Assembly: GCF_003325455.1 (NCBI RefSeq)
Contig: NZ_CP025198.1
Span: forward strand, 2,728,001-2,792,000
Direction of reading: 5' to 3'
DNA from: Acidipropionibacterium virtanenii
GTDB taxonomy: Bacteria > Actinomycetota > Actinomycetes > Propionibacteriales > Propionibacteriaceae
DNA: 64,000 nucleotides
The first letter of the stretch is position 1. Every line of letters starts with the position of its first letter. A program made the position numbers and the translations under genes. Shown in pieces: positions 1 to 64,000 of the stretch. The notes beneath the pieces were generated by a model that was not told the origin of the DNA, did not search any database, and saw only the letters and a program-made list of their open reading frames with translations.

Positions 1-1
1 T

Positions 2-553
2 GCCGACCTGCGGCGCCCGCGAGTAGCGGCGAGTTTCGGACTGGTGGATGTCGTCGGGCTGACCACGGTTCTCATGGACCGCACTCCCCTCCCCCAGGCG
101 ATTCAGAAGCATCCCGGCAGCGATCTGGATGTACTGGCCTCGGGCGCGCTGCCGCCGAACCCGGCCGAGTTCCTCACCTCGGAGAGGATGCGTACCCTCC
201 TGAAGGAGGCGGCGGAGCACTACGACTTCGTCCTCATCGACTCGCCGCCTGTGCTCAGCGTCGCCGACACCGCTCTTCTGGCCCCGCTCACCGACGGGAC
301 GTTGGTCGTCGTGGATGCCAAGCACACCCGGCAAGGAGCTCTGACCGCTACGGTCACAGGACTCGAGGGCGCCGGTGGCCGCATCACCGGCATGGTCCTC
401 AACCGCGCCAGGCTCACCCGCCGCGGGAATCGCCGGTACGGGGAGTATCTGTCGGAGAAACCCCGTAAGCCATGGCGCGGACCCGCCTCCATCGGTCACT
501 CCCCGACATCCGCAGCTGCCGCTCCTGCCAAGTCCGCCCGTCGGGGGCAGTGA
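2..553 (+). CDS. CpsD/CapB-type tyrosine autokinase, C-terminal part (start outside window)
   Basis: The reading frame is open from the window edge and begins with DLRRPR, the end of the Walker A' motif of bacterial BY-kinases, so the N-terminal half lies upstream. VLIDSPPVLSVADT is the Walker B region typical of these MinD-like ATPases, and LVVVDAKHTRQGAL is the usual downstream strand. The tail holds a short YGEY tyrosine pair of the sort that is autophosphorylated, followed by a Pro/Ala/Arg-rich end. The family controls polymerisation and export of capsular or exopolysaccharide at the membrane with a Wzz-like partner. It faces the flippase gene, whose stop is one base away. A GTG at 44 is an internal codon, not the start. 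Confidence 0.85.
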   Translation, partial: ADLRRPRVAASFGLVDVVGLTTVLMDRTPLPQAIQKHPGSDLDVLASGALPPNPAEFLTSERMRTLLKEAAEHYDFVLIDSPPVLSVADTALLAPLTDGTLVVVDAKHTRQGALTATVTGLEGAGGRITGMVLNRARLTRRGNRRYGEYLSEKPRKPWRGPASIGHSPTSAAAAPAKSARRGQ

Positions 554-554
554 C

Positions 555-2015
555 TCAGTCTGTGCGCTCGCGCCTGATCATCAGGCGGATGAAGTCCATC
601 AGTTCACGGGCGTCGCTTCGATAGGCCGGAAGAATCAGGAAGACCAGCACGGCCACCGCCCCGGCGCCGACCCCGGCCAGGAGGGTCAGCCATGCCCCGA
701 CGTGGACGGCCGAGGCCGTGAGCCACGACACGGCCGTCACCGTCGCGGTGAGGCCGAGGATGCGGAACCCACCGAGCCACAGGGATCTCACCGGAATGGG
801 TGTGATCCGCGAGAGCCAGTAGATCGACAGGGACCATGACAGGAGAGGCTCGACGAAGACCCCGGCCGCCACACCGAGCATGCCGAAGAAGGACCCGACG
901 ACGATGCACACGACCCGGATGCCGACCTCGACCAACGAGTAGAGGAACAGTTGCCGGCCCAGTCCGCGGCTGACGTAGACCCAGTATCCGACAAAGGCGA
1001 GAGTCGACATGAGTGTGGCGCCGCAGAAGAATCGCATGTACGGGGCGACCTGCGTCCATTGCGACCCCAGCATGATCTGCACGACCGGATCGGCAAGACC
1101 GGCCACCAGGGCGATCGGGATGCCGAGGCCGTAGCCCAGGGTGATCTGGCCCGCCGCCACATAAGAGTTGAATCGTCCCTTCTCTCTCTGGACCCTCGAC
1201 ATCACCGGTATCGCCACATCCGACAGAGGTGATCGGATCTGCGAGAATGTCGACATGATGAGCTGGTAGGAACGGTTGTAGAAGCCCAGCGAGGTGGTGC
1301 CGAAACGGCCGGCGACAATGAGAGTGTCAACCTGCTTCCCTCCATAGGACAGCAGGTTCGAGCCCACGAGATTCCAGCCGAAGCGCACGAAGGAGCCGAT
1401 CTGGTGGCGTCGCGAGTACCAGCGCGGCATCCACCTGCCGGCAACGGCCGCACCGACCAGAAGCACCAGACAGCTGATGATCTGCTGGAGCACAAGGGCC
1501 CAGTACCCGGCCCCGAGCAATGCCGCCACGATCGCCGATCCCAGGGAAAAGGTCGCTGCGATGATGTCGATCACCGCCATGGCACGGAATCGGAGGGCGC
1601 GCATGAGCTGCGCGCGGTACTGGGTGGTGAGGCCGTTGAGCACGAAGGTCACCGAGAGCACATGGACAATGCGAATGAGTTCCCGGTCATGCATGAACGC
1701 CTGCACGGGCCAGGCGGAGCAGTACATGAGGGCCGCCAGCACGACACCGATACCGGTATTGATCCAGAAGAGATTGTCCCGTTGACCATCCGTCAGTTCA
1801 GGCGCCTGTACAGAGGCCGATGTGAGACCGAAATCGCGGAAGATCTCCCCTATCCCGATGATGACGAGCACAATCGCGAGGAGGCCGTAGTCGTGCGGTG
1901 TGAGCAGCCGCGACAGGGTCACCACGGACAGCAGCTGCAGGAGAATCTTGATTCCCTGCGCTCCGAGAGTGAACATCGCTCCTCGCGCAGCCGAACGCCC
2001 CAGCGAGGGACTCAC
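555..2015 (-). CDS. Wzx-like polysaccharide flippase (WzxC/MATE-like)
   Basis: This 486-residue protein has about 12-14 hydrophobic segments and starts with the typical MVF-type sequence (AARGAMFTLGAQGIK, then TLSRLLTPHDYGLLA). The family moves undecaprenyl-linked repeat units across the plasma membrane. The start is GTG at 2015, with GGGAGAGG six bases upstream. It is divergent from the beta-helix protein gene and converges on the CpsD-like gene, so it belongs to the polysaccharide locus. The C-terminal residues RRERTD are cytoplasmic-looking and basic. An O-antigen flippase of the MviN superfamily is the only close alternative. Confidence 0.85.
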   Translation of the reverse strand: MSPSLGRSAARGAMFTLGAQGIKILLQLLSVVTLSRLLTPHDYGLLAIVLVIIGIGEIFRDFGLTSASVQAPELTDGQRDNLFWINTGIGVVLAALMYCSAWPVQAFMHDRELIRIVHVLSVTFVLNGLTTQYRAQLMRALRFRAMAVIDIIAATFSLGSAIVAALLGAGYWALVLQQIISCLVLLVGAAVAGRWMPRWYSRRHQIGSFVRFGWNLVGSNLLSYGGKQVDTLIVAGRFGTTSLGFYNRSYQLIMSTFSQIRSPLSDVAIPVMSRVQREKGRFNSYVAAGQITLGYGLGIPIALVAGLADPVVQIMLGSQWTQVAPYMRFFCGATLMSTLAFVGYWVYVSRGLGRQLFLYSLVEVGIRVVCIVVGSFFGMLGVAAGVFVEPLLSWSLSIYWLSRITPIPVRSLWLGGFRILGLTATVTAVSWLTASAVHVGAWLTLLAGVGAGAVAVLVFLILPAYRSDARELMDFIRLMIRRERTD

Positions 2016-2202
2016 GAATGACCTCTCCCGATCAGAATTCTCTCCACAGTTCTTTCCCTTCGTCCAAAAGTCTCAGCCGCGTCCTGAGACTCTGGGTCCC
2101 GACTCGTGTGCCGGACGATGATGCCCATAGGACGACTGTTAACATACCTTGGAATGCCGTCCGACCCGGAGCCGCCCTTCAGGAGGTTCCTGAAGGAGCA
2201 CC

Positions 2203-4749
2203 GTGACCACGCCGATCCGACACCGTCCCTCATCCCGGCACAAGGCCCTGCTGGTGGCGATGGCAGCGGCCCTCGCGATCGCCTCCCTCGTCCTGCCCCG
2301 GACCTCGGCTGTGGCGGCGGGCCAGATCATCGCCCACGACACGATGAGTCACGGCGAATCCAAAGGCTGGGGCGGCGCGAACAGTGGGGGCGTCTACACC
2401 GCCTCACCGGCAGATGCCGGCGCGGTCAGCGGAGGGACGGCGTCTTTGGTGAGCCCCGCACCGGGAGGCACCGCTGTCGTGACGCTGAACTCGGTCAGGG
2501 CTCAGAACGCCACCAGCCGCATCGACGTCCTGCTGCCGTCGTTGCCGGCCGGTAACAGCAAGGTGTACATCACACATTTTCTCCGCGGCACTGATCTCAA
2601 TTCCTACGCGGCCATGATGGTGGTCTCCTCCGACGGCACGAGTCTTCTGGTCCTCGAGCGCATCAGGAACGGCGTCGAGACCAAGTTCTCCACCGTGACC
2701 GGTCCGAGGATGGCGGCCGGGAGGCCCACGACTCTTGAGGTGTCGCTGGCGGGCACGAACCCTGTCCAGGTGGGAATCAAGGCCTGGTCGACGGCCGGTC
2801 GCGAACCCACCGGATGGGCTGCAGTGGCATCAGACAGCAGCGCCGGACGCGTCACCGCCCCGGGCGCCACAGGGGTCGACGTCTACGCGTCGAAGTCCGG
2901 AACGGTGACCCCCGTCCGATTCGACAACCTGCTGACCAGGGCCACCACCACTGCCCCGGAGAACTCCACCACGCCGGCTCCCTCCTCGACTCCGAGGCCC
3001 ACCACGCCCACAACAGCACCGGCCACCACAGCGGAACCCACGACTGCGGCTCCGGCCGGCACCGCATACGCCGGCCAGCGTCTCCATGCGGGTGCCACGG
3101 CTCCCGGATCCCAGTCCTACGGCGTCGCGGCGAATGCCAAGTACGTGGCAACCACCGGATCAGATGCCGGTCCTGGCACCAAGGCCAGCCCGTTCAGAAC
3201 GATCAGTGCCGCGACCAGGGCCGCCAGGGACGGCGGCACGGTGGTGGTGCGCGGTGGCGTATACCACGAGCAGGCCGTCGTCTACCCGCACAACAGACTG
3301 ACGGTCGAGGCCTACCCGGGAGAAGCCGTCTGGCTCGACGGTTCCCAGATGGTCTCGGGCTGGGTGAAATCCGGCAGCACGTGGGTGAAGAACGGCTGGA
3401 CCGCCTTCTTCGATGCCAGCCCCACCTACACCAAGGGCGCCCCGGACGGAACGGAGGAGAACTGGACGTGGATCAACCCGAGGTATCCGATGGCCTCCCA
3501 TCCCGACCAGATCTGGGTCGACGGTACAGCCCTGAGGCAGGTCGCCACCCGTACCGCGGTCACGGCCGGGACCTTCTTCGTCGACGAGTCCGCGAAGCAG
3601 CTGGTGATGGGCAGTGACCCGACGAACAGGAAGGTCGAGGCCAGCACCCTCGTCGAGGCCATGTCGATCCGCTCGAAGAACTCCCTGATCCGGGGGATCG
3701 GCGTGCGCCGCTATGCCACCAGTATCCCCGGGATGGGCGCTGTCACCACCTTCTTCCCGGGTGTCACCTTCGACAACATGACGATCATCGACAACGCGGC
3801 AACCGGACTCTTCACCGGCGCCAGCAACGTGACGGTGAAGAACGTCACGGTGCGCAACAACGGCCTCCTGGGCCTTGATGCGAATCACGCCGACGGGCTC
3901 ACCGTGAAGTCACTGCTGTCGACAGGCAACAACTCGCAGCACTTCAACACGGCTCCGGTATCCGGCGCCATGAAGATCACCACATCTCGAAATGTCACCG
4001 TCACCGACAGCGCATTCATCAACAACAACGGACAGGGCCCCTGGTTCGACGAGTCTGTGTACAACGCAACTTTCTCCCACAATGACGTCGTCGGCAACGA
4101 GGGCAACGCTCTGGTCTTCGAACTGTCCGATCGCCTGATCGCCGCGGACAACGTCTTCACCAACAACGGCGATGACGCCGTAGCGATCATGAACAGCGGG
4201 AACGCCACGATCTGGAACAACACCATCATCGGCAACGGCGGCGGCATCGATATCACCCAGGACTACCGGCGGGCCTCCGATCTGAGACTCCCCGGCCACG
4301 ACAGGCGCCGACCCGTGCCCGACCCGACGATGCCCTGGATCGTGCGGAATGTGTCAGTCGCCAACAACATCGTCTCCCAGAGCAAGGGCGAGTACATTCT
4401 GCGGATCGCTGACTGGTCGCGGGGGTTCACCGGTGCGCAGATGGTCTCCCGGAGCGAGGGCAACCTCCTGCACAGGGCATCGGCGGCCACGCCGACCTAC
4501 ACGGCCGTGTGGTCGCCTCATGTCGGTGCGGGCAGCAAGGGTTACGCGACCTTGCGGGACTACCAGTCGGCCACGGAACGGGACTCCTCGTCCATACTGG
4601 TCACCGGCGCCTCGCCGCTCACGGCGAACCTGCAGCTCACATCCCAGTACTCATCGCGAGCGTCTTCAGCGCTGCCGATCAGTGCGGACGTGGCCGCCGC
4701 CGCGCCGCGCCTCACGCAGGGAGCGAGGATCCTGGGCGCGAGCCACTGA
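2203..4749 (+). CDS. Secreted right-handed beta-helix protein (possible polysaccharide lyase/hydrolase)
   Basis: An 848-residue exported protein. Residues 1-39 form a signal peptide (basic N-terminus, LLVAMAAALAIASLVL core, AVAA cleavage site). Residues about 40-245 look like a beta-sandwich, and 246-288 are a Thr/Pro/Ala-rich linker. From about 311 (AKYVATTGSDAGPGT, SPFRTI) there are repeated turns of the NNNGD/GNGGGI type expected of a parallel beta-helix. The start is GTG, with GAAGGAG five bases upstream. Its place in a polysaccharide locus suggests it trims or modifies the exported glycan, as pectate-lyase-fold enzymes do; catalytic residues cannot be assigned by eye. A structural surface protein is also possible. 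Confidence 0.75.
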   Translation: MTTPIRHRPSSRHKALLVAMAAALAIASLVLPRTSAVAAGQIIAHDTMSHGESKGWGGANSGGVYTASPADAGAVSGGTASLVSPAPGGTAVVTLNSVRAQNATSRIDVLLPSLPAGNSKVYITHFLRGTDLNSYAAMMVVSSDGTSLLVLERIRNGVETKFSTVTGPRMAAGRPTTLEVSLAGTNPVQVGIKAWSTAGREPTGWAAVASDSSAGRVTAPGATGVDVYASKSGTVTPVRFDNLLTRATTTAPENSTTPAPSSTPRPTTPTTAPATTAEPTTAAPAGTAYAGQRLHAGATAPGSQSYGVAANAKYVATTGSDAGPGTKASPFRTISAATRAARDGGTVVVRGGVYHEQAVVYPHNRLTVEAYPGEAVWLDGSQMVSGWVKSGSTWVKNGWTAFFDASPTYTKGAPDGTEENWTWINPRYPMASHPDQIWVDGTALRQVATRTAVTAGTFFVDESAKQLVMGSDPTNRKVEASTLVEAMSIRSKNSLIRGIGVRRYATSIPGMGAVTTFFPGVTFDNMTIIDNAATGLFTGASNVTVKNVTVRNNGLLGLDANHADGLTVKSLLSTGNNSQHFNTAPVSGAMKITTSRNVTVTDSAFINNNGQGPWFDESVYNATFSHNDVVGNEGNALVFELSDRLIAADNVFTNNGDDAVAIMNSGNATIWNNTIIGNGGGIDITQDYRRASDLRLPGHDRRRPVPDPTMPWIVRNVSVANNIVSQSKGEYILRIADWSRGFTGAQMVSRSEGNLLHRASAATPTYTAVWSPHVGAGSKGYATLRDYQSATERDSSSILVTGASPLTANLQLTSQYSSRASSALPISADVAAAAPRLTQGARILGASH

Positions 4750-4764
4750 GATCTCACGGCCCGG

Positions 4765-6396
4765 TCAGCACCGGTCCCGGTAGATGTGGAGTTGCGCGGT
4801 CCCCAGTGCCCGCGCCACGAACCTTGGATAAGGGTGGGTCTCGCCGGCCCCTCTCCGGTGCTGCGGGGAACCGGAGACCACGACGCACGCCCGCGAAGTC
4901 CTGAAGTGATCGACGTACCACCCGCCACCCGAGGGCCGTCCGGTAGCCCGGGGCAGGAACTTCCGGTCAGAATGGGTACCCACCCATTCCAGCCCCGCAT
5001 CGACATCGCGCGGCGCCTCACCGGCGGCTACCAGGCCTTCGGCGGCCCTCCATCGTGCAGCATCGTATGAATCAGTGGCGGCGGTCAGGACCAGTCCGAG
5101 AAGACCCAGCAGACACGCACCGACGATCGCGAATCTGAACCCCGGCCCGGTCATTCCCGACGGTGCGCCGGCGGTTCCCTTCCTGGCCGGCAGGACGACG
5201 CCCGCCACCACTGGGACCAGAAGGAGGAGGTACCGGCTGAAGATGACTTGGCCCACGGCGCCCTGGGCGAGCGTCCCCAGCACCAGCAGTGCGCCGGCGA
5301 CGATCAGTAGGGGATCCCGGACGAAGGCGCCCTCAATGAGCTGCCCGGCAAGAAGGCCGGCACCCACGACCGCCAGCACGGGGAACAGCCCCCACAGCGC
5401 CGTGGGAAGGATGGCGGGTGCACCGACGGAGGCCACCGGATAGGCAACGGTATCGCCGAGATAGTTGCCCAGCAGCATGGATCGCCGTGACTGAAACACC
5501 CAGACGAGACCTAGCAGCACGAGCCCGCTCGTCAACCACCAGGTGCGTTTCCGCCACCGCAGTGGGCGTACCACGGCACACAGGACAGGAAGCAGATACA
5601 GACCCGAGGTGAAGAACATCTTCACCACAACGCTCGCGGTCTCCTCCACCGATATCCCGGTGGAGCCCAGCGGATCGTCTCCCGACAGCGTCCGGCGCCA
5701 GACCTCGAATGCCACCACCCCGGCAAGGACGATCATTCCTCCGGCCACCACCTGGCGGCGGGAGGGACGACGTGCCCACCATCCGGCGATCAGCACTGCC
5801 ACCGGGGCGAGAATCGCCTGTTCGCGCACCGTCACCGCCCAGATCCCGGCAATCAGACCCAGCCACAAGCTGAGGGAAGACGTGCGGCGGACCGCCCGGT
5901 CGCCCGCCCACAGGCAGGTGAGAACACCGGCCAGAGCGGGGATGTCGGCCATGTAGGACGTCGTCAGCAGACCGAACTCAGGAACCGCTCCAAGTGCCGC
6001 CGCGGCGAGCAGGGCCGCGCGACCTCCCGCCCTCGGCAGGACCAGGTGGTAGGCGGCGACGAGGCAGACCGCACCGCACAGGGCGACGAACACGTGCTGA
6101 GCCGTGATCGACGTTGCCAGAGGACCGAGGACAACCACCTGCCCGACCAGTGCCGATCTGTTCCAGCCGAGCATCGTGATCTGTGCGGTCCGACCGAAGT
6201 GCTGGGCGATCCACGAGTACGACCATGCATCGTTCCGAGGGAGCCCCAGACTCCCGGCGGCAAGACCGATCACAACTGGCATGCCGACGAACCCGCCCAC
6301 CAGGAAAGCGAGAGCCCAGATGTGGGCCTTCCGGCCCATCGGTGTCACCACCTCTGCCGCGGGCCCCGCGGAATCGGCCTGCCTGAACCGGGTCAT
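4765..6396 (-). CDS. Multipass membrane glycosyltransferase (GT39/ArnT-like)
   Basis: A 543-residue protein with about 10-12 hydrophobic segments. After the first segment comes GLPRNDAWSYSWIAQHF, which matches the Asp-containing first periplasmic loop of PMT/ArnT-type lipid-phosphate-sugar transferases. A second acidic motif, TSYMADIPAL, follows around residue 150. The long C-terminal soluble part ends in HIYRDRC. I chose ATG 6396 because GGAAGGG lies five bases upstream; a GTG at 6486 in the same frame has only a weak site. It ends 15 bp from the convergent beta-helix gene. The likely role is to transfer a sugar from a polyprenyl-phosphate donor outside the membrane. Confidence 0.7.
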   Translation of the reverse strand: MTRFRQADSAGPAAEVVTPMGRKAHIWALAFLVGGFVGMPVVIGLAAGSLGLPRNDAWSYSWIAQHFGRTAQITMLGWNRSALVGQVVVLGPLATSITAQHVFVALCGAVCLVAAYHLVLPRAGGRAALLAAAALGAVPEFGLLTTSYMADIPALAGVLTCLWAGDRAVRRTSSLSLWLGLIAGIWAVTVREQAILAPVAVLIAGWWARRPSRRQVVAGGMIVLAGVVAFEVWRRTLSGDDPLGSTGISVEETASVVVKMFFTSGLYLLPVLCAVVRPLRWRKRTWWLTSGLVLLGLVWVFQSRRSMLLGNYLGDTVAYPVASVGAPAILPTALWGLFPVLAVVGAGLLAGQLIEGAFVRDPLLIVAGALLVLGTLAQGAVGQVIFSRYLLLLVPVVAGVVLPARKGTAGAPSGMTGPGFRFAIVGACLLGLLGLVLTAATDSYDAARWRAAEGLVAAGEAPRDVDAGLEWVGTHSDRKFLPRATGRPSGGGWYVDHFRTSRACVVVSGSPQHRRGAGETHPYPRFVARALGTAQLHIYRDRC

Positions 6397-6570
6397 CGTG
6401 TCCCTTCCGTCGGAGCCGGAAACCGTCGGCGCATAGCGCTCAATGACCTGCATGACTCTTGGGCGATTCGCTGGTATGTCTCCCACTCAGGTCCTGGTGA
6501 CGGCGTCCACAACCATATCCGGCGGGTCGGCCGAAACCACCGGGACCCGCGAGGGTCCGACCACCGGCCC

Positions 6571-6660
6571 GATGATAGGCTCACACCGCTCACATCTGGG
6601 CCATAGAGAAGGAGCTGTCCTGAGTTACGAGAGTTCGTATTGTCAACATGCCGCCGCGCA
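6571..6660 (+). repeat. Duplicated leader, copy 1 (pairs with 7661-7750)
   Basis: Gap-free alignment to 7661-7750 gives 78 identities in 90 positions. Copy 1 keeps an AAGGAG ribosome site (6609-6614) and the CTG (6620) that in copy 2 opens the CDP-alcohol phosphatidyltransferase. The copied reading frame runs on for 27 codons and stops at 6701-6703, overlapping the GTG of the next gene. It is therefore either a leader peptide or the stump of a duplicated gene start. Confidence 0.8.
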
Positions 6661-6699
6661 CCTGCTTCGGAGTTCCCGGGTCCTGGGAGCCGGGGCCCG

Positions 6700-7641
6700 G
6701 TGAGTGCGGGCGCGCCCCAGCGACGCCTCGTCGTGGCGGTGGCGACCTTCCGGCGTCCGCAGCTTCTGGCGGGGCTGCTTCCGCTGCTCGACGAGCAGGC
6801 CCGCGATGTCGCCTCCGCTGAGCTGTCAAGCGGAATTCTCGTCGTCGACAACGACCCCGACGGCAGTGCCGGCCCACAGGTGACCACGGCGGCCCTCAGC
6901 ACACCATTGAGCCTGGTGGCTGAGCCCCGGCCGGGGCTGGCTGCCGCCCGCAACCGCATGCTGGACGAAGCGGAGGATGCCGACCTCCTGGCCCTCATCG
7001 ACGATGACGAGCAGCCCTCCCCCGGTTGGCTCCGAAGCCTGCTGGAGGTCATGGAGCGTACCGGCGCCACTGCGGTGACGGGCCCCGTCGAATCGATCCC
7101 GGCCCATCCCCTCGAAGACTGGCTCACCGGCGCCGGGGTGTTCTCCCGCGCCCGGCACGCCACCGACTCGGCGCGCCCGGGCCTCGCCACGAACAACCTT
7201 CTGCTCGACCTCCGGCAGGTCCGTGAGCTGGGACTGCGCTTCGACCCGCGTTTCGGTCTGACCGGGGGCGAGGACTCGATGTTCGGCCAGACCCTGCTGC
7301 GACGCGGCGGCACCATCGTCTGGTGCGACGAGTCGGTGGTCCGCGAACTCGTCCCGGTCGAGCGTCTCACCAGGCCATGGGTGCTCACCCGCGCCACCCG
7401 GTCCGGCGAGACCTGGGTGCGGGTCCGCACCATCGACCAGCCTCATCGCGGTGTCGCGCTGCGACTGCGGTACGCCGTCACCGGGGCCGTCCGCTGCTTA
7501 CTGGATACCGCGAGGGCACTCATCTGCAGGGCCCGCGGGGACGCGAAGGGCGTTGGGCGCCATCAGTTCAGCGCTGCCGGGGCACGCGGGATGGTGCGAG
7601 GTGCCTTCGGTCGCACCACCGAGGAGTACTCGCGGGGCTGA
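6700..7641 (+). CDS. Family 2 glycosyltransferase
   Basis: A 313-residue GT-A fold protein. VAVATFRRPQ is the N-terminal strand, ILVVDNDPDGS the nucleotide-binding region, LIDDDEQPSPGW the metal-binding DxD, and GGEDSMFGQTLLRRGG the acceptor/acid region. Its closest relative here is the gene at 12584. The start is placed at GTG 6700, just where a duplicated leader ORF stops (TGA 6701-6703), so translation may be coupled; GGGAG lies ten bases upstream. A TTG at 6640 in frame would add 20 residues that look unlike the family. The gene sits between the GT39-like gene and the phosphatidyltransferase. The donor and acceptor sugars are unknown. Confidence 0.8.
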   Translation: MSAGAPQRRLVVAVATFRRPQLLAGLLPLLDEQARDVASAELSSGILVVDNDPDGSAGPQVTTAALSTPLSLVAEPRPGLAAARNRMLDEAEDADLLALIDDDEQPSPGWLRSLLEVMERTGATAVTGPVESIPAHPLEDWLTGAGVFSRARHATDSARPGLATNNLLLDLRQVRELGLRFDPRFGLTGGEDSMFGQTLLRRGGTIVWCDESVVRELVPVERLTRPWVLTRATRSGETWVRVRTIDQPHRGVALRLRYAVTGAVRCLLDTARALICRARGDAKGVGRHQFSAAGARGMVRGAFGRTTEEYSRG

Positions 7642-7660
7642 CGCGGGCCACCCGGCTCCC

Positions 7661-7750
7661 GATGGTAAGCTCACACCGCCCACATCTGGGTCATAGGGAA
7701 GGGGCTGTCCTGAGTTACGCGAGTTCGTACCGTCAACTTTCCGACGCGCA
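7661..7750 (+). repeat. Duplicated leader, copy 2 (start region of the phosphatidyltransferase)
   Basis: This is the second copy of the 90-bp repeat at 6571-6660. Here the sequence continues into the functional reading frame of the CDP-alcohol phosphatidyltransferase. The matched SD (AAGGGG) and CTG codon are at 7699-7712. Confidence 0.8.
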
Positions 7751-8423
7751 GAAGGGCCGCGGCCGAGGGGCTCCGGCCTACTCGCTGTACGTGAATCGCC
7801 CGGTCGGCCGGGTCTTCGCCGCGGCCCTGAACGAGTTGGGCCTCACGCCGAACCAGGTCTCTCTGGTCAGCGCGGCGTTCACCGCGGTCGGCATCGTCCT
7901 GCTGGCCACCGTGCATGCGTCCGTGTGGCTCGGAGTGGTGGTCTGGCTGCTGCTGGCCGTCGGCTACGCCCTGGACAGTGCCGACGGGCAGGTCGCCCGG
8001 CTGCGCGGCGGAGGGTCGGTGGCCGGGGAGTGGCTCGACCACGTGATCGACGCCTTCAAAGCCGTCTGCCTGCCTCTCGCCGCGGCCGTCGGCTGGTACC
8101 GGTTCTTCCCGCTGGAGCACGATTCCTGGCTACTGGTGCCGCTCGTTCTGGCGGTCGCCACCACCGTCGAGTTCTTCGGCATGATCCTCAACGACCTGCT
8201 CAAGGCCCGGCAGGGCGTCCCCCAGGCCACCGAGCAGGGCGGTTCCTCGATAGTGCGGTCGCTGATGGGTCTGCCCACCGACTACGGCGTGGTGTGCTTC
8301 TCCTTCGTGCTGTGGGGCTTCCCCCGCGTCTTCGTCATCGTCTACGCACTGCTGACCCTGGCCGAGGTGGCCTATGTGGCCCTGGCCCTGCCGACCTGGT
8401 TCGCCCGGATGCGCCGCCTCTGA
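7710..8423 (+). CDS. CDP-alcohol phosphatidyltransferase
   Basis: About 237 residues with roughly six membrane helices. The family signature is complete: DGQVAR, then eight residues, G, three, D, three, D (GEWLDHVID). The enzyme joins a CDP-activated alcohol to a second alcohol in the membrane. CTG at 7710 is the preferred start: AAGGGG lies seven bases ahead, the protein then begins SYASSYRQLSDAQK as relatives do, and the same SD-CTG pair is kept in the upstream duplicate. ATG 7662, in frame, would add 16 residues with no good ribosome site. A TagD-like cytidylyltransferase lies in the same locus and could supply the CDP-alcohol. The substrates are not shown by the sequence. Confidence 0.85.
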   Translation: MSYASSYRQLSDAQKGRGRGAPAYSLYVNRPVGRVFAAALNELGLTPNQVSLVSAAFTAVGIVLLATVHASVWLGVVVWLLLAVGYALDSADGQVARLRGGGSVAGEWLDHVIDAFKAVCLPLAAAVGWYRFFPLEHDSWLLVPLVLAVATTVEFFGMILNDLLKARQGVPQATEQGGSSIVRSLMGLPTDYGVVCFSFVLWGFPRVFVIVYALLTLAEVAYVALALPTWFARMRRL

Positions 8424-8426
8424 GGA

Positions 8427-10373
8427 TCAGGCCCTCACCTCGGTGAAGTGCTCGAAGGGCCGGAGGAAGTCCTCCACCCAACCGGCCGGGAAGTGCGGAA
8501 GCTGGCTCTGGTAGGCGGCGACGGCCGCCCTCTTCTGTTCACGGAACCCGTCCGCCCGGCACAGGAGCGGGCCCGAGATCCGGCTGTCCGCTCCACGACG
8601 CAGGTACAGCGCCGCCGGGATCCGCTGCCAGATCGGATACTCCAGCAGCCTCGGGCGATTGCGCAGCCGCGCCACGGCCTCGCGGGTCGCCATGCCCGCG
8701 ACGGCATGGTCGGGATGGCGGTCATGGGCCGAGGTGACCATCACCTGTTCGGGGGACAGGTCGGTCAGCAGGCCGGCGACCCGATCGGTCAGCTCGGCAC
8801 GGTGGGCCTCCACACTGCCGTCGGGGAAGTCCCAGAAGGTGATCGCGGACTCGTCGACGCCGAGCGCCGCCAGCGCCGCGATGGTCTCCTGGCGCCGCAG
8901 ACCGATCATGGCCTCCGGGCCCACGCCATCGGGACGCGGTGAATCGGCCCCGTCGGAGACGACGAGCAGCTGTACGGGTGTTCCACCGGCCCGGATCCGC
9001 GCGATCGTCGCCCCGCAGCCGAAGGTCTCGTCGTCGGGGTGGGGGGTGATGACGAGCGTCGGACGGCCGGCGATCGCCGAGGTGGCATCGACCCCCAGGG
9101 CGCCGATGATCGTCGAGGAGACCGTCCTCACGAGGGTCTTGGCGGCTCTGCGGGGCGCCGTCGCCAGCAACGCCGGACTTGTTCTCGCCTGTGAGCGGTT
9201 CATCCTCGGTTCCTCTCCGGGCCGGCCCGCGTCGACCGCAGTAGCGATGGCCGCGCGCACTCCTGCGCGATAGATCTGGGGGGCCAGACGCCGCCGGGCC
9301 TCGGCGCGGGCCTGCGGTGCGGCGGCGACCACCGCCGGCCAGTCGTCGCAGATCTCCTGGATCCCCGTCGCGACGGCGTGAGCGTCACAGGCCGGAACCA
9401 GGCGCGTCGTGGGATATCCCTCGGCGGCCTCCCGCAGGCCGCTCATGTCCGAGGCGACCACCGGGCGCAGTGCCAGCACCCCCTCGACGACGGCGTTGCC
9501 GAAGGACTCGTCGGCACGCGAGGGCACCGCCAGGATGTCGGCGGCCGCCAGCCGTGGCCACACGTCGGCCTCGAATCCGGCGAACTCCACCGGGACGTCC
9601 ATCCCCTCGGCCTTGGCGCGCAGTTCCTCGGCGTACCACTCGTAGCCGGAGAAGACGTCCCCCACCAGGGTGACATTCACGTCGATCCCCTGATCGGCAA
9701 GGATCTGTGCGACGTCCAGCAGCAGATCCGGGCCCTTCCGCGGCGACAGTCGCCCGACATAGACCAGCCGCAGGGTGCCGTCGATGGCGGGCCTGGGAGG
9801 AGGCGGATCCTGCGGTCCCTCGACTCCGTTGAGCAGGATCCGCGCCCGGTGAGCCGGCCCGGGCAACACCCGGGCGAACGCCCCGGCAGTGAAGCGGCTG
9901 TTGAGGATCACCTGTGTCGAGAGCGCGTGCGGGCCGTAGAGCAGGGCTGCGACCGGCAGTGACCTCTCAGCCTCATGGACGTGACTGACCACCGGAACCT
10001 GGTGCAGCCGTCCCAACGGCGGCCACAGGGGCTCGATGATCGTACTGACGTAGATCGCGTCAGGACGGACCCTGCCGATCAGTCGGAGCGCCGAACGAGT
10101 ACCGCCCGCCAGGTCCGCCAGCAGCTGCGGCCAACCGGACGGGCGCATCAGCGCCTTGCGGAGCACGAAGGCCCGGGTGATCACCACGGAGGCACCGGCC
10201 CCCTCCAGCCGCGCGACCAGCGGCCCCGTCATCGGGAGAGCCGCCACGACGCGCGCGCCGCCCTCGACCATCCCGGTCACCGACTCCAGGAACATCCGGT
10301 CCGAGCCGAACATCTCCGCCCCCGGATGGACGGCCAGCACGGTCCGGCCGGTGAGGTCTCCCGCTCCGCTCAT
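8427..10373 (-). CDS. Fused GT4 glycosyltransferase and PIG-L family deacetylase
   Basis: A single 648-residue frame with two domains and no stop between them. Residues about 10-375 are a GT-B glycosyltransferase of family 4, with YVGRLSPRKGPDLLL and the ESFGNAVVEG motif. Residues about 430-640 are a PIG-L/LmbE zinc deacetylase, with HPDDE (from residue 445) and the second metal motif HDRHPDH. The pairing parallels MshA/MshB, BshA/BshB and PIG-A/PIG-L, where a GlcNAc is attached and then de-N-acetylated. The ATG at 10373 overlaps the upstream stop by ATGA. An internal ATG at 9203 has GGAGAGGA eight bases upstream, so the deacetylase could also be made alone. The acceptor is unknown. Confidence 0.85.
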   Translation of the reverse strand: MSGAGDLTGRTVLAVHPGAEMFGSDRMFLESVTGMVEGGARVVAALPMTGPLVARLEGAGASVVITRAFVLRKALMRPSGWPQLLADLAGGTRSALRLIGRVRPDAIYVSTIIEPLWPPLGRLHQVPVVSHVHEAERSLPVAALLYGPHALSTQVILNSRFTAGAFARVLPGPAHRARILLNGVEGPQDPPPPRPAIDGTLRLVYVGRLSPRKGPDLLLDVAQILADQGIDVNVTLVGDVFSGYEWYAEELRAKAEGMDVPVEFAGFEADVWPRLAAADILAVPSRADESFGNAVVEGVLALRPVVASDMSGLREAAEGYPTTRLVPACDAHAVATGIQEICDDWPAVVAAAPQARAEARRRLAPQIYRAGVRAAIATAVDAGRPGEEPRMNRSQARTSPALLATAPRRAAKTLVRTVSSTIIGALGVDATSAIAGRPTLVITPHPDDETFGCGATIARIRAGGTPVQLLVVSDGADSPRPDGVGPEAMIGLRRQETIAALAALGVDESAITFWDFPDGSVEAHRAELTDRVAGLLTDLSPEQVMVTSAHDRHPDHAVAGMATREAVARLRNRPRLLEYPIWQRIPAALYLRRGADSRISGPLLCRADGFREQKRAAVAAYQSQLPHFPAGWVEDFLRPFEHFTEVRA

Positions 10374-11287
10374 CGGCGGCCCTCCCGGGTGTGCGGGTGG
10401 GGCCTGGCGGTCACCAGGATCCCGGCCAGGGTGCCGCGTACGGCGGCAACGAAGGTGCCGGGATCCTCCAGGAGCTGGCGGCGTCCTCCCCGCAACAGGA
10501 TCTGCCAGGACTGGGACGGGGTCGCAGCCAGCCAGTCCCGCCAGGCGACGCGGGCGAAACGGCGCCCGAACACCACCCGGTTGCGGCAGTTCCAGTAGTA
10601 GTAGGAATGGGATTTCGCGCGGCGGCCCTGGGAGCCCTGGGTGCCGCCCTCGTCGTGGACCACCAGCAGGTCGTGACGCACCGCCAGGTGCCGGCCGCAG
10701 GCCACCGCCCGGCGGGAGAAGTCGACGTCCTCCCAGTACAGGAAGTACTCCTCGCCGAAGCCTCCGGTCTCCTCGAAGGTGCTCCGGTCGAAGGCCATGC
10801 AGGCCCCGGTCAGCCAGTTCACCCATTCGCCATCGCCATCGCTGTCGATCCAGCGCATCCGGGTGCGGCCGGTGCGCAGGCTCACCATCGCCCCGTCGAA
10901 ATCGGTGTGTCCGTCTGACCCCACGACCCGCGGCGAGATGACGCCGCCCGGATCCTCCCGGACGGCCCGTGCCAGCCCGGCCAGCACCGGTCCGTCGGCG
11001 GCGGCGTCCGGATTGAGCAGCACGAAGACGTCCAGCCCGTCGGAGATCGCGGCGCGCACGCCCTGGTTGACCCCGGCGCCGAAGCCGACGTTGGCCGCAG
11101 AGGCCACCAGCGTCCACCCGCGTTCGGCGCACAGCTGCCGGACGGCCTGGCACTCGGCGACGCTGGAGGGGTTGTCCACCACATAGACGCGGGCGCCCTC
11201 TTCGGCGACCGGTCCCGCGACGTTGTCGGCGATCAGCTGGTGGGAACCGTAGTTGACTATCACCAGGGCGAAGGGAGAGGCAGTCAT
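10370..11287 (-). CDS. Family 2 glycosyltransferase (WbbL/rhamnosyltransferase-like)
   Basis: A 305-residue protein with the WbbL-type pattern: ALVIVNYGS at the N-terminus, VYVVDNPSS, NVGFGAGVNQG, then LLNPDAAADGPV carrying the metal-binding acidic residues, and EEYFLYWEDVDFSRRA. Family members transfer rhamnose or related sugars from dTDP-sugars onto lipid-linked acceptors on the cytoplasmic face. The start ATG 11287-11285 overlaps the upstream stop by one base (TGATG), and its own stop overlaps the next start by four, so the three minus-strand genes 12465-8427 form one coupled operon. The specific sugar is inferred only from family resemblance. Confidence 0.85.
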   Translation of the reverse strand: MTASPFALVIVNYGSHQLIADNVAGPVAEEGARVYVVDNPSSVAECQAVRQLCAERGWTLVASAANVGFGAGVNQGVRAAISDGLDVFVLLNPDAAADGPVLAGLARAVREDPGGVISPRVVGSDGHTDFDGAMVSLRTGRTRMRWIDSDGDGEWVNWLTGACMAFDRSTFEETGGFGEEYFLYWEDVDFSRRAVACGRHLAVRHDLLVVHDEGGTQGSQGRRAKSHSYYYWNCRNRVVFGRRFARVAWRDWLAATPSQSWQILLRGGRRQLLEDPGTFVAAVRGTLAGILVTARPHPHTREGRR

Positions 11288-12465
11288 CAGCGCGCGCCCC
11301 TGCGTCTCCCACTCGGGTGGGAGCGCAGCGGGGTGACGCCGACCCGGTGCAGATCGCGCAGCAGCTGCTCGTAGCGGTCGGTGACGGTGTCCCAGGAGTA
11401 GCGGGGCTTGATGTCGGTGCGCAGCCTCGCCCCCATGGACCAGGCCGCCTGCGGATCCTCCCGCACCGTGGCCAGTGCGCTGGCCACACCGTCCGGATCG
11501 GAGAAGAACAGCCCGTTGCCGTTGAGCACCTCGCGGTTGAACACGACGTCGTAGGCGATCACCGCGGCCCCCGCCCCCGAGGCACGCAGCAGTGACGGGT
11601 TGGTGCCGCCGACGCTGTGGCCGTGAAGGTAGGAGGCGCAGTTGGCGTACAACTGATCGAGGAGCTCCTGATCCCACACCGATCCGATGAAGCGGACGTC
11701 GGCCGGGCCGGCCGCCTCATGGACCGCCCGGGTGTATTCGGCAGAATAGGGCGCCGCCCCGGCCACCACCAGCGGCAGACGAGAGCCGGATCGCCGGTAC
11801 CCTTCGACGATCTCCAGGATGTGATTCTCCGGCTCGAAGCGCGCGACCACCAGGTGGAAGCGCCGGGGCTCCAGGCCCTTCTCCGCAAGCTTGTCGGAAC
11901 GTGAGGAGTCGATGATCGGCGCGCCGTAGGTGATCTCGCGGGTGTCGGCCCCGAACTCGTCCCGGTAGTACTCGGCGATGCCGCGGGCATCGGCGATGAG
12001 GGCGTCGGAGAGACGGACCGCCATCCCCTCGGCGACCCGGTAGTAGGTGCGCCCTGTCCCCTGCCACTTCGCCCGCTTCCACTCGATGCCGTCGACGTGG
12101 GTGGCGGTGGGGATCCGGCGGGCTCGCAGCACCGGCAGCAGGGGCGAGTTCGCGGCGTTGAAGAGGATCGCGGAGTCGACGTCGCGCAGCACCGGGTGAA
12201 TGACGGACAGGGCGGTGTGGCTGAGGGTCTCCAGGGACCGCCGGCGCATCGCCGGCAGGGTCACCAGATCCATCCCCAGGTAGTGCTGGAGAGACTCGGA
12301 ACCACCATCATTGGAGTGACGGCAGAAGACGGTGACGCGGTGCCCGCGGTCCGCCAGCCGACGTCCGATCTGCTCGACCGCGGTCTCGAAGCCCCCGTAC
12401 CGGGCGGGTACGCCCCGGGTCCCGATGAGCGCGATCCTCAGAACGCCGTCCACATTTTCCTCCAT
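11287..12465 (-). CDS. Family 4 glycosyltransferase with DUF1972 N-terminal domain
   Basis: A 392-residue GT-B enzyme. The N-terminal IGTRGVPARYGGFET is the hallmark of the DUF1972 group, which holds many rhamnosyl- and mannosyltransferases of polysaccharide loci. The C-terminal half carries FEPENH and a glycine-rich donor site (GHSVGGTNPSLLRASGAGAAV). It is first in a three-gene coupled operon and divergent from the gene at 12584. The ATG at 12465 has GAGGAG only two bases away, which is close; a GTG four codons in has GGAGGA at better spacing, so the exact start is uncertain. Donor and acceptor are not known. Confidence 0.85.
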   Translation of the reverse strand: MEENVDGVLRIALIGTRGVPARYGGFETAVEQIGRRLADRGHRVTVFCRHSNDGGSESLQHYLGMDLVTLPAMRRRSLETLSHTALSVIHPVLRDVDSAILFNAANSPLLPVLRARRIPTATHVDGIEWKRAKWQGTGRTYYRVAEGMAVRLSDALIADARGIAEYYRDEFGADTREITYGAPIIDSSRSDKLAEKGLEPRRFHLVVARFEPENHILEIVEGYRRSGSRLPLVVAGAAPYSAEYTRAVHEAAGPADVRFIGSVWDQELLDQLYANCASYLHGHSVGGTNPSLLRASGAGAAVIAYDVVFNREVLNGNGLFFSDPDGVASALATVREDPQAAWSMGARLRTDIKPRYSWDTVTDRYEQLLRDLHRVGVTPLRSHPSGRRRGAR

Positions 12466-12494
12466 ATCTCCTCAGTCGCTCCGCCATCTGCATC

Positions 12495-12521
12495 CTGTCA
12501 TGCCCGGCAACGCCTTACACT
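12495..12521 (+). promoter_or_regulatory. Possible promoter for the glycosyltransferase at 12584
   Basis: TACACT (12516-12521) resembles a -10 box, and CTGTCA (12495-12500) could be a weak -35 box at 15-bp spacing in the divergent intergenic region. This is pattern only. Confidence 0.3.
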
Positions 12522-12583
12522 GCCACGCCGACTACTCTCCGGTCGTCTTGCCGCCGCCGGTCGCCCATGCCAGACTGAGCCCC

Positions 12584-13558
12584 GTGGACGATGTCTACCA
12601 CTGTGCCCCCGAGCCGAGGACGGCAGGCTCTGAACTCGACGACCTGCGCGTCCTGGTGGCCGTCACCACCTTCCGGCGCATCCATCTGTTGCCCGATCTC
12701 ATCGCGCGCGTCCAGGAGGAGATGGCCGAGGCGCCGTGCCCGGCGCGCCTGCTGGTGGTCGACAACGATCCGGACTGCTCGGCCCGTCGCGTCTGCGAGA
12801 CCGCCGGCGTCGGCTATCTGCCGGTCGCCCTCCCCGGGATCGCCGCCGCCAGACAGGCCGCACTGGCCGCAGCCGCCGACCAGGAACTCACCGTCATGGT
12901 CGACGACGACGTGATGCCGCAGGCCGGATGGCTCTGTGAGCTCGTGGCGGTGTGGCGCCAGACCCGCGCCGCGGTGGTCATGGGTTTCGTGCAGTACGTA
13001 TGGCCGCCCGACTGCGACCCGTGGGTGTCCGATTCGGGCTTCATGCGACGCACCCGCCATGCCCGCGCTCAGGAACTCGACTACCTCGCCACCAGCAATG
13101 CGCTCTTCGACACCGGCCAGGTGCGCAGGCTCGGCGTCGATTTCGACACCTCGCTGGGACTTGCCGGCGGCGAGGACACGCGATTCGGCCGCGACGTGCT
13201 GGCGGCCGGCGGACGGATCGTCGCGGCCCCCGACTCCGTGGTGCGCGCCGACATCCCGCCCGAGCGCGCAACCCGCGACTTCGCCCGCCGTCGGGCGAGG
13301 ACCCAGGGCGCCTCTCGCTCGCAGATGCTCATCGATGATCCCCGGCCCGCGGTGCGTCTGCTGCGTTCTGGTCAGCATCTGCTCGGAGGGGTGGCGCGTC
13401 TGGCGGTGTTCTCCACCGGCGCACGGCTCATCCCCGCACGGCTGGACCGGCGGCGCAATGCGGTGCTCTCCAGGCGGGCATGGTTCGCGCAGGGTCGCAT
13501 CCTTGGGGCGTTGGGCAAGGGTTCTCCGCTGTACACGCGTCGGCCGACTGCACACTGA
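12584..13558 (+). CDS. Family 2 glycosyltransferase
   Basis: About 324 residues, paralogous to the gene at 6700: VAVTTFRRIHLLPDL, LLVVDNDPDCS, VMVDDDVMPQAGW (metal site) and GLAGGEDTRFGRDVLAAGG align directly. It probably transfers a sugar in the same surface-glycan pathway. The start is taken at GTG 12584, just before the conserved part; there is no convincing ribosome site, and the frame stays open back to 12332, so the N-terminus is uncertain. It converges with the cytidylyltransferase gene, nine bases away. The two paralogs flank the minus-strand transferase operon. Confidence 0.75.
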   Translation: MDDVYHCAPEPRTAGSELDDLRVLVAVTTFRRIHLLPDLIARVQEEMAEAPCPARLLVVDNDPDCSARRVCETAGVGYLPVALPGIAAARQAALAAAADQELTVMVDDDVMPQAGWLCELVAVWRQTRAAVVMGFVQYVWPPDCDPWVSDSGFMRRTRHARAQELDYLATSNALFDTGQVRRLGVDFDTSLGLAGGEDTRFGRDVLAAGGRIVAAPDSVVRADIPPERATRDFARRRARTQGASRSQMLIDDPRPAVRLLRSGQHLLGGVARLAVFSTGARLIPARLDRRRNAVLSRRAWFAQGRILGALGKGSPLYTRRPTAH

Positions 13559-13567
13559 GACAGGCGC

Positions 13568-14002
13568 TCAGGCGATCCTGAGGGCTTTGGTGAGGTAGCC
13601 CCGCAGTATCGTCGAGGAGGTCGTCGGAGTGTAGGGAAGGTAGACCACCCGGGCACCGATCTCGGCCATCTCCGCCTCCAGCTGGTCGCCCTTGGGGGTG
13701 TCCTTCCAGTCGTCGCCCTTGAACAGGACGTCGAAGTGATGACGCCGCCAGGCGATGCGCTTGTCCTGGCCGACGTCCGCCACCGCACGATCGACGCATC
13801 TCAGCGCTGCGACCAGTGCGAGCCGCTCCTCGAAGGGGACCACCGGAGCGCGTCCCTTCATGGCGATGAGGGCCTCATCCGTGGCGACTCCGGCGATGAG
13901 CCGGTCACAACGCTCCCGGGAGGACGTGAGAATGTTCAGATGACCGATGTGGAGCATGTCGAAACCGCCCGGCACATAGCCCACCGTCATCGAACCCGCC
14001 AT
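13568..14002 (-). CDS. TagD-like cytidylyltransferase (glycerol-3-phosphate cytidylyltransferase family)
   Basis: A 144-residue nucleotidyltransferase. GGFDMLHIGHLNIL holds the HxGH signature near the N-terminus, and YLPYTPTTSST matches the C-terminal RTxGISTT-like motif. It has the full length of TagD-type enzymes, which make CDP-glycerol or a similar CDP-alcohol from CTP. In this locus it could supply the CDP-alcohol phosphatidyltransferase (7710) or a teichoic-acid-like polymer. A -10 box (TATAAT, 14059-14064 on the minus strand) and an adjacent 21-bp near-palindrome suggest a dedicated regulated promoter. An ADP-heptose-type nucleotidyltransferase is a less likely alternative. Confidence 0.85.
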   Translation of the reverse strand: MAGSMTVGYVPGGFDMLHIGHLNILTSSRERCDRLIAGVATDEALIAMKGRAPVVPFEERLALVAALRCVDRAVADVGQDKRIAWRRHHFDVLFKGDDWKDTPKGDQLEAEMAEIGARVVYLPYTPTTSSTILRGYLTKALRIA

Positions 14003-14058
14003 CGAGCAACCTCCGGATCAGTGCGCGGCGAACCTGTAGGTTCACCCGTCCCTTCCGG

Positions 14059-14087
14059 ATTATAACGGCGTCCACATTGTGAACGCC
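14059..14087 (-). promoter_or_regulatory. Promoter and palindromic operator upstream of the TagD-like gene
   Basis: On the minus strand TATAAT (14064-14059) is a perfect -10 box. Directly upstream, 14067-14087 reads as a 21-bp near-palindrome, GGCGT-(T/C)-CAC around an A/T centre, with one imperfect pair; it covers the -35/-10 spacer. A repressor bound here would block the promoter. No -35 hexamer close to consensus is seen. Confidence 0.55.
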
Positions 14088-14112
14088 ATTCGGCGGTCGA
14101 CAGTTGTGCAGC

Positions 14113-14156
14113 CGCCCCCCCACTCCCGGGTGACCGCCCCCCCACTCCCGGGTGAC
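14113..14156. repeat. Tandem repeat, two 22-bp units
   Basis: Two exact copies of a 22-bp unit (14113-14134 and 14135-14156), each holding a run of seven C followed by ACTCCCGGGTGAC. It lies between the TagD-like promoter and the LemA terminator. No function is evident. Confidence 0.9.
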
Positions 14157-14160
14157 GTGG

Positions 14161-14198
14161 TTGCGCCCCGGCCGCGAGATGTCGCGGCCGGGGCGCAA
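14161..14198 (-). terminator. Hairpin terminator of the lemA gene
   Basis: A perfect 17-bp stem (arms 14161-14177 and 14182-14198) closes a four-base loop and is very GC rich. It sits 25 bp past the lemA stop on the minus strand. There is no T run, as is common in high-GC actinobacteria. Confidence 0.75.
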
Positions 14199-14223
14199 TG
14201 TGGAGAGTCGGGGCCCCCGGGAG

Positions 14224-15033
14224 CTACTGGGAGGTCTGGTTACCCTGGTTCCCCCACGGCTGTTGAGACGGATCGGCCTGCTGCGCCGGATTCGGCCGCT
14301 GTGCGGCCTGCGGATCCGGCAACTGATCGGGGGACTGCTGCGGCGCCGCGTATCCGGGAGCCTGGGCCTGGGAGCCCTGGCCGAGCTGCGGCGCCCCGGC
14401 CTGGCCGATGTTCTGCTGCGTCTCGGGCCGCTGGCTGATCTCCCCGAAGTTGACGCCGGGAGCCGAACGGACCGCCGGATCCTCGACCTGGAAGTAGCTG
14501 GCCTTCTCGAAGTGGAACATGCCTGCCACCAGGTTCGACGGGAAGCTCTCGGTCTTGGTGTTGTAGGTCTTCACGTTGGCGTTGTAGTAGCGCCTGCCGG
14601 CGGCGATACGGTCCTCGGTGGCGGCCAGCTCGCGCTGCAGCTCCAGGAAGTTCGCGTTGCTGCGCAGCTCCGGGTAGGCCTCCACCTGGGCCACCAGGTT
14701 GTGGACGGCACCGGTGAGCTGCGACTCGATCTGGGAGCGCTGCGGGTCGGGGGCGTCGCCCCGCGCTCCGGTGGCCATCGCCACCGCCTGGTTGCGCAGC
14801 CGGGTGACCTCCTCCAGGGTGTTGCGCTCATGGGCGGCCGCTGCCCGCACGGTCTCGACCAGATTCGGGATGAGTTCGTAGCGGCGGTTCAGTTCCACGT
14901 CGACCTGTCGCCAGGACTCCTGAATGGTGTTGCGCAGTCTGACGAAGGAGTTGTAGGGCGCGATGAACAGCCCGACCCCGCCGCCGATCACGACGACGAG
15001 GATGATGAGGATGAGGATCAGTGCCAGTGACAT
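14224..15033 (-). CDS. lemA: LemA family membrane protein
   Basis: A 269-residue protein. An N-terminal membrane helix (LALILILIILVVVIGGGVG) precedes YNSFVRLRNTIQESWRQVDVEL, LNRRYELIPNLVETV and the EKASYFQVEDP-type end that define LemA. Residues about 30-200 are predicted alpha-helical, and the last 60 are Gln/Pro-rich and low complexity. LemA proteins sit on the outer face of the membrane; their job is not settled. The gene lies immediately downstream of a sortase-fold gene and a Pro-rich membrane protein on the same strand, with an 86-bp gap to the sortase-like stop. The low-complexity tail is longer than in most homologues. Confidence 0.9.
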   Translation of the reverse strand: MSLALILILIILVVVIGGGVGLFIAPYNSFVRLRNTIQESWRQVDVELNRRYELIPNLVETVRAAAAHERNTLEEVTRLRNQAVAMATGARGDAPDPQRSQIESQLTGAVHNLVAQVEAYPELRSNANFLELQRELAATEDRIAAGRRYYNANVKTYNTKTESFPSNLVAGMFHFEKASYFQVEDPAVRSAPGVNFGEISQRPETQQNIGQAGAPQLGQGSQAQAPGYAAPQQSPDQLPDPQAAQRPNPAQQADPSQQPWGNQGNQTSQ

Positions 15034-15119
15034 CTGGGATGGACCTTTCTGGTCTTGGGCTTGACGCCGAGAGTACCGGCAGCCGGGGGCGCTTCCGGGT
15101 CGGCGCGGCGGCCCGGGCC

Positions 15120-15773
15120 CTAGCGGTTCCGGGCGGAGACCAGGTGTCCCATGGCGACCGAGCGGCCGGAGGTGGCGATCATGTCCTGACCGGTGGTCAG
15201 CGTGATGAGCGGCTGCTGTGCGGTGGCGTCGGCATGGCCGGGCACCGGGTCGAGCACCCAGTCGTCGGTGCTGCGCACGGTGAGGCTCGCCGGGGCGACG
15301 TCGATCCGGTAGGTGAACACCGAGGATGCGGTCTCCACGACGACGTCGTCCCCGGCGTGCAGCTTCCGCAGATCGCGGAAGCCGTTGGCGCCGGTGGCCG
15401 AACGCCCGGCGACCGCGAAATTGCCCTTCTGGCCGGGCAGCGCTGTGTCGCGGTACCAGGCCAGACCATCGGCCAGGGCGGAGTCGGCGTCATCGGTGGA
15501 GGCGTAGACCGGCCATGCCCAGCTCGATCCGAGCCTCGGGATCCTCATCACCGCGATGAGATCGCCCTCGGCCGGGCCCTTGGAGGTCGACGCGGAGGGG
15601 GACGGTGACGCCGACCAGGACCGGGCGGCCGACGACGCCGCGGCGCGGGCCCGGTCCCCGGGCGGGAGGGTGCTGCCCCACCACGTCCATCCGGCCCACA
15701 GGGCCGCGGCGACGATCAGGGCGACGAGACTGACGACGGTCCAGCCGAAGGGTCGCAGACGTAGGCGGCTCAT
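15120..15773 (-). CDS. Sortase-fold protein lacking catalytic His and Cys
   Basis: A 217-residue protein with an N-terminal membrane helix (residues about 11-33), a Ser/Pro-rich linker and a class E-type sortase domain (GLAWYRDTALPGQKGNFAVAG, then LHAGDDVVVETASSVFTYRI). The catalytic His expected in AGH is Arg (AGRSATG, about residue 124), and the Cys of TLTTC is Gly (TLTTG, residue 195); the Arg near 204 remains. It should therefore not transpeptidate and may instead bind sorting signals or partner proteins. The ATG overlaps the upstream stop by ATGA, so it is coupled to the Pro-rich membrane protein. No reading-frame damage is present, so it looks maintained. Confidence 0.8.
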   Translation of the reverse strand: MSRLRLRPFGWTVVSLVALIVAAALWAGWTWWGSTLPPGDRARAAASSAARSWSASPSPSASTSKGPAEGDLIAVMRIPRLGSSWAWPVYASTDDADSALADGLAWYRDTALPGQKGNFAVAGRSATGANGFRDLRKLHAGDDVVVETASSVFTYRIDVAPASLTVRSTDDWVLDPVPGHADATAQQPLITLTTGQDMIATSGRSVAMGHLVSARNR

Positions 15774-16642
15774 CGGCTCAGACCTCCCCCTTCGTGGCGC
15801 CCGGGTTGTCCGCCCATCTGTGGGCCGACCGGGACGGCCCGGCGCATCTCCCACGCCTCCACGTCCCTGAGCCAGCGGTTGTACGGGGGGTTCCACACGC
15901 AGATGAGGGCGGCCACCACCAGCAGGGTGGCGAGCCAGGCGGGGGTCAGCACGAAATGCACGTTCCACCAGAACCACGCCGTCCACAGCACCGCGGCCGC
16001 GGTGAACAGCCAGCGGTCGATCTGATGGCCGCCGCCCATCGTGAGGGAGAGCGCCGCACCGGCCAGCGGCAGCAGCACCATGGGCGCCCAGTCCCCGGCT
16101 GCCAGGCCGAGGACGAAGGTGCTGACGAGGGGCCCCAGCGCCGACTCGGAGAAGCTTCCCTGGAACAGCCAGATCATCAGCAGCCCGAAGAGCCAGATCC
16201 CGGCGGGGATCATCACCACGATCCGTGCCGCGGTGAGCGCCGCGGGCGTGGGAGGCTTGACGTCGCGCATCCGGTGCTGGTCCGGAACCGGGCGCTGAGC
16301 GTACTGCGACTGGTATCGCGGAGGGTAATTCTGAGCGGGGGGCGGCCAGCCCTGTCCCTGTTGGGGCTGACCGTAGGGCGGCCGACCCTGCGGTTGCGCG
16401 CCCTGGCCGGGAGGGGGCCAACCCTGGGGACCCTGCTGCGGAGGCTGGGCCGGCCCCGGCGGCTGCCCTCGCTGCCCGGGCGGAGGCCAATTCTGGCCCG
16501 GCGGCTGCCCTGGCGGAGGCCAATCGTGGCCCTGGTCCTGTTGCGACGCCCCGTGTCCCTGCGGGGGCCAGCCCTGGCCCGGCGGCACGCTGAGGGCCAC
16601 CTGACCGGATCCTCCCACCGCACGCGACGTCATGGTCGCCAT
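15770..16642 (-). CDS. Pro/Gln-rich N-terminus plus multipass membrane protein, function unknown
   Basis: About 290 residues. The first ~115 are low complexity with repeated GQxWPPPGQ units; the remainder has about five hydrophobic segments (IVVMIPAGIWLFGLLMIWLF and others) and ends in a short basic tail. I do not recognise the family. ATG 16642 is used; TTG 16654 in frame has AGGTGG nearby and could be the true start. It is followed without a gap by the sortase-fold gene (ATGA overlap), then lemA, so the three probably act together at the cell envelope. Cytoplasmic Pro/Gln-rich tails of this kind are common in actinobacterial membrane proteins. Confidence 0.65.
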   Translation of the reverse strand: MATMTSRAVGGSGQVALSVPPGQGWPPQGHGASQQDQGHDWPPPGQPPGQNWPPPGQRGQPPGPAQPPQQGPQGWPPPGQGAQPQGRPPYGQPQQGQGWPPPAQNYPPRYQSQYAQRPVPDQHRMRDVKPPTPAALTAARIVVMIPAGIWLFGLLMIWLFQGSFSESALGPLVSTFVLGLAAGDWAPMVLLPLAGAALSLTMGGGHQIDRWLFTAAAVLWTAWFWWNVHFVLTPAWLATLLVVAALICVWNPPYNRWLRDVEAWEMRRAVPVGPQMGGQPGRHEGGGLSR

Positions 16643-16765
16643 CGTACTGGTCAACCCACCACCTGAGCCGACGACGTCCCTGCCCTCCCTCGTTTCCCGT
16701 CCCCCGTCATTGTCTTCGCCATCCTCCAGACTTCCCGACTTCCCCGAGTTCGTCGACTTCCCCGT

Positions 16766-16831
16766 CGCAGCGCCAGAGTGTGAACGCAGCGCCAGGAATT
16801 CCTGGCGCTGCGTTCACACTCTGGCGCTGCG
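16766..16831. repeat. Palindromic repeat family A, copy 1 (perfect 66-bp palindrome)
   Basis: The two 31-bp arms (16766-16796 and 16801-16831) are exact reverse complements around AATT. CGCAGCGCCAG occurs twice within each arm. Copies 2 and 3 are at 24909-24976 and 26124-26191. It lies past the stop of no gene on the plus strand but between two minus-strand genes. Confidence 0.9.
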
Positions 16832-16832
16832 T

Positions 16833-16897
16833 GAAGGTGGGTGGATGGGGCCGGTGCCGTGGAAGGTGAAGGTGGGTGGATGGGGCCGGTGCCGTGG
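16833..16897. repeat. Tandem repeat, 35-bp period
   Basis: A 30-bp core starting GAAGGTGGGTGGATGGGGCC occurs at 16833 and again at 16868. It adjoins palindrome A1. A similar G-rich stretch, inverted, flanks copy A2 (about 24870-24908), so it may be part of a longer element. Confidence 0.75.
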
Positions 16898-16955
16898 CGA
16901 CGCACAGGGGAGGGGCGGTGACGATGGGGCGACAGGGACGGGAAGCAGTCGCGCC

Positions 16956-17816
16956 TCAGGAGAAGTAGCCCGCCCCGCCGGGCGGCCCGGGCGACGGCTC
17001 CGGGGCGTCGTCGGTGAAGGGCATCGCTCCGGCGGCCATCCTCTCCAGAGCCGGTCCATGGACCACCCGGAACGGGAAGGCCGCCCCGGCGCAGCGCCGG
17101 GTCACCTCGCCGACCGGGAGCGGTAGATGGCTCGCGGCCAGGATGACGTTGCCGTACCGGCGTCCCTTCAGCGTCGCCGACTCGGCCTCCAGCACCACCT
17201 GGCTGAACACCTCCCCCAGCCCGGCGACCACCCGCCGCGACCATCCCATCGGCGCCGAGTCGGTCACATTGGCCACCAGTACGCCGTCGGGCGCCAGCAT
17301 CCGGGAGACCTCTGTGAAGCACTCGACGGTCACAAGGTCGCCGGGCACCCGGGCTCCGGCGAAGGCGTCGAGGATGACGACGTCGGCATAGTCGTCGCGC
17401 ATCGCTGCGATCCCGGTCCTCCCGTCGAGGGGCCGCACCTTGATGCCGGATCGAACCGGCAGCGGCGCCTTGCGGCGCACCTCCTCGGTGAGCCGCGCGT
17501 CGGGTTCCAGAACGATCTGGGGGGACGTCGGCCTGGTGGCGCTCACGTAGCGGGCGAGGTTCATCCCGGCCCCGCCGACGTGTACCACCCGCATCCGCTC
17601 CCCCGGGGGTCTGTGAAGGTCCAGGTGGTCGGCGATCCGCTCCATGTAGTCGAACTCCAGGCGGGTCGGGTGCTCCGGATCCACCCAGGACTGGTCGGCC
17701 CCGCCCATCCGCACCACCCAGGCACCGGGCCGGTCCGGGTCGGGGATCAGACGTTCGATCCCGGCGTCCGTGTGCGAGGTTTCATCCGGCTCCCCCCGCG
17801 GGCGCCTGTCAGTCAC
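16956..17816 (-). CDS. Spermidine synthase-like methyltransferase-fold protein
   Basis: A 286-residue protein with the Rossmann fold of spermidine/spermine synthases: VVHVGGAGMNLARYV is the nucleotide-binding loop, IVLEPDARL the acidic ribose-binding strand, VVILDAFAGARVPGDLVTVE the catalytic-region equivalent, and LAPDGVLVANVTD the next strand. Related actinobacterial proteins are annotated as spermidine synthase-like, but polyamine synthesis has seldom been shown for them. The start GTG 17816 overlaps the end of the aminotransferase gene by eight bases, so the two are co-transcribed and probably coupled. Substrate binding cannot be judged by eye; a general SAM-dependent enzyme is possible. 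Confidence 0.75.
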   Translation of the reverse strand: MTDRRPRGEPDETSHTDAGIERLIPDPDRPGAWVVRMGGADQSWVDPEHPTRLEFDYMERIADHLDLHRPPGERMRVVHVGGAGMNLARYVSATRPTSPQIVLEPDARLTEEVRRKAPLPVRSGIKVRPLDGRTGIAAMRDDYADVVILDAFAGARVPGDLVTVECFTEVSRMLAPDGVLVANVTDSAPMGWSRRVVAGLGEVFSQVVLEAESATLKGRRYGNVILAASHLPLPVGEVTRRCAGAAFPFRVVHGPALERMAAGAMPFTDDAPEPSPGPPGGAGYFS

Positions 17817-19005
17817 TGAAGATCTCCATCCGGCGGATCCTGGCGAAGGCCTCACGGATGCGCTCGACGTCGAGGGTGGCGGCCAGCCTGAGGTAGCCCT
17901 CCCCCGACGCCCCGAATGCGGGCCCCGGAATGGTGAGCACATGGGCCTGGGTGAGCATGGCGTCCATCACGGCTTGCGAACTCAGCCCGGTGTCGGCGAT
18001 GTTGACCCACAGATAGATGGCCCCACCCGGCTCCAGGGCGTGCATGTTCGGGGTCCGGCAGATCTCCTGGTGGGCCGCCATGAGACGGGAGCGATAGAGC
18101 TCGGCGATCGGCGGCATGATCTCGTGTCGCAGTCGGATCGCGGCCAGTGCGGCCCGCTGGGACGGGTCCGGAGCGGAGTAGACGATGTTCTCGTTGATGT
18201 CGGTCATCGCGCCGATGATCGCCCGCGGCCCCATCGCGTAGCCGATCCGCCAGCCCGTCATGGCGTAGTTCTTCGAGAAGGACCGGATGGTCACGGTGCG
18301 CTCGGCCATACCGGGCAGGGTGGCGAAGGGGATGAAGGGTTCCGCGTAGGAGAAGGAGGTGTAGATGTCGTCGGCCAGCACCAGCAGGCCGTGCTCGGCG
18401 GCCACGCGCGCGATGACCAGCTGGGCATCACGGGTCCAGCAGACCCCCGACGGGTTGGTCGGGGTGTTGAGGATGATCGCCCGGGTGCGGGGGGTGATGG
18501 CCGCCTCCAGGGCGTCGGCCCGCAGCTGGAATCCGTCGGCCTCGGCGGTGGGCACGTGGACGGGGACGCCCCCGGCCTGCTCGATCTGCCCGTCGTAGCA
18601 GTTGAAGTAGGGCTCGGGGATGATCACCTCAGAGCGCTCCCCGAACGGCAGGTCCGGGTCGAGGACGGCCATGCAGGCCAGCGCCATGGCGTGGCATGCC
18701 GAGGCGGTCACCAGTACGTCGCGGGGGTCGACGTCTACGCCGTAGTCAGAGCGCTGGGCCTCGACGATCGCATCGACGAGCTCTGGGTCCCCGTGGGCGG
18801 CCGTGTAGTGGGTGTGGCCCGCCAGGGCGTCATCCATCGCGGCGCGGATGATCCGCGGATCGGTGGTGAGATCGGGATCGCCGATCGAGAAGTTGATGAG
18901 GTCCTCGTGACCGGCCTGCTGCCCTGCGGTGATGGCCTCCGCCAGGATCGAATGAGGACGGATCCGGTAGCGCGGGGCCAGAAATCGGGCGGGGTCGGCG
19001 GTCAT
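17809..19005 (-). CDS. PLP-dependent aminotransferase, class I/II
   Basis: A 398-residue fold-type I aminotransferase. Visible are INFSIGDPDLTT, HYTAAHGDPELVDAI, ASACHAMALACMAV, NTPTNPSGVCW, LADDIYTSF and SFSKNYAMTGWRIGY, whose Lys should hold PLP; RLAATLDVERIREAF is near the C-terminus with the carboxylate-binding Arg. The group includes aspartate, aromatic and alanine aminotransferases; the exact substrate is open. ATG 19005 has GAGAGGA about five bases upstream. It is first in a two-gene operon with the spermidine-synthase-like gene, and a strong hairpin at 19093-19146 insulates it from the betaine transporter operon. Confidence 0.9.
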   Translation of the reverse strand: MTADPARFLAPRYRIRPHSILAEAITAGQQAGHEDLINFSIGDPDLTTDPRIIRAAMDDALAGHTHYTAAHGDPELVDAIVEAQRSDYGVDVDPRDVLVTASACHAMALACMAVLDPDLPFGERSEVIIPEPYFNCYDGQIEQAGGVPVHVPTAEADGFQLRADALEAAITPRTRAIILNTPTNPSGVCWTRDAQLVIARVAAEHGLLVLADDIYTSFSYAEPFIPFATLPGMAERTVTIRSFSKNYAMTGWRIGYAMGPRAIIGAMTDINENIVYSAPDPSQRAALAAIRLRHEIMPPIAELYRSRLMAAHQEICRTPNMHALEPGGAIYLWVNIADTGLSSQAVMDAMLTQAHVLTIPGPAFGASGEGYLRLAATLDVERIREAFARIRRMEIFSD

Positions 19006-19092
19006 GACGTCCTCTCAGGTGGGGTGTGCGCCCTCCATTGTCGCCCCTCCGCCGACCGGCGCCGCGATGCGGACGGGTCACGGGTGCGGCCG

Positions 19093-19146
19093 CTCCCAAC
19101 GCGCCGTCCCGCAGCCCTGGTGAGCTGCGGGACGGCGTGTTGGGAG
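19093..19146 (-). terminator. Terminator of the betaine transporter operon
   Basis: A 23-bp stem (arms 19093-19115 and 19124-19146) with one G-U pair and an eight-base loop. It lies 50 bp beyond the stop of the last proX-like gene on the minus strand and is long and GC rich, with no T run. Confidence 0.8.
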
Positions 19147-19196
19147 TGAATTCTTCGGGGACGACGGAGTCAACGGCCATCTCCCGGATGATCGGA

Positions 19197-20213
19197 CTAC
19201 TTCTGGTTGCCGGTCAACTTGCCCTGCTCCCACTTCTTGATCCAGTCGGAGTTCTGCCCGGCCCACTCGGCGACGGCCTTGTCATTGTTCTTGCCGCCGT
19301 ACTTGGAGTCGGAGAACATCACATTCTCCAGGCTGGACAGCTCGGCATCGCTGAAGGCCAGGTTCTTGACCAGCTGCGCGGCCTTGGGATCATCCTTCTC
19401 GAATCCGGGACGGCCGAAGCTGTAGATCTTCTCGGCTCCTCCCATGGCCCCCTTGGGATCCGCGAGATCACGGACCGGGAAGGCCTCGTAGGCCCAGTGC
19501 GGACGCCACAGGGTGACGGCCACGTCCTGCTTGGCGGCGGTGGCCTTCTTGAGCTGGGACAGCATCGCGGGGGTCGAGGACACCTTGAGCTTCATGTTCT
19601 TCAGCCCGTACTTCGGGATCATGGTGTCCTGCACGACCTTCGTCTCCCCGGCGCCGGCCTCGATGCCGTAGAGGGTGTTCCCGAATTCGCTGCTCATGGA
19701 CTCCAGATCGGCGATGGACTTGGCCTTGGAGTCCTTGTTCACCGCGATGGTGAGCTTGGCGTTGTCGTACCAGCAGCCCATCGACTCCAGTTTCGAGCCG
19801 TACTTCTTCATGTAGTCGGCGTGGGTCAGCGGCAGCCAGCCGTCGGTGATGAGGTCGATGTCGCCTCCGGCCAGGCCGGTGTAGCCGGGGCCGGCGTCGA
19901 ACCCCTTGACGGTGACCTTGTAGCCGTCCTTCTCCAACGCGTACTTGATGAGGTGGGCGGTGGCGAAGGACTCGTCCCAGCCGTTGAAGGCACCGATGGT
20001 GATGTCCTTCTTGCTGTCGGCGTCCATGCTGCTGGCGTCCTTGGCACCGTCGGTCACCTTGCAGTTCGCCCATTTCTGGTCAACATTGGAGGAGGGAGCG
20101 TCCGAGCTTCCCCCCGCCGAGCCGCCCCCGCTGTTGGAGGCGCCGCATGCCGACAGGTACATCGTCGTCGCACTCAACAGTGCGACGACTGCCACGAGCT
20201 TCTTCCTGATCAT
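19197..20213 (-). CDS. proX: Glycine betaine/proline-type ABC substrate-binding lipoprotein (second copy)
   Basis: A 338-residue lipoprotein. The signal peptide ends in LSACG, so Cys is lipidated; a Gly/Ser linker follows. The OpuAC domain shows KKDITIGAFNGWDESFATAHL, GGDIDLITDGWLPLTHADYMKKYG and TLWRPHWAYEAFPV, whose Trp and aromatic residues line the quaternary-amine pocket. ATG 20213 has GAGGGAG seven bases upstream. It lies 141 bp after a close paralog (20355-21362) and is last in the proVWX operon. The two copies are alike across nearly their whole length, which suggests a recent tandem duplication. They may differ in substrate preference (betaine, carnitine, proline betaine). Confidence 0.9.
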   Translation of the reverse strand: MIRKKLVAVVALLSATTMYLSACGASNSGGGSAGGSSDAPSSNVDQKWANCKVTDGAKDASSMDADSKKDITIGAFNGWDESFATAHLIKYALEKDGYKVTVKGFDAGPGYTGLAGGDIDLITDGWLPLTHADYMKKYGSKLESMGCWYDNAKLTIAVNKDSKAKSIADLESMSSEFGNTLYGIEAGAGETKVVQDTMIPKYGLKNMKLKVSSTPAMLSQLKKATAAKQDVAVTLWRPHWAYEAFPVRDLADPKGAMGGAEKIYSFGRPGFEKDDPKAAQLVKNLAFSDAELSSLENVMFSDSKYGGKNNDKAVAEWAGQNSDWIKKWEQGKLTGNQK

Positions 20214-20354
20214 CGTCGAACTCCCTCTCAGTCTGATGAGACTGGTCTCGGTTGCGACCGAGCGGCGGGCGTGGCCCGGGCGGGCCCGCGCAGTTGCAGT
20301 GATGCTAGCCGCGGACGGGTCGATCACGGCATGAGCGCGGGCCTCAGCCCTGAA

Positions 20355-21362
20355 TCACTTGACCTGCAGCTTGCCCGCCTGCCAGTTCTTGATCCAGTCG
20401 GGGTTGTCCTTGGCCCATTCGGCCACGGCCTTCTCCTGGTTCTCGCCGCCGTACTTGTCGTCGGAGAACATCACATTCTCCAGGCTCGACAGGTTCTTGT
20501 CGTCGAAGGCCATGTTCTTGACGAGCTGGGCGGCCTTGGGGAAGTCCTTCTCGAATCCGGGACGCCCGAAGCTGTAGAGCACCTCGGCGCCTCCCATGGC
20601 CCCCTTCGGGTCCTTGAGATCGCGCACCGGGAAGGCGTCATAGGCCCAGTGGGGACGCCACAGGGTCACGGCGATGTCCTGCTTGGCGGTGGTGGACTTC
20701 TTGAGCTGGGACAGCATGGCCGGCGTCGAGGACACCTTGAAGTTCATATTGTCCAGGCCGTACTTCGGGATGGCCGAGTTCTGCGTGGTCTTGGTCAGGC
20801 CGGCGCCCGCCTCGATGCCGTACAGGGTGTTGTTGTACTCCTTGCCCATCGACTTGAGGTCGGCGATGGACTGGGCCTTGGAGTCCTTGTTGACGGCGAT
20901 GGTGAGCTTGGCGTTGTCGTACCAGCAGCCCAGGTTCTCCAGCTTGTCGCCGTACTTCTTGATGTAGTCGGCGTGGGTCAGCGGCAGCCAGCCGTCGGTG
21001 ATGAGGTCGATGTCGCCTCCGGCGACGCCCGTGTAGCCCGGGCCGGCGTCGAACCCCTTGATGGTGACCTTGTAGCCGTCCTTCTCCAGGACGTTCTTGA
21101 TGAGACCGGCGGTCGCGAAGGACTCGTCCCAGCCGTTGAAGGCACCGATGGTGATGTCCTTCTTGCTGTCGGCGTCCATGCTGCTGGTGTCCTTGGCGCC
21201 GTCGCTGGGCTTGCAGTCGGCCCACTTCTGGTCCGGTGTCGCCGCGGCGGTGCCCGACGCCTCGCCCGAGCCTCCTCCACTGTTGGACGCTCCGCAGGCC
21301 GAAAGGGCCAGTGCTCCCGCGCTCAGCAGCGCGGTGAGTGCCAGAAGCTTCTTCCTCACCAT
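20355..21362 (-). CDS. proX: Glycine betaine/proline-type ABC substrate-binding lipoprotein (first copy)
   Basis: A 335-residue lipoprotein with lipobox LSACGASN, a Gly/Ser/Ala linker and an OpuAC domain (IGAFNGWDESFATAGL, GDIDLITDGWLPL, LWRPHWAYDAFPVRDL). It binds a compatible solute outside the membrane and delivers it to the permease encoded 55 bp upstream. ATG 21362 has AAGGAG six bases ahead. The paralog downstream shares most residues, including pocket aromatics. The operon order proV-proW-proX-proX is a standard OpuA/ProU layout with a duplicated final gene; osmotic control is likely from family knowledge, not shown here. Confidence 0.9.
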   Translation of the reverse strand: MVRKKLLALTALLSAGALALSACGASNSGGGSGEASGTAAATPDQKWADCKPSDGAKDTSSMDADSKKDITIGAFNGWDESFATAGLIKNVLEKDGYKVTIKGFDAGPGYTGVAGGDIDLITDGWLPLTHADYIKKYGDKLENLGCWYDNAKLTIAVNKDSKAQSIADLKSMGKEYNNTLYGIEAGAGLTKTTQNSAIPKYGLDNMNFKVSSTPAMLSQLKKSTTAKQDIAVTLWRPHWAYDAFPVRDLKDPKGAMGGAEVLYSFGRPGFEKDFPKAAQLVKNMAFDDKNLSSLENVMFSDDKYGGENQEKAVAEWAKDNPDWIKNWQAGKLQVK

Positions 21363-21417
21363 GTCTCTACTCCTTCGGATTGATGTGAGGGATCGGGGGA
21401 TCCCAGGTCTTGAGGCC

Positions 21418-22287
21418 TCAGCTGGCGCGCTGGGCCCGGGCCAGCGGTGTCCGGTTGGCCAGGCCGCTGGTGATGCGGTCGAGGAACACAGCCACGACGA
21501 CGACGGCCACGCCGGCCTCCATGCCCAGCCCAATATCGACCTGCGACAGGGCGGCGACGACCTCGCCTCCGAGGGCACCGGCGCCGACCATGCCCGACAG
21601 CACGACCATCGACAGGGCCAGCATGATCACCTGGTTGACGCCGGCCATGATGGTCGGCATCGCCAGCGGGATCTGGATACGGGTGAGGATATGGCCCGGG
21701 CTGGCCCCGAAGGCGGCGCCGGCCTCCACGGTCTCGGTGTCGACCTGGCGGATGCCCAGCTCGGTGAACCGCACGCCGGGCGGCAGGGCGAAGATGATGG
21801 TCGCGATGGCGCCGGGCACCTGGCCGATGCCGAAGAGCACGATCACCGGCACGAAGTAGGCCAGCGACGGCATGGTCTGCATGAAGTCCAGGATCGGTTT
21901 GATGATGGCTGAGAACTTCTTGGACTTGGCGGCCCAGATGCCCAGTGGGATGGCGATGATGAGGGCGATCACCACGGCGACGATCACCAGGGACAGCGTC
22001 TGCATGGCGTTGTCCCACTGGTCCACGGCACGGATGATGTAGAACCCGATGAGGGTGAAGACGGCCACCTTCCAGGAGGCGCACAACCAGGCGATGGCCG
22101 CCAGGATGACGATCATGATCAGGTACAGCGGCGCACCGAGGACTGCCTCCAAGCCGTTGTACATGCCGCCGACGACGAAGTTGACGAAGGAGATCAGCCA
22201 GTCGAAGGCCTGCTGGAACCAGTTGAAGAAGCTCTCGATCCAGCTGCCGAGCGGAATGCGCGGGCTCAAGAAGTTGAAGCTACCCAT
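21418..22287 (-). CDS. proW: Glycine betaine/proline ABC transporter permease
   Basis: A 289-residue ProW/OpuAB permease. About six to seven membrane segments are visible, and the EAA loop region is GAAFGASPGHILTRIQIPLAMPTIMAGVNQ, which contacts the ATPase. Upstream, GIWAAKSKKFSAIIKPILDFMQTMPSLAYFVP is typical of the family. The N-terminal segment before the core is hydrophobic and longer than in OpuAB. The start at 22287 is five bases after the proV stop, so the two are probably translated together. It forms the inner-membrane channel for betaine or proline uptake. Confidence 0.92.
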   Translation of the reverse strand: MGSFNFLSPRIPLGSWIESFFNWFQQAFDWLISFVNFVVGGMYNGLEAVLGAPLYLIMIVILAAIAWLCASWKVAVFTLIGFYIIRAVDQWDNAMQTLSLVIVAVVIALIIAIPLGIWAAKSKKFSAIIKPILDFMQTMPSLAYFVPVIVLFGIGQVPGAIATIIFALPPGVRFTELGIRQVDTETVEAGAAFGASPGHILTRIQIPLAMPTIMAGVNQVIMLALSMVVLSGMVGAGALGGEVVAALSQVDIGLGMEAGVAVVVVAVFLDRITSGLANRTPLARAQRAS

Positions 22288-22292
22288 GAATA

Positions 22293-23666
22293 TCAGACCT
22301 CCTTGGGATCGTCAGTGTGCCGGGGTTCCGCCGAGGCTCCTCCCGAACCACCGCCGCTCCCCTGCTCGCGCGGGCCGGTGGTGCGCTGGTCCGCGGGCTC
22401 CAGGCCGACGGGCTCCTCGTCGGTGATCACCGGCAGTTCGCCGGTGTCCTCCAAGGAGGTGGCGACGCCGTTGTCCGACTCGCCGCCGTTCATCCGTGAC
22501 ATCGAGTCCAGCAGCGCGACGCGCGGGATGATGCCCAGGAAGTGGTAGCCGTCGTCGACGACCGCCAGAGGTACCCGGGCGCTCGAGCTGGGGGCGAAGA
22601 GCTGTGCCAGTGGGGCGTCGGGTTTGACGGTGAGGATGTCGGCGTTCTCGACGATCGAGGAGACGTCGGGCTTGCCCTCCCGGGCCGCGTTGACCACCGA
22701 CTGGTCATCGACGATGCCCAGCAGGCGCCGGTTCTCGTCGACCACGAAGATGCCACTGATACCCAACTGCTCCATGATGCGTATGACCCGGTGAGGCCCA
22801 GCCTTGGCGGAGACGATGGCGTCGGTCTCCTTCATCACGGTCGACGCCGTGAGCACACGGGTGCGGTCGACGTCCTGGATGAATTCGGCGACGTAGTCGT
22901 CGGCCGGGGACGTGAGGATCTCCTCGGAGGTGCCGATCTGGGAGATCCGGCCGTTGCGCATCACCGCGATGTGGTCGCCGAGGTACATCGCCTCGTTGAG
23001 GTCATGGGTGATGAAGATGATGGTCTTCTGGATCTTCGATTGCAGGTCGACGAGCTCATCCTGCATCTCGCGGCGGATCAACGGATCCAGGGCGGAGAAC
23101 GCCTCGTCCATCAGCAGGATGTCGGTCTCGGCGGCCAGCGCCCTGGCCAGACCGACGCGCTGCTGCATGCCGCCGGACAGCTGGTGCGGGTATTTGTCAC
23201 CCCACCCCTTCAGGCCGACGGTGTGCAGCCATTCATTGGCCTTCTCGAGCTGCTCGTTGTTGTCGCCCTTGCCCTGGAGCTTCAGGCCGTAAGCGGCATT
23301 CTCGCGGACCGTCAGATGTGGCAGCAGGGCGAAATGCTGGAAGACCATGGAGACATGGTCGCGGCGCAGCTCGCGAAGCTGCTTGGCGCCCATGTCCGAC
23401 ACAACGTTGTCTCCGATCTCGATGGTGCCGTCGGAGGGGGCCCACAGGCCGTTGATCGTTCGGATGAGCGTCGACTTGCCCGAACCGGACAAGCCCATGA
23501 CGACGAACGTCTCGCCCTTCTCGACCTCGAAGCTCGCGTCGATGACGGCGGCGGTGCCCAGATGCGCGAGCTCCTCGCGGCTCTGGCCCGCCTTCAGGCG
23601 GTCGACGACTTCGCGTTCATGTCGTCCGAACACCTTGTAGACGTGTGACGCACGTACAATAGCCAC
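22293..23666 (-). CDS. proV: Glycine betaine/proline ABC transporter ATPase with CBS domains
   Basis: A 457-residue ProV/OpuAA ATPase: Walker A GLSGSGKST, Q-loop VFQHFALLPH, signature LSGGMQQR, Walker B ILLMDEAF, and H-loop ITHDLNEAMYLGDH. Residues about 280-410 hold two CBS modules (GISGIFVVDENRRLLGIVDD, PLAVVDDGYHFLGIIPR) that in OpuA sense ionic strength. The C-terminal 55 residues are acidic and Gly/Ser-rich. GTG 23666 is taken as the start, with GAGGAAGG 11 bases upstream; TTG 23711 has AAGGA at five bases and would add 15 residues, so the N-terminus is uncertain. It is the first gene of the operon. Confidence 0.9.
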   Translation of the reverse strand: MAIVRASHVYKVFGRHEREVVDRLKAGQSREELAHLGTAAVIDASFEVEKGETFVVMGLSGSGKSTLIRTINGLWAPSDGTIEIGDNVVSDMGAKQLRELRRDHVSMVFQHFALLPHLTVRENAAYGLKLQGKGDNNEQLEKANEWLHTVGLKGWGDKYPHQLSGGMQQRVGLARALAAETDILLMDEAFSALDPLIRREMQDELVDLQSKIQKTIIFITHDLNEAMYLGDHIAVMRNGRISQIGTSEEILTSPADDYVAEFIQDVDRTRVLTASTVMKETDAIVSAKAGPHRVIRIMEQLGISGIFVVDENRRLLGIVDDQSVVNAAREGKPDVSSIVENADILTVKPDAPLAQLFAPSSSARVPLAVVDDGYHFLGIIPRVALLDSMSRMNGGESDNGVATSLEDTGELPVITDEEPVGLEPADQRTTGPREQGSGGGSGGASAEPRHTDDPKEV

Positions 23667-23711
23667 TTCGTGTGAGACCTTCCTCTTGAATTCGGCTGGA
23701 TATTTCCTCAA

Positions 23712-24387
23712 ATCATCCTTGAAATATCACGGCGTATCATAATAATTAGGCAGGCAAACGATTCCGCCACGCTACCAGTGGGATTCCCAGAATGCAAGGA
23801 CTTCCTCGAGGGCGGCCGTGCGCAGAAGGTCCTACCAACTTCGAGGAACGAGGCGCAGAATGTCTTCACGAATCATGTGCATGCTGTCTACTTGAACGTT
23901 CGGATAGGATGTTGCGTTCGTTTCATGATGGACCCGTCGGGCCCTCGCGAGACGGCCGACAGCTTCCCGCGGACCGACCCGCCCGTGCGCTCCGGCCCGA
24001 GATGAACACCGCTCGGGCGAACCGGGCAACCCGCTCCAGACCCCGTAGGAACCGGGCCGTCAACCCGATGACGAGATGAGAGCCCGGGACTACCAGAGCA
24101 CCCCCACAGGCTGACGCCGCGCGCATCTCCTGCTACTGCGGGGGTACCGGCAGCAGCTCGACCTACGACCGTGGAGTGCGTCACCGCATAATGTGTACAC
24201 ATGCCCACATCGGGGATTCTGGGGAGGCCCTGGACAGCTACCGCGAGACGGCTCTCCCCAGAGAGATCGCCCGGGCGTCCCGGACCTCCAGGACCCTCAC
24301 GCACCGCGTCGCCCGGGCCACCCGGAATGCACTCGGACGCATGTCCGGCGACTGCGGGAACGGCGCCTCGCGCGGCAGAATGGGGCC
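23712..24387. other. Intergenic region without a recognisable gene
   Basis: About 680 bp between the divergent proV and SEC-C genes. Short frames on both strands resemble no family. An AT-rich stretch at 23720-23760 may hold the proV promoter (TATGAT on the minus strand). A perfect 12-bp palindrome, ATGTGTACACAT, lies at 24191-24202, with CATAAT just upstream, and could be an operator and -10 box for the SEC-C gene. Confidence 0.5.
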
Positions 24388-24777
24388 ATGGGTTCCACTG
24401 AAATCTGTCCCTGCGGGTCCGGTGCGTCGCTTTCCTCGTGCTGCGGTCCGATCATCGACGATCCGCGCGCCGCGATGACCGCAGAGCAGCTGATGCGCTC
24501 CCGCTACACGGCCCATGTGCTGGGCCGCTGGAATCACCTCTGGGTCACCTGGCACCCGCGGACCAGGCCCGATCTGGTGGAGGAGGACGGGCTGCGGTGG
24601 ACCGGCCTGGAGGTTCTTCGGGTCGAGAGCGGTCAGGAGGGGGACGACGCCGGTGTGGTGGAGTACCGCGCCTCCTTCCGGGAGGGGAGGCGCCCCGGCG
24701 TCCTTCACGAGGTGGCCCGGTTCCGTCGGCGGGCGGGACGATGGCTCTACGTCGACGGGGACGTCCTGGAGAGCTGA
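24388..24777 (+). CDS. SEC-C motif protein (YchJ/UPF0225 family)
   Basis: A 129-residue protein. The N-terminus CPCGSGASLSSCCGP is a SEC-C zinc motif, followed by AEQLMRSRYTAHVLGRWNHLWVTWHP, the YchJ signature in which MRSRYTAY is standard. The C-terminal half is an NTF2-like sheet ending VDGDVLES. Family members have no firm function. The ATG at 24388 is chosen because homologues begin just before the CPCGSG motif; the frame is open further upstream but is unlike the family. It stands alone and converges on the nuclease gene across palindrome A2. Confidence 0.85.
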   Translation: MGSTEICPCGSGASLSSCCGPIIDDPRAAMTAEQLMRSRYTAHVLGRWNHLWVTWHPRTRPDLVEEDGLRWTGLEVLRVESGQEGDDAGVVEYRASFREGRRPGVLHEVARFRRRAGRWLYVDGDVLES

Positions 24778-24908
24778 CGTCCCGCCCACCCCGCCGTTCA
24801 CCTGTCCCCCATTCCGGTCTGTCACCTCTTCCGGTCTGTCACCACCCCGCCGTTCACCTCCCCCGTCCCGTCGGCCCCACCTCCTGGCCCATCCACCCCT
24901 CCACCTCC

Positions 24909-24976
24909 ACGCAGCGCCAGAGTCTGAACGGAGCGCCAAGTATTCCTGGCGCTCCGTTCAGACTCTGGCGCTGCGT
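24909..24976. repeat. Palindromic repeat family A, copy 2
   Basis: A 68-bp inverted repeat (ACGCAGCG to CGCTGCGT) with one or two central mismatches. It lies between the convergent SEC-C and nuclease genes and could end transcription from both sides. The flank after it (to about 24991) is shared with copy 3. Confidence 0.9.
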
Positions 24977-25003
24977 TCGGGAGAAACATCGATCCCGGCC
25001 GGA

Positions 25004-26014
25004 TCAGAACTTCCACGGCGGCAGCCACGGATAGTCGTCCTGCGGAACCTGCGGCATCTGGGGCGCGGGGTTGGTCCAGGGCGTGGGGAGCAGGCCGCGT
25101 TGGTTGAGCAGACGTCGGACCCGTGCAGCGGCAGCCTTCGGGTTCCTGAGGTCGTCGGCACAGAACCTGACGACCTCCAGACTCTGGTCCCGGATGTCCG
25201 CCTCGCGGGCCTTCTCCCGGACGATGACGTCGGAGAGACTCTCGCCCGGCTTCCGATCCCGGAGGTACTTCTGCGGCCCGTCGTACTCACCGACCACGCC
25301 CCACTCCAGCCACCCGAAGTCGCAGCGGGCGACGAAGCGTCCGAAGCGGTCGTGGATCTTCACCTGGAGGCTGGTTGGAGTGCAGCCCTCTGCCTTCAGC
25401 ATGGCCCTCATCATCGACTCCCCCGGGCTCTCCACCACGCCGTCGGCGAAGGCGACCACCTTCCGGGCTGTGGCGTTCCCATGTCGTCGGCGCGCGCGTT
25501 CGAGTTCCAGCTCCAGGAGATCGCGCCTCCCTCCCATAGCCAGGACGGCATCGGTGATCGTGACACCGGTCACGAACCCGAACTCCCGGGCCATGTCGAT
25601 CGCCGTGCGCTCCGGCGACGTCACCCGAAGGCCGTCGACCAGCACGATCTCGTCGGGTACAAGTCCGCTTGCACGGGTGATGAGCTGCGGACGACGGTGG
25701 CCTCCCACACCGGGCGGCCGGTTGACCCATATGGAATCGGAGCCGTCCCGCATCATCGGCAGCCCGAGCAGGGCCACCGCCGTCGTGTGGCTGAGCACCC
25801 ATGATTCGCCATGCAGCACCGGAAGTGTCCCGGCGAGAAGCTCGAGATGCCGGGCTCGTCGGTCCGTCTGCAGTCTGCCGACCACCACAGCCCCGTGCCT
25901 GACTCTGGTCATGTCTCCCGCTCTGATGCGCGCCCGGAGTTCCTTGTAGGTCATGTCGCCGTCGGTCAGATCCGTGACACGGAGAATCTGCCGGATTTCT
26001 TCTTCGCTCTTCAT
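25004..26014 (-). CDS. AbiEi-like N-terminus with DUF559/Vsr-fold nuclease-like domain
   Basis: A 336-residue protein of a type common in actinobacteria. The N-terminus (TYKELRARIRAGDMTRVRHGAVVVG) is a winged-helix region as in AbiEi-type proteins; LSHTTAVALLGLPM and LRVTSPERTAIDMAREFGFV follow. The C-terminal part (VESPGESMMRAML, RCDFGWLEWGVVGEYDGPQKY, then the ARE-ADIRDQ helix) has the E...D...E.D pattern of the DUF559/Vsr endonuclease fold. The cellular role of this group is not established; it is often predicted to act in defence. It is monocistronic, flanked on both sides by family A palindromes, and a broken relative lies at 54702-55338. Confidence 0.75.
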   Translation of the reverse strand: MKSEEEIRQILRVTDLTDGDMTYKELRARIRAGDMTRVRHGAVVVGRLQTDRRARHLELLAGTLPVLHGESWVLSHTTAVALLGLPMMRDGSDSIWVNRPPGVGGHRRPQLITRASGLVPDEIVLVDGLRVTSPERTAIDMAREFGFVTGVTITDAVLAMGGRRDLLELELERARRRHGNATARKVVAFADGVVESPGESMMRAMLKAEGCTPTSLQVKIHDRFGRFVARCDFGWLEWGVVGEYDGPQKYLRDRKPGESLSDVIVREKAREADIRDQSLEVVRFCADDLRNPKAAAARVRRLLNQRGLLPTPWTNPAPQMPQVPQDDYPWLPPWKF

Positions 26015-26123
26015 ACCCAGGTTCTAGGGGCGGAGGCCCTGATCTGTCGGCCAGACATCAATCTGTGGACAACTTCTGCCCGCAGTCACGAACGCCCTCC
26101 CCTGTGGACAACTCCCTTGAGCG

Positions 26124-26191
26124 ACGCAGCGCCGGAGTCTGAACGGAGCGCCAGGTATTCCTGGCGCTCCGTTCAGACTCCGGCGCTGCGT
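26124..26191. repeat. Palindromic repeat family A, copy 3
   Basis: A 68-bp inverted repeat with arms meeting near 26157. It shares the downstream TCGGGAGAAACATCG flank with copy 2, so the repeated unit is longer than the palindrome. It sits between the nuclease start and the end of the first DUF4352 gene. Confidence 0.9.
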
Positions 26192-26219
26192 TCGGGAGAA
26201 ACATCGGGCCCGGACCGGG

Positions 26220-26945
26220 TCAGGACAAGGAGACCTCTGCGGCCGAGCTGAGGATCGAGCCCCTGAACTCGGCGGTCACCGGCGTCGTACCCACCGGGAC
26301 GTCGTAGTAGGCGACGCCGGTGAGCTTGTTACCGGGGTTGATCTGCTTGAGGAAGATGCTGCCGTCGACGAACACCGTGTCCGAGGATGTGCTGTACTCG
26401 TTACCCTTGGCGTCCTTCACCTTGATCTGCGAGTCATCGACGGTGGCCTGGTCAGAGCCGTCGTTCTTGATGGTCACCGACATCTTGCAGAACTGCCCCT
26501 GCGGGCTCAGGTCCTCGATCGGATCAGCGACCGAGACGCCGCACTTGAACGCCGTCACCGTCATGGTGAGTTCGTCCGAGGTCACTGGAGTCCCGATACC
26601 GGCCTTCTTCTCCGCAGCGTTCGTCTCCTTCGTGGTGGCTTGCTTGCCCTTGGAATCGGTCGCAGCGCTGGATCCGGAACTGGCAGCGTCGGAACCACCC
26701 CCGCCGAGATTGGCGATGACGGAGAGTCCGAGGATGATGTAGATGCAGATCATCCACCAGCGCTTCCAGACCGACTTCTTCGGCTTCTTCGGCGGCCGGG
26801 GGTAAGGGCCCTGGGGATACCCGGGGGGCTGCTGACCGGGTACCTGGCTGTACGGGTCCACATACCCGGGCATGGGTGGGTACGGTTGCTGGTAGCCAGC
26901 AGGCTGCCCCTGGGACTGAGGGTAACCCGGCGACTGCTGGGACAT
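26220..26945 (-). CDS. DUF4352 domain membrane-anchored protein (copy 1)
   Basis: A 241-residue protein: a Pro/Gln/Tyr-rich cytoplasmic N-terminus (PQSQGQPAGYQQPYPPMPGY), a basic KKPKKSVWKRWW stretch, one membrane helix (MICIYIILGLSVIANLG), a Gly/Ser/Ala spacer, then a DUF4352/immunoglobulin-like domain (KMSVTIKNDGSDQATVDDSQ). It probably faces outward. ATG 26945 is chosen where the MSQQxPG N-terminus shared with copy 2 begins. A minus-strand TACAAT (27046-27041) may be the -10 box. The last 88 bp of coding sequence are identical to the paralog at 27215, although the N-terminal parts differ. Ligand unknown. Confidence 0.8.
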   Translation of the reverse strand: MSQQSPGYPQSQGQPAGYQQPYPPMPGYVDPYSQVPGQQPPGYPQGPYPRPPKKPKKSVWKRWWMICIYIILGLSVIANLGGGGSDAASSGSSAATDSKGKQATTKETNAAEKKAGIGTPVTSDELTMTVTAFKCGVSVADPIEDLSPQGQFCKMSVTIKNDGSDQATVDDSQIKVKDAKGNEYSTSSDTVFVDGSIFLKQINPGNKLTGVAYYDVPVGTTPVTAEFRGSILSSAAEVSLS

Positions 26946-27214
26946 GGCTCGATCTTTCGGTGAAGGATTCAAACGAGATGCGACGTAGCACCCCATGACT
27001 ACCGGGCACCCTGAATATGGATGGCCGTTGCACAGCCGATATTGTATCGGTACACAGGATTGATGCTGCAACCGGGTCCGTTCGACGTACGACAGCATCG
27101 AGGGCGCCGCGCGTCGCGACGGCCGGCGCCCGCATTCAGGAGCGGCCGTGCCCTTCACCACTGAAGCCTTCAGCCGCACGGACCGGCTACGGCTCTGCCC
27201 GGCCCCAGTTCAGG

Positions 27215-27904
27215 TCAGGACAGGGCGACCTCTGCGGCCGAGCTGAGGATCGAGCCCCTGAACTCGGCGGTCACCGGCGTCGTACCCACCGGGACGTCGT
27301 AGTAGGCGACGCCGACAATCTTGTTGCCGGGGTTGATCTGCTTCAGGAAGATGTTGCCGTCAACGGTCATGGTGTCCGAGGAGGTGCCGTACTCGTTGCC
27401 CTTGGCGTCCTTCACCTTGATCTGCGAGTCGTCGACGGTGGCCTGGTCGGAACCGTCATTCCTGATCGTCAGCGACATCTTGCAGAACTGCCCCTGAGGG
27501 GTGATGTCCTGGTAGCCGTCGCTGACAGACACTCCGCACTTGAACTCCGTGACGGTGAGAGTGAGATCGGCGGACTTCACCGCCGTGCCGATGCCGACCT
27601 TCTTGGGGGCCGCCTTCTTCGTGGCCTTGGTGGCCGGCTTCGTCGCTGTCGCCCCGGCGTCACCGGCCTCATCCGCGGCCGCCGTGGCGCTGGAGTCGGT
27701 GGTGGCTGCCTCCTCACCGCCCCCGCCTCCCATATTGGCGAACACGGCGATCGCGACGACGATGTAGAGACAGATCATCCACCAGCGCTTCCAGATGGAC
27801 TTCTTGGGCTTCTGGGGCGGGAAGTTGGGACCCTGGTATACGGGCCCCTGCTGGTAGGGCTGCCGGGGGTCGGGCTGCTGATGGCCCGGGGTCTGCTGGG
27901 ACAT
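27215..27904 (-). CDS. DUF4352 domain membrane-anchored protein (copy 2)
   Basis: A 229-residue paralog of the gene at 26220: MSQQTPG start, Pro/Gln-rich head, KKPKKSIWKRWWM, a membrane helix, an Ala/Thr/Lys-rich spacer (ATKPATKATKKAAPKK) and the DUF4352 domain. The ATG has AAAGGA six bases upstream. The region 27227-27314 is identical over 88 bp to 26232-26319. It is divergent from the HTH/methylase-like gene; operator-like palindromes at 27981-27994 and 28025-28044 lie between. No catalytic residues are apparent, and the role may be binding or adhesion at the surface. Confidence 0.8.
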   Translation of the reverse strand: MSQQTPGHQQPDPRQPYQQGPVYQGPNFPPQKPKKSIWKRWWMICLYIVVAIAVFANMGGGGGEEAATTDSSATAAADEAGDAGATATKPATKATKKAAPKKVGIGTAVKSADLTLTVTEFKCGVSVSDGYQDITPQGQFCKMSLTIRNDGSDQATVDDSQIKVKDAKGNEYGTSSDTMTVDGNIFLKQINPGNKIVGVAYYDVPVGTTPVTAEFRGSILSSAAEVALS

Positions 27905-27980
27905 GGTTGTTCCTTTCACGCATGTGCGGATGACGTTGGGTGAGACGTTGAGCTTGCTGTCGGCCCCCGCCGACGGCGAC

Positions 27981-28044
27981 GTCACAACTGTGACTGAGAA
28001 CAGTGCAACGTCATCTTGCGGTGGCTGATAAGTCCCCTTATCAG
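27981..28044. promoter_or_regulatory. Two palindromic operator candidates in the divergent region
   Basis: GTCACA-AC-TGTGAC (27981-27994) and CTGATAAG-TCCC-CTTATCAG (28025-28044) both have exactly complementary arms. They lie between the DUF4352 gene and the HTH/methylase-like gene and could bind the HTH protein itself or another regulator. Not matched to a known consensus. Confidence 0.5.
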
Positions 28045-28134
28045 GATTTATTGCCCCAGGATCATCCGTTTCGTCGTCCATCGGCCGTACAGTGCAGACA
28101 CCACGGCACATCACAGGAGACGGAAGGAGACGCC

Positions 28135-30174
28135 ATGACCACCACGACCATGTCCCTGGCCGATGTCGCCCGCCTCGCCGGTGTGCAGCGGCCGGTCGTC
28201 TCCATGTGGCGTCGGCGGCCCGTTCGCAACGTGCCTTTTCCCTCGCCTCAGCCGGACGGCCGATTCCTGGCCGACGACGTCGTCAGCTATCTGCGCACCA
28301 CCGGCCGGGGCAACAATCCCGAACCCGAGCTCTCGTCCGACATGGCCGTCACCGCCAGCCCGGCCGCCGATCCCGGAGATCAGGCCGACATCCTGGCCCT
28401 TCTGGCCGCCCGCGCGATCCTGGGCCTCGACGCCATCACCGGCGTCGACACCGAGGACCTCCTCGATGACATCGAGGCACTCGACCCCGACGACGAGTGG
28501 CTCTTCTCCGAGGTGGCCGACACCGACGCGGACCGCCTCGCCCCACAGGCCGACGCCATCGCCGACAACGCCTTCTCTACGGCCGGCGGCTACGAGGAAC
28601 TCAGATCGCATGCCGCGGCCCCGGGCGGTCTGCGCGACTCCCTCACCTCAACCCTTGTAGATCTCGCGACCGCGCTCCTCGGGGAGAACGGCGCCCTGGT
28701 CGACGTCGACGCCACCGCCTCCGATGTCGCCCTGGCGGTCACCGGAGACGATTCCCTCCCCGAGACACCGATTCTCCTGGCGACGTCCTCCCTCACTGCA
28801 CCCACTGCGCCGGCGGGCGCCCCGCACATCCGGCGATGCATCCGCCGCTACCGGGTGCATTCCCGCGATGTGCGCGCCGTCGGCATCCAGGACGACTGGG
28901 ATCTGCCCGAGGGCTCGGTCATCCTGGCCCGGGTCGGTGGCCCGTCTCCAGATGGCGGCTCCGCTGAGCCGAACCCTGCTGATGCGATGACCGTCATCGA
29001 CGAGCTGGCCCTCCACATGGACGCATCCACGGCGGCGCTGGTCGTCGGACCGGCGTCGATCCTCATCGACGAACTGCCGGCCGACGTGGTGGCGTCGCGA
29101 GACGCCTTCCTGCGCCGCGGCCAGCTGTTGGCGGCGGCGCGACTGCCCCGGGGCCTGCTGCGCGAGGGCGGCGGGGAGCACCTGGGGCTGTGGGTCATGG
29201 GTTCCGGCGATCCGAAGCACCTGTGGGCCGGCGACCTGTCGGGCACCGACTTCGAGGCGCCCACCCGGCAGCAGCTGCTGGACGACGTCGTCGCGGTCGC
29301 GTCGGCCTCCGGCCAGGCCCGTCAGACATCCGGCCACCAGCAGACCGACCGGGCCCATCGCCACAGCGCCGATCAACACCGGACCTACGAACACAGTGCC
29401 GATAGACGCCGCGCATTCGCCCTTCTCCACCGGGCTGATTCCACCCGTCTTCTGGCGAGGTCCCTGGCGCTGACCGCGCTGGACGTCTCCCCCACCGATC
29501 CCTTCCCCGTCTCGGCCGCCGACGACGCCGCCCGGATGGCCGAACTCCTCATCGGCCTGGCTCAGCCGATGGCCGACCCGTTCGCCGGCGTCCGTCCCCG
29601 GGCCACCGGATCGGCCACACCAGGAATATCGACTCTGGGGGATCTGGCCCGCACCCGGCTCATCCAGGTGATCTCAGGTCACCGCTTCGGTCCTCTTCCC
29701 GGCGGGCAGCTGCGGATGTGGACCGCAGACGCGGTGGCCGCCCGCCGCCCCGAGGCCGTCGATCTGATGGCGCTGACCTCCCGATACCCCGACGTCCGCC
29801 TCACCCGGCCGGGCGACGTCGTGTTCACCAGCGCGGCAACCCCGCACGCCGTGGTCGACGCCGAGGGCGGATCCGCGGTCGCCGAACCGGCCAGGATTCT
29901 GCGAGTATCGGCCACCGCTTCCCTGTCAGCCAGAGCGATCGCCGCGGCGATCAATGACCTCAGGCCGGCCTCCGGCAAGGGAAGATGGCGGTCCTGGCCG
30001 GTTCCGGTGGTAACCGGCTCCCGGGCCGAGGCTGAGGCAGCGCTGAGCCGCATCGACTCGTGGGAGGATCAGATCCGCAGCCGGCTCGACCTGCTCGACG
30101 AACTGCATCGCCTGGCGACCCGGTCGGTCACCTCCGGCGCGGTCGAATTCGTCCCTGTCAGGAACGCCCAGTGA
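28135..30174 (+). CDS. HTH protein with degenerate N6-methylase-like and TRD-like regions, ahead of hsdM
   Basis: A 679-residue protein. Residues 7-58 are a MerR-like helix-turn-helix (LADVARLAGVQRPVVSMWRRR). The centre resembles the actinobacterial HTH plus N-6 DNA methylase family: RRGQLLAAARLPRGLLREGG near 327-346 matches the LPxxLF segment of HsdM. But neither a DPACGSGG-type SAM motif nor an NPPF motif is present, so methylation is not expected. Residues 555-595 (LTRPGDVVFTSAATPHAVVD) look like an HsdS target-recognition turn, and 630-665 is a short helical hairpin. The ATG has AAGGAG five to six bases ahead. It ends 55 bp before hsdM, as first gene of the restriction operon. Function inferred only. 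Confidence 0.6.
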   Translation: MTTTTMSLADVARLAGVQRPVVSMWRRRPVRNVPFPSPQPDGRFLADDVVSYLRTTGRGNNPEPELSSDMAVTASPAADPGDQADILALLAARAILGLDAITGVDTEDLLDDIEALDPDDEWLFSEVADTDADRLAPQADAIADNAFSTAGGYEELRSHAAAPGGLRDSLTSTLVDLATALLGENGALVDVDATASDVALAVTGDDSLPETPILLATSSLTAPTAPAGAPHIRRCIRRYRVHSRDVRAVGIQDDWDLPEGSVILARVGGPSPDGGSAEPNPADAMTVIDELALHMDASTAALVVGPASILIDELPADVVASRDAFLRRGQLLAAARLPRGLLREGGGEHLGLWVMGSGDPKHLWAGDLSGTDFEAPTRQQLLDDVVAVASASGQARQTSGHQQTDRAHRHSADQHRTYEHSADRRRAFALLHRADSTRLLARSLALTALDVSPTDPFPVSAADDAARMAELLIGLAQPMADPFAGVRPRATGSATPGISTLGDLARTRLIQVISGHRFGPLPGGQLRMWTADAVAARRPEAVDLMALTSRYPDVRLTRPGDVVFTSAATPHAVVDAEGGSAVAEPARILRVSATASLSARAIAAAINDLRPASGKGRWRSWPVPVVTGSRAEAEAALSRIDSWEDQIRSRLDLLDELHRLATRSVTSGAVEFVPVRNAQ

Positions 30175-30229
30175 GAACCCCCAGAGACAACAACCCAGTG
30201 ACAACAACCGAGTGATGGAAAGGCCAGTG

Positions 30230-31867
30230 ATGGCACGCAGACCCGCAACGACTCAGCCCTCGACCCGAAAGGAACTCAAGGACACCCTGTGGAGGGCGGC
30301 CGACAAGCTGCGCGGCTCGATGAGCGCCGCCCAGTACAAGGACGTCGTGCTGGGGCTGATCTTCCTCAAGTACGTCTCCGACGCCTTCAATGAGCGTCGC
30401 GGGCAAATCACCGAGGAGCTGCGCGCCGACGGCTACGACGACGAGGCGGTCGCCGAGACTCTGGAAGACCGCGACGAGTACGCCTCGGGCGCCTTCTGGG
30501 TGGATCCGGATGCCCGCTGGGGCGCCCTGGTGGCCGAGGCGAAGGTGACCGGGGCGACGACCATCGGGCAGCGGATCAATGAGGCGATGGATCTGCTCAT
30601 GCGCGACAATCCGTCGCTGGAGGGCACCCTGCCCAGGCTCTTCAACCGGGACAATGTGGACCAGCGCAGGCTCGCCGAGCTGCTGGATCTGCTCAATTCG
30701 GTGCAGTTCTCCGGGATGGGGGCCGCCAAGGCGCGAGATCTTTTGGGCGAGGTGTACGAGTACTTCCTGGCGAATTTCGCCCTCTCGGAAGGTCATCGGG
30801 GAGGGGAGTTCTACACTCCGGCCAGCGTGGTGCGCGTGATCGTGGAGGTGCTTCAGCCCAGGAAGGGCCGGGTGTACGACCCGTGCTGCGGTTCGGGCGG
30901 CATGTTCGTCCAGGCGGAGAAGTTCCTGGACGCCCATGACGCCGATCCGACGAATCTGTCGGTGTACGGGCAGGAGCTCAATGAGTCGACGTGGCGGATG
31001 GCGAAGATGAACCTGGCCATTCACGGGCTCAACGGGGATCTGGGGCCGCGCTGGGGCGACACCTTCGCGATGCCGTACCACCCGGACAGGCAGATGGATT
31101 ATGTGATGGCGAATCCGCCGTTCAACATCAAGGACTGGAACCGCAACGAGTCCGATCCGCGCTGGGTCTACGGGGTGCCGCCGGCCAAGAATGCGAACTA
31201 CGCGTGGATGCAGCACATCATCTCCAAGCTGGCGCCGGATGGGATGGCCGGCGTGGTGATGGCCAACGGCTCGATGACGTCGACGTCGAACGGCGAGGGC
31301 GATATCCGGGCGCAGTTCGTGGAGAACGACCTGGTGGCGGCCATGGTGGCGCTGCCCGACAAGCTGTTCCGATCGACCGGGATTCCGGCCTGCCTGTGGT
31401 TCTTCGCAAAAGACAAAGGGGCCGGACGCGGCGGCTCGGTGGATCGGCGAGGGCAGGTCTTGTTCATCGACGCCCGCGAGATGGGCTACATGATCACAAG
31501 GGCCCAGAGAGGGTTGAAGGCCGAGGAGATCCAGCGGATCGCCGACACGTTTCATGCCTGGCGCGGGATGGAGCAGCTGAGTCTGGCGACCGCGGACGTC
31601 ACGGTCGACGACGAGGCGGATGTGTCCGCGGCCGGGATCGAGTACGAGGATGTTCCGGGGCTCTGCAAGTCTGTGTCGATCTCGGAGATCAAGGACGCCG
31701 GATACGCGCTGACGCCGGGGCGGTACGTCGGAATGGCGGGAGCCGAGGAGGATGCGGAGCCATTGGACGAGAAGATCGCCAGGCTCACGAATGAGCTGAA
31801 CGAGCAGTTCGCCGGATCGTCACGGCTACAGGACGAGGTTGTCTCACAGCTGGAGCGTCTGCAATGA
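30230..31867 (+). CDS. hsdM: Type I restriction-modification DNA methyltransferase subunit
   Basis: A 545-residue HsdM. The N-terminal helical domain (LKDTLWRAADKLRGSMSAAQYKDVVLGLIFLKYVSD) is canonical; GGEFYTPASVVRVIVEVLQP precedes the SAM motif DPCCGSGGMF (about residue 216) and the catalytic NPPF (N295). It adds methyl groups to adenine in the HsdS-specified site. ATG 30230 has GGAAAGG at six bases; an upstream in-frame GTG/ATG pair (30212) is less likely. Its stop overlaps hsdS by ATGA. All motifs are intact, so the modification half of the system should work. Confidence 0.95.
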   Translation: MARRPATTQPSTRKELKDTLWRAADKLRGSMSAAQYKDVVLGLIFLKYVSDAFNERRGQITEELRADGYDDEAVAETLEDRDEYASGAFWVDPDARWGALVAEAKVTGATTIGQRINEAMDLLMRDNPSLEGTLPRLFNRDNVDQRRLAELLDLLNSVQFSGMGAAKARDLLGEVYEYFLANFALSEGHRGGEFYTPASVVRVIVEVLQPRKGRVYDPCCGSGGMFVQAEKFLDAHDADPTNLSVYGQELNESTWRMAKMNLAIHGLNGDLGPRWGDTFAMPYHPDRQMDYVMANPPFNIKDWNRNESDPRWVYGVPPAKNANYAWMQHIISKLAPDGMAGVVMANGSMTSTSNGEGDIRAQFVENDLVAAMVALPDKLFRSTGIPACLWFFAKDKGAGRGGSVDRRGQVLFIDAREMGYMITRAQRGLKAEEIQRIADTFHAWRGMEQLSLATADVTVDDEADVSAAGIEYEDVPGLCKSVSISEIKDAGYALTPGRYVGMAGAEEDAEPLDEKIARLTNELNEQFAGSSRLQDEVVSQLERLQ

Positions 31868-33024
31868 GTCGTTTCAGGACCACGAATCTCGCTGACCTTC
31901 AAGACGCCATCATCGACAATCGCGGTCGAACGTGCCCAACCGCCGAGTCTGGAACTCCGCTCATCGCGACAAACTGCATTAAGGAAGACTCCGAGTACCC
32001 TGTTTTCGAGAAGATTAGATATGTCGACGAACACACCATGAGAACTTGGTTCCGAGGGCATCCGAAGCCCAACGACATCATTTTTGTATGCAAGGGGTCA
32101 CCTGGTCGATGCGCACTGGCGCCTCAGCCGGTCGGATTCGCAATCGCACAGGACATGGTGGCGCTTCGCCCAGACCCGACCCAAGTCTATTGGCGATACC
32201 TGTATTACGTTCTGAAACTCCCCAGCACGCGATCCTCTATTGAGAGCCTCTTCGTTGGAACACTGATTCCGCACTTCAAGAAGGGCGACTTCAACAAACT
32301 TCAACTGAGGATACACACTGACCTCCCCGAGCAGCAGGCCATTGCGGAGGTGTTGGGGGCGCTGGACGACAAGATCGCCGCAAACCGCAAGCTCGTCACC
32401 ACCGGCACCGAGCTTGGTTGCGCCCTCACCCGCCGCGCCCTCGCCACGAGCACGGTCGCCCCACTCTCTGAGCTGGCGGACATCACCATGGGCTCATCCC
32501 CGAAGGGCGACACCTACAATGAAAACGGTCAGGGAATCGTCATGTACCAGGGCAATCGGGACTTCGGACCACGATTCCCATCGCCCCGAATCTGGACGAC
32601 TGACCCAGTTCGCATCGCCGATGCCGGGGATCTCCTCCTCAGCGTTCGGGCGCCAGTTGGAGAACTAAACATTGCAGGAAACCGGTGTTGCATCGGCCGC
32701 GGCCTTGCTGCGATACACGCCGCACACCCACGCGCGATGTACTTCCTGATCAGCTGCCAGCCTGAGGTCTTTTACAGCTATAACAGCGACGGAACGATTT
32801 TCGGCTCAATCACCAAGAAGGGCCTGGAAGCGCTGCCACTGACAGTTCCAGACACTGGACTGGCACCACTTGAGGAATTGCTGTCACCGATAGAGGACCG
32901 CATCGAAGCCGCAGTTCGGGAGTCCGAGACTCTCGCCGCGCTTCGTGACACCCTTCTTCCCGCCCTGATGGACGGGACCATCCGCGTCAAGGACGCCCAA
33001 AAAGCCACAGAGGAGGCGGTCTGA
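31864..33024 (+). CDS. hsdS: Type I restriction-modification specificity subunit
   Basis: A 386-residue HsdS with two target-recognition domains: residues about 1-150 and 195-345, each followed by a conserved helix (LPEQQAIAEVLGALDDKIAANRKLV and APLEELLSPIEDRIEAAVRESETL). The helices set the spacing between the two half-sites. The first recognition domain has noticeably lower GC than its neighbours, as expected from domain swapping. The start overlaps hsdM by four bases, and hsdR follows at once (TGAATG). The target sequence cannot be read from the protein. Confidence 0.93.
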   Translation: MSRFRTTNLADLQDAIIDNRGRTCPTAESGTPLIATNCIKEDSEYPVFEKIRYVDEHTMRTWFRGHPKPNDIIFVCKGSPGRCALAPQPVGFAIAQDMVALRPDPTQVYWRYLYYVLKLPSTRSSIESLFVGTLIPHFKKGDFNKLQLRIHTDLPEQQAIAEVLGALDDKIAANRKLVTTGTELGCALTRRALATSTVAPLSELADITMGSSPKGDTYNENGQGIVMYQGNRDFGPRFPSPRIWTTDPVRIADAGDLLLSVRAPVGELNIAGNRCCIGRGLAAIHAAHPRAMYFLISCQPEVFYSYNSDGTIFGSITKKGLEALPLTVPDTGLAPLEELLSPIEDRIEAAVRESETLAALRDTLLPALMDGTIRVKDAQKATEEAV

Positions 33025-36000
33025 ATGATCAGCGAGGCCGACTGGGAGGCCGACATGCTCGACTGGCTGGCCGAACTCGGCTGGCAGCCGGGCACGGGCG
33101 CCGACATCGACGGGCAACGTCTCTCGCCCGCCGATCTCATCCTGCACACCGACCTGCTGGCCGCGCTACGACGTCTGAACCCCGACGTCCCCGACCAGCG
33201 GCTGGCCGAGGCCGCCGCCGAGATCATCGCCCCGAAGTCCCAGGACGCGATCGCCGAGAACGAGCGTCTCCACCACTTCCTGGTCCACGGATTCCGGGGC
33301 CTCACCTACGTCGACACCCAGGGCCGGGAACAGACCCCCACGCTGCGCCTCCTGTCGGACTCCCCCGCCGAGAACAGCTACCGCGCCATCCACCAGGTCG
33401 CCATCGCATCCGGCCAGCACCGCCGCCGCTTCGACGTCGTGCTGTATCTCAACGGACTGCCGCTGGCCATCGTCGAACTGAAGAAAGCATCCAACACCTC
33501 GGCCACCCTCGGCAATGCCTACAACCAACTCCAGACCTACCTGGCGGAATTCCCCACCGCCTTCCGCACCGTCGTCGCCACCGTCATCTCCGACGGCGTC
33601 GGGGCGAAGTACGGCACCCCCTTCACGCCGTCGAACCACTTCACCCCCTGGAACATCGACGAACACGGCGCGCACATCGACGACGACAACCAAGGCCTGG
33701 AACACCTGACCTACGGACTGTTCGAACCGCATCGCTTTGTCGACATCGTCAAGCATTTCGTCACCTTCGAGCACGGCGACCACATCACCAAGAAGATCGC
33801 CAAACCGCACCAGTACCAGGCGGTCCGCAAGGCCGTCGAACGCACCCTGACCGCCGTCGACTCCAACGGGAAGGCCGGCGTCGTCTGGCACACCCAGGGG
33901 TCGGGCAAGTCGATGGAGATGGAGCTCTACGCCAACCTGGTGATGAGCGACCCCGCGCTGCTCAACCCCACCATCGTCGTCATCACCGACCGGCGGGATC
34001 TCGACGGGCAGCTCTACGACATCTTCAACAGGTCCACCCTGCTGCCCGAGAAGCCCCGGCAGATCCGTCGGCGTCAGGAGCTGCGCGACTCACTGTCCAA
34101 CCGGAACTCCGGGGGCATCTACTTCACCACCCTGCAGAAGTTCGGCCTCACCGATGAGGAGCGCGATCGCGGCGCCGATCACCCCCTGCTCACCGACCGG
34201 CACAACGTCATCGTCATCGTCGACGAGGCCCACCGCAGCCACTACGACGACCTCGACGGCTACGCCAGACACCTCAAGGACGCCCTGCCCCACGGCACCC
34301 TCATCGCCTTCACCGGGACGCCGATCAGCAAGCCCGAGCACGACACCCGTGAGGTGTTCGGCGACTACATCGACATCTACGACCTCACCCAGGCCGTGGC
34401 GGACGGCGCCACCGTCCCGGTGTACTTCGAGCCGAGGCTGGTGAAGGTGGCCCTGGCGCCGGGGTTGTCCGCCGAGGAGATCGACGAGGCCGCCGACGAG
34501 CAGACCGCCGGGCTCGACGACTCCGAGCGGGAGCGCATCGAACGCACCGTTGCCGTCATCAATGCCATCTACGGGGCGCCCGAACGGCTGGCGGCCCTGG
34601 CGACTGACATCGTCGCCCACTGGGAGCGACGCCGGGACCTGATGGCCGAGTACCTGCAGCCCACCGATCCGGGTGATCTCGCGGTGCCCCACGGCAAGGG
34701 GATCATCGTCTGCGGCACCCGGGAGATCGCCGCCAGGCTCTATGACGAGATCGTCGCGCTGAGGCCGGGCTGGCATTCCGACGACGACCGCACCGGCGTC
34801 ATCAAGGTGGTGTACTCCGGGTCGGCGTCCGACCCGGATCCGATCCGCAAGCACGTACGCCGCGAGTCCCAGAACAAGGCCATCAAGAACCGTCTCAAGG
34901 ACGTCAACGACGAACTCGAACTGGTGATCGTCAAGGACATGATGCTCACCGGATTCGACGCCCCCGCCTGGCACACCATGTATCTGGACCGGCCGTTGAA
35001 GGGCGCCCAGTTGATGCAGGCCCTGGCCAGGGTGAACCGGACCTTCCGGGGGAAGAAGGCCGGGCTGCTGGTGGCCTATGCGCCGCTGGCAGACAACCTG
35101 AAGGCGGCGCTGCGCGAGTACACGGCACGGGATGAGGAGAATGAACCGGTCGGCAAGGACATCTCGGCGGCGGTTCATGAGACCCGGCGCCTGGTGGAGG
35201 CGCTGCGGGGATTGCTGGCCGGTTGCGACTGGAGGTCTGTTCTTGAGGGCGGTGGACGGCGGGCGGCCAGGGACGCCGTCACCAAGGCCGTGGAGTATCT
35301 GAGGTCTGCGGCCACCCCCGGCAACCGGGTGGAGGAGGGCCAGGCGACCCTCAAGGAGCGGTTCCGGATGCTCTCGGGGCAGTTGGGGCGGATGTGGGCG
35401 CTGTCGGCGGGGTCGGAGAACCTCAACGAGCTGCGCCAGGAGATCCGGTTCTACGAGGAGGTCCGTGGCTGGATGGCCAAATGGGACGCCCGGGAGCGCG
35501 AGGCCTCCGGGCAGGCCATTCCCGAGGAGGTTCAGCGGATGCTCAAGGGGCTGGTGGCCGAGGCGACCGCCGCCGGCGACGTCGCCGACATCTACGCCGA
35601 GGCCGGCATCGACCTGCCGGATCTGCGAGCGCTGACACCTGAGAAGGCCGAGGAGCTGGCGAAGAGCGACAAGCCGCAGCTGGCGATCGAGGCGCTCCGC
35701 GACATGCTGATGGCCGAGGCGAAGGCCGCGACCGCGCACAACCTGACCCGGCGGACGATGTTCAGCGAGCGGATCAACGACCTCATGATCCGCTACACGA
35801 ACCAGCAGCTGACGTCGGTGGAGGCCATCACACTGTTCCTCAGAATGGCGGGAGACGTCGCCGCCGAGGCGGCGCGCGGGGAGCGGTTCGACCCGCCGTT
35901 GAGCGCCGACGAGCTGGCCTTCTACGACGCCGTGAGCCAGAACGACTCCGCGGTGGAGTTGATGGGCGACGACGTCCTGGCCGTGATCGCCCGGGAACTG

Positions 36001-36186
36001 GTGGGCGTGATGCGCCGGGATACCAGGACCGACTGGCGGGTGCGCGCGGATGTGCGGGCGAAGCTGCGCTCGGCGGTGAAGAGGCTCCTGCGCAAATACA
36101 AGTACCCGCCGGACAAGCAGCCCACCGCGGTGAAGCGCGTCATCGACCAGATGGAGGAGTTGGCCCCGGGATACGCGGCGCGGTAG
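33025..36186 (+). CDS. hsdR: Type I restriction-modification endonuclease/translocase subunit
   Basis: A 1053-residue HsdR of normal length. The N-terminal PD-(D/E)xK nuclease shows FDVVLYLNGLPLAIVELKKAS (Glu and Lys near 150). Walker A HTQGSGKS is at about 289, the DEAH box VDEAHRS at about 400, and AFTGTPI next, followed by the second RecA lobe (MLTGFDAPAWHTMYLD, QALARVNRTF) and a long helical C-terminus. It cuts unmodified DNA after translocation. The ATG lies directly on the hsdS stop (TGAATG) with GGAGG just upstream. No frame damage is seen, so restriction should be active. Confidence 0.95.
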   Translation: MISEADWEADMLDWLAELGWQPGTGADIDGQRLSPADLILHTDLLAALRRLNPDVPDQRLAEAAAEIIAPKSQDAIAENERLHHFLVHGFRGLTYVDTQGREQTPTLRLLSDSPAENSYRAIHQVAIASGQHRRRFDVVLYLNGLPLAIVELKKASNTSATLGNAYNQLQTYLAEFPTAFRTVVATVISDGVGAKYGTPFTPSNHFTPWNIDEHGAHIDDDNQGLEHLTYGLFEPHRFVDIVKHFVTFEHGDHITKKIAKPHQYQAVRKAVERTLTAVDSNGKAGVVWHTQGSGKSMEMELYANLVMSDPALLNPTIVVITDRRDLDGQLYDIFNRSTLLPEKPRQIRRRQELRDSLSNRNSGGIYFTTLQKFGLTDEERDRGADHPLLTDRHNVIVIVDEAHRSHYDDLDGYARHLKDALPHGTLIAFTGTPISKPEHDTREVFGDYIDIYDLTQAVADGATVPVYFEPRLVKVALAPGLSAEEIDEAADEQTAGLDDSERERIERTVAVINAIYGAPERLAALATDIVAHWERRRDLMAEYLQPTDPGDLAVPHGKGIIVCGTREIAARLYDEIVALRPGWHSDDDRTGVIKVVYSGSASDPDPIRKHVRRESQNKAIKNRLKDVNDELELVIVKDMMLTGFDAPAWHTMYLDRPLKGAQLMQALARVNRTFRGKKAGLLVAYAPLADNLKAALREYTARDEENEPVGKDISAAVHETRRLVEALRGLLAGCDWRSVLEGGGRRAARDAVTKAVEYLRSAATPGNRVEEGQATLKERFRMLSGQLGRMWALSAGSENLNELRQEIRFYEEVRGWMAKWDAREREASGQAIPEEVQRMLKGLVAEATAAGDVADIYAEAGIDLPDLRALTPEKAEELAKSDKPQLAIEALRDMLMAEAKAATAHNLTRRTMFSERINDLMIRYTNQQLTSVEAITLFLRMAGDVAAEAARGERFDPPLSADELAFYDAVSQNDSAVELMGDDVLAVIARELVGVMRRDTRTDWRVRADVRAKLRSAVKRLLRKYKYPPDKQPTAVKRVIDQMEELAPGYAAR

Positions 36187-36194
36187 CACATATA

Positions 36195-36713
36195 TTACAT
36201 TCCAGCCGCCTCGGGTCGACTTTCAAATTCATCGCGAATCGTGGTGAGATTACATTCACCCACCTCGAAGCCCTCGGGTGAATGCTCCCACCTTTGGGGA
36301 CAGACCCTGAGAATCACGACATAATCCCGAACGTTTGACCAACCCCTTCGGTCCATCTTCCAACAATGATCACTGGTCCGCGGGAATAGAATCCGAACCA
36401 TGAAGTAGGTGCAAGACTCAAGGGTTTGAGCGTACTTTGGTGCCGTCTTCCGTGCCGCCGCGATTAGCTCGTTTGTTGCCGCGAGGCACTCAAGCACCTC
36501 TCGAGCGTCGAGCCTCTTCGAGTCACCCGCAATCAATAGCTGCCAAGCTCGGCGTGTGACCTCAGAGCCAAGTTGGGAAACGTGCCGCGTCTGGAACGCA
36601 CGAGCTTGAGCCCGTATCGTCCACCAGACCCCGGCGGCAGCGGAGACGCCGCCTACAAGGCCACTGATGAGCCCACTCAGCAGGACTCCGAACCACGTAT
36701 CAGATGGGACCAT
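36195..36713 (-). CDS. Unrecognised membrane-anchored protein
   Basis: 172 residues with an N-terminal membrane helix (TWFGVLLSGLISGLVGGVSAAAGVWW) followed by a mainly helical soluble domain containing SEVTRRAWQLLIAGDSKRLDAREVLECL. I do not recognise the family. Base composition is lower in GC than in the restriction genes. TAGAGT sits seven bases before the ATG (minus strand) and could give a leaderless transcript. It ends eight bases from the hsdR stop and faces it, and is divergent from the pair at 36880. Defence-island genes often have this membrane-anchor layout, but that is context only. Confidence 0.6.
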   Translation of the reverse strand: MVPSDTWFGVLLSGLISGLVGGVSAAAGVWWTIRAQARAFQTRHVSQLGSEVTRRAWQLLIAGDSKRLDAREVLECLAATNELIAAARKTAPKYAQTLESCTYFMVRILFPRTSDHCWKMDRRGWSNVRDYVVILRVCPQRWEHSPEGFEVGECNLTTIRDEFESRPEAAGM

Positions 36714-36867
36714 GGAATTGACTCTACTTCACGATGGGATCGGTCCGAAGCGACTCCGGTGGAAACACGAACCCGCATGGCATAGGCACCGTCCAGCCTC
36801 GGAGAGAATTACTTCCAGTCTTAGATTTGCCCTTACCTGAACACCTCCGAGACGTGCCGTGTTCTGA

Positions 36868-36873
36868 TACTAT
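36868..36873 (+). promoter_or_regulatory. Possible leaderless -10 box (TACTAT)
   Basis: TACTAT ends six bases before the ATG at 36880, which would place the transcription start at or near the ATG. No clear ribosome site or -35 box is present. The same arrangement occurs in front of the genes starting at 36713 and 39367. Confidence 0.4.
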
Positions 36874-36879
36874 ATCCGT

Positions 36880-37635
36880 ATGGTGTCGATATTAACCACG
36901 CTCCTAGGCGTATTCTTGGGGATTCTAGCAACTTTGACTCTTGACTTCTTGAAGCCTCTAAGACATCGCCTCTCATCAAAGGGAATCGATTCGCTCAAAG
37001 TCCCACCGGTGACGGTCGTTTCGGAAACCGATCTTGATGTCATTTATGCTGGGCATCCAGATTGGATCGCCACAAGGTACTGGATTGCGCGATTGCCGAC
37101 CGATCTTCCGCACGGTGGAAGAGGTGCCTACCGACACTGGGTGATATCTCAAGGAGGATTCGACAAGGGATACTCCGTCGTCATGGTCAACATAGTGGCT
37201 GAGAGCGACGCAACTGTAGTTATTCGACCACCGCTAATTGACGTTACCTCGGTGGTTTCCTTAGAGGAACCGGGCGTAGAGCTCGTTCGAACTGTTGGAG
37301 GCGCTGAAACGCGGCCTCGTGCGTTTGAGGTCCATCTTGACTCGCATCCTGAAGTTGTCAAGCTAGTCGCGGGTGATGACCGCGATGCCACACTCACCTA
37401 CACGTGGAATATGAGAAGAGGTGACGTTGAGACGTTTCTTATTAGAGTTATGGTTCACGCTCCTGGAGTTTGGAAATGGCGGGCAAGGGTTCCCGCACTC
37501 ACCAATGGCAGGATGCACTACTTCGAGGTAAATGATGATGGGCACGATTTCACCACCGTCGGATCGGATACCAAGGTGTCATCAGAATGGGTTCGCGACG
37601 AGAGTGGATGGGTAAGGAGAGGATCAGAAAGATGA
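36880..37635 (+). CDS. Unrecognised membrane-anchored protein, first of a two-gene operon
   Basis: 251 residues: an N-terminal membrane helix (SILTTLLGVFLGILATLTLDFL), then a soluble domain of mixed sheet (YSVVMVNIVAESDATVVIRPP, LTYTWNMRRGDVETFLIRVMV). I recognise no family. GC content is clearly lower than in the flanking restriction and hipBA genes, which points to acquired DNA. Its stop overlaps the ATG of the next gene by ATGA, so the two products are probably made together and may act together. A TACTAT box just before the ATG suggests a leaderless message. Confidence 0.65.
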   Translation: MVSILTTLLGVFLGILATLTLDFLKPLRHRLSSKGIDSLKVPPVTVVSETDLDVIYAGHPDWIATRYWIARLPTDLPHGGRGAYRHWVISQGGFDKGYSVVMVNIVAESDATVVIRPPLIDVTSVVSLEEPGVELVRTVGGAETRPRAFEVHLDSHPEVVKLVAGDDRDATLTYTWNMRRGDVETFLIRVMVHAPGVWKWRARVPALTNGRMHYFEVNDDGHDFTTVGSDTKVSSEWVRDESGWVRRGSER

Positions 37636-38459
37636 CGCCAAAGGTTCAAGCCCGCAGGGTTGGCATCATGATGAACGGAGAATCGGTATTCTATCCGTTC
37701 TTTACGCTGAGCGTAAATCCAGACGGCGGAATCATGGTCACGATGACATCAATCGACCACCATTCTTGGCAAACCTGGGGTAGGGAGCTTCCCGTGCCAG
37801 CATTGGGGCTCAGTCAGCGTGTGGAGTGGGGGCCGCAGAGTGCGGCTAAACCTGCTCCAAAATTGCACTATCACCGAAGTGGTTTCGTTTCAGTGCAAGC
37901 GTCAGGGAAGAGGCGCGTTGCTCGTCAGTGCTTGCCCCTCGAGGACATTGATAAGGCGCAGATCTTCAGCGTGATGCGGAGGGATCCAGCAGATCTGAAA
38001 GCGATAGGTATTCGTCCCAACGACTCATATATCGTGTCGCATGATGGATGGCCTGCAGCGGTATGGTGCGCTGGCATAGTATACAGACGAGACTTAATCC
38101 CGCACCTCGAAGAGGATATTGAGTCAACACAGTCTCGAGGGATTGTTCGTGGTCGCATTGCGGAATTGTGTATAGATCTTTCTGGACATCACCTTGACGG
38201 TGTTCTGATTCTTCGGTTCGAGTTCCTTTTCCAGTCGATTGCTGGCGCAGCAAAAGGCTCAGTGATTGGTTTCTGCAGTCGGGGAGAAGAGCCCAGCCAA
38301 GCTGTCGGTGCATGCACGTCTGATGGATACCCAGCTCCCATCTTGATAAATGAGCACAATTACCCGCAGTTTCCACGTGCGAAAGATCAGCGAACCAGGG
38401 ATAGAAGGCACTCTGACAGAATACCTGGACGCGGCCCAGAATATCTTGATTGGTTTTAG
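37632..38459 (+). CDS. Unrecognised soluble protein, second of a two-gene operon
   Basis: 275 residues, start at ATG 37632 in an ATGA overlap with the upstream gene; GGAGAGG lies 11 bases ahead. The protein has no obvious membrane helix or signal. Segments such as SVFYPFFTLSVNPDGGIMVTMTSIDHHSW and EFLFQSIAGAAKGSVIGFC suggest a beta-rich fold. The C-terminus is basic and Arg-rich (DQRTRDRRHSDRIPGRG). No catalytic motif is evident. Low GC and position next to a type I restriction system make a defence role possible but unproven. Confidence 0.6.
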   Translation: MTPKVQARRVGIMMNGESVFYPFFTLSVNPDGGIMVTMTSIDHHSWQTWGRELPVPALGLSQRVEWGPQSAAKPAPKLHYHRSGFVSVQASGKRRVARQCLPLEDIDKAQIFSVMRRDPADLKAIGIRPNDSYIVSHDGWPAAVWCAGIVYRRDLIPHLEEDIESTQSRGIVRGRIAELCIDLSGHHLDGVLILRFEFLFQSIAGAAKGSVIGFCSRGEEPSQAVGACTSDGYPAPILINEHNYPQFPRAKDQRTRDRRHSDRIPGRGPEYLDWF

Positions 38460-38757
38460 CTAAGAGGGTGTAGGACTCCTTCGGGCCTTGCAAGCGCATT
38501 CGGCATCGTCGACATACAGGATGGCACGTGGAGCTTGCTGAAATTGGGCCCGGGACCACGTGGGTGTAGACCTCGGGGACCGTGTCCCGTCCACCCGAGA
38601 GGCGACCCGGATCGACGACTGCTCTAAGCAGAGCCCGGATGCAACCAACAGGCAGCCGAGTGGGACGCCACGCGAAGGGGTCGCGTGCCGACTCCGTGTC
38701 CGGTACTGACCATGAAAGTTGACCTCGCTGGTACTCCCCTGGGAGCAAGGGACAGGA
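38460..38757. other. Intergenic region without a recognised gene
   Basis: About 300 bp between the unknown pair and the antitoxin-like gene. Minus-strand frames are open, but none resembles a toxin or a conserved protein. A fragment reading VPEVYTHVVPG recalls an integrase end but is too short to call. Confidence 0.5.
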
Positions 38758-39045
38758 TCAAGCGTGCGCCCACTCAACCAGCGCCTCGCGGACCGCGTCC
38801 GACAGGCTACGATGCTCGCGACTGGCCCGCGCCATCACGGCCTCGAGTTCGGACTCGCTCAGGCACACCATGACCGCACGCGTCGGCTCGTCAGTCCTGG
38901 CCGGCCTGCCGGGAGACCGGAACGTCGCGCCCGGGAACCCCTCCTCGGCGTTCTTGACGAGGCGTGCGATCACCTCCTCGGTGATCTCCACACCCTCGAT
39001 CTCTCCATAGGATCCATTGACCGGCTCTGCAGTGGTCTTGCTCAT
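38758..39045 (-). CDS. CopG/ribbon-helix-helix antitoxin-like protein
   Basis: 95 residues with the common actinobacterial antitoxin plan: EITEEVIARLVKNAEEGFPGATFRSPGRP, then VMVCLSESELEAVMARASREHRSLSDAVREAL, a ribbon-helix-helix DNA-binding half. Such proteins usually repress their own operon and bind a toxin. ATG 39045 is chosen for the MSKTTAEP start; the frame is open upstream but unlike the family. A second relative starts at 39367. No toxin gene is visible on either side, so its partner may be lost, distant or unrecognised. Confidence 0.75.
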   Translation of the reverse strand: MSKTTAEPVNGSYGEIEGVEITEEVIARLVKNAEEGFPGATFRSPGRPARTDEPTRAVMVCLSESELEAVMARASREHRSLSDAVREALVEWAHA

Positions 39046-39109
39046 GTTGACCTCGTCTGGATCGCATCCTCCTCGGACACGCCGTGCTTCAATGCACCGG
39101 GATGGGCCT

Positions 39110-39367
39110 TCATGCCGACTCTGGTAGGAGCACGTCGCGAATGTAGGCGGACCGGGTCTTGCGCGCGGCGGCCGCTCTTTCATCCACCTCGGCCAACTCA
39201 TCAGGAGTGAGCCGGACGGCCACCACCTGGGACGGCTGCGCGCCACGCCCCGGTCTGCCGCGTCCACGTCGACGGAGCTTCTCGACGTCGTACCCGGCTT
39301 CAGCCTCAGCTGCCCATTCGGCGATCTGGTCCTCGGAGACCTGACGGCCGCTGATCGTCTCCTTCAT
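39110..39367 (-). CDS. CopG/ribbon-helix-helix antitoxin-like protein
   Basis: 85 residues, same architecture as the gene downstream: VSEDQIAEWAAEAEAGYDVEKLRRRGRGRPGR, then VVAVRLTPDELAEVDERAAAARKTRSAYIRDVL with the ribbon-helix-helix. The ATG at 39367 is preceded by TACGAT (39379-39374 on the minus strand) six bases away, which suggests a leaderless transcript. It is 64 bp ahead of the related gene, probably in one transcript. The hairpin at 39447-39500 lies upstream. Confidence 0.75.
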   Translation of the reverse strand: MKETISGRQVSEDQIAEWAAEAEAGYDVEKLRRRGRGRPGRGAQPSQVVAVRLTPDELAEVDERAAAARKTRSAYIRDVLLPESA

Positions 39368-39446
39368 GGGAATATCGTAATACGCCTCGAATGAGGAGAC
39401 CCGCCGCCGGGCGGACCGCACAGGTCCAGTTCTGGTCGGAGCTACT

Positions 39447-39500
39447 CCGAGGGCGTGTAGGAAGTTGGTTCGTCTATTCACCAACTTACTACACCCTCGG
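39447..39500. repeat. Hairpin repeat family B, copy 1
   Basis: CCGAGGG and GTGTAGGAAGTTGGT arms pair across 39447-39500 with one bulge and one mismatch. It shares GTGTAGGAA...CTACAC ends with copies at 48715, 54612, 55511 and 62165, but its core is different. It lies between the antitoxin-like genes and hipB. Confidence 0.75.
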
Positions 39501-39609
39501 CTCCATGATCAGCGCCGGAGCTTTGCTACATCCCGGTCCGTACTCGAGCCCGGATTCAGCAATGCTCAGGATGAGCCTGGGCGTACCCGAGCTCACATCT
39601 GGCGCAGTG

Positions 39610-39685
39610 GCGTCAGCTGGAGCTAACATGTAGGCTGATGTCATCTATAGCTGACATCACTCCCAATGTCATCTGGAGCTGACAT
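39610..39685 (+). promoter_or_regulatory. Three operator-like sites upstream of hipBA, 28 bp apart
   Basis: ATGTCA-N8-TGACAT occurs at 39638-39657 and 39666-39685, and a weaker version (GCGTCA-N8-TAACAT) at 39610-39629. Starts are 28 bp apart. The layout of a 6-bp arm and 8-bp spacer resembles known HipB operators, so autoregulation by HipB is likely. Confidence 0.75.
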
Positions 39686-39719
39686 TCAGGTCATTCCCGA
39701 GTCCAAGGAGGCACGATCC

Positions 39720-39971
39720 GTGGAGATCTCCAGTGCATCCGATGCCGGCGCCATCCTCCGGACCGCCCGCCTTGAGAAGGGCATGACCCAGCAGCAGCTG
39801 GCCGATATGCTCCACGTCACACGCCAGTGGGTGGCCAACGTCGAGGTCGGCGCGCCGACCGCCCGTCTCGGGCTGGTCATCGACGCCCTCCGCTGTGTCG
39901 ACGTGCTCCTGGAGACCAGGAACGACGATTCCCAGGCGCTCCTCGATCAGATCCGGAGCAATCTCGGATGA
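39720..39971 (+). CDS. hipB: HipB-like antitoxin, XRE helix-turn-helix
   Basis: 83 residues. DAGAILRTARLEKGMTQQQLADMLHVTRQWVANVEVG is an XRE helix-turn-helix, as in HipB. It neutralises the HipA kinase and represses the operon. GTG 39720 is chosen because AAGGAGG lies eight bases upstream; the ATG at 39666 in the same frame falls inside an operator site and has no ribosome site. Its stop overlaps the hipA start by ATGA, so synthesis is coupled. Three operator-like sites lie just upstream. Confidence 0.85.
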   Translation: MEISSASDAGAILRTARLEKGMTQQQLADMLHVTRQWVANVEVGAPTARLGLVIDALRCVDVLLETRNDDSQALLDQIRSNLG

Positions 39972-41221
39972 CTGACGTGCTCGATGTCTACCTGAACAGC
40001 CGACTCACGGGCCGACTCAATCGCGATACCGACGGATCTGTCAGCTTCGACTACGTCGATTCCACTGACCCGACACCCCTGTCATTGTCAATGCCGAAGG
40101 GGGCTTCCCACCACTCCCCCGACGTGACGATGCCATGGCTGGACAATCTGCTTCCCGACAACGACGAGGTGCGCCGGAGATGGGCCACAGAGTTCGGTGA
40201 ACGGCGCGCCACCCCGTTCAACCTGCTGCGTCACATGGGTGCCGACTGTGCGGGCGCGGTCCAGGTGGTACCCGCCGGCGAGATCCCTGGCCAGGACGGG
40301 GCGCTCACCGGACCGTCAGAGACTGAGATCGCTTCTCACATCCGTACCCTTAGGGCCGACGACGCGGCATGGGACTTCGAGGAGCGCGGTGGCCGATGGT
40401 CACTCGGCGGGCAGCAGGGCAAGTTCGCCCTCGCCCGCATGGAGGATGGCTGGTTCCTGCCATCCGGACGTGCCGCCAGCACCCATATCGTCAAGGTCGG
40501 AATCGCCGCCGTCCCGGATTCCGACATCGCCGAGTTCGTCACGATGCGGACCGCAGCACTGCTCGGGCTGCCCGTACCGACGGTCGAGTACGCCCAGTTC
40601 GGCGATCAGGCGGTGCTGGTGGCCGAGCGCTTCGACCGCCTCAAGATGAACGAGGACGTGCGAAGGCTGCATCAGGAGGACCTCTGCCAGGCCATGGGAC
40701 TGTGGCGTTCGAGCAAGTACCAGTCGGACGGTGGCCCGTCCTCCTCGGACGTCGTCGAGTTCCTGGAACGCACCCTCGACCCACGCGACCGGGACCGCGG
40801 GATCCACGACTTCGCCCGCGCCCTGGTCTTCAACTGGATCCTCGCGGGGACAGACGCCCATGCCAAGAACTATGCGCTCCTGCACCTCGGCAGCCGAACC
40901 ATCCTCGCCCCGTTCTATGACCTCATCTCCACGGCGCTCCTATGGCCAGCGAAGCAGGTTCACTTCGAGGGCCGCCTCGCAATGAAGTTCGGCGGGGAGT
41001 ACAGGCTCCGCAGGGTCGACCTCGGCCGCTGCGCGAAGGCAGCCTCAGAGCTGCGGGTCCCCGAGGAGTTCCTGGTCGGCATCACCAAGGACTACCTGAC
41101 CCGGATCCCCGATGCCGTCGCCACAGCTCTGAAAGATCTCTCTGATTCAGTTGCCGACTCCACACGTGCTCGGATGCAGGACGCCATGGCCGAACGCCTC
41201 ACTCAGGTCAATCCCGCCTGA
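39968..41221 (+). CDS. hipA: HipA-type serine/threonine kinase toxin
   Basis: A 417-residue HipA. The N-terminal domain (LDVYLNSRLTGRLNRD, SMPKGASHH), the Lys/ATP region THIVKVGIAA, VLVAERFDRLKM, QEDLCQAMGLWRSSKYQ, the catalytic TDAHAKNYALL and FYDLISTALL are all visible, so the kinase looks intact. HipA toxins phosphorylate glutamyl-tRNA synthetase and slow growth. It overlaps hipB by four bases. Length is near normal, about 420-440. The nearby antitoxin-like genes and unknown operon suggest an accessory cluster. Confidence 0.9.
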   Translation: MTDVLDVYLNSRLTGRLNRDTDGSVSFDYVDSTDPTPLSLSMPKGASHHSPDVTMPWLDNLLPDNDEVRRRWATEFGERRATPFNLLRHMGADCAGAVQVVPAGEIPGQDGALTGPSETEIASHIRTLRADDAAWDFEERGGRWSLGGQQGKFALARMEDGWFLPSGRAASTHIVKVGIAAVPDSDIAEFVTMRTAALLGLPVPTVEYAQFGDQAVLVAERFDRLKMNEDVRRLHQEDLCQAMGLWRSSKYQSDGGPSSSDVVEFLERTLDPRDRDRGIHDFARALVFNWILAGTDAHAKNYALLHLGSRTILAPFYDLISTALLWPAKQVHFEGRLAMKFGGEYRLRRVDLGRCAKAASELRVPEEFLVGITKDYLTRIPDAVATALKDLSDSVADSTRARMQDAMAERLTQVNPA

Positions 41222-41273
41222 GGTTCTTCTCACCAGGGTCTTGCGTCCGGGCCCACACCGTGCCACACTTCTG

Positions 41274-41302
41274 CTTAAACGTTAAACTGTTTAATCGTTA
41301 AA
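41274..41302 (+). promoter_or_regulatory. Overlapping LacI-type operator half-sites
   Basis: An AT-rich run of overlapping palindromes: TTAAAC-T-GTTTAA (41282-41294) and TTTAA-TCG-TTAAA (41290-41302), preceded by TTAAACGTTAAA (41275). It is 46 bp before the LacI-type start and should be the repressor target for its own and the transporter promoter. Confidence 0.65.
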
Positions 41303-41347
41303 GCACAGCCGGAGAAACCAACCACGGAGCAACCAACGGAGGTCGCA

Positions 41348-42382
41348 ATGCCCAAGCCCGTGACCCTCAAGGCGGTGGCCGCCCGCGTCGGCGTGACCCC
41401 CGCCGCGGCGTCCATGGCGCTCAAGGGCAGCCCACGCATCAGCGAGGCCACCCGTGAGGCCGTCGAGCTCGCCGCCAAGGAGCTCGGGTACGTCCCCAAC
41501 GCCGCCGGCCGCAACCTCCGCAACCGCCACGCCGGAGCCATCGCCCTGGTGGTCCCCAACTCCTCTGTCCACGTCTTCAGCCACCAGTACTTCATGCACG
41601 TCCTCTCGGGCATGACGATCCCGGCGGCCGCCCACGACGCCCAGGTCATCGTCTCCACCAACGCCGAGACCGCCTCGGGAGACATGGCCTACGAGCGGAT
41701 CATCCGTTCCCAGGCGGCTGACGGCATCATCTCCACCAGCTCCTCGATCGACGACGAGTACATCCACAGCCTGGTCGGAACCGGCCTACCCGTCGTCCTG
41801 CTCGGCAACTACCCCGACCTGCCCGACGCCGTCACCATCTGGATCGACGACACCGCCGCCTCCCGCCAGATCACCGAGCACCTCATCGCCGACCACGGCT
41901 GCCAACGCCTCCTCCACGTCGCCGGCAGCCTCGACCACCAGACCGGCATCGACCGGCGCCAGGGCTTCCTCGACGCCGCCGCATCCGCCGGCATCGAGAC
42001 GGCCGACGTCATCGAGGGCGACATGAACGAGGAGTCCGGCGCCGCAGCGATGCGCACCGCGATCGTCGACGGCGCCCTCCCCTACGACGGCATCGTCTTC
42101 GCCAACGACGACATGGCCGTCGGGGCGCTGCCCGTCCTGCGCGACGCCGGGATCCGGATCCCAGAGGACGTCCGCATCACCGGTTTCGACGACTTCGGCG
42201 TCGCGCGCCTGACAACCCCCGACATCACCACCATCCGGGTGCCCGCCCAGGAGATCGCCGGCATCGCCGCCGAGACCCTCTTCGACCTCATCGCGAACGG
42301 ACGCCACGACAACTCATCCCAGCGGCTGCCGGTCTCGACCACCTACCGGCACTCCTGCGGATGCACCCCCGACAACGCCTGA
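41348..42382 (+). CDS. LacI family transcriptional regulator
   Basis: 344 residues. The helix-turn-helix VTLKAVAARVGVTPAAASMALKGSPRISEATREAVELAAKELGYVPNAAGRNL is at the N-terminus, with the hinge helix at the end. The remainder is a periplasmic-binding fold (IALVVPN, AADGIISTSSS, GCQRLLHVAGS, DGIVFANDDMAVGALPVLRD, ITGFDDFG). It probably binds the sugar taken up by the downstream importer and releases the operators. It is followed within 50 bp by the binding protein, two permeases and two glycosidases. Confidence 0.9.
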   Translation: MPKPVTLKAVAARVGVTPAAASMALKGSPRISEATREAVELAAKELGYVPNAAGRNLRNRHAGAIALVVPNSSVHVFSHQYFMHVLSGMTIPAAAHDAQVIVSTNAETASGDMAYERIIRSQAADGIISTSSSIDDEYIHSLVGTGLPVVLLGNYPDLPDAVTIWIDDTAASRQITEHLIADHGCQRLLHVAGSLDHQTGIDRRQGFLDAAASAGIETADVIEGDMNEESGAAAMRTAIVDGALPYDGIVFANDDMAVGALPVLRDAGIRIPEDVRITGFDDFGVARLTTPDITTIRVPAQEIAGIAAETLFDLIANGRHDNSSQRLPVSTTYRHSCGCTPDNA

Positions 42383-42429
42383 CCCAGCAAGAAACCCCTG
42401 TAATGCCCGTTGCAAAGGAGCAATCCATC

Positions 42430-43694
42430 ATGAGAAAAGCACGTTCACTCGCCGCCGCAGGGCTCGCCGCCCTGCTGGCCCTCACCGGCACCGCATGTTC
42501 GGGATCCGGTGACGGATCCTCACAGGGCGGCGGCCAGGTCACCCTGAAGCTGTGGACCGGATTCACCGGAGGGGACCGGCCCGGCTACGACACCATCGTC
42601 AAGGACTTCGAGAAGTCCCACCCCAACATCAAGATCGAGAGCACCGTCCAGCCCTGGGACACATCCAGCAGAAGCTGCCCTCGGCCTGGCTCACCGGCCA
42701 GGGGCCCGACATCGCGGCCGTCAGCTCCGACCCGAACGCGGTGGCCCAGTACGTCAAGACCAACTCCGTGCTACCGATCACCAACACCGGCTCGGGAGAC
42801 ACGAAGATCAACACCGACGCCTTCGCCCCCGGCATCGTCAAGGAGTTCACCTACAACGGCAAGCTCTACGGCGTCCCCGCCAACTTCGCCACCCTGAGCC
42901 TCTACTACAACAAGACCCTCTTCAAGAACGCCGGGATCGCCAATCCCCCGACCACCGTCGCCGAGATGAAGCAGGACGCCAAGAAGCTCACCACCGGCGG
43001 CAAGTACGGCATCGCCCTGGCCGACAACAACACCATTCAGATGTGGCCCATCCTCCAGTGGCTGGAGGGCGGCGACATCGTCAACTCCAAGAACTGCAGC
43101 GTCCTGCAGACCACCGAGGGCCAGAAGAGCCTCACCGACTGGACGAACCTCGTCGTCAAGGACAAGGTGAGCCCGGTCGGGCTGACCGGCGCCGAGGCCG
43201 ACTCGCTGTTCTCCGCCGGCAAGGCCGCGATGGAGATGAACGGCCCCTGGGCCGCCCCCGGCTACAAGTCGGCCGGCGTCGATTTCGGCATCGTCAAGAT
43301 CCCCACCGGCGTCGACGGCAAGTCCGCCACCCTCGGATCCGTCGCCCCGCTGTCGATCTCCGCGAAGACCAAGCACCCCAAGGAGGCCCAGGAGTTCCTG
43401 GCCTTCTGGACGGGCAAGACCACCCAGAAGAAGTTCTCCCTGCAGACCGGATTCCCGCCGGTGCGCACCGATCTGGTCGACGACGCCGAGCTCAAGGCCA
43501 ACCAGACCGTCGCCGTCTTCCAGAGCCAGACCGCCGACTCCCGGATGTACCTGCCCCAGGTGCCCAGCGCCACGAAGGTCGACTCCGACGCCTACGTGCC
43601 GCTCATCGGCAACATCACCAGGGGCAAGTCGCTGGCCTCCGAGACCGCCACGGCCGCCAAGACCATCAACTCGCTGACCGGGTGCCAGCAGTGA
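42430..43694 (+). pseudogene. Sugar ABC substrate-binding lipoprotein with a one-base frameshift
   Basis: ATG 42430 (AAAGGAG nine bases ahead) opens a lipoprotein signal (LALLALTGTACSGSGD) and the family 1 binding fold (VTLKLWTGFTGGD). At about 42661-42663 one base is missing: the expected QPWDTIQQKLPS needs ACC-ATC but the sequence reads ACATC. The rest (SAWLTGQGPDIAAVSS to INSLTGCQQ) continues in the next frame to 43694, where its stop overlaps the permease start. Without the shift the protein would be about 421 residues. A sequencing error, a phase switch or true decay cannot be told apart here. Confidence 0.8.
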
Positions 43695-44656
43695 GTGCCC
43701 AGGCCTCCGTCCGGGCGGGCGAGCCGCACACCGGGACCGGGGCCCCCACGCCGAGCCGCGCCGGGGTCACCGCCCCGGCGCGGCGCCGGCGGGCACGCCA
43801 TTTCCAGCCGGCGTGGCTGTTCATGGCCCCCTCCCTCATCATCCTCGGGGTCTTCGTCATCTATCCGATGCTCCGCTCGCTCCAGTACAGCTTCTACAAC
43901 TGGACCGTCGGCGCCGTCTCCCAGGAATTCGCCGGCGCCGCCAATTACGTCAAGCTCTTCCACGACAAGCAGTTCTGGAATGCGCTTCGGGTCACCCTGG
44001 AACTCACCGTCGTCTCCGTCGTCCTGCTCATCGTGCTCGGCCTGGCCGCAGGCCTTCTGCTGCAGCGCAACACCTGGGCCCATCGGATCGTGCGCAGCGC
44101 ATTCTTCTTCCCCACCGTTGTCGCCCTGTCGACCATGGGCATCGTCTGGCGATTCCTCCTCGACCCCGACATCGGCATCATCGGCGGGCTCTTCTCCGCC
44201 CTCGGGCTGCCGCGGGTGGCATGGCTGCAGAGCGAGCACCTCGCCCTGCCCACGGTGATCTTCGTCTACATCTGGAAGTACGTGGGCTACGCCATGATCC
44301 TGCTTCTGGGCGGCCTCAACGCCGTCCCCCGGGAGCGCTACGAGGCGGCCCAGCTGGACCGCGCCTCCAGGTGGCAGACGCTGCGCTACATCACCCTTCC
44401 GGGGATCCGCCCCACCATGCTGTTCACCTCGCTGATCCTCACGATCCAGTCCTTCGAGGTCTTCGATCTGGTCTACGCCATGACCACCGGCGGGCCGGTG
44501 TTCCACACCGACACCCTGGTCAACATGCTGTACCGGGTCGGCTTCACCAATTTCGAGACCGGATACGCGTCGGCCATCTCATGGGTTCTGTTCATCATCA
44601 TCCTGGCCGTATCGCTGCTTCAGCTGAAGTTCTTCCGGTACGACGACGTCGACTGA
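43691..44656 (+). CDS. Sugar ABC transporter permease (MalF/UgpA-like)
   Basis: 321 residues, six predicted membrane segments, with the EAA loop EAAQLDRASRWQTLRYITLPGIRP that docks the shared ATPase. GTG 43691 overlaps the binding-protein stop by GTGA, so it depends on that gene for translation. The N-terminal 35 residues are cytoplasmic, Ala/Pro-rich and basic. No ATPase gene is present in the locus, so an MsiK-like shared ATPase encoded elsewhere is expected. Confidence 0.9.
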   Translation: MSAQASVRAGEPHTGTGAPTPSRAGVTAPARRRRARHFQPAWLFMAPSLIILGVFVIYPMLRSLQYSFYNWTVGAVSQEFAGAANYVKLFHDKQFWNALRVTLELTVVSVVLLIVLGLAAGLLLQRNTWAHRIVRSAFFFPTVVALSTMGIVWRFLLDPDIGIIGGLFSALGLPRVAWLQSEHLALPTVIFVYIWKYVGYAMILLLGGLNAVPRERYEAAQLDRASRWQTLRYITLPGIRPTMLFTSLILTIQSFEVFDLVYAMTTGGPVFHTDTLVNMLYRVGFTNFETGYASAISWVLFIIILAVSLLQLKFFRYDDVD

Positions 44657-44666
44657 GAGGCGCGCC

Positions 44667-45536
44667 ATGACCATCAGTCTGAAATCTCCTGCTCCGAGCG
44701 GTTCAGCTCCGGTCCGACGCCGGCATCTCACCGGTACGACACTCAAATGGATCTACCTGGGAATCGGCCTCCTGGCGACCCTCGTCCCCTTCCTGTGGAT
44801 GGTGTCGGGATCCTTCCGCACCGAGAAGGACCTGTACGGGAATCCGGCGAGCCTCATTCCCTCGAGCCCGTTCCTGCACGGATACACCGATGTGTGGAGT
44901 CAGCTGCCCTTCGGCCGGCTCTTCCTCAACTCGGTGATCTTCACCGTCGTCACCACCCTGCTCACCCTGTTCTTCGACTCGATGTGCGCCTACGCGCTGG
45001 CCAGGATCAGGTTCAAGGGCCGCAATGTGGTGTTCATCATCATCATCGCGACGCTCATGATCCCCTTCCAGGTGACGCTGGTCCCCGTCTTCGACGAGCT
45101 GTACCACTTCGGCTGGCTCAACACCTATCAGGGGCTCATCATCCCCAGGGCGACCAGCGCCTTCGGCATCTTCCTGTTCCGTCAGTTCTTCATCGACATC
45201 CCGCCCGAGCTCGACGAGGCGGCCCGCGTCGACGGCGCCAATCACTGGACGATCTACTCGCGGCTCATCCTGCCGCAGGCCAAGCCGGCGATCGCCACCG
45301 TCGCCCTCATGAACGGGATGAACCTGTGGAACGATCTGCTGTGGCCCCTGGTGGTCTCCTCCTCCACCGAGATGCAGACCCTTCCCGCGGGCCTCACGCT
45401 GTTCGGCGGGCAGCATGTCACCGACCACGCCGTGCTTCTCGCCGGCTCCACAATGTCCATGATTCCCATCGCGCTGCTGTTCTTCTTCCTCCAGAAGTAC
45501 TTCGTCGCCGGAATCGCCACGACAGGACTCAAATAG
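44667..45536 (+). CDS. Sugar ABC transporter permease (MalG/UgpE-like)
   Basis: 289 residues with six membrane segments, the start SFRTEKDLYGNPASLIP typical of the MalG group, and the EAA loop DEAARVDGANHWTIYSRLILPQAKP. The ATG 44667 follows the partner permease by ten bases with GAGAGG upstream. The two permeases form one channel. The stop codon shares its last base with the GTG of the GH1-like gene (TAGTG), so the glycosidase is in the same transcript. Confidence 0.92.
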   Translation: MTISLKSPAPSGSAPVRRRHLTGTTLKWIYLGIGLLATLVPFLWMVSGSFRTEKDLYGNPASLIPSSPFLHGYTDVWSQLPFGRLFLNSVIFTVVTTLLTLFFDSMCAYALARIRFKGRNVVFIIIIATLMIPFQVTLVPVFDELYHFGWLNTYQGLIIPRATSAFGIFLFRQFFIDIPPELDEAARVDGANHWTIYSRLILPQAKPAIATVALMNGMNLWNDLLWPLVVSSSTEMQTLPAGLTLFGGQHVTDHAVLLAGSTMSMIPIALLFFFLQKYFVAGIATTGLK

Positions 45537-46915
45537 TGCCTCGACCACACCCCCTCACACCCGCACCAGACGGCGCGCCACTCGATCGCGGCACGGGCCG
45601 CCCGTTCGCCCCCGGGAGCTTCACCTGGCTGCTGGGCATCGAGGACACCTGCGTCTACCCGCGCCCGGGATTCGGCATGAATCCGCTGGACGAGCTCGCC
45701 CTGACCGGGCACCGGGAGGACTGGCGCGCCGATCTCGAGACGGCCAGGGCGCTGGGAGCCCAGGCGATCCGATACGGGGCCGACTGGCCGCTGGTCGCCA
45801 CCGCACCCGGCGTCTACGACTGGAGCTCCCTGAACGAGCGGGTCGCCTACGCCCACTCCCTGGGGCTGTCGATCGTGGCGGACCTCGTCCACTACGGGAC
45901 GCCGAAGTGGCTCGACGGATCCTTCGCCGACCCCGACTATCCCGAGGCCGTCGCCGACTTCGCCGCCGCCTACGCGGCCCACTTCGCGGGAGTCGCAGAC
46001 CACATCACACCCTTCAACGAACCCCTCACCACGGCCTCGTTCTGCGGGATGCGGGGAGTCTGGCCCCCGGGGCTGTCCGGCTGGGAGGGCTGGGCGAAGG
46101 TCGTCGTCAACATCTGCGACGGCATCCAGCGCTCGGTGCGCCGGATCCGGGCAGCCAACCCTGACGCCGTCATCGTCCACGTCGAGGCGTCGAGCCTGTA
46201 CTCGGCCGGATCACCCGACCTTGCGGCCGAGGCCAGCTGGCTCAATCGTCTCGGCATGCTCCCCACCGACCTGGTGCTGGGGCGGGTGAGACCGGGCTCG
46301 AGCAACTATCGCTGGCTGTGCGAGCACGGGGCGGACGCCGCGCAGCTCCATCGGCTCGCCGACGGCGGCGTCGACCTGGACATGATGGGGGTCAACTACT
46401 ACCCCGACCTCCCCCCGCGCCTGCTGCAACCCGCCGAGGACGGCTCCCGGCAGATCGCGACCAATGCCTGGGCCGACGGGCTCGAGGAGTCGTTGCACCG
46501 ATTCGCCGGCCGGTACGGGCTACCGATCGTGATCACCGAGACCAGCATCGAGGGCTCCGACGAGCTGCGGTCCTCCTGGATCGCGGCGTCGATCGAGCGG
46601 ATCCGCTCCCTCGTCGACCAGGGCATGGATATCCGAGGATGGACGTGGTGGCCGCTCACCGACTTCGTCGACTGGTCCTATGCCTCCGGCGGACGTAACG
46701 TCGAGGAGTTCGCGATCCCCGACGACCTCGTCGACCGGCGGACCGCCGCCGACGGCCTGGACCCCTATCTGAGGCGCATGGGCCTGGTCCGTCTGGAGGA
46801 GGGCCCCGACCATCGGATGGCACGGGTCCCCACGCCGGCCGCCGACCGCTACCACGACGTCGCCTCCACCTCCGACCCTCACGACGACGCCGCCGCTCTC
46901 CCCCAAGGATCCTGA
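45536..46915 (+). CDS. GH1-like family glycoside hydrolase (beta-glucosidase/galactosidase type)
   Basis: 459 residues with a TIM-barrel of the GH1/clan A type: GADWPLVATAPGVYDWSSL, FNEPLTTASF with the proton-donor Glu 162, and ITETSIEGSDE with the nucleophile Glu 335, followed by GWTWWPLTDFVDWSY. There is no signal peptide, so it acts on imported sugars. GTG 45536 overlaps the permease stop by one base. GH1 assignment is by motif; the sequence is divergent, so another clan A family is possible. It probably releases a terminal beta-linked sugar. Confidence 0.75.
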   Translation: MPRPHPLTPAPDGAPLDRGTGRPFAPGSFTWLLGIEDTCVYPRPGFGMNPLDELALTGHREDWRADLETARALGAQAIRYGADWPLVATAPGVYDWSSLNERVAYAHSLGLSIVADLVHYGTPKWLDGSFADPDYPEAVADFAAAYAAHFAGVADHITPFNEPLTTASFCGMRGVWPPGLSGWEGWAKVVVNICDGIQRSVRRIRAANPDAVIVHVEASSLYSAGSPDLAAEASWLNRLGMLPTDLVLGRVRPGSSNYRWLCEHGADAAQLHRLADGGVDLDMMGVNYYPDLPPRLLQPAEDGSRQIATNAWADGLEESLHRFAGRYGLPIVITETSIEGSDELRSSWIAASIERIRSLVDQGMDIRGWTWWPLTDFVDWSYASGGRNVEEFAIPDDLVDRRTAADGLDPYLRRMGLVRLEEGPDHRMARVPTPAADRYHDVASTSDPHDDAAALPQGS

Positions 46916-48699
46916 TGATGACCGACGCACCGATCGCCAGCCGGCAGGACGGCAGCTACCCGCGGCCCCAACTGATGCGCGGGCGCTGGGCCGATCTGTC
47001 CGGCCCCTGGCAGTTCCTGTTCGATGACGGAGACGTCGGGGAGCATCGCCGGTGGCAGGCCCGCTGGCCCGACGATTCGGACCAGATCGTGGTGCCCCTC
47101 CCGCCGGAATCCCCGGCGTCGGGGATCGGCGAGACCGGCTACCACCGCGTCGTCTGGTACCGCCGCGTGGTCACAGCCGAGGAACGGCGTCGGGGAGGAT
47201 CCACCGGAGACGGCCGCACCCTGCTGCACTTCGGAGCGGTCGACTACCGGGCCACCGTGTGGATCGACGGGCAGCCGGCGGGCCGCCACGAGGGCGGCCA
47301 CGCCCCCTTCACCCTCGACATCACGGACCTGGTGAGCGACGAGGGCGACCTGTCGGTCGTCGTGCGGGCCGAGGACGACCCGCTCGACGCCGCCCAGCCG
47401 CGCGGCAAGCAGGACTGGCAAGCCGATCCCCATGTGGTGTGGTACCACCGCACCACCGGGATCTGGCAGCCGGTGTGGCTGGAGGGCGTACCCGACCTGC
47501 ACATCGAGCAGGTCCACTGGACCACCGACGCGGCCAGCCCGCTCGTCACGGCATCCGTGCGGCTCTCGCACCGCCCGGCCGCACCGGTCCCGGTGAGCGT
47601 GGAGCTGTTCTTCGACGGCAGGCCGCTGGCGGAGATCCGCACCACCGCCGTCGAACGCGAGACCACGATCGCCGTCGAGATCCCCCTGCTGCGCAACGGG
47701 CAGGCCGTCCAGGACCTCACCTGGTCCCCGGATCACCCGCGGCTCCTCGACGCGAGGGTGCACGCGGGTACCGACCTCGTCTCGTCATACTTCGGGATCA
47801 CCAGCACCCGGGCCCGTCACGGGGCCTTCCTGCTCAACGGCCTCCCCTGCTACCTGCGGTCCGTCCTCGACCAGGGCTACTGGCCGCAGAGTCATCTGGC
47901 GGCCCCCTCCGCCGAGGCCCTGCGAACCGATGTGGAGCTCATGAGGTCGATGGGCTTCAACGCCGTCCGACTCCACCAGGAGTACGAGGATCCGCGGTTC
48001 CTCTACTGGGCCGACAGGCTGGGCCTCATGGTGTGGGCCGAGGCGCCGGCCGCCTACGCCTTCACGCCGCTCGCCGTGATGCGCACCGTCGCCGAGTGGC
48101 AGGAGGCGGTCGACCGCGACTACTCCCACCCGTCGATCATCACCTGGGTGCCCGTCAACGAGAGCTGGGGCGTGCAGTCCATCGCCTCCGACCCCGCCCA
48201 GCGGCACTTCGTCGACGCGCTGGTGCACCTCACCAAGGCCCTGGACCCGACCCGACCGGTGATCGGCAACGACGGCTGGGAGCAGGTGGACACCGACATC
48301 GTCACGATCCACGACTACGACGCGGATCCCGACCGCCTGGCCGACCGGTACAGCGAACCCGAACTGCTGCGAGCGGCCGTCGCCGGGATCGGGCCGGCGG
48401 GCAGGGTGTCGGTGCTCGCCGGGGACACCGACGGGCTGCCGGTGATGCTCACCGAGTTCGGAGGGATCTCCTTCGATCCCGAGAACCAGGGCTGGGGGTA
48501 CACCTCCGCATCGGATCCCGAGGAGTACTGGCGGCTGCTGTCAGGGATCCTGGCGGCGGTGACGGGCGCCTCCGGGCTCGCCGGGTTCTGCTACACGCAG
48601 TTCGCCGACACCCGTCAGGAGACCAACGGCCTCCTGACCCCCGACCGCACCCCGAAGTTGCCCGTCGAGGAGATCCGGGCCATGGTCACCGGCCACTGA
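46915..48699 (+). CDS. GH2 family glycoside hydrolase (beta-galactosidase/glucuronidase-like)
   Basis: 594 residues. The N-terminal jelly roll (RGRWADLSGPWQFLFDDGDV), an immunoglobulin-like domain and a C-terminal barrel are present. WVPVNESWGV carries the acid/base Glu 416, and MLTEFGG the nucleophile Glu 514. No export signal, so it is intracellular. The start overlaps the GH1 stop by one base; a second ATG follows at 46918. Together the two glycosidases would cleave a disaccharide or oligosaccharide brought in by the transporter. It is shorter than LacZ, as many actinobacterial GH2 enzymes are. Confidence 0.88.
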   Translation: MMTDAPIASRQDGSYPRPQLMRGRWADLSGPWQFLFDDGDVGEHRRWQARWPDDSDQIVVPLPPESPASGIGETGYHRVVWYRRVVTAEERRRGGSTGDGRTLLHFGAVDYRATVWIDGQPAGRHEGGHAPFTLDITDLVSDEGDLSVVVRAEDDPLDAAQPRGKQDWQADPHVVWYHRTTGIWQPVWLEGVPDLHIEQVHWTTDAASPLVTASVRLSHRPAAPVPVSVELFFDGRPLAEIRTTAVERETTIAVEIPLLRNGQAVQDLTWSPDHPRLLDARVHAGTDLVSSYFGITSTRARHGAFLLNGLPCYLRSVLDQGYWPQSHLAAPSAEALRTDVELMRSMGFNAVRLHQEYEDPRFLYWADRLGLMVWAEAPAAYAFTPLAVMRTVAEWQEAVDRDYSHPSIITWVPVNESWGVQSIASDPAQRHFVDALVHLTKALDPTRPVIGNDGWEQVDTDIVTIHDYDADPDRLADRYSEPELLRAAVAGIGPAGRVSVLAGDTDGLPVMLTEFGGISFDPENQGWGYTSASDPEEYWRLLSGILAAVTGASGLAGFCYTQFADTRQETNGLLTPDRTPKLPVEEIRAMVTGH

Positions 48700-48714
48700 A
48701 CCCGTCGGCCCGGG

Positions 48715-48762
48715 AGAGCGTGTAGGAAGTGTGGGCGTCTTGAGCCTGTTGCTACACGCTCT
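48715..48762. repeat. Hairpin repeat family B, copy 2
   Basis: AGAGCGTGTAG (48715-48725) pairs with CTACACGCTCT (48752-48762) around a degenerate core. It lies between the convergent GH2 and QorB genes and can act as a two-way terminator. Confidence 0.8.
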
Positions 48763-48785
48763 GTCGGATCAGGGCTCCGACAGCC

Positions 48786-49655
<870 letters not shown>

Positions 49656-49803
49656 GGGTGAGTCCTTTCCCGGCTGGCGATCAGCCGTTTTCCCAGTCCT
49701 ACACGTGACGCGTCACCTATTTCAACGATTCGGTCCACACGTTCGCCGTCAGCGCCGTGCGGGAATGCCCGTCTCAGCCCCGACCACAACCCGGACAACC
49801 CTC

Positions 49804-49840
49804 GATACCACCGGTATCGACGTCTGATACCATCGGTATC
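49804..49840. promoter_or_regulatory. Twin TetR-type operators
   Basis: GATACC-N3-GGTATC occurs twice (49804-49818 and 49826-49840), 22 bp apart from start to start, about two helical turns. It lies 45-80 bp before the TetR-type gene and is the probable autoregulation site. Confidence 0.8.
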
Positions 49841-49884
49841 CGTTCGGCCCGGAACCGGTCCGGACGGATGATCGAGGAGCAGCC

Positions 49885-50589
49885 ATGCAGATCGCCACCC
49901 ACCCCGACTCGGCGGAGTCGACGGCCGGCCCCGTCCGGGACGACGCCCCGGGGGCAGCCTCCCCCGCCGACGCCCCGGACGCGCCCCTCCCCGGGCGCCG
50001 AAGCCACGACAGCGTCCGGGCGAAGATCCTGGAGGCCGCGGCCGCCAATTTCGAGGAGTTCGGCTACGCCGGCACCAACCTGCGCAAGATCGCCTCGGAC
50101 GCCGGATTCACCAAGGGCGCGGTCTACTCGAACTTCGGCTCCAAGCCCGACCTGTTCTGCCAGGTCGCCACAGAGCGGATGAGCGGTGCCGGCGCCGACG
50201 TCTTCGCCTCCCTCACACCGGTCCTGGCCTCGGCGGCCGACCGCCATGAACTCGTCGTGGGCCTGGGCCGCGCGCTCACCCAGTCGCTGCTCGGCTACAC
50301 CGCATGGGAGCTCATCATCGCCGAGTTCCGCGGCCTGGCGCGCACCGACCCGCAGGTCGCCGCCGGCTACACGGCCCTGAGCCGGGAACGGATCGACAGG
50401 CTCATCGAGCTGCTGGCCACCAGCCCGCTGCTCGCCGAACTGGCCGATCCCGATCTGCGCAGCCTCGCCGCCGGTGCGCTGGGCCTGCTCAACGTCATGG
50501 CCGTCGACCACATCGCGGCCCCCGAGGTCTACACCGAGGCCTTCATCACCGAGATCGTCACCCACGCCGTCGAAGGCCTCATCCGGTGA
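49885..50589 (+). CDS. TetR family transcriptional regulator
   Basis: 234 residues. A 40-residue Ala/Pro-rich head precedes the helix-turn-helix DSVRAKILEAAAANFEEFGYAGTNLRKIASDAGFTKGAVYSNFGSKPDLF. The ligand-binding half is helical. It is the first gene of an operon with an ABC ATPase and a YhgE/Pip transporter (overlap GTGA), so it probably senses a substrate of that exporter. Twin palindromes upstream fit direct repression. The start may be a later codon, because the head is longer than usual. Confidence 0.9.
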   Translation: MQIATHPDSAESTAGPVRDDAPGAASPADAPDAPLPGRRSHDSVRAKILEAAAANFEEFGYAGTNLRKIASDAGFTKGAVYSNFGSKPDLFCQVATERMSGAGADVFASLTPVLASAADRHELVVGLGRALTQSLLGYTAWELIIAEFRGLARTDPQVAAGYTALSRERIDRLIELLATSPLLAELADPDLRSLAAGALGLLNVMAVDHIAAPEVYTEAFITEIVTHAVEGLIR

Positions 50590-51428
50590 GCCCCCGCCAT
50601 GCAGCCGCCGCACCGGCAACCCTCAGCCCCTCCGACCTGAACGCCCCTGACGCCTCCAGATCCGGCCTCGTTCTCCACGCCCGCGGCCTCACGGCGTCCG
50701 GATCCCACGGGGTGATCTTCGGGCCCGTCGATCTGGACCTCTCCCCCCGCCAGCTCACCGTCATCCACGGCCCCAAGGGCACCGGGAAGTCCGCCCTGCT
50801 GCTGGCCCTGACCGGCCGCTTCCGCAAGACCCGCGGCACCCTGATCATCGACGGGGTCGACGCCATCGCCGACCCCTACCACGCCATCCGGCGCACCAGC
50901 GTCGCCACCATCGGCAACTACGTCCAGCCGGAGGACCGCCTCACCCTGGCCGAGTCGATCGCAGAGCGCGGCTACCTCGACTCGGTCCCCCTGACCCACG
51001 CCGAGGACCGGATGCGCCGGATCGAGGAGCTCGTCGGCTACACCATCGAGCGCTCCACCGAGCTGGAGCAGCTCACCGCCATGGAACACGCCATCGCGTC
51101 GGTGGCCCTGGCCATGATCCGGCCCTCGAAGCTCATCGTCATCGACGACGCCGACGTCATGGTGCCCCACGCCGAGCAGAAGGAGCTCTTCGAGATCTTC
51201 CTGCGCATGACCGAACTCGACGACTCGGCCATCGTGGCCACCACCGTCGACGACGACATGGCCCCGCCCGGTTCCATCGACATCGCTCTGCCCGCACGCC
51301 ACAGGGCCAAGGTGCACCCCATCAGCGGAGAGCAGGTGGCGGCCTCCCCCGCCACCCCCGACGCTTCCGCAGGCGGCGACCCGGCCCACGAACCCACCAC
51401 CCAGGCCACAGAGGTGACCGATTCATGA
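50586..51428 (+). CDS. ABC-type ATPase of the YhgE/Pip exporter
   Basis: 280 residues. Walker A GPKGTGKSA, Q-loop region NYVQPEDRLTL, Walker B LIVIDDAD and the switch region TTVDDDM are present. The usual LSGGQ signature is replaced by LTAMEHAIASVALAM, so it is divergent. GTG 50586 overlaps the TetR stop. In actinobacteria this ATPase is often found with a YhgE protein, which has the membrane part. Its C-terminal 35 residues are Ala/Thr/Pro-rich and unordered. It may energise export or act as a regulatory ATPase. Confidence 0.75.
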   Translation: MSPRHAAAAPATLSPSDLNAPDASRSGLVLHARGLTASGSHGVIFGPVDLDLSPRQLTVIHGPKGTGKSALLLALTGRFRKTRGTLIIDGVDAIADPYHAIRRTSVATIGNYVQPEDRLTLAESIAERGYLDSVPLTHAEDRMRRIEELVGYTIERSTELEQLTAMEHAIASVALAMIRPSKLIVIDDADVMVPHAEQKELFEIFLRMTELDDSAIVATTVDDDMAPPGSIDIALPARHRAKVHPISGEQVAASPATPDASAGGDPAHEPTTQATEVTDS

Positions 51429-53599
51429 CTTCATTCCTGAGGCTCATCCAGTTCGAGTTCCGCCGATTCAAAGGCAAGTCGAAACTGGCGCTCATCTTCA
51501 TTCTCGTCATCCCGCTGCTCTACGGCGGGGTCTACCTGCATGCCAACTGGGACCTGTACAACAACACCGACCAGGTGAAGATCGCCGTGGTGAACCACGA
51601 CAGGCCGGCCTCCTACGCCGGAGCCACCGTCGACGGCGGGGCGGCATTCGAGCAGGCCCTGAAGAAGCAGGGCACCTTCGACTGGCAGTTCCTGGGCACC
51701 GACGACGACAAGGCTGATGAGGGGCTGCGCAAGGGCGACTACTACATGGTCATCGAGGTGCCCTCGAATTTCTCGAAGAACATCGTCAGCGCCGGCAACT
51801 TCAAACCGGCGCGGGCCAGCCTGCGGCTGCACCGCGACGACGCCAACGGGTTCATCATCGGCCTGCTCACCTCCCAGGTGGACAACGCCGTCGGCAAGAC
51901 CCTGGACGCCACCGTCTCCCAGACCTACTTCGACGCCCTCTTCGTCAACCTCGGCACCATCAAGTCGAGCCTGGGGACGGCCTCCTCCGGCGCCAAGACC
52001 CTCGACACGAACCTGGCCACCGCCACCAAGGGCGTCAAGACGATGAACAACTCGGTGCTCGGAGCCACCAAGAGCCTGTCGGGGCTGTCCACCGCCACCA
52101 CCAAGAACGCCGACGCCCTGGCCAACATCGACGCCGCCTCGACGAAACTCTCGACCGCGATGACCCAGGCCAAGGGCGGCGTCAACACCATCTCCTCGGG
52201 CGCCGGCGATCTCACCGGCGACGCGAAGAAGATGACGTCGTCGACCGCCGCGCTGGCCGACAAGGCCGCCAAGGACTACCCGACCATCAAGGCCAAGGCC
52301 GCCAACCTCGTCACCGCTACCGGGAGGATGCAGAACTCCGGGACGATCCAGACCCAGACCGACATCAACGCCTCGCTCACCTCCCTGGCGTCCCTGGAGG
52401 CCTCCCATCCCGACCTGGCCAAGGACTCCGACTACGTCGCACTGCGCAAGCAGCTCAACGCCGCAGCCACCGCCAACACGACGGTGACCGCCAACGTCAA
52501 CACCGTCGTCAACGCCTCCGCGGGGCTCAACCTCCAGCTCAACCAGTCCGACCTCGACACGCTGGCCGCCGACGCGAAGAAGGACGCCACCAACCTCAAC
52601 GCCGACGCCGACAAGGTGAACAAGGGCGTCCAGCAGCTCAACAGCGCGATGAAGACGGCCGACGACGGCGTCCAGAACATCGACAAGGGGGTCAAACAGG
52701 CCACCAGCGCCGGACGCGACCTGCTGGCCGTCGCCCCCAAGGCCATCGACGGCGTCATGCAGCTGTCCAACGCGCTGGGGAGCCTCAACACCGCCATGCC
52801 GCAGCTGTCCAATGGCATGCACACCCTGGCGACCGGCCTGGACAAGGGCAACAAGCAGATCCCCGACCTGTCCGACAGACAGCGCACCAACCTGGCCGAC
52901 GTCATGAGCTCGCCGGTCGACATCACCCAGACCGTCGACCACTCCGCGAAGTACTACGGACGCGGGCTGGCGCCGATGTTCCTGTCCATCGCGATGTGGA
53001 TCGCCTGCATCTCGACCTTCCTGGTGGTGCGCACCGCCTCGGGGCGGTCACTGACCGGGCGGGCGAACTCGCTGAAGATCGCGATGATGGGATTCGGGCC
53101 GCTGGCCACCATCGGCCTGGCGGGCTCCTTCCTCATGGTCGCCGGGGTGTGGCTGCTGCTCGGCCTGGACCCCGTCCATCCCTGGCTGTTCATCGGCTTC
53201 GTCACCGTGACGTCCCTGGCGTGGATGGCGCTGGCGTACTGGATACGGCTGATCCTGGGATCCCCGCAGACGGCGGTCTTCCTCATTCTGCTGGTGCTCC
53301 AGTTACCGACCTGCGGCGGCACCTTCCCGGTGACGATGCTGCCGCCCTTCTACCAGAAGCTGTCGGTCATCATGCCGATGAAGTACTCCGTCGACACCTT
53401 CCGGGCGCTCATCTCGGGCGGTCAGATGTCGACGGTGGGGCTCGGGTTCGGCGTGCAGGCCGGGATCCTGGCCACCTCGATCGGGTTGATCGTCTGGCTG
53501 ATCCGGCGGCACAAGATCTTCCGGATGCGTGACCTGCACCCGCCGATGGTGACCTCGACGACCACCGCCGACTACGCCTTCTCGGTGCGGCCGCGCTGA
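51425..53599 (+). CDS. YhgE/Pip domain membrane transporter
   Basis: 724 residues. An N-terminal membrane helix (LALIFILVIPLLYGGVYLHANWD) is followed by the Pip segment VKIAVVNHDRPASYAG and a long extracellular region rich in Ala/Thr/Asp heptads (residues about 190-490, coiled-coil-like). Five C-terminal membrane helices end the protein. This layout matches YhgE/Pip and ABC-2-type exporters, including phage infection protein homologues. The ATG overlaps the ATPase stop by ATGA. Substrate unknown; the TetR neighbour suggests a toxic or signalling compound. Confidence 0.88.
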   Translation: MTSFLRLIQFEFRRFKGKSKLALIFILVIPLLYGGVYLHANWDLYNNTDQVKIAVVNHDRPASYAGATVDGGAAFEQALKKQGTFDWQFLGTDDDKADEGLRKGDYYMVIEVPSNFSKNIVSAGNFKPARASLRLHRDDANGFIIGLLTSQVDNAVGKTLDATVSQTYFDALFVNLGTIKSSLGTASSGAKTLDTNLATATKGVKTMNNSVLGATKSLSGLSTATTKNADALANIDAASTKLSTAMTQAKGGVNTISSGAGDLTGDAKKMTSSTAALADKAAKDYPTIKAKAANLVTATGRMQNSGTIQTQTDINASLTSLASLEASHPDLAKDSDYVALRKQLNAAATANTTVTANVNTVVNASAGLNLQLNQSDLDTLAADAKKDATNLNADADKVNKGVQQLNSAMKTADDGVQNIDKGVKQATSAGRDLLAVAPKAIDGVMQLSNALGSLNTAMPQLSNGMHTLATGLDKGNKQIPDLSDRQRTNLADVMSSPVDITQTVDHSAKYYGRGLAPMFLSIAMWIACISTFLVVRTASGRSLTGRANSLKIAMMGFGPLATIGLAGSFLMVAGVWLLLGLDPVHPWLFIGFVTVTSLAWMALAYWIRLILGSPQTAVFLILLVLQLPTCGGTFPVTMLPPFYQKLSVIMPMKYSVDTFRALISGGQMSTVGLGFGVQAGILATSIGLIVWLIRRHKIFRMRDLHPPMVTSTTTADYAFSVRPR

Positions 53600-53690
53600 G
53601 CCGGGCGGCCGGGCCTGATGACCGTCGGGGCCGGGGACGGGGGAACGTGTCTGCGGCTCCGGCGGCCGTCGCACCCGGCCGACCGGCATG

Positions 53691-53728
53691 CCGGTGCCCG
53701 GCCTCCTCGAGGGGGGACCGGGCACCGG
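53691..53728 (+). terminator. Terminator after the YhgE/Pip gene
   Basis: Arms CCGGTGCCCGG (53691-53701) and CCGGGCACCGG (53718-53728) pair, with extra pairing in the intervening CCTCC/GGGGG stretch, and T-rich sequence follows. It lies between the convergent YhgE and Hsp20 genes. Confidence 0.7.
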
Positions 53729-53783
53729 ATCGTTCTGTTGTGCGATTCAGTTGTGATGTTCAGGTTCGGATGGGCCCATGGGC

Positions 53784-54284
53784 TCAGTCGGCGGCCTTCG
53801 CGTCAGTGCTCGTCTCGGCCTTCTGCTCCGAGGCGTCGGACTCGTCGGTGCCGACGGTCACGGCGCGGTGCTGGCCCTGGGTCACCTGGATCTTCTGCGG
53901 CTTGGCCTCCTCGGCCACCGGAATGGTGAGGACGAGCTCGCCGTCGGTGTAGTCGGCGGTGATCCTCGAGGCGTCGAGGCTGGAGTCCAGGCTCAACTGG
54001 CGGGCGAAGGAGCCGTAGCTGCGCTCGCGGGACACCCAGCCGGAGTGCTCGTCGTGCTTGACGTCGTTGGCCTTGCGCTCGGCGCGCACGGTGAGGACGT
54101 TGTCGTGGACGTCGATGTCGATGCTGCTGGGATCGACACCCGGCAGATCCATCCTGGCCACGAAGTCGTCGCCGTCGCGGTAGAGATCCATGGGCATCAG
54201 ACGCGAGTCACCAGAAGCCATCTGAGCGAACTGGTCGAAGAAGCGATCCAGACCACGGAACGGGTTGTACTCAACAAGAGCCAT
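53784..54284 (-). CDS. Hsp20/alpha-crystallin small heat shock protein
   Basis: 166 residues. NPFRGLDRFFDQFAQM is the N-terminal region, the alpha-crystallin domain spans about 38-125 (FVARMDLPGVDPSSIDIDVHDNVLTVRAER, DGELVLTIPVAEEAKPQKIQV), and the tail is acidic and Ala/Asp-rich. It holds unfolding proteins. A HAIR-like inverted repeat, CTTGAGC-N7-ACTCAAC (54439-54459), lies upstream, which ties it to HspR control as for dnaK and clpB in actinobacteria. It is monocistronic. Confidence 0.95.
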   Translation of the reverse strand: MALVEYNPFRGLDRFFDQFAQMASGDSRLMPMDLYRDGDDFVARMDLPGVDPSSIDIDVHDNVLTVRAERKANDVKHDEHSGWVSRERSYGSFARQLSLDSSLDASRITADYTDGELVLTIPVAEEAKPQKIQVTQGQHRAVTVGTDESDASEQKAETSTDAKAAD

Positions 54285-54438
54285 CGTTGTTCCCCCTTCT
54301 CAGGCAGGCACCCGGAGTCTCCGGGTCACCACGAATGTTGACTTGTCGCAGCGATCGGGGCTCGGGAGGTTGCCCTCCCGGCGGCCCCTCTCGCCGTCAC
54401 ATACAGCACAACCACGTAGCCGGGGTGGTTATTCCAGA

Positions 54439-54459
54439 CTTGAGCGAGAAAGACTCAAC
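54439..54459 (-). promoter_or_regulatory. HAIR-like operator (HspR site) upstream of hsp20
   Basis: CTTGAGC-N7-ACTCAAC differs from the HspR consensus CTTGAGT-N7-ACTCAAG only at its inner C and outer C. On the minus strand it includes TTGAGT, which could serve as the -35 box, so a bound HspR would block the promoter. Confidence 0.75.
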
Positions 54460-54503
54460 TTTTTTCGATCCACGCCCTCAACTTGACTGGACCTCGCTCA
54501 TAC

Positions 54504-54589
54504 CCCGTCCCACCGAGTCCCGGACCTCGCAGGTCACAAGGCCACGATGGGCCGGGAGATGAGGCCCGTCCCACCGTGTCCCGGACCTC
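54504..54589. repeat. Direct repeat of 25 bp
   Basis: CCCGTCCCACCG, then a variable base, then GTCCCGGACCTC occurs at 54504-54528 and 54565-54589 with one difference. It lies between the hsp20 promoter and hairpin B3. No role is evident. Confidence 0.75.
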
Positions 54590-54611
54590 ACCCGCCCGCC
54601 CCGGCGGGGGA

Positions 54612-54653
54612 TGTGTAGGAAGTGTGGGCGTCATTTCCCACACGTCCTACACA
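54612..54653. repeat. Hairpin repeat family B, copy 3
   Basis: TGTGTAGGA-A-GTGTGGG pairs with CCCACAC-G-TCCTACACA around CGTCATTT. Same core and loop as copies 4 and 5. It lies upstream of hsp20 and downstream of the nuclease pseudogene. Confidence 0.85.
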
Positions 54654-54701
54654 CTCTCGGCAGTACTCCCGGTGATGTGAGCTCTCCGGTGGAGACGCAG
54701 G

Positions 54702-55338
54702 TCATCGTGGCACCGGACAGGACGGACAGAGCTGCATCTGGCCATCCCAGCCGCGGACCTGGAGCACCCAGGCGACCATGGCGGCCACCTCGCACGGCCT
54801 CACCGTGACATCGGCCCAGCCGAATCGCATGCTCTCGATACCTCGCAGAAGCAGTTCGGAGTCCCGCCAGGTGTCGTGATTCTCGCCCTCGCCGAAGTGG
54901 CCCACCAGCCCGTCGAGTTCCATTACCAGCTTGTACTGCTCGTAGATGACGTCGGTGAACTTGTGGGCCACCACTGACTTCTGCCGCACCCCCCGCGGCA
55001 GCCCGTGCGCCTTCTCCACGTCACGCAGGTATCGCACCTCCATCGAACTCTGCGCCCCGATCGACACCGCATCGATGCCCTCGAGGATGAGCCTCCGGTT
55101 CGGCAGGGTGGGTGCCCGGACGATCGCTGCTCGTAGCCGGTCGGGAGTCGTGCGGTAGTCACTGAGCGCCTTCGCCAGCCACCCGTTGATGTTGTCGGCC
55201 CCACCGGCCGCTGTGGACCATCCCGCGCACCCCGTCGCGGGTCATCCCGCCCTCCAGGGCCTGGAGCATCGTCACCACGTCGCACTGCTCCCCCGCGAAG
55301 ATCAGCAGTGACCGGGGAGGTACCGTTCTGGCTTTCAT
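54702..55338 (-). pseudogene. DUF559-type nuclease gene with large internal deletion and frameshift
   Basis: The start (ATG 55338, MKARTVPPRSLLIFAGEQCD, then TRDGVRGMVHSGRW) is the N-terminal helix-turn-helix part. At about 55200 the frame changes, and the sequence resumes with LAKALSDYRTTPDRLRAAI and then EVRYLRDVEKAHGLPRGVRQ and KLVMELDGLVGHFG, the C-terminal nuclease-like part. The middle of the protein, probably over 100 residues, is missing. The C-terminal half keeps the E...D pattern, but no full protein can be made. It is a distant relative of the intact gene at 25004. Flanked by hairpins B3 and B4. Confidence 0.75.
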
Positions 55339-55389
55339 GCCGGAGAGCCTGACCTCCGACACCCTCCGGTGGCCAGAGTCTGTCGGAGA

Positions 55390-55452
55390 CGGGCAACACC
55401 CGACCCGGAACGGGCAACACTTTCGGGATCCGGGCAACACCTGGGACAACAC
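55390..55452. repeat. Short iterated repeat CGGGCAACAC
   Basis: CGGGCAACAC occurs at 55390, 55411 and 55431, with a variant at 55443, in the region upstream of the nuclease pseudogene. Spacing is 21, 20 and 12 bp. It could be a regulator-binding array of the dead gene. Confidence 0.7.
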
Positions 55453-55510
55453 CCTGTCTCTGGGCTGTCAGTCTCTTGTGCAAGCCACGTCTTCTGGGAC
55501 GACCCCCCAC

Positions 55511-55560
55511 AGAGCGTGTAGGAGATGTGGGCGTCATTTCCCACACGTCCTACACGCTCT
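55511..55560. repeat. Hairpin repeat family B, copy 4
   Basis: AGAGCGTGTAGGA and TGTGGG pair with CCCACA and TCCTACACGCTCT around CGTCATTT. Near-identical in core to B3 and B5, with longer arms like B2. It lies just past the GH4 stop on the minus strand. Confidence 0.85.
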
Positions 55561-55626
55561 CAGAGGTCCCCGTCCTCGACCGCCGGCAGCCGCGGCGCCG
55601 AAGCGCTACGCCCGTGACCCGGACCG

Positions 55627-56976
55627 CTACCGGCCGGAGAACACCGCCTCCACCTCGGGGACGGCGGCCCGGTAGCCGGCCAGCAGCTTCTTCGCGGAGG
55701 TCACGGAGTCGACCAGCGGGTGGATCGCCAGAGCCCGGATCGCCTCGGCCTCCGAACCGCTCTCGGCCGCGGAGATGATCCCCATCTCGCACTCCTTGAC
55801 GGTGGCGGCCAGCCCGAGCATGTGGCCGGTGAGCTGCTCGGGTTCCAGCGCCACCGGCCCGGAGCCGTCGACCACGCAGGGCACCTCGACCACCGCGTCG
55901 GCGGGGAGCCCGGCCAGTGCCGAACCGTTGCGCACGTTGAGGATGATCGAGGCCCGCTCGCCGGCGCTGATGGCCCTCATGATCGCCACCGCAACGCCCT
56001 CGTAGCCGCCGGCGGCCATATCCGCCTCGTCGCGCTCCTCCCCCTCGGCCCGAGCCTCGGCCATGTAGCTCGCGTCGCGTCCGTGATGAGCCTCGACCCA
56101 CACCCGGTAGGGATCATCTGAAGCTGCCGCGTCGCGGTAGAACTGGGCCTGAGTACGCCGCAGATACTCTCCCCTGGTCTCCGCGGCCCCCCGGATCGCG
56201 GCCACGGCGTCACGGTTGAAGTAGTAGTAGTAGAGGTACTCGTTGGGGATCGCACCGAGCATCCCGAGCCACTCGGGCCCGAAGAGACGGCCCTCCTCAG
56301 TGCCCTTCAGAAGGTCCGGCCGGGCCAGCAGATCTGGCAGCACGTCGCGGCTCTGGACGGTCAACGACTGCAGCCAGCCCAGATGGTTGAGCCCCGAGTA
56401 GCCGAAGCGGGTGGCGGCCGGATCCAGGCCCAGCGCCTGGGCGGCACGGCGCCCCAGGCCGATGGGGGAATCGCAGATCCCGATCACCCGGGGCCCCAGC
56501 ACCTGCTGCATCGCCTGGGTGATCATGCCGGCCGGGTTGGTGAAGTTGATGACCCACGCACCCGGCGCCTCCTCGGCCACCACCCGGGCGATGCGCATCG
56601 CCTCGGGCAGGGTCCGCAGCCCGTAGATGAGTCCCCCGGCCCCGGTGGTCTCCTGGCCCAGCAGACCCATGTCCAGGGCGACCCGCTCGTCGCAGCAGCG
56701 CCCCTCCAGCCCGGAGACCCGGATCGCGGAGAAGACGAAATCGGCCCCCGCCACCGCCTCCGGCAGGGAGATCGTGGCGTGCAGGCTGGGAGCGCCGGGC
56801 CGCCCGGCCACCTGTCCGCGAAGCACCCGGACCATCGTGTCGAGGCGCTCGGAGCTGACATCATGGAGCCAGATCTCGTCGATGCGCGTGCCGTCCTCCG
56901 GGCCCATCTGGTCCAGGACGGCCCCGTGCACCAGCGGCACCCTGAACCCGCCGCCACCAAGGATCGCGAGCTTCAT
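55627..56976 (-). CDS. GH4 family glycosidase (6-phospho-beta-glucosidase type)
   Basis: 449 residues. LAILGGGGFRVPLV is the NAD-binding loop, and INFTNPAG and GICDSPIGL carry the metal/substrate residues of GH4, which cleaves glycosides by an NAD- and Mn-dependent redox route. LNHLGWLQSL and PNEYLYYYYFN follow. Family members use phosphorylated or plain sugars. The ATG overlaps the DeoR-type stop by ATGA, so the regulator is translated first. The adjacent PfkB kinase and importer suggest it acts on a phosphorylated sugar. Fine substrate choice is not visible. Confidence 0.88.
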   Translation of the reverse strand: MKLAILGGGGFRVPLVHGAVLDQMGPEDGTRIDEIWLHDVSSERLDTMVRVLRGQVAGRPGAPSLHATISLPEAVAGADFVFSAIRVSGLEGRCCDERVALDMGLLGQETTGAGGLIYGLRTLPEAMRIARVVAEEAPGAWVINFTNPAGMITQAMQQVLGPRVIGICDSPIGLGRRAAQALGLDPAATRFGYSGLNHLGWLQSLTVQSRDVLPDLLARPDLLKGTEEGRLFGPEWLGMLGAIPNEYLYYYYFNRDAVAAIRGAAETRGEYLRRTQAQFYRDAAASDDPYRVWVEAHHGRDASYMAEARAEGEERDEADMAAGGYEGVAVAIMRAISAGERASIILNVRNGSALAGLPADAVVEVPCVVDGSGPVALEPEQLTGHMLGLAATVKECEMGIISAAESGSEAEAIRALAIHPLVDSVTSAKKLLAGYRAAVPEVEAVFSGR

Positions 56977-57746
56977 GCGACCACCACCTCAACCTGTCTG
57001 TCCGCGAGCATCTCCAGGGCCTCCTGTCCGGTCCGATGGTCGGTGACCACGGCGTCGAACCCCTCGACGCCGGTCACCTCCAGGGCACCCGCCCCGGGAA
57101 ACTTGTCATGATCGGCCAGCAGCACGTGGCGCCCGGCGGCGCGCAGCATCGCGCGTTTCACCGGCACCTCCACCAGGCTGGTGTCCAGTACCTGGCCGCG
57201 CGCATTGACGCCGCTGGTCCCCAGGAAGGCGAGGTCCGCCGAGAGTTTCGACAGCACATCCTCGGCGATCACGCCGACCAGGCTGTGGTACGCCCGTCGC
57301 AGCACCCCGCCCACCAGGATCACCTCGGTGGCGGGATCGGGGCGCAGCTCGTCGAGCACCGTGAGGCTCGTCGTGACGACGGTCACCGCCCGGCCGCGCA
57401 GATGCCGGGCCAGCAGCCGGGTGGTGGTGCCGATGTCGATGATGACGACGTCGCCGTCGGCGACCATGGAGACCGCCCGCCTGGCGATGGCCTCCTTGGC
57501 GAGCCGGTTGTGCTCGGCCACCTCGACGAAGGGGGTGGCCTCGTCGGCATCGGTGCTGTCGGCGGAGCGCGCTCCCCCGCGCTCACGCACCACCTCGCCG
57601 CGGACCGCGAGATCGGCCAGGTCGCGTCGGATCGTCGAGGGACTGGCCCCGAGTCCTCGGGCGAGCTCGGCGACAGTGCAGATCTCATGACGGGCCAGCA
57701 TGGCCTGGATCTGACCCTGCCTGATGGCCTTCATGCCACGCACCAT
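56973..57746 (-). CDS. DeoR family transcriptional regulator
   Basis: 257 residues. The helix-turn-helix (ICTVAELARGLGASPSTIRRDLADLAVRGEVVRERGGA) is followed by the sugar-phosphate-binding fold, IDIGTTTRLLARHL, VILVGGVLRRAYHSLVG and DLAFLGTSGVN. It probably senses a sugar phosphate. ATG 57746 or 57734 could be the start. It is divergent from the PfkB gene; three 10-bp repeats at 57752-57781 and a TTGACT box (57788) lie between. It controls the GH4 gene and probably the importer. Confidence 0.88.
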   Translation of the reverse strand: MVRGMKAIRQGQIQAMLARHEICTVAELARGLGASPSTIRRDLADLAVRGEVVRERGGARSADSTDADEATPFVEVAEHNRLAKEAIARRAVSMVADGDVVIIDIGTTTRLLARHLRGRAVTVVTTSLTVLDELRPDPATEVILVGGVLRRAYHSLVGVIAEDVLSKLSADLAFLGTSGVNARGQVLDTSLVEVPVKRAMLRAAGRHVLLADHDKFPGAGALEVTGVEGFDAVVTDHRTGQEALEMLADRQVEVVVA

Positions 57747-57751
57747 AACAT

Positions 57752-57781
57752 GCAGAATTGCGCAGAATCGCGCATTTCTCC
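57752..57781. promoter_or_regulatory. Three 10-bp repeats, candidate DeoR-type operator
   Basis: GCAGAATTGC, GCAGAATCGC and a partial GCATTTCTCC follow each other without spacing. They overlap the upstream edge of the DeoR-type gene and could be its binding array, one helical turn per unit. Confidence 0.6.
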
Positions 57782-57867
57782 CATACGTTGACTACTCTTG
57801 ATCGCAGCGGCGTTCAGCCGGGCATCGCCGCCGGAGGTTCTCGCCACGGGTCCCAGGGAGGTCGGAC

Positions 57868-58965
57868 ATGACTCAGCAGGACGGCACTCCGTCGCCCCAC
57901 AGGCCTGCCGACGTCGTGCTGACCGGCACAGTGTTCTGGGACCTCGTGATGACCGGCCTGCCCAGGATCCCCGGCAACGGCGAGGAGATCCGGGTGCGGC
58001 GGATGGCCACGGCCCCCGGCGGTGTCGCGAACCTGGCGATCGCCTCCGCCCGGCTGGGGCTGCGCACCGCCCTGGTCACCGAGATGGGCCGCGACATGGC
58101 GGGCCGGTTCTGCTGGTCGACCCTGGAGCAGGAGGGCGTCGATCTGTCGGCCTCGCGGATCCACGAGGGATGGACGACGCCGGTCACGGTCTCCATGACC
58201 CACGACGGCGACCGCAGGATGGTCACCCATCAGACTCCTCCCCCGGCCGGGCCCTCGACGGACGACGGTCTGACCACGGTCCCCTCTCCCCGCGCCGCCC
58301 TCATCGACCTCGACCAGCTCCACGGTGCCGACCAGACCCGCAGCTCCGGCCGCCTCTCGGACTGGGTGCGGCACGCCCACGACGCGGGCACCGTCGTGCT
58401 GGCCGACATCGGCTTCGACGAGACCGGGCGCTGGGACCCTGCGGTCCTCGACGGTCTTCGGCACTGCGACCTCTTCACCCCGAACGCCACCGAGGCCACG
58501 GGATTCACCCGCACCGCCACCGCCCGCGACGCCGCGCGCGCCCTGGCGGCACGGGTGCCGCTCGTGGTGGTCACCGACGGCCTCGACGGCGCCTGGGCCG
58601 TCGACTCGGCGGCCGGCACCGAGATCCATGCCGCCGCCGTGCCGGTTCCTCCCGAGGAGGTGGTCGACGCCACCGGGGCGGGCGACGTCTTCGACGCCGC
58701 CCTGGTCTGGGGAACCCTCGCCGGCTGGCCGCTGGACCGCCGGCTCGACCTGGCCTGCCTGTGCTCCAGCCTGGCGGTGCGCGGACTCACCGGATCGATG
58801 GGAGCCCCCGGCTGGGCCGAGATCGGAGCCTGGTGGCGCGGCGTCGCCGGCTCCGCGGCCGATCCGGACCTCGCAGATCGATTCGCCTTCCTGGACGAGT
58901 GCGAGCTGGACGCCCCGCCCCGCCTGCCCGCCCCGACGTCCATCGGCTGGAACCTGCCCGCCTGA
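57868..58965 (+). CDS. PfkB family carbohydrate kinase
   Basis: 365 residues. VVLTGTVFWDLVMTGLP and PGGVANLAIASARLG (first signature) and the second signature DATGAGDVFDAAL (D267 to the catalytic D273) are intact. It phosphorylates a sugar or nucleoside with ATP. It is divergent from the DeoR-type gene and 64 bp upstream of the binding-protein gene, so it probably phosphorylates the imported sugar before or after GH4 action. The C-terminal 70 residues are outside the usual fold and of unknown role. Confidence 0.88.
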   Translation: MTQQDGTPSPHRPADVVLTGTVFWDLVMTGLPRIPGNGEEIRVRRMATAPGGVANLAIASARLGLRTALVTEMGRDMAGRFCWSTLEQEGVDLSASRIHEGWTTPVTVSMTHDGDRRMVTHQTPPPAGPSTDDGLTTVPSPRAALIDLDQLHGADQTRSSGRLSDWVRHAHDAGTVVLADIGFDETGRWDPAVLDGLRHCDLFTPNATEATGFTRTATARDAARALAARVPLVVVTDGLDGAWAVDSAAGTEIHAAAVPVPPEEVVDATGAGDVFDAALVWGTLAGWPLDRRLDLACLCSSLAVRGLTGSMGAPGWAEIGAWWRGVAGSAADPDLADRFAFLDECELDAPPRLPAPTSIGWNLPA

Positions 58966-59029
58966 ACCCCTGCCCACCAGACACCCACCGGACCCGTACC
59001 CACAAGCCCATGCTCACGAGGAGAACGCG

Positions 59030-60380
59030 ATGAAGCGCCGAGATTTCCTGACCATGTCCGCCGGACTCGCCCTGCTGGCCGGCTGCGCCCCCGGATCGGG
59101 CCAGTCCACGTCGACCGGCTCCGCCACCGCCCCGAGTGCCGTATCGATCGATCCGGCGAAGATCGGCAAGGCCACGCTGACGGTGTGGGACCAGGAGGTT
59201 CGCGGAGGCGGCAACTCCGAGCTGACCAAGCTCATCGCGAGCTTCCAGAAGGCCTACCCGGACATCACCATCAAGCGCGTCTCCCGGTCTTTCGACGATC
59301 TCACGAAGACATTGCGCCTGGCCCTGTCGGGAAATGATGCCCCCGACGTCATCCAGGCCAACAACACGCGGTCCCAGATGGGCGAGTTCGTCAAGGCGAA
59401 ATACATCATCCCGCTGGACTCCTACGCCACCGCGTACAAGTGGAACGACCGCTACTCCGAGTCGCTGCGCGCCACCGCCTCCTACTCCGCCGACGCGAAG
59501 ACCTTCGGCTCGGGCACCCTCTACGGCCTGCCCCAGATGGGCGAGGTGGTGGCGATCTACACCAACAAGTCCAAGCTCTCCTCGCTCGGCATCAAGAGCC
59601 CCTCGACCTGGGAGGAGTTCGAGGCCGCCCTCGCCAGGGCCAAGAGCTCCGGCGAGGTGCCGCTGGCCTTCGGCAATCTCGACAAGTGGCCCGCCATCCA
59701 CATCCTGGGCGTCCTCCAGGGCCAGTACGAGCAGCCCGCCGCCGCCCGCAAACTCGGCTACGGCGACGCGGGTGCCAGCTGGACGAGCGAGGGCAACAGG
59801 AAGGCCCTGACGAAATTCCAGGAATAGGGTGACCAAGGGGTATTTCACCCCCGGTTTCAACGGCCTGGGATACGACCCGGCCTGGCAGCAGTTCAGCAAG
59901 GGCAAGGGGGTCTTCCTCATCGCCGGAACGTGGCTCGCCGCCGACCTGACCACCGCCATGAAGGACAACGTCGGATTCATCCTGCCGCCACCGGCCAAGG
60001 CAGGGGGCGTCTCCTACACCACGGGCGCGACGAGCCTCCCCTTCGCCATCACCGGCAAGTGCAAGAACCCGGATGCCGCCGCCGCATTCATCAACCACAT
60101 CACCAGCTCCGAGGCCATGAAGGTCATCGCCGAGACCGGGAACCTGCCCGTCGTCGAGTCCGACAAGCAGAAGGCCCCGGACGCGCTCAGCAAGCAGCTC
60201 TTCGACGCCTTCGGAACCACTACGAAGAACGACGCCCTGCTGCCCTATCTCGACTGGGCGACCCCGACGATGAGCGACACCCTGGGAGCGGCCCTCCAGG
60301 ACCTGCTGGCCAAGCGCGCCTCCGTCGACCAGACGGCTCAGACGATCCAGAAGGACTACGGCGACTTCACATCGAAGTGA
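59030..60380 (+). pseudogene. Sugar ABC substrate-binding lipoprotein with a one-base insertion
   Basis: ATG 59030 (GAGGAGA six bases ahead) opens a lipoprotein signal with an RRDFL start and LLAGCAPG lipobox. The binding fold runs to ALTKFQE, then an extra A at 59826 turns the expected TGG GTG into TAG and shifts the frame. The sequence goes on in the next frame (VTKGYFTPGFNGLGYDP to KDYGDFTSK) to 60380. Repaired, it would be about 449 residues. A GTG-type restart near 59829 is possible but would yield only the second half. Confidence 0.8.
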
Positions 60381-60425
60381 GCCCCGGCGACGAGATGGTG
60401 AGCAGATGATCAGAGTGGGGACACG

Positions 60426-61352
60426 GTGAACAGGGTGGCGGATCAGCCCACCGCGCCCCTGAGCGGGCGGGCGCGCCGCGGCCACGGCGCGCCCGGGGAG
60501 CCGCGCCGGGTGGCGTGGCTCTACATCCTGCCCGGGTTTCTCATCTACGGGCTGTTCCTGCTGTATCCGTTGATCCGTTCGGTCCAGATCTCGCTCTACG
60601 ACTGGGACGGGCTGACCCTGGGCACCTGGGCGGGGCTGGGAAATTACGCGAAGGTCTTCACCGATGTGTCGCTGCGCGGCGCCTTCGGCCACGCCCTGGT
60701 GCTGATGGTCTTCTTCGCGGTGCTGCCGTTGGTGATCGGGCTCGTCCTGGCCGCCGTCATCAACCACGGGAAGGTGCGGGGACTGTCCTTCTTCCGCACC
60801 GTCATCTTCCTGCCCCAGGTGGTCGCGATGGTGGCGATCGGCGTCGCCTGGCGCCACATCTACGAACCCGACGGGCCCCTCAATCAGGCTCTGCAGGGGA
60901 TCGGGCTGGGTGCCCTGGCACGCGCCTGGCTCGGCGACTACACGTGGTCACTGCCGGCGGTGGGGTTCGTGGGGACGTGGTTCGAGATCGGGCTGGTGAC
61001 GATCCTCATGCTGGCGGGAATGTCGCGCATCGGCCGCGACCAGTACGAGGCGGCCCGGCTCGACGGTGCCGGGCCGGTGCGCGAGTTCTTCGCGATCACT
61101 CTGCCCTCGGTGCGCGGCGAGACGGCGGTCGCGCTCACCATGACGGTCATCGCGGCCCTCAAGACCTTCGATCTGGTCTACATCATGACCAAGGGAGGGC
61201 CCGGCAATCAGACCTCGGTGCCCTCCTACGAGGTCTACCACCGGGCCTTCGAACTCGGGAATGTGGGCACCGCCGCGGCCATCGGCGTCGTGCTCACCGC
61301 CCTCATCTTCGTCATCTCGGTGGGCATCCAGCGGCTCGGGAGGCAGGACTGA
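60426..61352 (+). CDS. Sugar ABC transporter permease (MalF/UgpA-like)
   Basis: 308 residues with six membrane segments, LYILPGFLIYGLFLLYPLIRSVQISLYDWDGLT at the start and the EAA loop YEAARLDGAGPVREFFAITLPSVRGE. It is 45 bp after the broken binding-protein gene; GTG 60426 has a G-rich stretch ahead but no clear SD. The N-terminal 33 residues are basic and Gly/Pro-rich. Its stop overlaps the next ATG (TGATG). As with the other importer, no ATPase is encoded here. Confidence 0.9.
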   Translation: MNRVADQPTAPLSGRARRGHGAPGEPRRVAWLYILPGFLIYGLFLLYPLIRSVQISLYDWDGLTLGTWAGLGNYAKVFTDVSLRGAFGHALVLMVFFAVLPLVIGLVLAAVINHGKVRGLSFFRTVIFLPQVVAMVAIGVAWRHIYEPDGPLNQALQGIGLGALARAWLGDYTWSLPAVGFVGTWFEIGLVTILMLAGMSRIGRDQYEAARLDGAGPVREFFAITLPSVRGETAVALTMTVIAALKTFDLVYIMTKGGPGNQTSVPSYEVYHRAFELGNVGTAAAIGVVLTALIFVISVGIQRLGRQD

Positions 61353-62149
61353 TGCGCACCAGTCGCAGCGAGACCCTCGTCAACTACCTCATCCTCGGGA
61401 TCTTCGCGCTCTTCGCGCTCGCTCCCCTGGCGACACTTCTCTCCTCGGCCCTGGGCCACGACACCGGCGCCCCGGGAGGCGTGGCGAATTTCGCCACCGC
61501 CTGGACGCAGGGCCACTTCGGCCGCTCGATGGTCACCAGCATCGTCGTGTCAGTGATCGTGGTCGTGGTGGCGACCACGGCGTCGATCATGACCGGCTAC
61601 GCCTTCGGGACCATGCGGTTCCGCGGCTCCACGCCGGTCTTCTACCTCTTCCTGCTGGGCATGATGATGCCCTCGGAGGCCATCGTGGTGCCGCTCTACT
61701 TCGACCTGCGATCCCTGCACATGACCGACACCATCTGGGCGATCGTGCTGCCCCAGACCGCCCAGTCGATCGCCTTCGGCACCTTCTGGCTGCGCGCCTA
61801 CTTCCGCACCTCGAGCCGGGAGCTGGTGGAGGCCGCCCGCCTGGACGGCCTCAGCTCCTGGCAGACGCTGTGGCGGATCGTGGCGCCGGTGGGCCAGCCG
61901 TCGATCCTCACCCTGGTGGTGCTGGAGTTCATGTGGACGTGGAACGAGTTCCTCATCCCGCTGGTGATGGCCAGCTCGGAGAGCCTGCGCACCGCACCCC
62001 TGGGCCTGGCCTTCTTCCAGGGCCAGTACACCCAGGGGTTCACGCTGCTCGCCGCCGGCGCGGTGATCGTGGCGCTGCCGGTGGTGATCGCCTACGTCTT
62101 CCTGCAGCGCCACTTCATCGCCGGGATGACGGAGGGTGCGGTCAAGTAG
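61352..62149 (+). CDS. Sugar ABC transporter permease (MalG/UgpE-like)
   Basis: 265 residues, six membrane segments, ending in FLQRHFIAGMTEGAVK as MalG-type permeases do. The EAA loop is VEAARLDGLSSWQTLWRIVAPVGQPS. ATG 61352 overlaps the partner stop by one base. It completes the channel of the second importer. The gene ends just ahead of hairpin B5, which converges with clpB. The likely ATPase is a shared one encoded elsewhere. Confidence 0.92.
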   Translation: MRTSRSETLVNYLILGIFALFALAPLATLLSSALGHDTGAPGGVANFATAWTQGHFGRSMVTSIVVSVIVVVVATTASIMTGYAFGTMRFRGSTPVFYLFLLGMMMPSEAIVVPLYFDLRSLHMTDTIWAIVLPQTAQSIAFGTFWLRAYFRTSSRELVEAARLDGLSSWQTLWRIVAPVGQPSILTLVVLEFMWTWNEFLIPLVMASSESLRTAPLGLAFFQGQYTQGFTLLAAGAVIVALPVVIAYVFLQRHFIAGMTEGAVK

Positions 62150-62164
62150 ACGGCCGCCGAGGTC

Positions 62165-62204
62165 GTGTAGGAAATGTGGGCGTCATTTCCCACACTTCCT
62201 ACAC
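62165..62204. repeat. Hairpin repeat family B, copy 5
   Basis: GTGTAGGAA-A-TGTGGG pairs with CCCACA-C-TTCCTACAC around CGTCATTT. It lies between the convergent permease and clpB genes, so it could end both transcripts. Confidence 0.85.
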
Positions 62205-62224
62205 ATTCTCAGCGGGCCACCCGC

Positions 62225-64000
<1,776 letters not shown>

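Follow-up and report, generated by a model that had tools for sequence, protein, structure and literature searches.

In the chromosome of Acidipropionibacterium virtanenii, the first gene of a type I restriction operon encodes a protein, here called X, that resembles a DNA methylase, bears a helix-turn-helix (HTH) at its N-terminus and lacks the catalytic motifs. This raises the question of what such a protein does at the head of the operon. To our knowledge, the control of type I restriction systems is almost unknown. The stretch analysed here (the window, 64,000 nucleotides) belongs to a complete chromosome of 3,432,872 bp, and homologues of X were gathered from 199 genomes of the family, 397 of the order and 395 of the class. 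A preliminary description of the window had taken X for a catalytically dead, DNA-binding relative of the actinobacterial HTH plus N6-methylase proteins, which might either control the following hsdMSR genes or modify their specificity or timing. The features of the locus are collected in Table 1.

Table 1. Features of the X-hsdMSR locus, in positions of the window
Feature	Position	Strand	Basis or remark
Second palindrome, GTCACAACTGTGAC	27981-27994		Clear in one sister species (L034), weak in the other two species
Predicted X operator, CTGATAAG-TCCC-CTTATCAG	28025-28044	.	Perfect 8-bp arms
-10-like hexamer TACAGT, X operon promoter	28088-28093	+	TANNNT at a set distance after the palindrome
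Protein X	28135-30174	+	HTH, pseudo-N6-methylase and half-HsdS-like part (TRD, long helix); 679 aa
HTH of X, residues 7-58	28153-28308	+	Secondary structure of the model; best-conserved X domain
Degenerate N6-methylase domain of X, residues 182-370	28678-29244	+	Fold and profile comparison
TRD-like domain and long C-terminal helix of X, half-HsdS-like, residues 495-672	29617-30150	+	Alignment, model, Foldseek HsdS 3okg E 3.6e-5
hsdM	30212-31867	+	Pfam N6_Mtase 1e-108; start may be the ATG at 30230
hsdS, variable specificity subunit	31864-33024	+	Pfam Methylase_S 1e-13
hsdR	33025-36186	+	Pfam HSDR_N / SWI2_SNF2 / T1RH-like_C

Gene order and architecture of protein X

Pfam and PADLOC confirmed that X heads a type I operon, since hsdM, hsdS and hsdR lie directly 3' of it with no gap fitting another gene, and the adjacent genes together with the intact catalytic motifs of HsdM (DPCCGSGG and NPPF) identify a type I restriction-modification (R-M) operon. 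Further downstream, 3.5 kb after hsdR, a HipB-like HTH gene is followed by a HipA kinase-like gene (39666-41221, plus strand; Pfam Couple_hipA, HipA_C).

The reading frame of X starts with the ATG at 28135, which is preceded by GGAAGGAG, a good ribosome site, and ends with a TGA. Searched singly against Pfam, NCBIfam, PADLOC and PDB sequences, the window protein gave zero matches. An AlphaFold2 model (mean pLDDT 85, pTM 0.64) places three helices (residues 8-15, 19-27 and 46-56) in the region where an HTH had been proposed, and the recognition helix corresponds to about residues 19-27 (RPVVSMWRR). Two short landmarks of the preliminary description were also found again, namely the LPxxLL segment near 335-346, which reads LPRGLL at residues 337-342, and PGDVVFT near 559, which occupies residues 559-565 and belongs to the signature of the TRD-like domain (PGDVVF...VDxEGG...PARILR). 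In Foldseek comparisons the model resembled HsdM (7eew, 3lkd, PacII M1/M2, 2okc), the type IIG enzyme BpuSI, M.TaqI and HsdS (3okg), and a profile of 22 family X proteins had HsdM 2okc as its sole match of interest among PDB sequences (E 0.012, in the RLPxG stretch). As modelled, the layout is an HTH, a helical region, a methylase fold, one TRD and a long helix.

Descent and loss of the catalytic motifs

The suspected kinship to the actinobacterial HTH plus N6-methylase family proved correct. When X was compared with 11 of these proteins, hhalign gave 99.85% and an E-value of 1.1e-30 over columns 4-639, which is the full length, and two intermediate X proteins (L134 and L138) still exceed the Pfam N6_Mtase cut-off. 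Judged from these sequence profiles, X is a full-length relative of the actinobacterial HTH plus N6-methylase plus TRD proteins, for which the profile-profile match is decisive and assigns it to this superfamily by descent. To HsdM it has a likeness of fold only, and the window protein has no Pfam HsdM_N or N6_Mtase match.

The catalytic motifs were followed in an alignment of 22 Propionibacteriaceae members and in a wider family of 45 members. Motif IV, (N/D/S)PP(F/Y/W), is missing in all 45 proteins; its position reads VILARVGG in the window protein and CLPF in the least degenerate ones. Both the SAM motif I and motif IV are absent from all 22 Propionibacteriaceae proteins, and in the window motif I is replaced by LVDVDATASD, which agrees with the earlier remark that neither a DPACGSGG-type nor an NPPF motif can be seen. 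Motif I (DPAAGAG/DPAAGGG) is kept only in L134, L136 and L138 and in the truncated L140. Without motif IV (0/45) and, in the window, without a motif I of the form DPAxGxG, X does not belong to the active N6-adenine DNA methylases, and the view of X as a catalytically dead methylase relative is upheld by the aligned sequences; an intact SAM pocket, one of the two outcomes named as speaking against the preliminary description, did not emerge. The keepers of motif I fall into the earliest-branching clade of the HsdM tree, so that the catalytic motif would have gone throughout the family and the SAM motif decayed later. X may thus represent a clear case of an enzyme turned regulator, with the catalytic motif gone everywhere, the SAM motif lingering in an early-branching clade and the HTH best kept (mean identity 48%).

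Association of X with one HsdM lineage

Among 51 full-length copies of X with readable downstream DNA, 50 are followed directly by hsdM (25 family loci, 22 others and three plasmids), and homologues are therefore not mostly unlinked to restriction genes, an outcome that had been named as one speaking against the preliminary description. The single exception is L119, where X has its operator and the genome holds no related hsdM; this orphan X (3970-6021) lies beside a Fic gene and may either have lost its operon or have been put to another use. Conversely, within the 199 family genomes X stands directly upstream of all 25 HsdMs that are at least 64% identical to that of the window, and it is absent upstream of the 19 next-closest hsdM operons, even at an E-value of 1. 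In the HsdM tree, operons with and without X are separated by a single branch (support 97/99), and the presence of X requires one change on this tree vs 16.8 with shuffled labels. Because the two groups are the two sides of one branch, a single gain of X with later retention is the simplest reading.

Among 397 genomes drawn from the whole phylum, X was not seen outside the class Actinomycetes, one further draw of genomes from the family gave zero new loci, and X was not found in phage records. As the phylum-wide draw yielded few new loci for validation, plasmids were used as hold-out. Some X-led operons contain additional genes between hsdS and hsdR, such as those for IrrE/ImmA-type peptidases in L037 (6748-7905) and L120 (4911-6059), the former also with an XRE-type HTH.

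A conserved palindrome upstream of X

Two palindromes had been noted at 27981-28044, and both are present. The one nearer to X is conserved family-wide and recurs in several actinobacterial families with the consensus CTGATAA-N6-TTATCAG. It is matched without mismatch in 14 of 47 X promoters and with at most two mismatches in 33 of 47, while the best sites in 100 dinucleotide shuffles per promoter had 3-5 mismatches; G3 and A7 are invariant in 90 half-sites. The sites of L045/L046 and L121 are weak or divergent. The palindrome is absent from the 19 hsdM promoters without X and from 15 regions upstream of HTH-N6 methylases. In the host genome (3.43 Mb) the site before X is the sole one at up to two mismatches, exactly one site (at most one mismatch) occurs in nine of ten other genomes with X, and nine of ten genomes without X have zero sites. 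The held-out material gave the same picture, as three conjugative Micrococcaceae plasmids carry X, hsdM, hsdS and hsdR in this order and have the operator in 3/3 cases (0-1 mismatches, at -83 to -88). In all three plasmids X is annotated as hypothetical, and the operator may serve as a marker for finding X-led operons.

The second palindrome was considered as the main operator and rejected on account of its limited conservation (Table 1). It may belong to the divergent gene that faces the X promoter, a DUF4352 gene on the minus strand (27215-28114, likely start about 27904). A role for this gene was likewise rejected, because it was found in the same genus only.

Covariation of the HTH and the operator

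The half-sites vary together with the recognition helix. RPVVSMW or RPVVTTW goes with TGATAA, RPVVSNW with TGGTAA, RQAVSMW with TGTTAA, RQAVTNW with TGTTTA and RSVVSKW with TGACAA. The exchange V21A in the HTH is accompanied by A4T in the half-site, with T4 in 4/4 proteins with A21 vs 0/41 others, counts that comprise few substitutions in related proteins and are uncorrected for phylogeny. The A21 proteins occupy more than one place on the tree, and their neighbours are A4 relatives with V21. Such a pattern would be expected if the recognition helix of X reads the palindrome directly. For X from L054 or L122 the expected target would accordingly be CTGTTTAG-N4-CTAAACAG and not CTGATAAG-N4-CTTATCAG.

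A probable regulator of its own operon

With an HTH protein at the operon head and a conserved palindrome at its own promoter, X has the layout of an R-M autoregulator. The proposal that it controls the following hsdMSR genes has gained strong independent support at the level of sequence, as the predicted operator is conserved, has a fixed position at the promoter, occurs almost nowhere else in the genome and changes together with the HTH helix; a role in the timing of the operon is plausible. The reading preferred here, to which a probability of about 0.8 is given, is that X acts as a dedicated, dead, palindrome-binding regulator of its own hsdMSR operon, captured once and most likely an activator.

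The sign of regulation depends on promoter geometry. A TANNNT hexamer follows the palindrome at 30-33 nt in about 34 loci, at exactly 31 nt in 19 of them (background 1.5%), and at 30 nt in the three held-out plasmids; in the window and its closest relative, the sister species L034, the spacing is 43-44 nt and not 31. For the window, transcription is predicted to begin at about 28100. A -35 signal was not detected in X promoters (2.4 of 6 matches vs 2.9 in the control). Since the operator lies upstream of the core promoter and outside the transcript, an attenuator is excluded and an activator is favoured. In actinobacterial promoters the -35 box is often weak or not clear, so that the sign is something we infer, and the absence of the box here favours activation only weakly.

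In the preferred scheme, a protein with an HTH, an N6-adenine methylase and a target recognition domain would have been captured once at the front of an hsdMSR lineage. Through the HTH, X would bind, probably as a dimer, to the single CTGATAA-N6-TTATCAG, which precedes a -10 at a set spacing and without a recognisable -35, and bound X would most likely activate transcription of X-hsdM-hsdS-hsdR in a positive loop resembling the one formed by C proteins. Binding as a dimer with activation of the own operon is, taken as a specific claim, rather probable. Such a loop would hold back expression when the operon reaches a new cell, and a lag of this kind would suit operons on conjugative plasmids. 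The pseudo-methylase/TRD body presumably carries the input signal. Feedback from assembly of the complex or from the methylation state is the most interesting guess for this input, and a tentative version of it sees the body as a sensor, which mimics HsdM/HsdS, associates with one of the subunits of the complex or with DNA of a particular methylation status and switches the operon by the amount of modification enzyme. If so, type I systems would have in X a feedback controller of their own, built from a pseudo-enzyme.

The strongest rival is that X represses its own operon and that infection or a shortage of HsdM/HsdS lifts this repression. Precedent speaks for it, as the regulators known to head type I operons are repressors, both RptR (PMC12255303) and the C-family gene that precedes hsdMSR in Mycoplasma gallisepticum (PMC12707154), and autoregulation by HTH-methylases such as M.EcoRII and M.Ecl18kI is also known as repression (PMC12707154). 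However, an operator that lies outside the core promoter, with a constant spacing of about 31 nt between its end and the -10 and with no conserved -35, suits an activator better, and autorepression is regarded as unlikely, if the most serious of the alternatives.

Divergence, selection and other explanations

A further possibility is that X is a structural or accessory subunit, in which a pseudo-HsdM plus half-HsdS enters the M2S1 complex, or competes for a place in it, and adjusts its assembly or activity, with DNA binding being secondary. Its domain order indeed mimics HsdM plus half of HsdS, the Foldseek matches include HsdM, PacII M1/M2 and HsdS, and across all pairs the divergence of X tracks that of HsdM and HsdR (correlations of 0.4-0.55 for the main domains, vs 0.04-0.16 for HsdS). 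This reading leaves the palindrome unique to X promoters and the covariation of the HTH unexplained, however, and the TRD of X does not follow replacement of HsdS. Between the window and L034, HsdS is only 29% identical, but X-TRD is 79%, X-HTH 85%, HsdM 93% and HsdR 89% identical. An accessory subunit is thus considered improbable. The same comparison led to rejection of X as a second specificity subunit and argues against the earlier suggestion that X modifies specificity, as X has one TRD-like unit, unlike an HsdS proper, and this unit stays constant where HsdS changes.

Other readings of the palindrome, either as an RNA hairpin that acts as attenuator or terminator or as a binding site for a host regulator, are very improbable. 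The palindrome is a perfect inverted repeat and was flagged as terminator-like with a poor T-run. A terminator was nevertheless rejected, because the repeat precedes the -10 and thus falls outside the transcript, and the repeat also varies with the recognition helix of X. Its absence from operons without X and its occurrence at most once per genome with X also exclude a host regulon.

That X is a decaying methylase pseudogene with no present function, as lost motifs and fast divergence (mean identity 30%) might suggest, is hardly credible and was rejected, since the open, full-length frame is under purifying selection (pN/pS in the closest pair 0.37, with 0.16 for HsdM and 0.81 for HsdS) and X has been retained throughout the HsdM lineage, in several families, together with an operator core that does not vary.

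Comparison with known systems

As a presumed dedicated regulator of its operon, X can be set beside several known groups. The actinobacterial HTH plus N-6 DNA methylases (Pfam N6_Mtase PF02384 with an N-terminal HTH) have the same domain order and HTH signature. In the majority of the sampled proteins motif I and a motif IV of the xPPF type persist, and N6_Mtase scores of 83-146 bits were obtained for the ones that were scanned, whereas X has lost motif IV everywhere, is tied to hsdMSR and has a palindromic promoter site that these proteins lack. In four loci (L143, L144, L147 and L155) an HTH plus N6-methylase heads a different arrangement that includes one or two additional HsdM-like reading frames and an HsdR-like one, which is possibly a second, independent recruitment of an HTH-methylase before restriction genes.

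C proteins share with X the position of an HTH regulator at the head of an R-M operon, one palindrome upstream of their own promoter and a likely auto-activation. They are small HTH dimers, in contrast to the 679 amino acids of X with its pseudo-methylase/TRD body, and X has neither the length of the C-protein family (about 80-100 amino acids, homologues of C.PvuII/C.AhdI) nor, in the case of the window protein, a match to a Pfam HTH family. Mycoplasma gallisepticum has a type I hsdMSR operon that is likewise headed by a C-family gene (PMC12707154). HTH-methylase fusions that regulate their own R-M system, in cases independently of catalysis, are known from M.EcoRII, M.SsoII and M.Ecl18kI (PMC12707154). 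These are active type II enzymes as well as repressors, whereas X is derived from an N6-methylase, inactive, separate from a working HsdM and part of a type I system.

RptR (RMS-proximal transcriptional regulator) is the first gene of a type I operon and has its own conserved promoter motif (PMC12255303). It is a small bZIP-like repressor of Gammaproteobacteria with TAGCTA repeats overlapping the -10, and both the protein and the geometry are unrelated to X. DarTG can be nested in both kinds of operon; in one X-led operon (L044, 9119-10855) a DarT/DarG-type pair (DarT plus Macro domain) lies between hsdS and hsdR, comparable to DarTG in the RptR-controlled type I island. Weak profile matches to PADLOC PDC-M06B and MADS mad1-mad2 were seen for a few X members (E 1e-4 to 5e-3); the window protein had no such match, and the content of the X operon is plain type I hsdMSR.

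In the searchable literature, with subscription papers and preprints outside its scope, no description of the X family was found. Regulators at the head of R-M operons are already known, none of those compared here being a dead N6-methylase, and this variant appears to be new. The combination of a large pseudo-methylase, a single operator and the promoter geometry is preserved in several actinobacterial families as well as on conjugative plasmids, and with one palindrome and one gene it becomes testable how a type I system stays silent or turns on in a new host.
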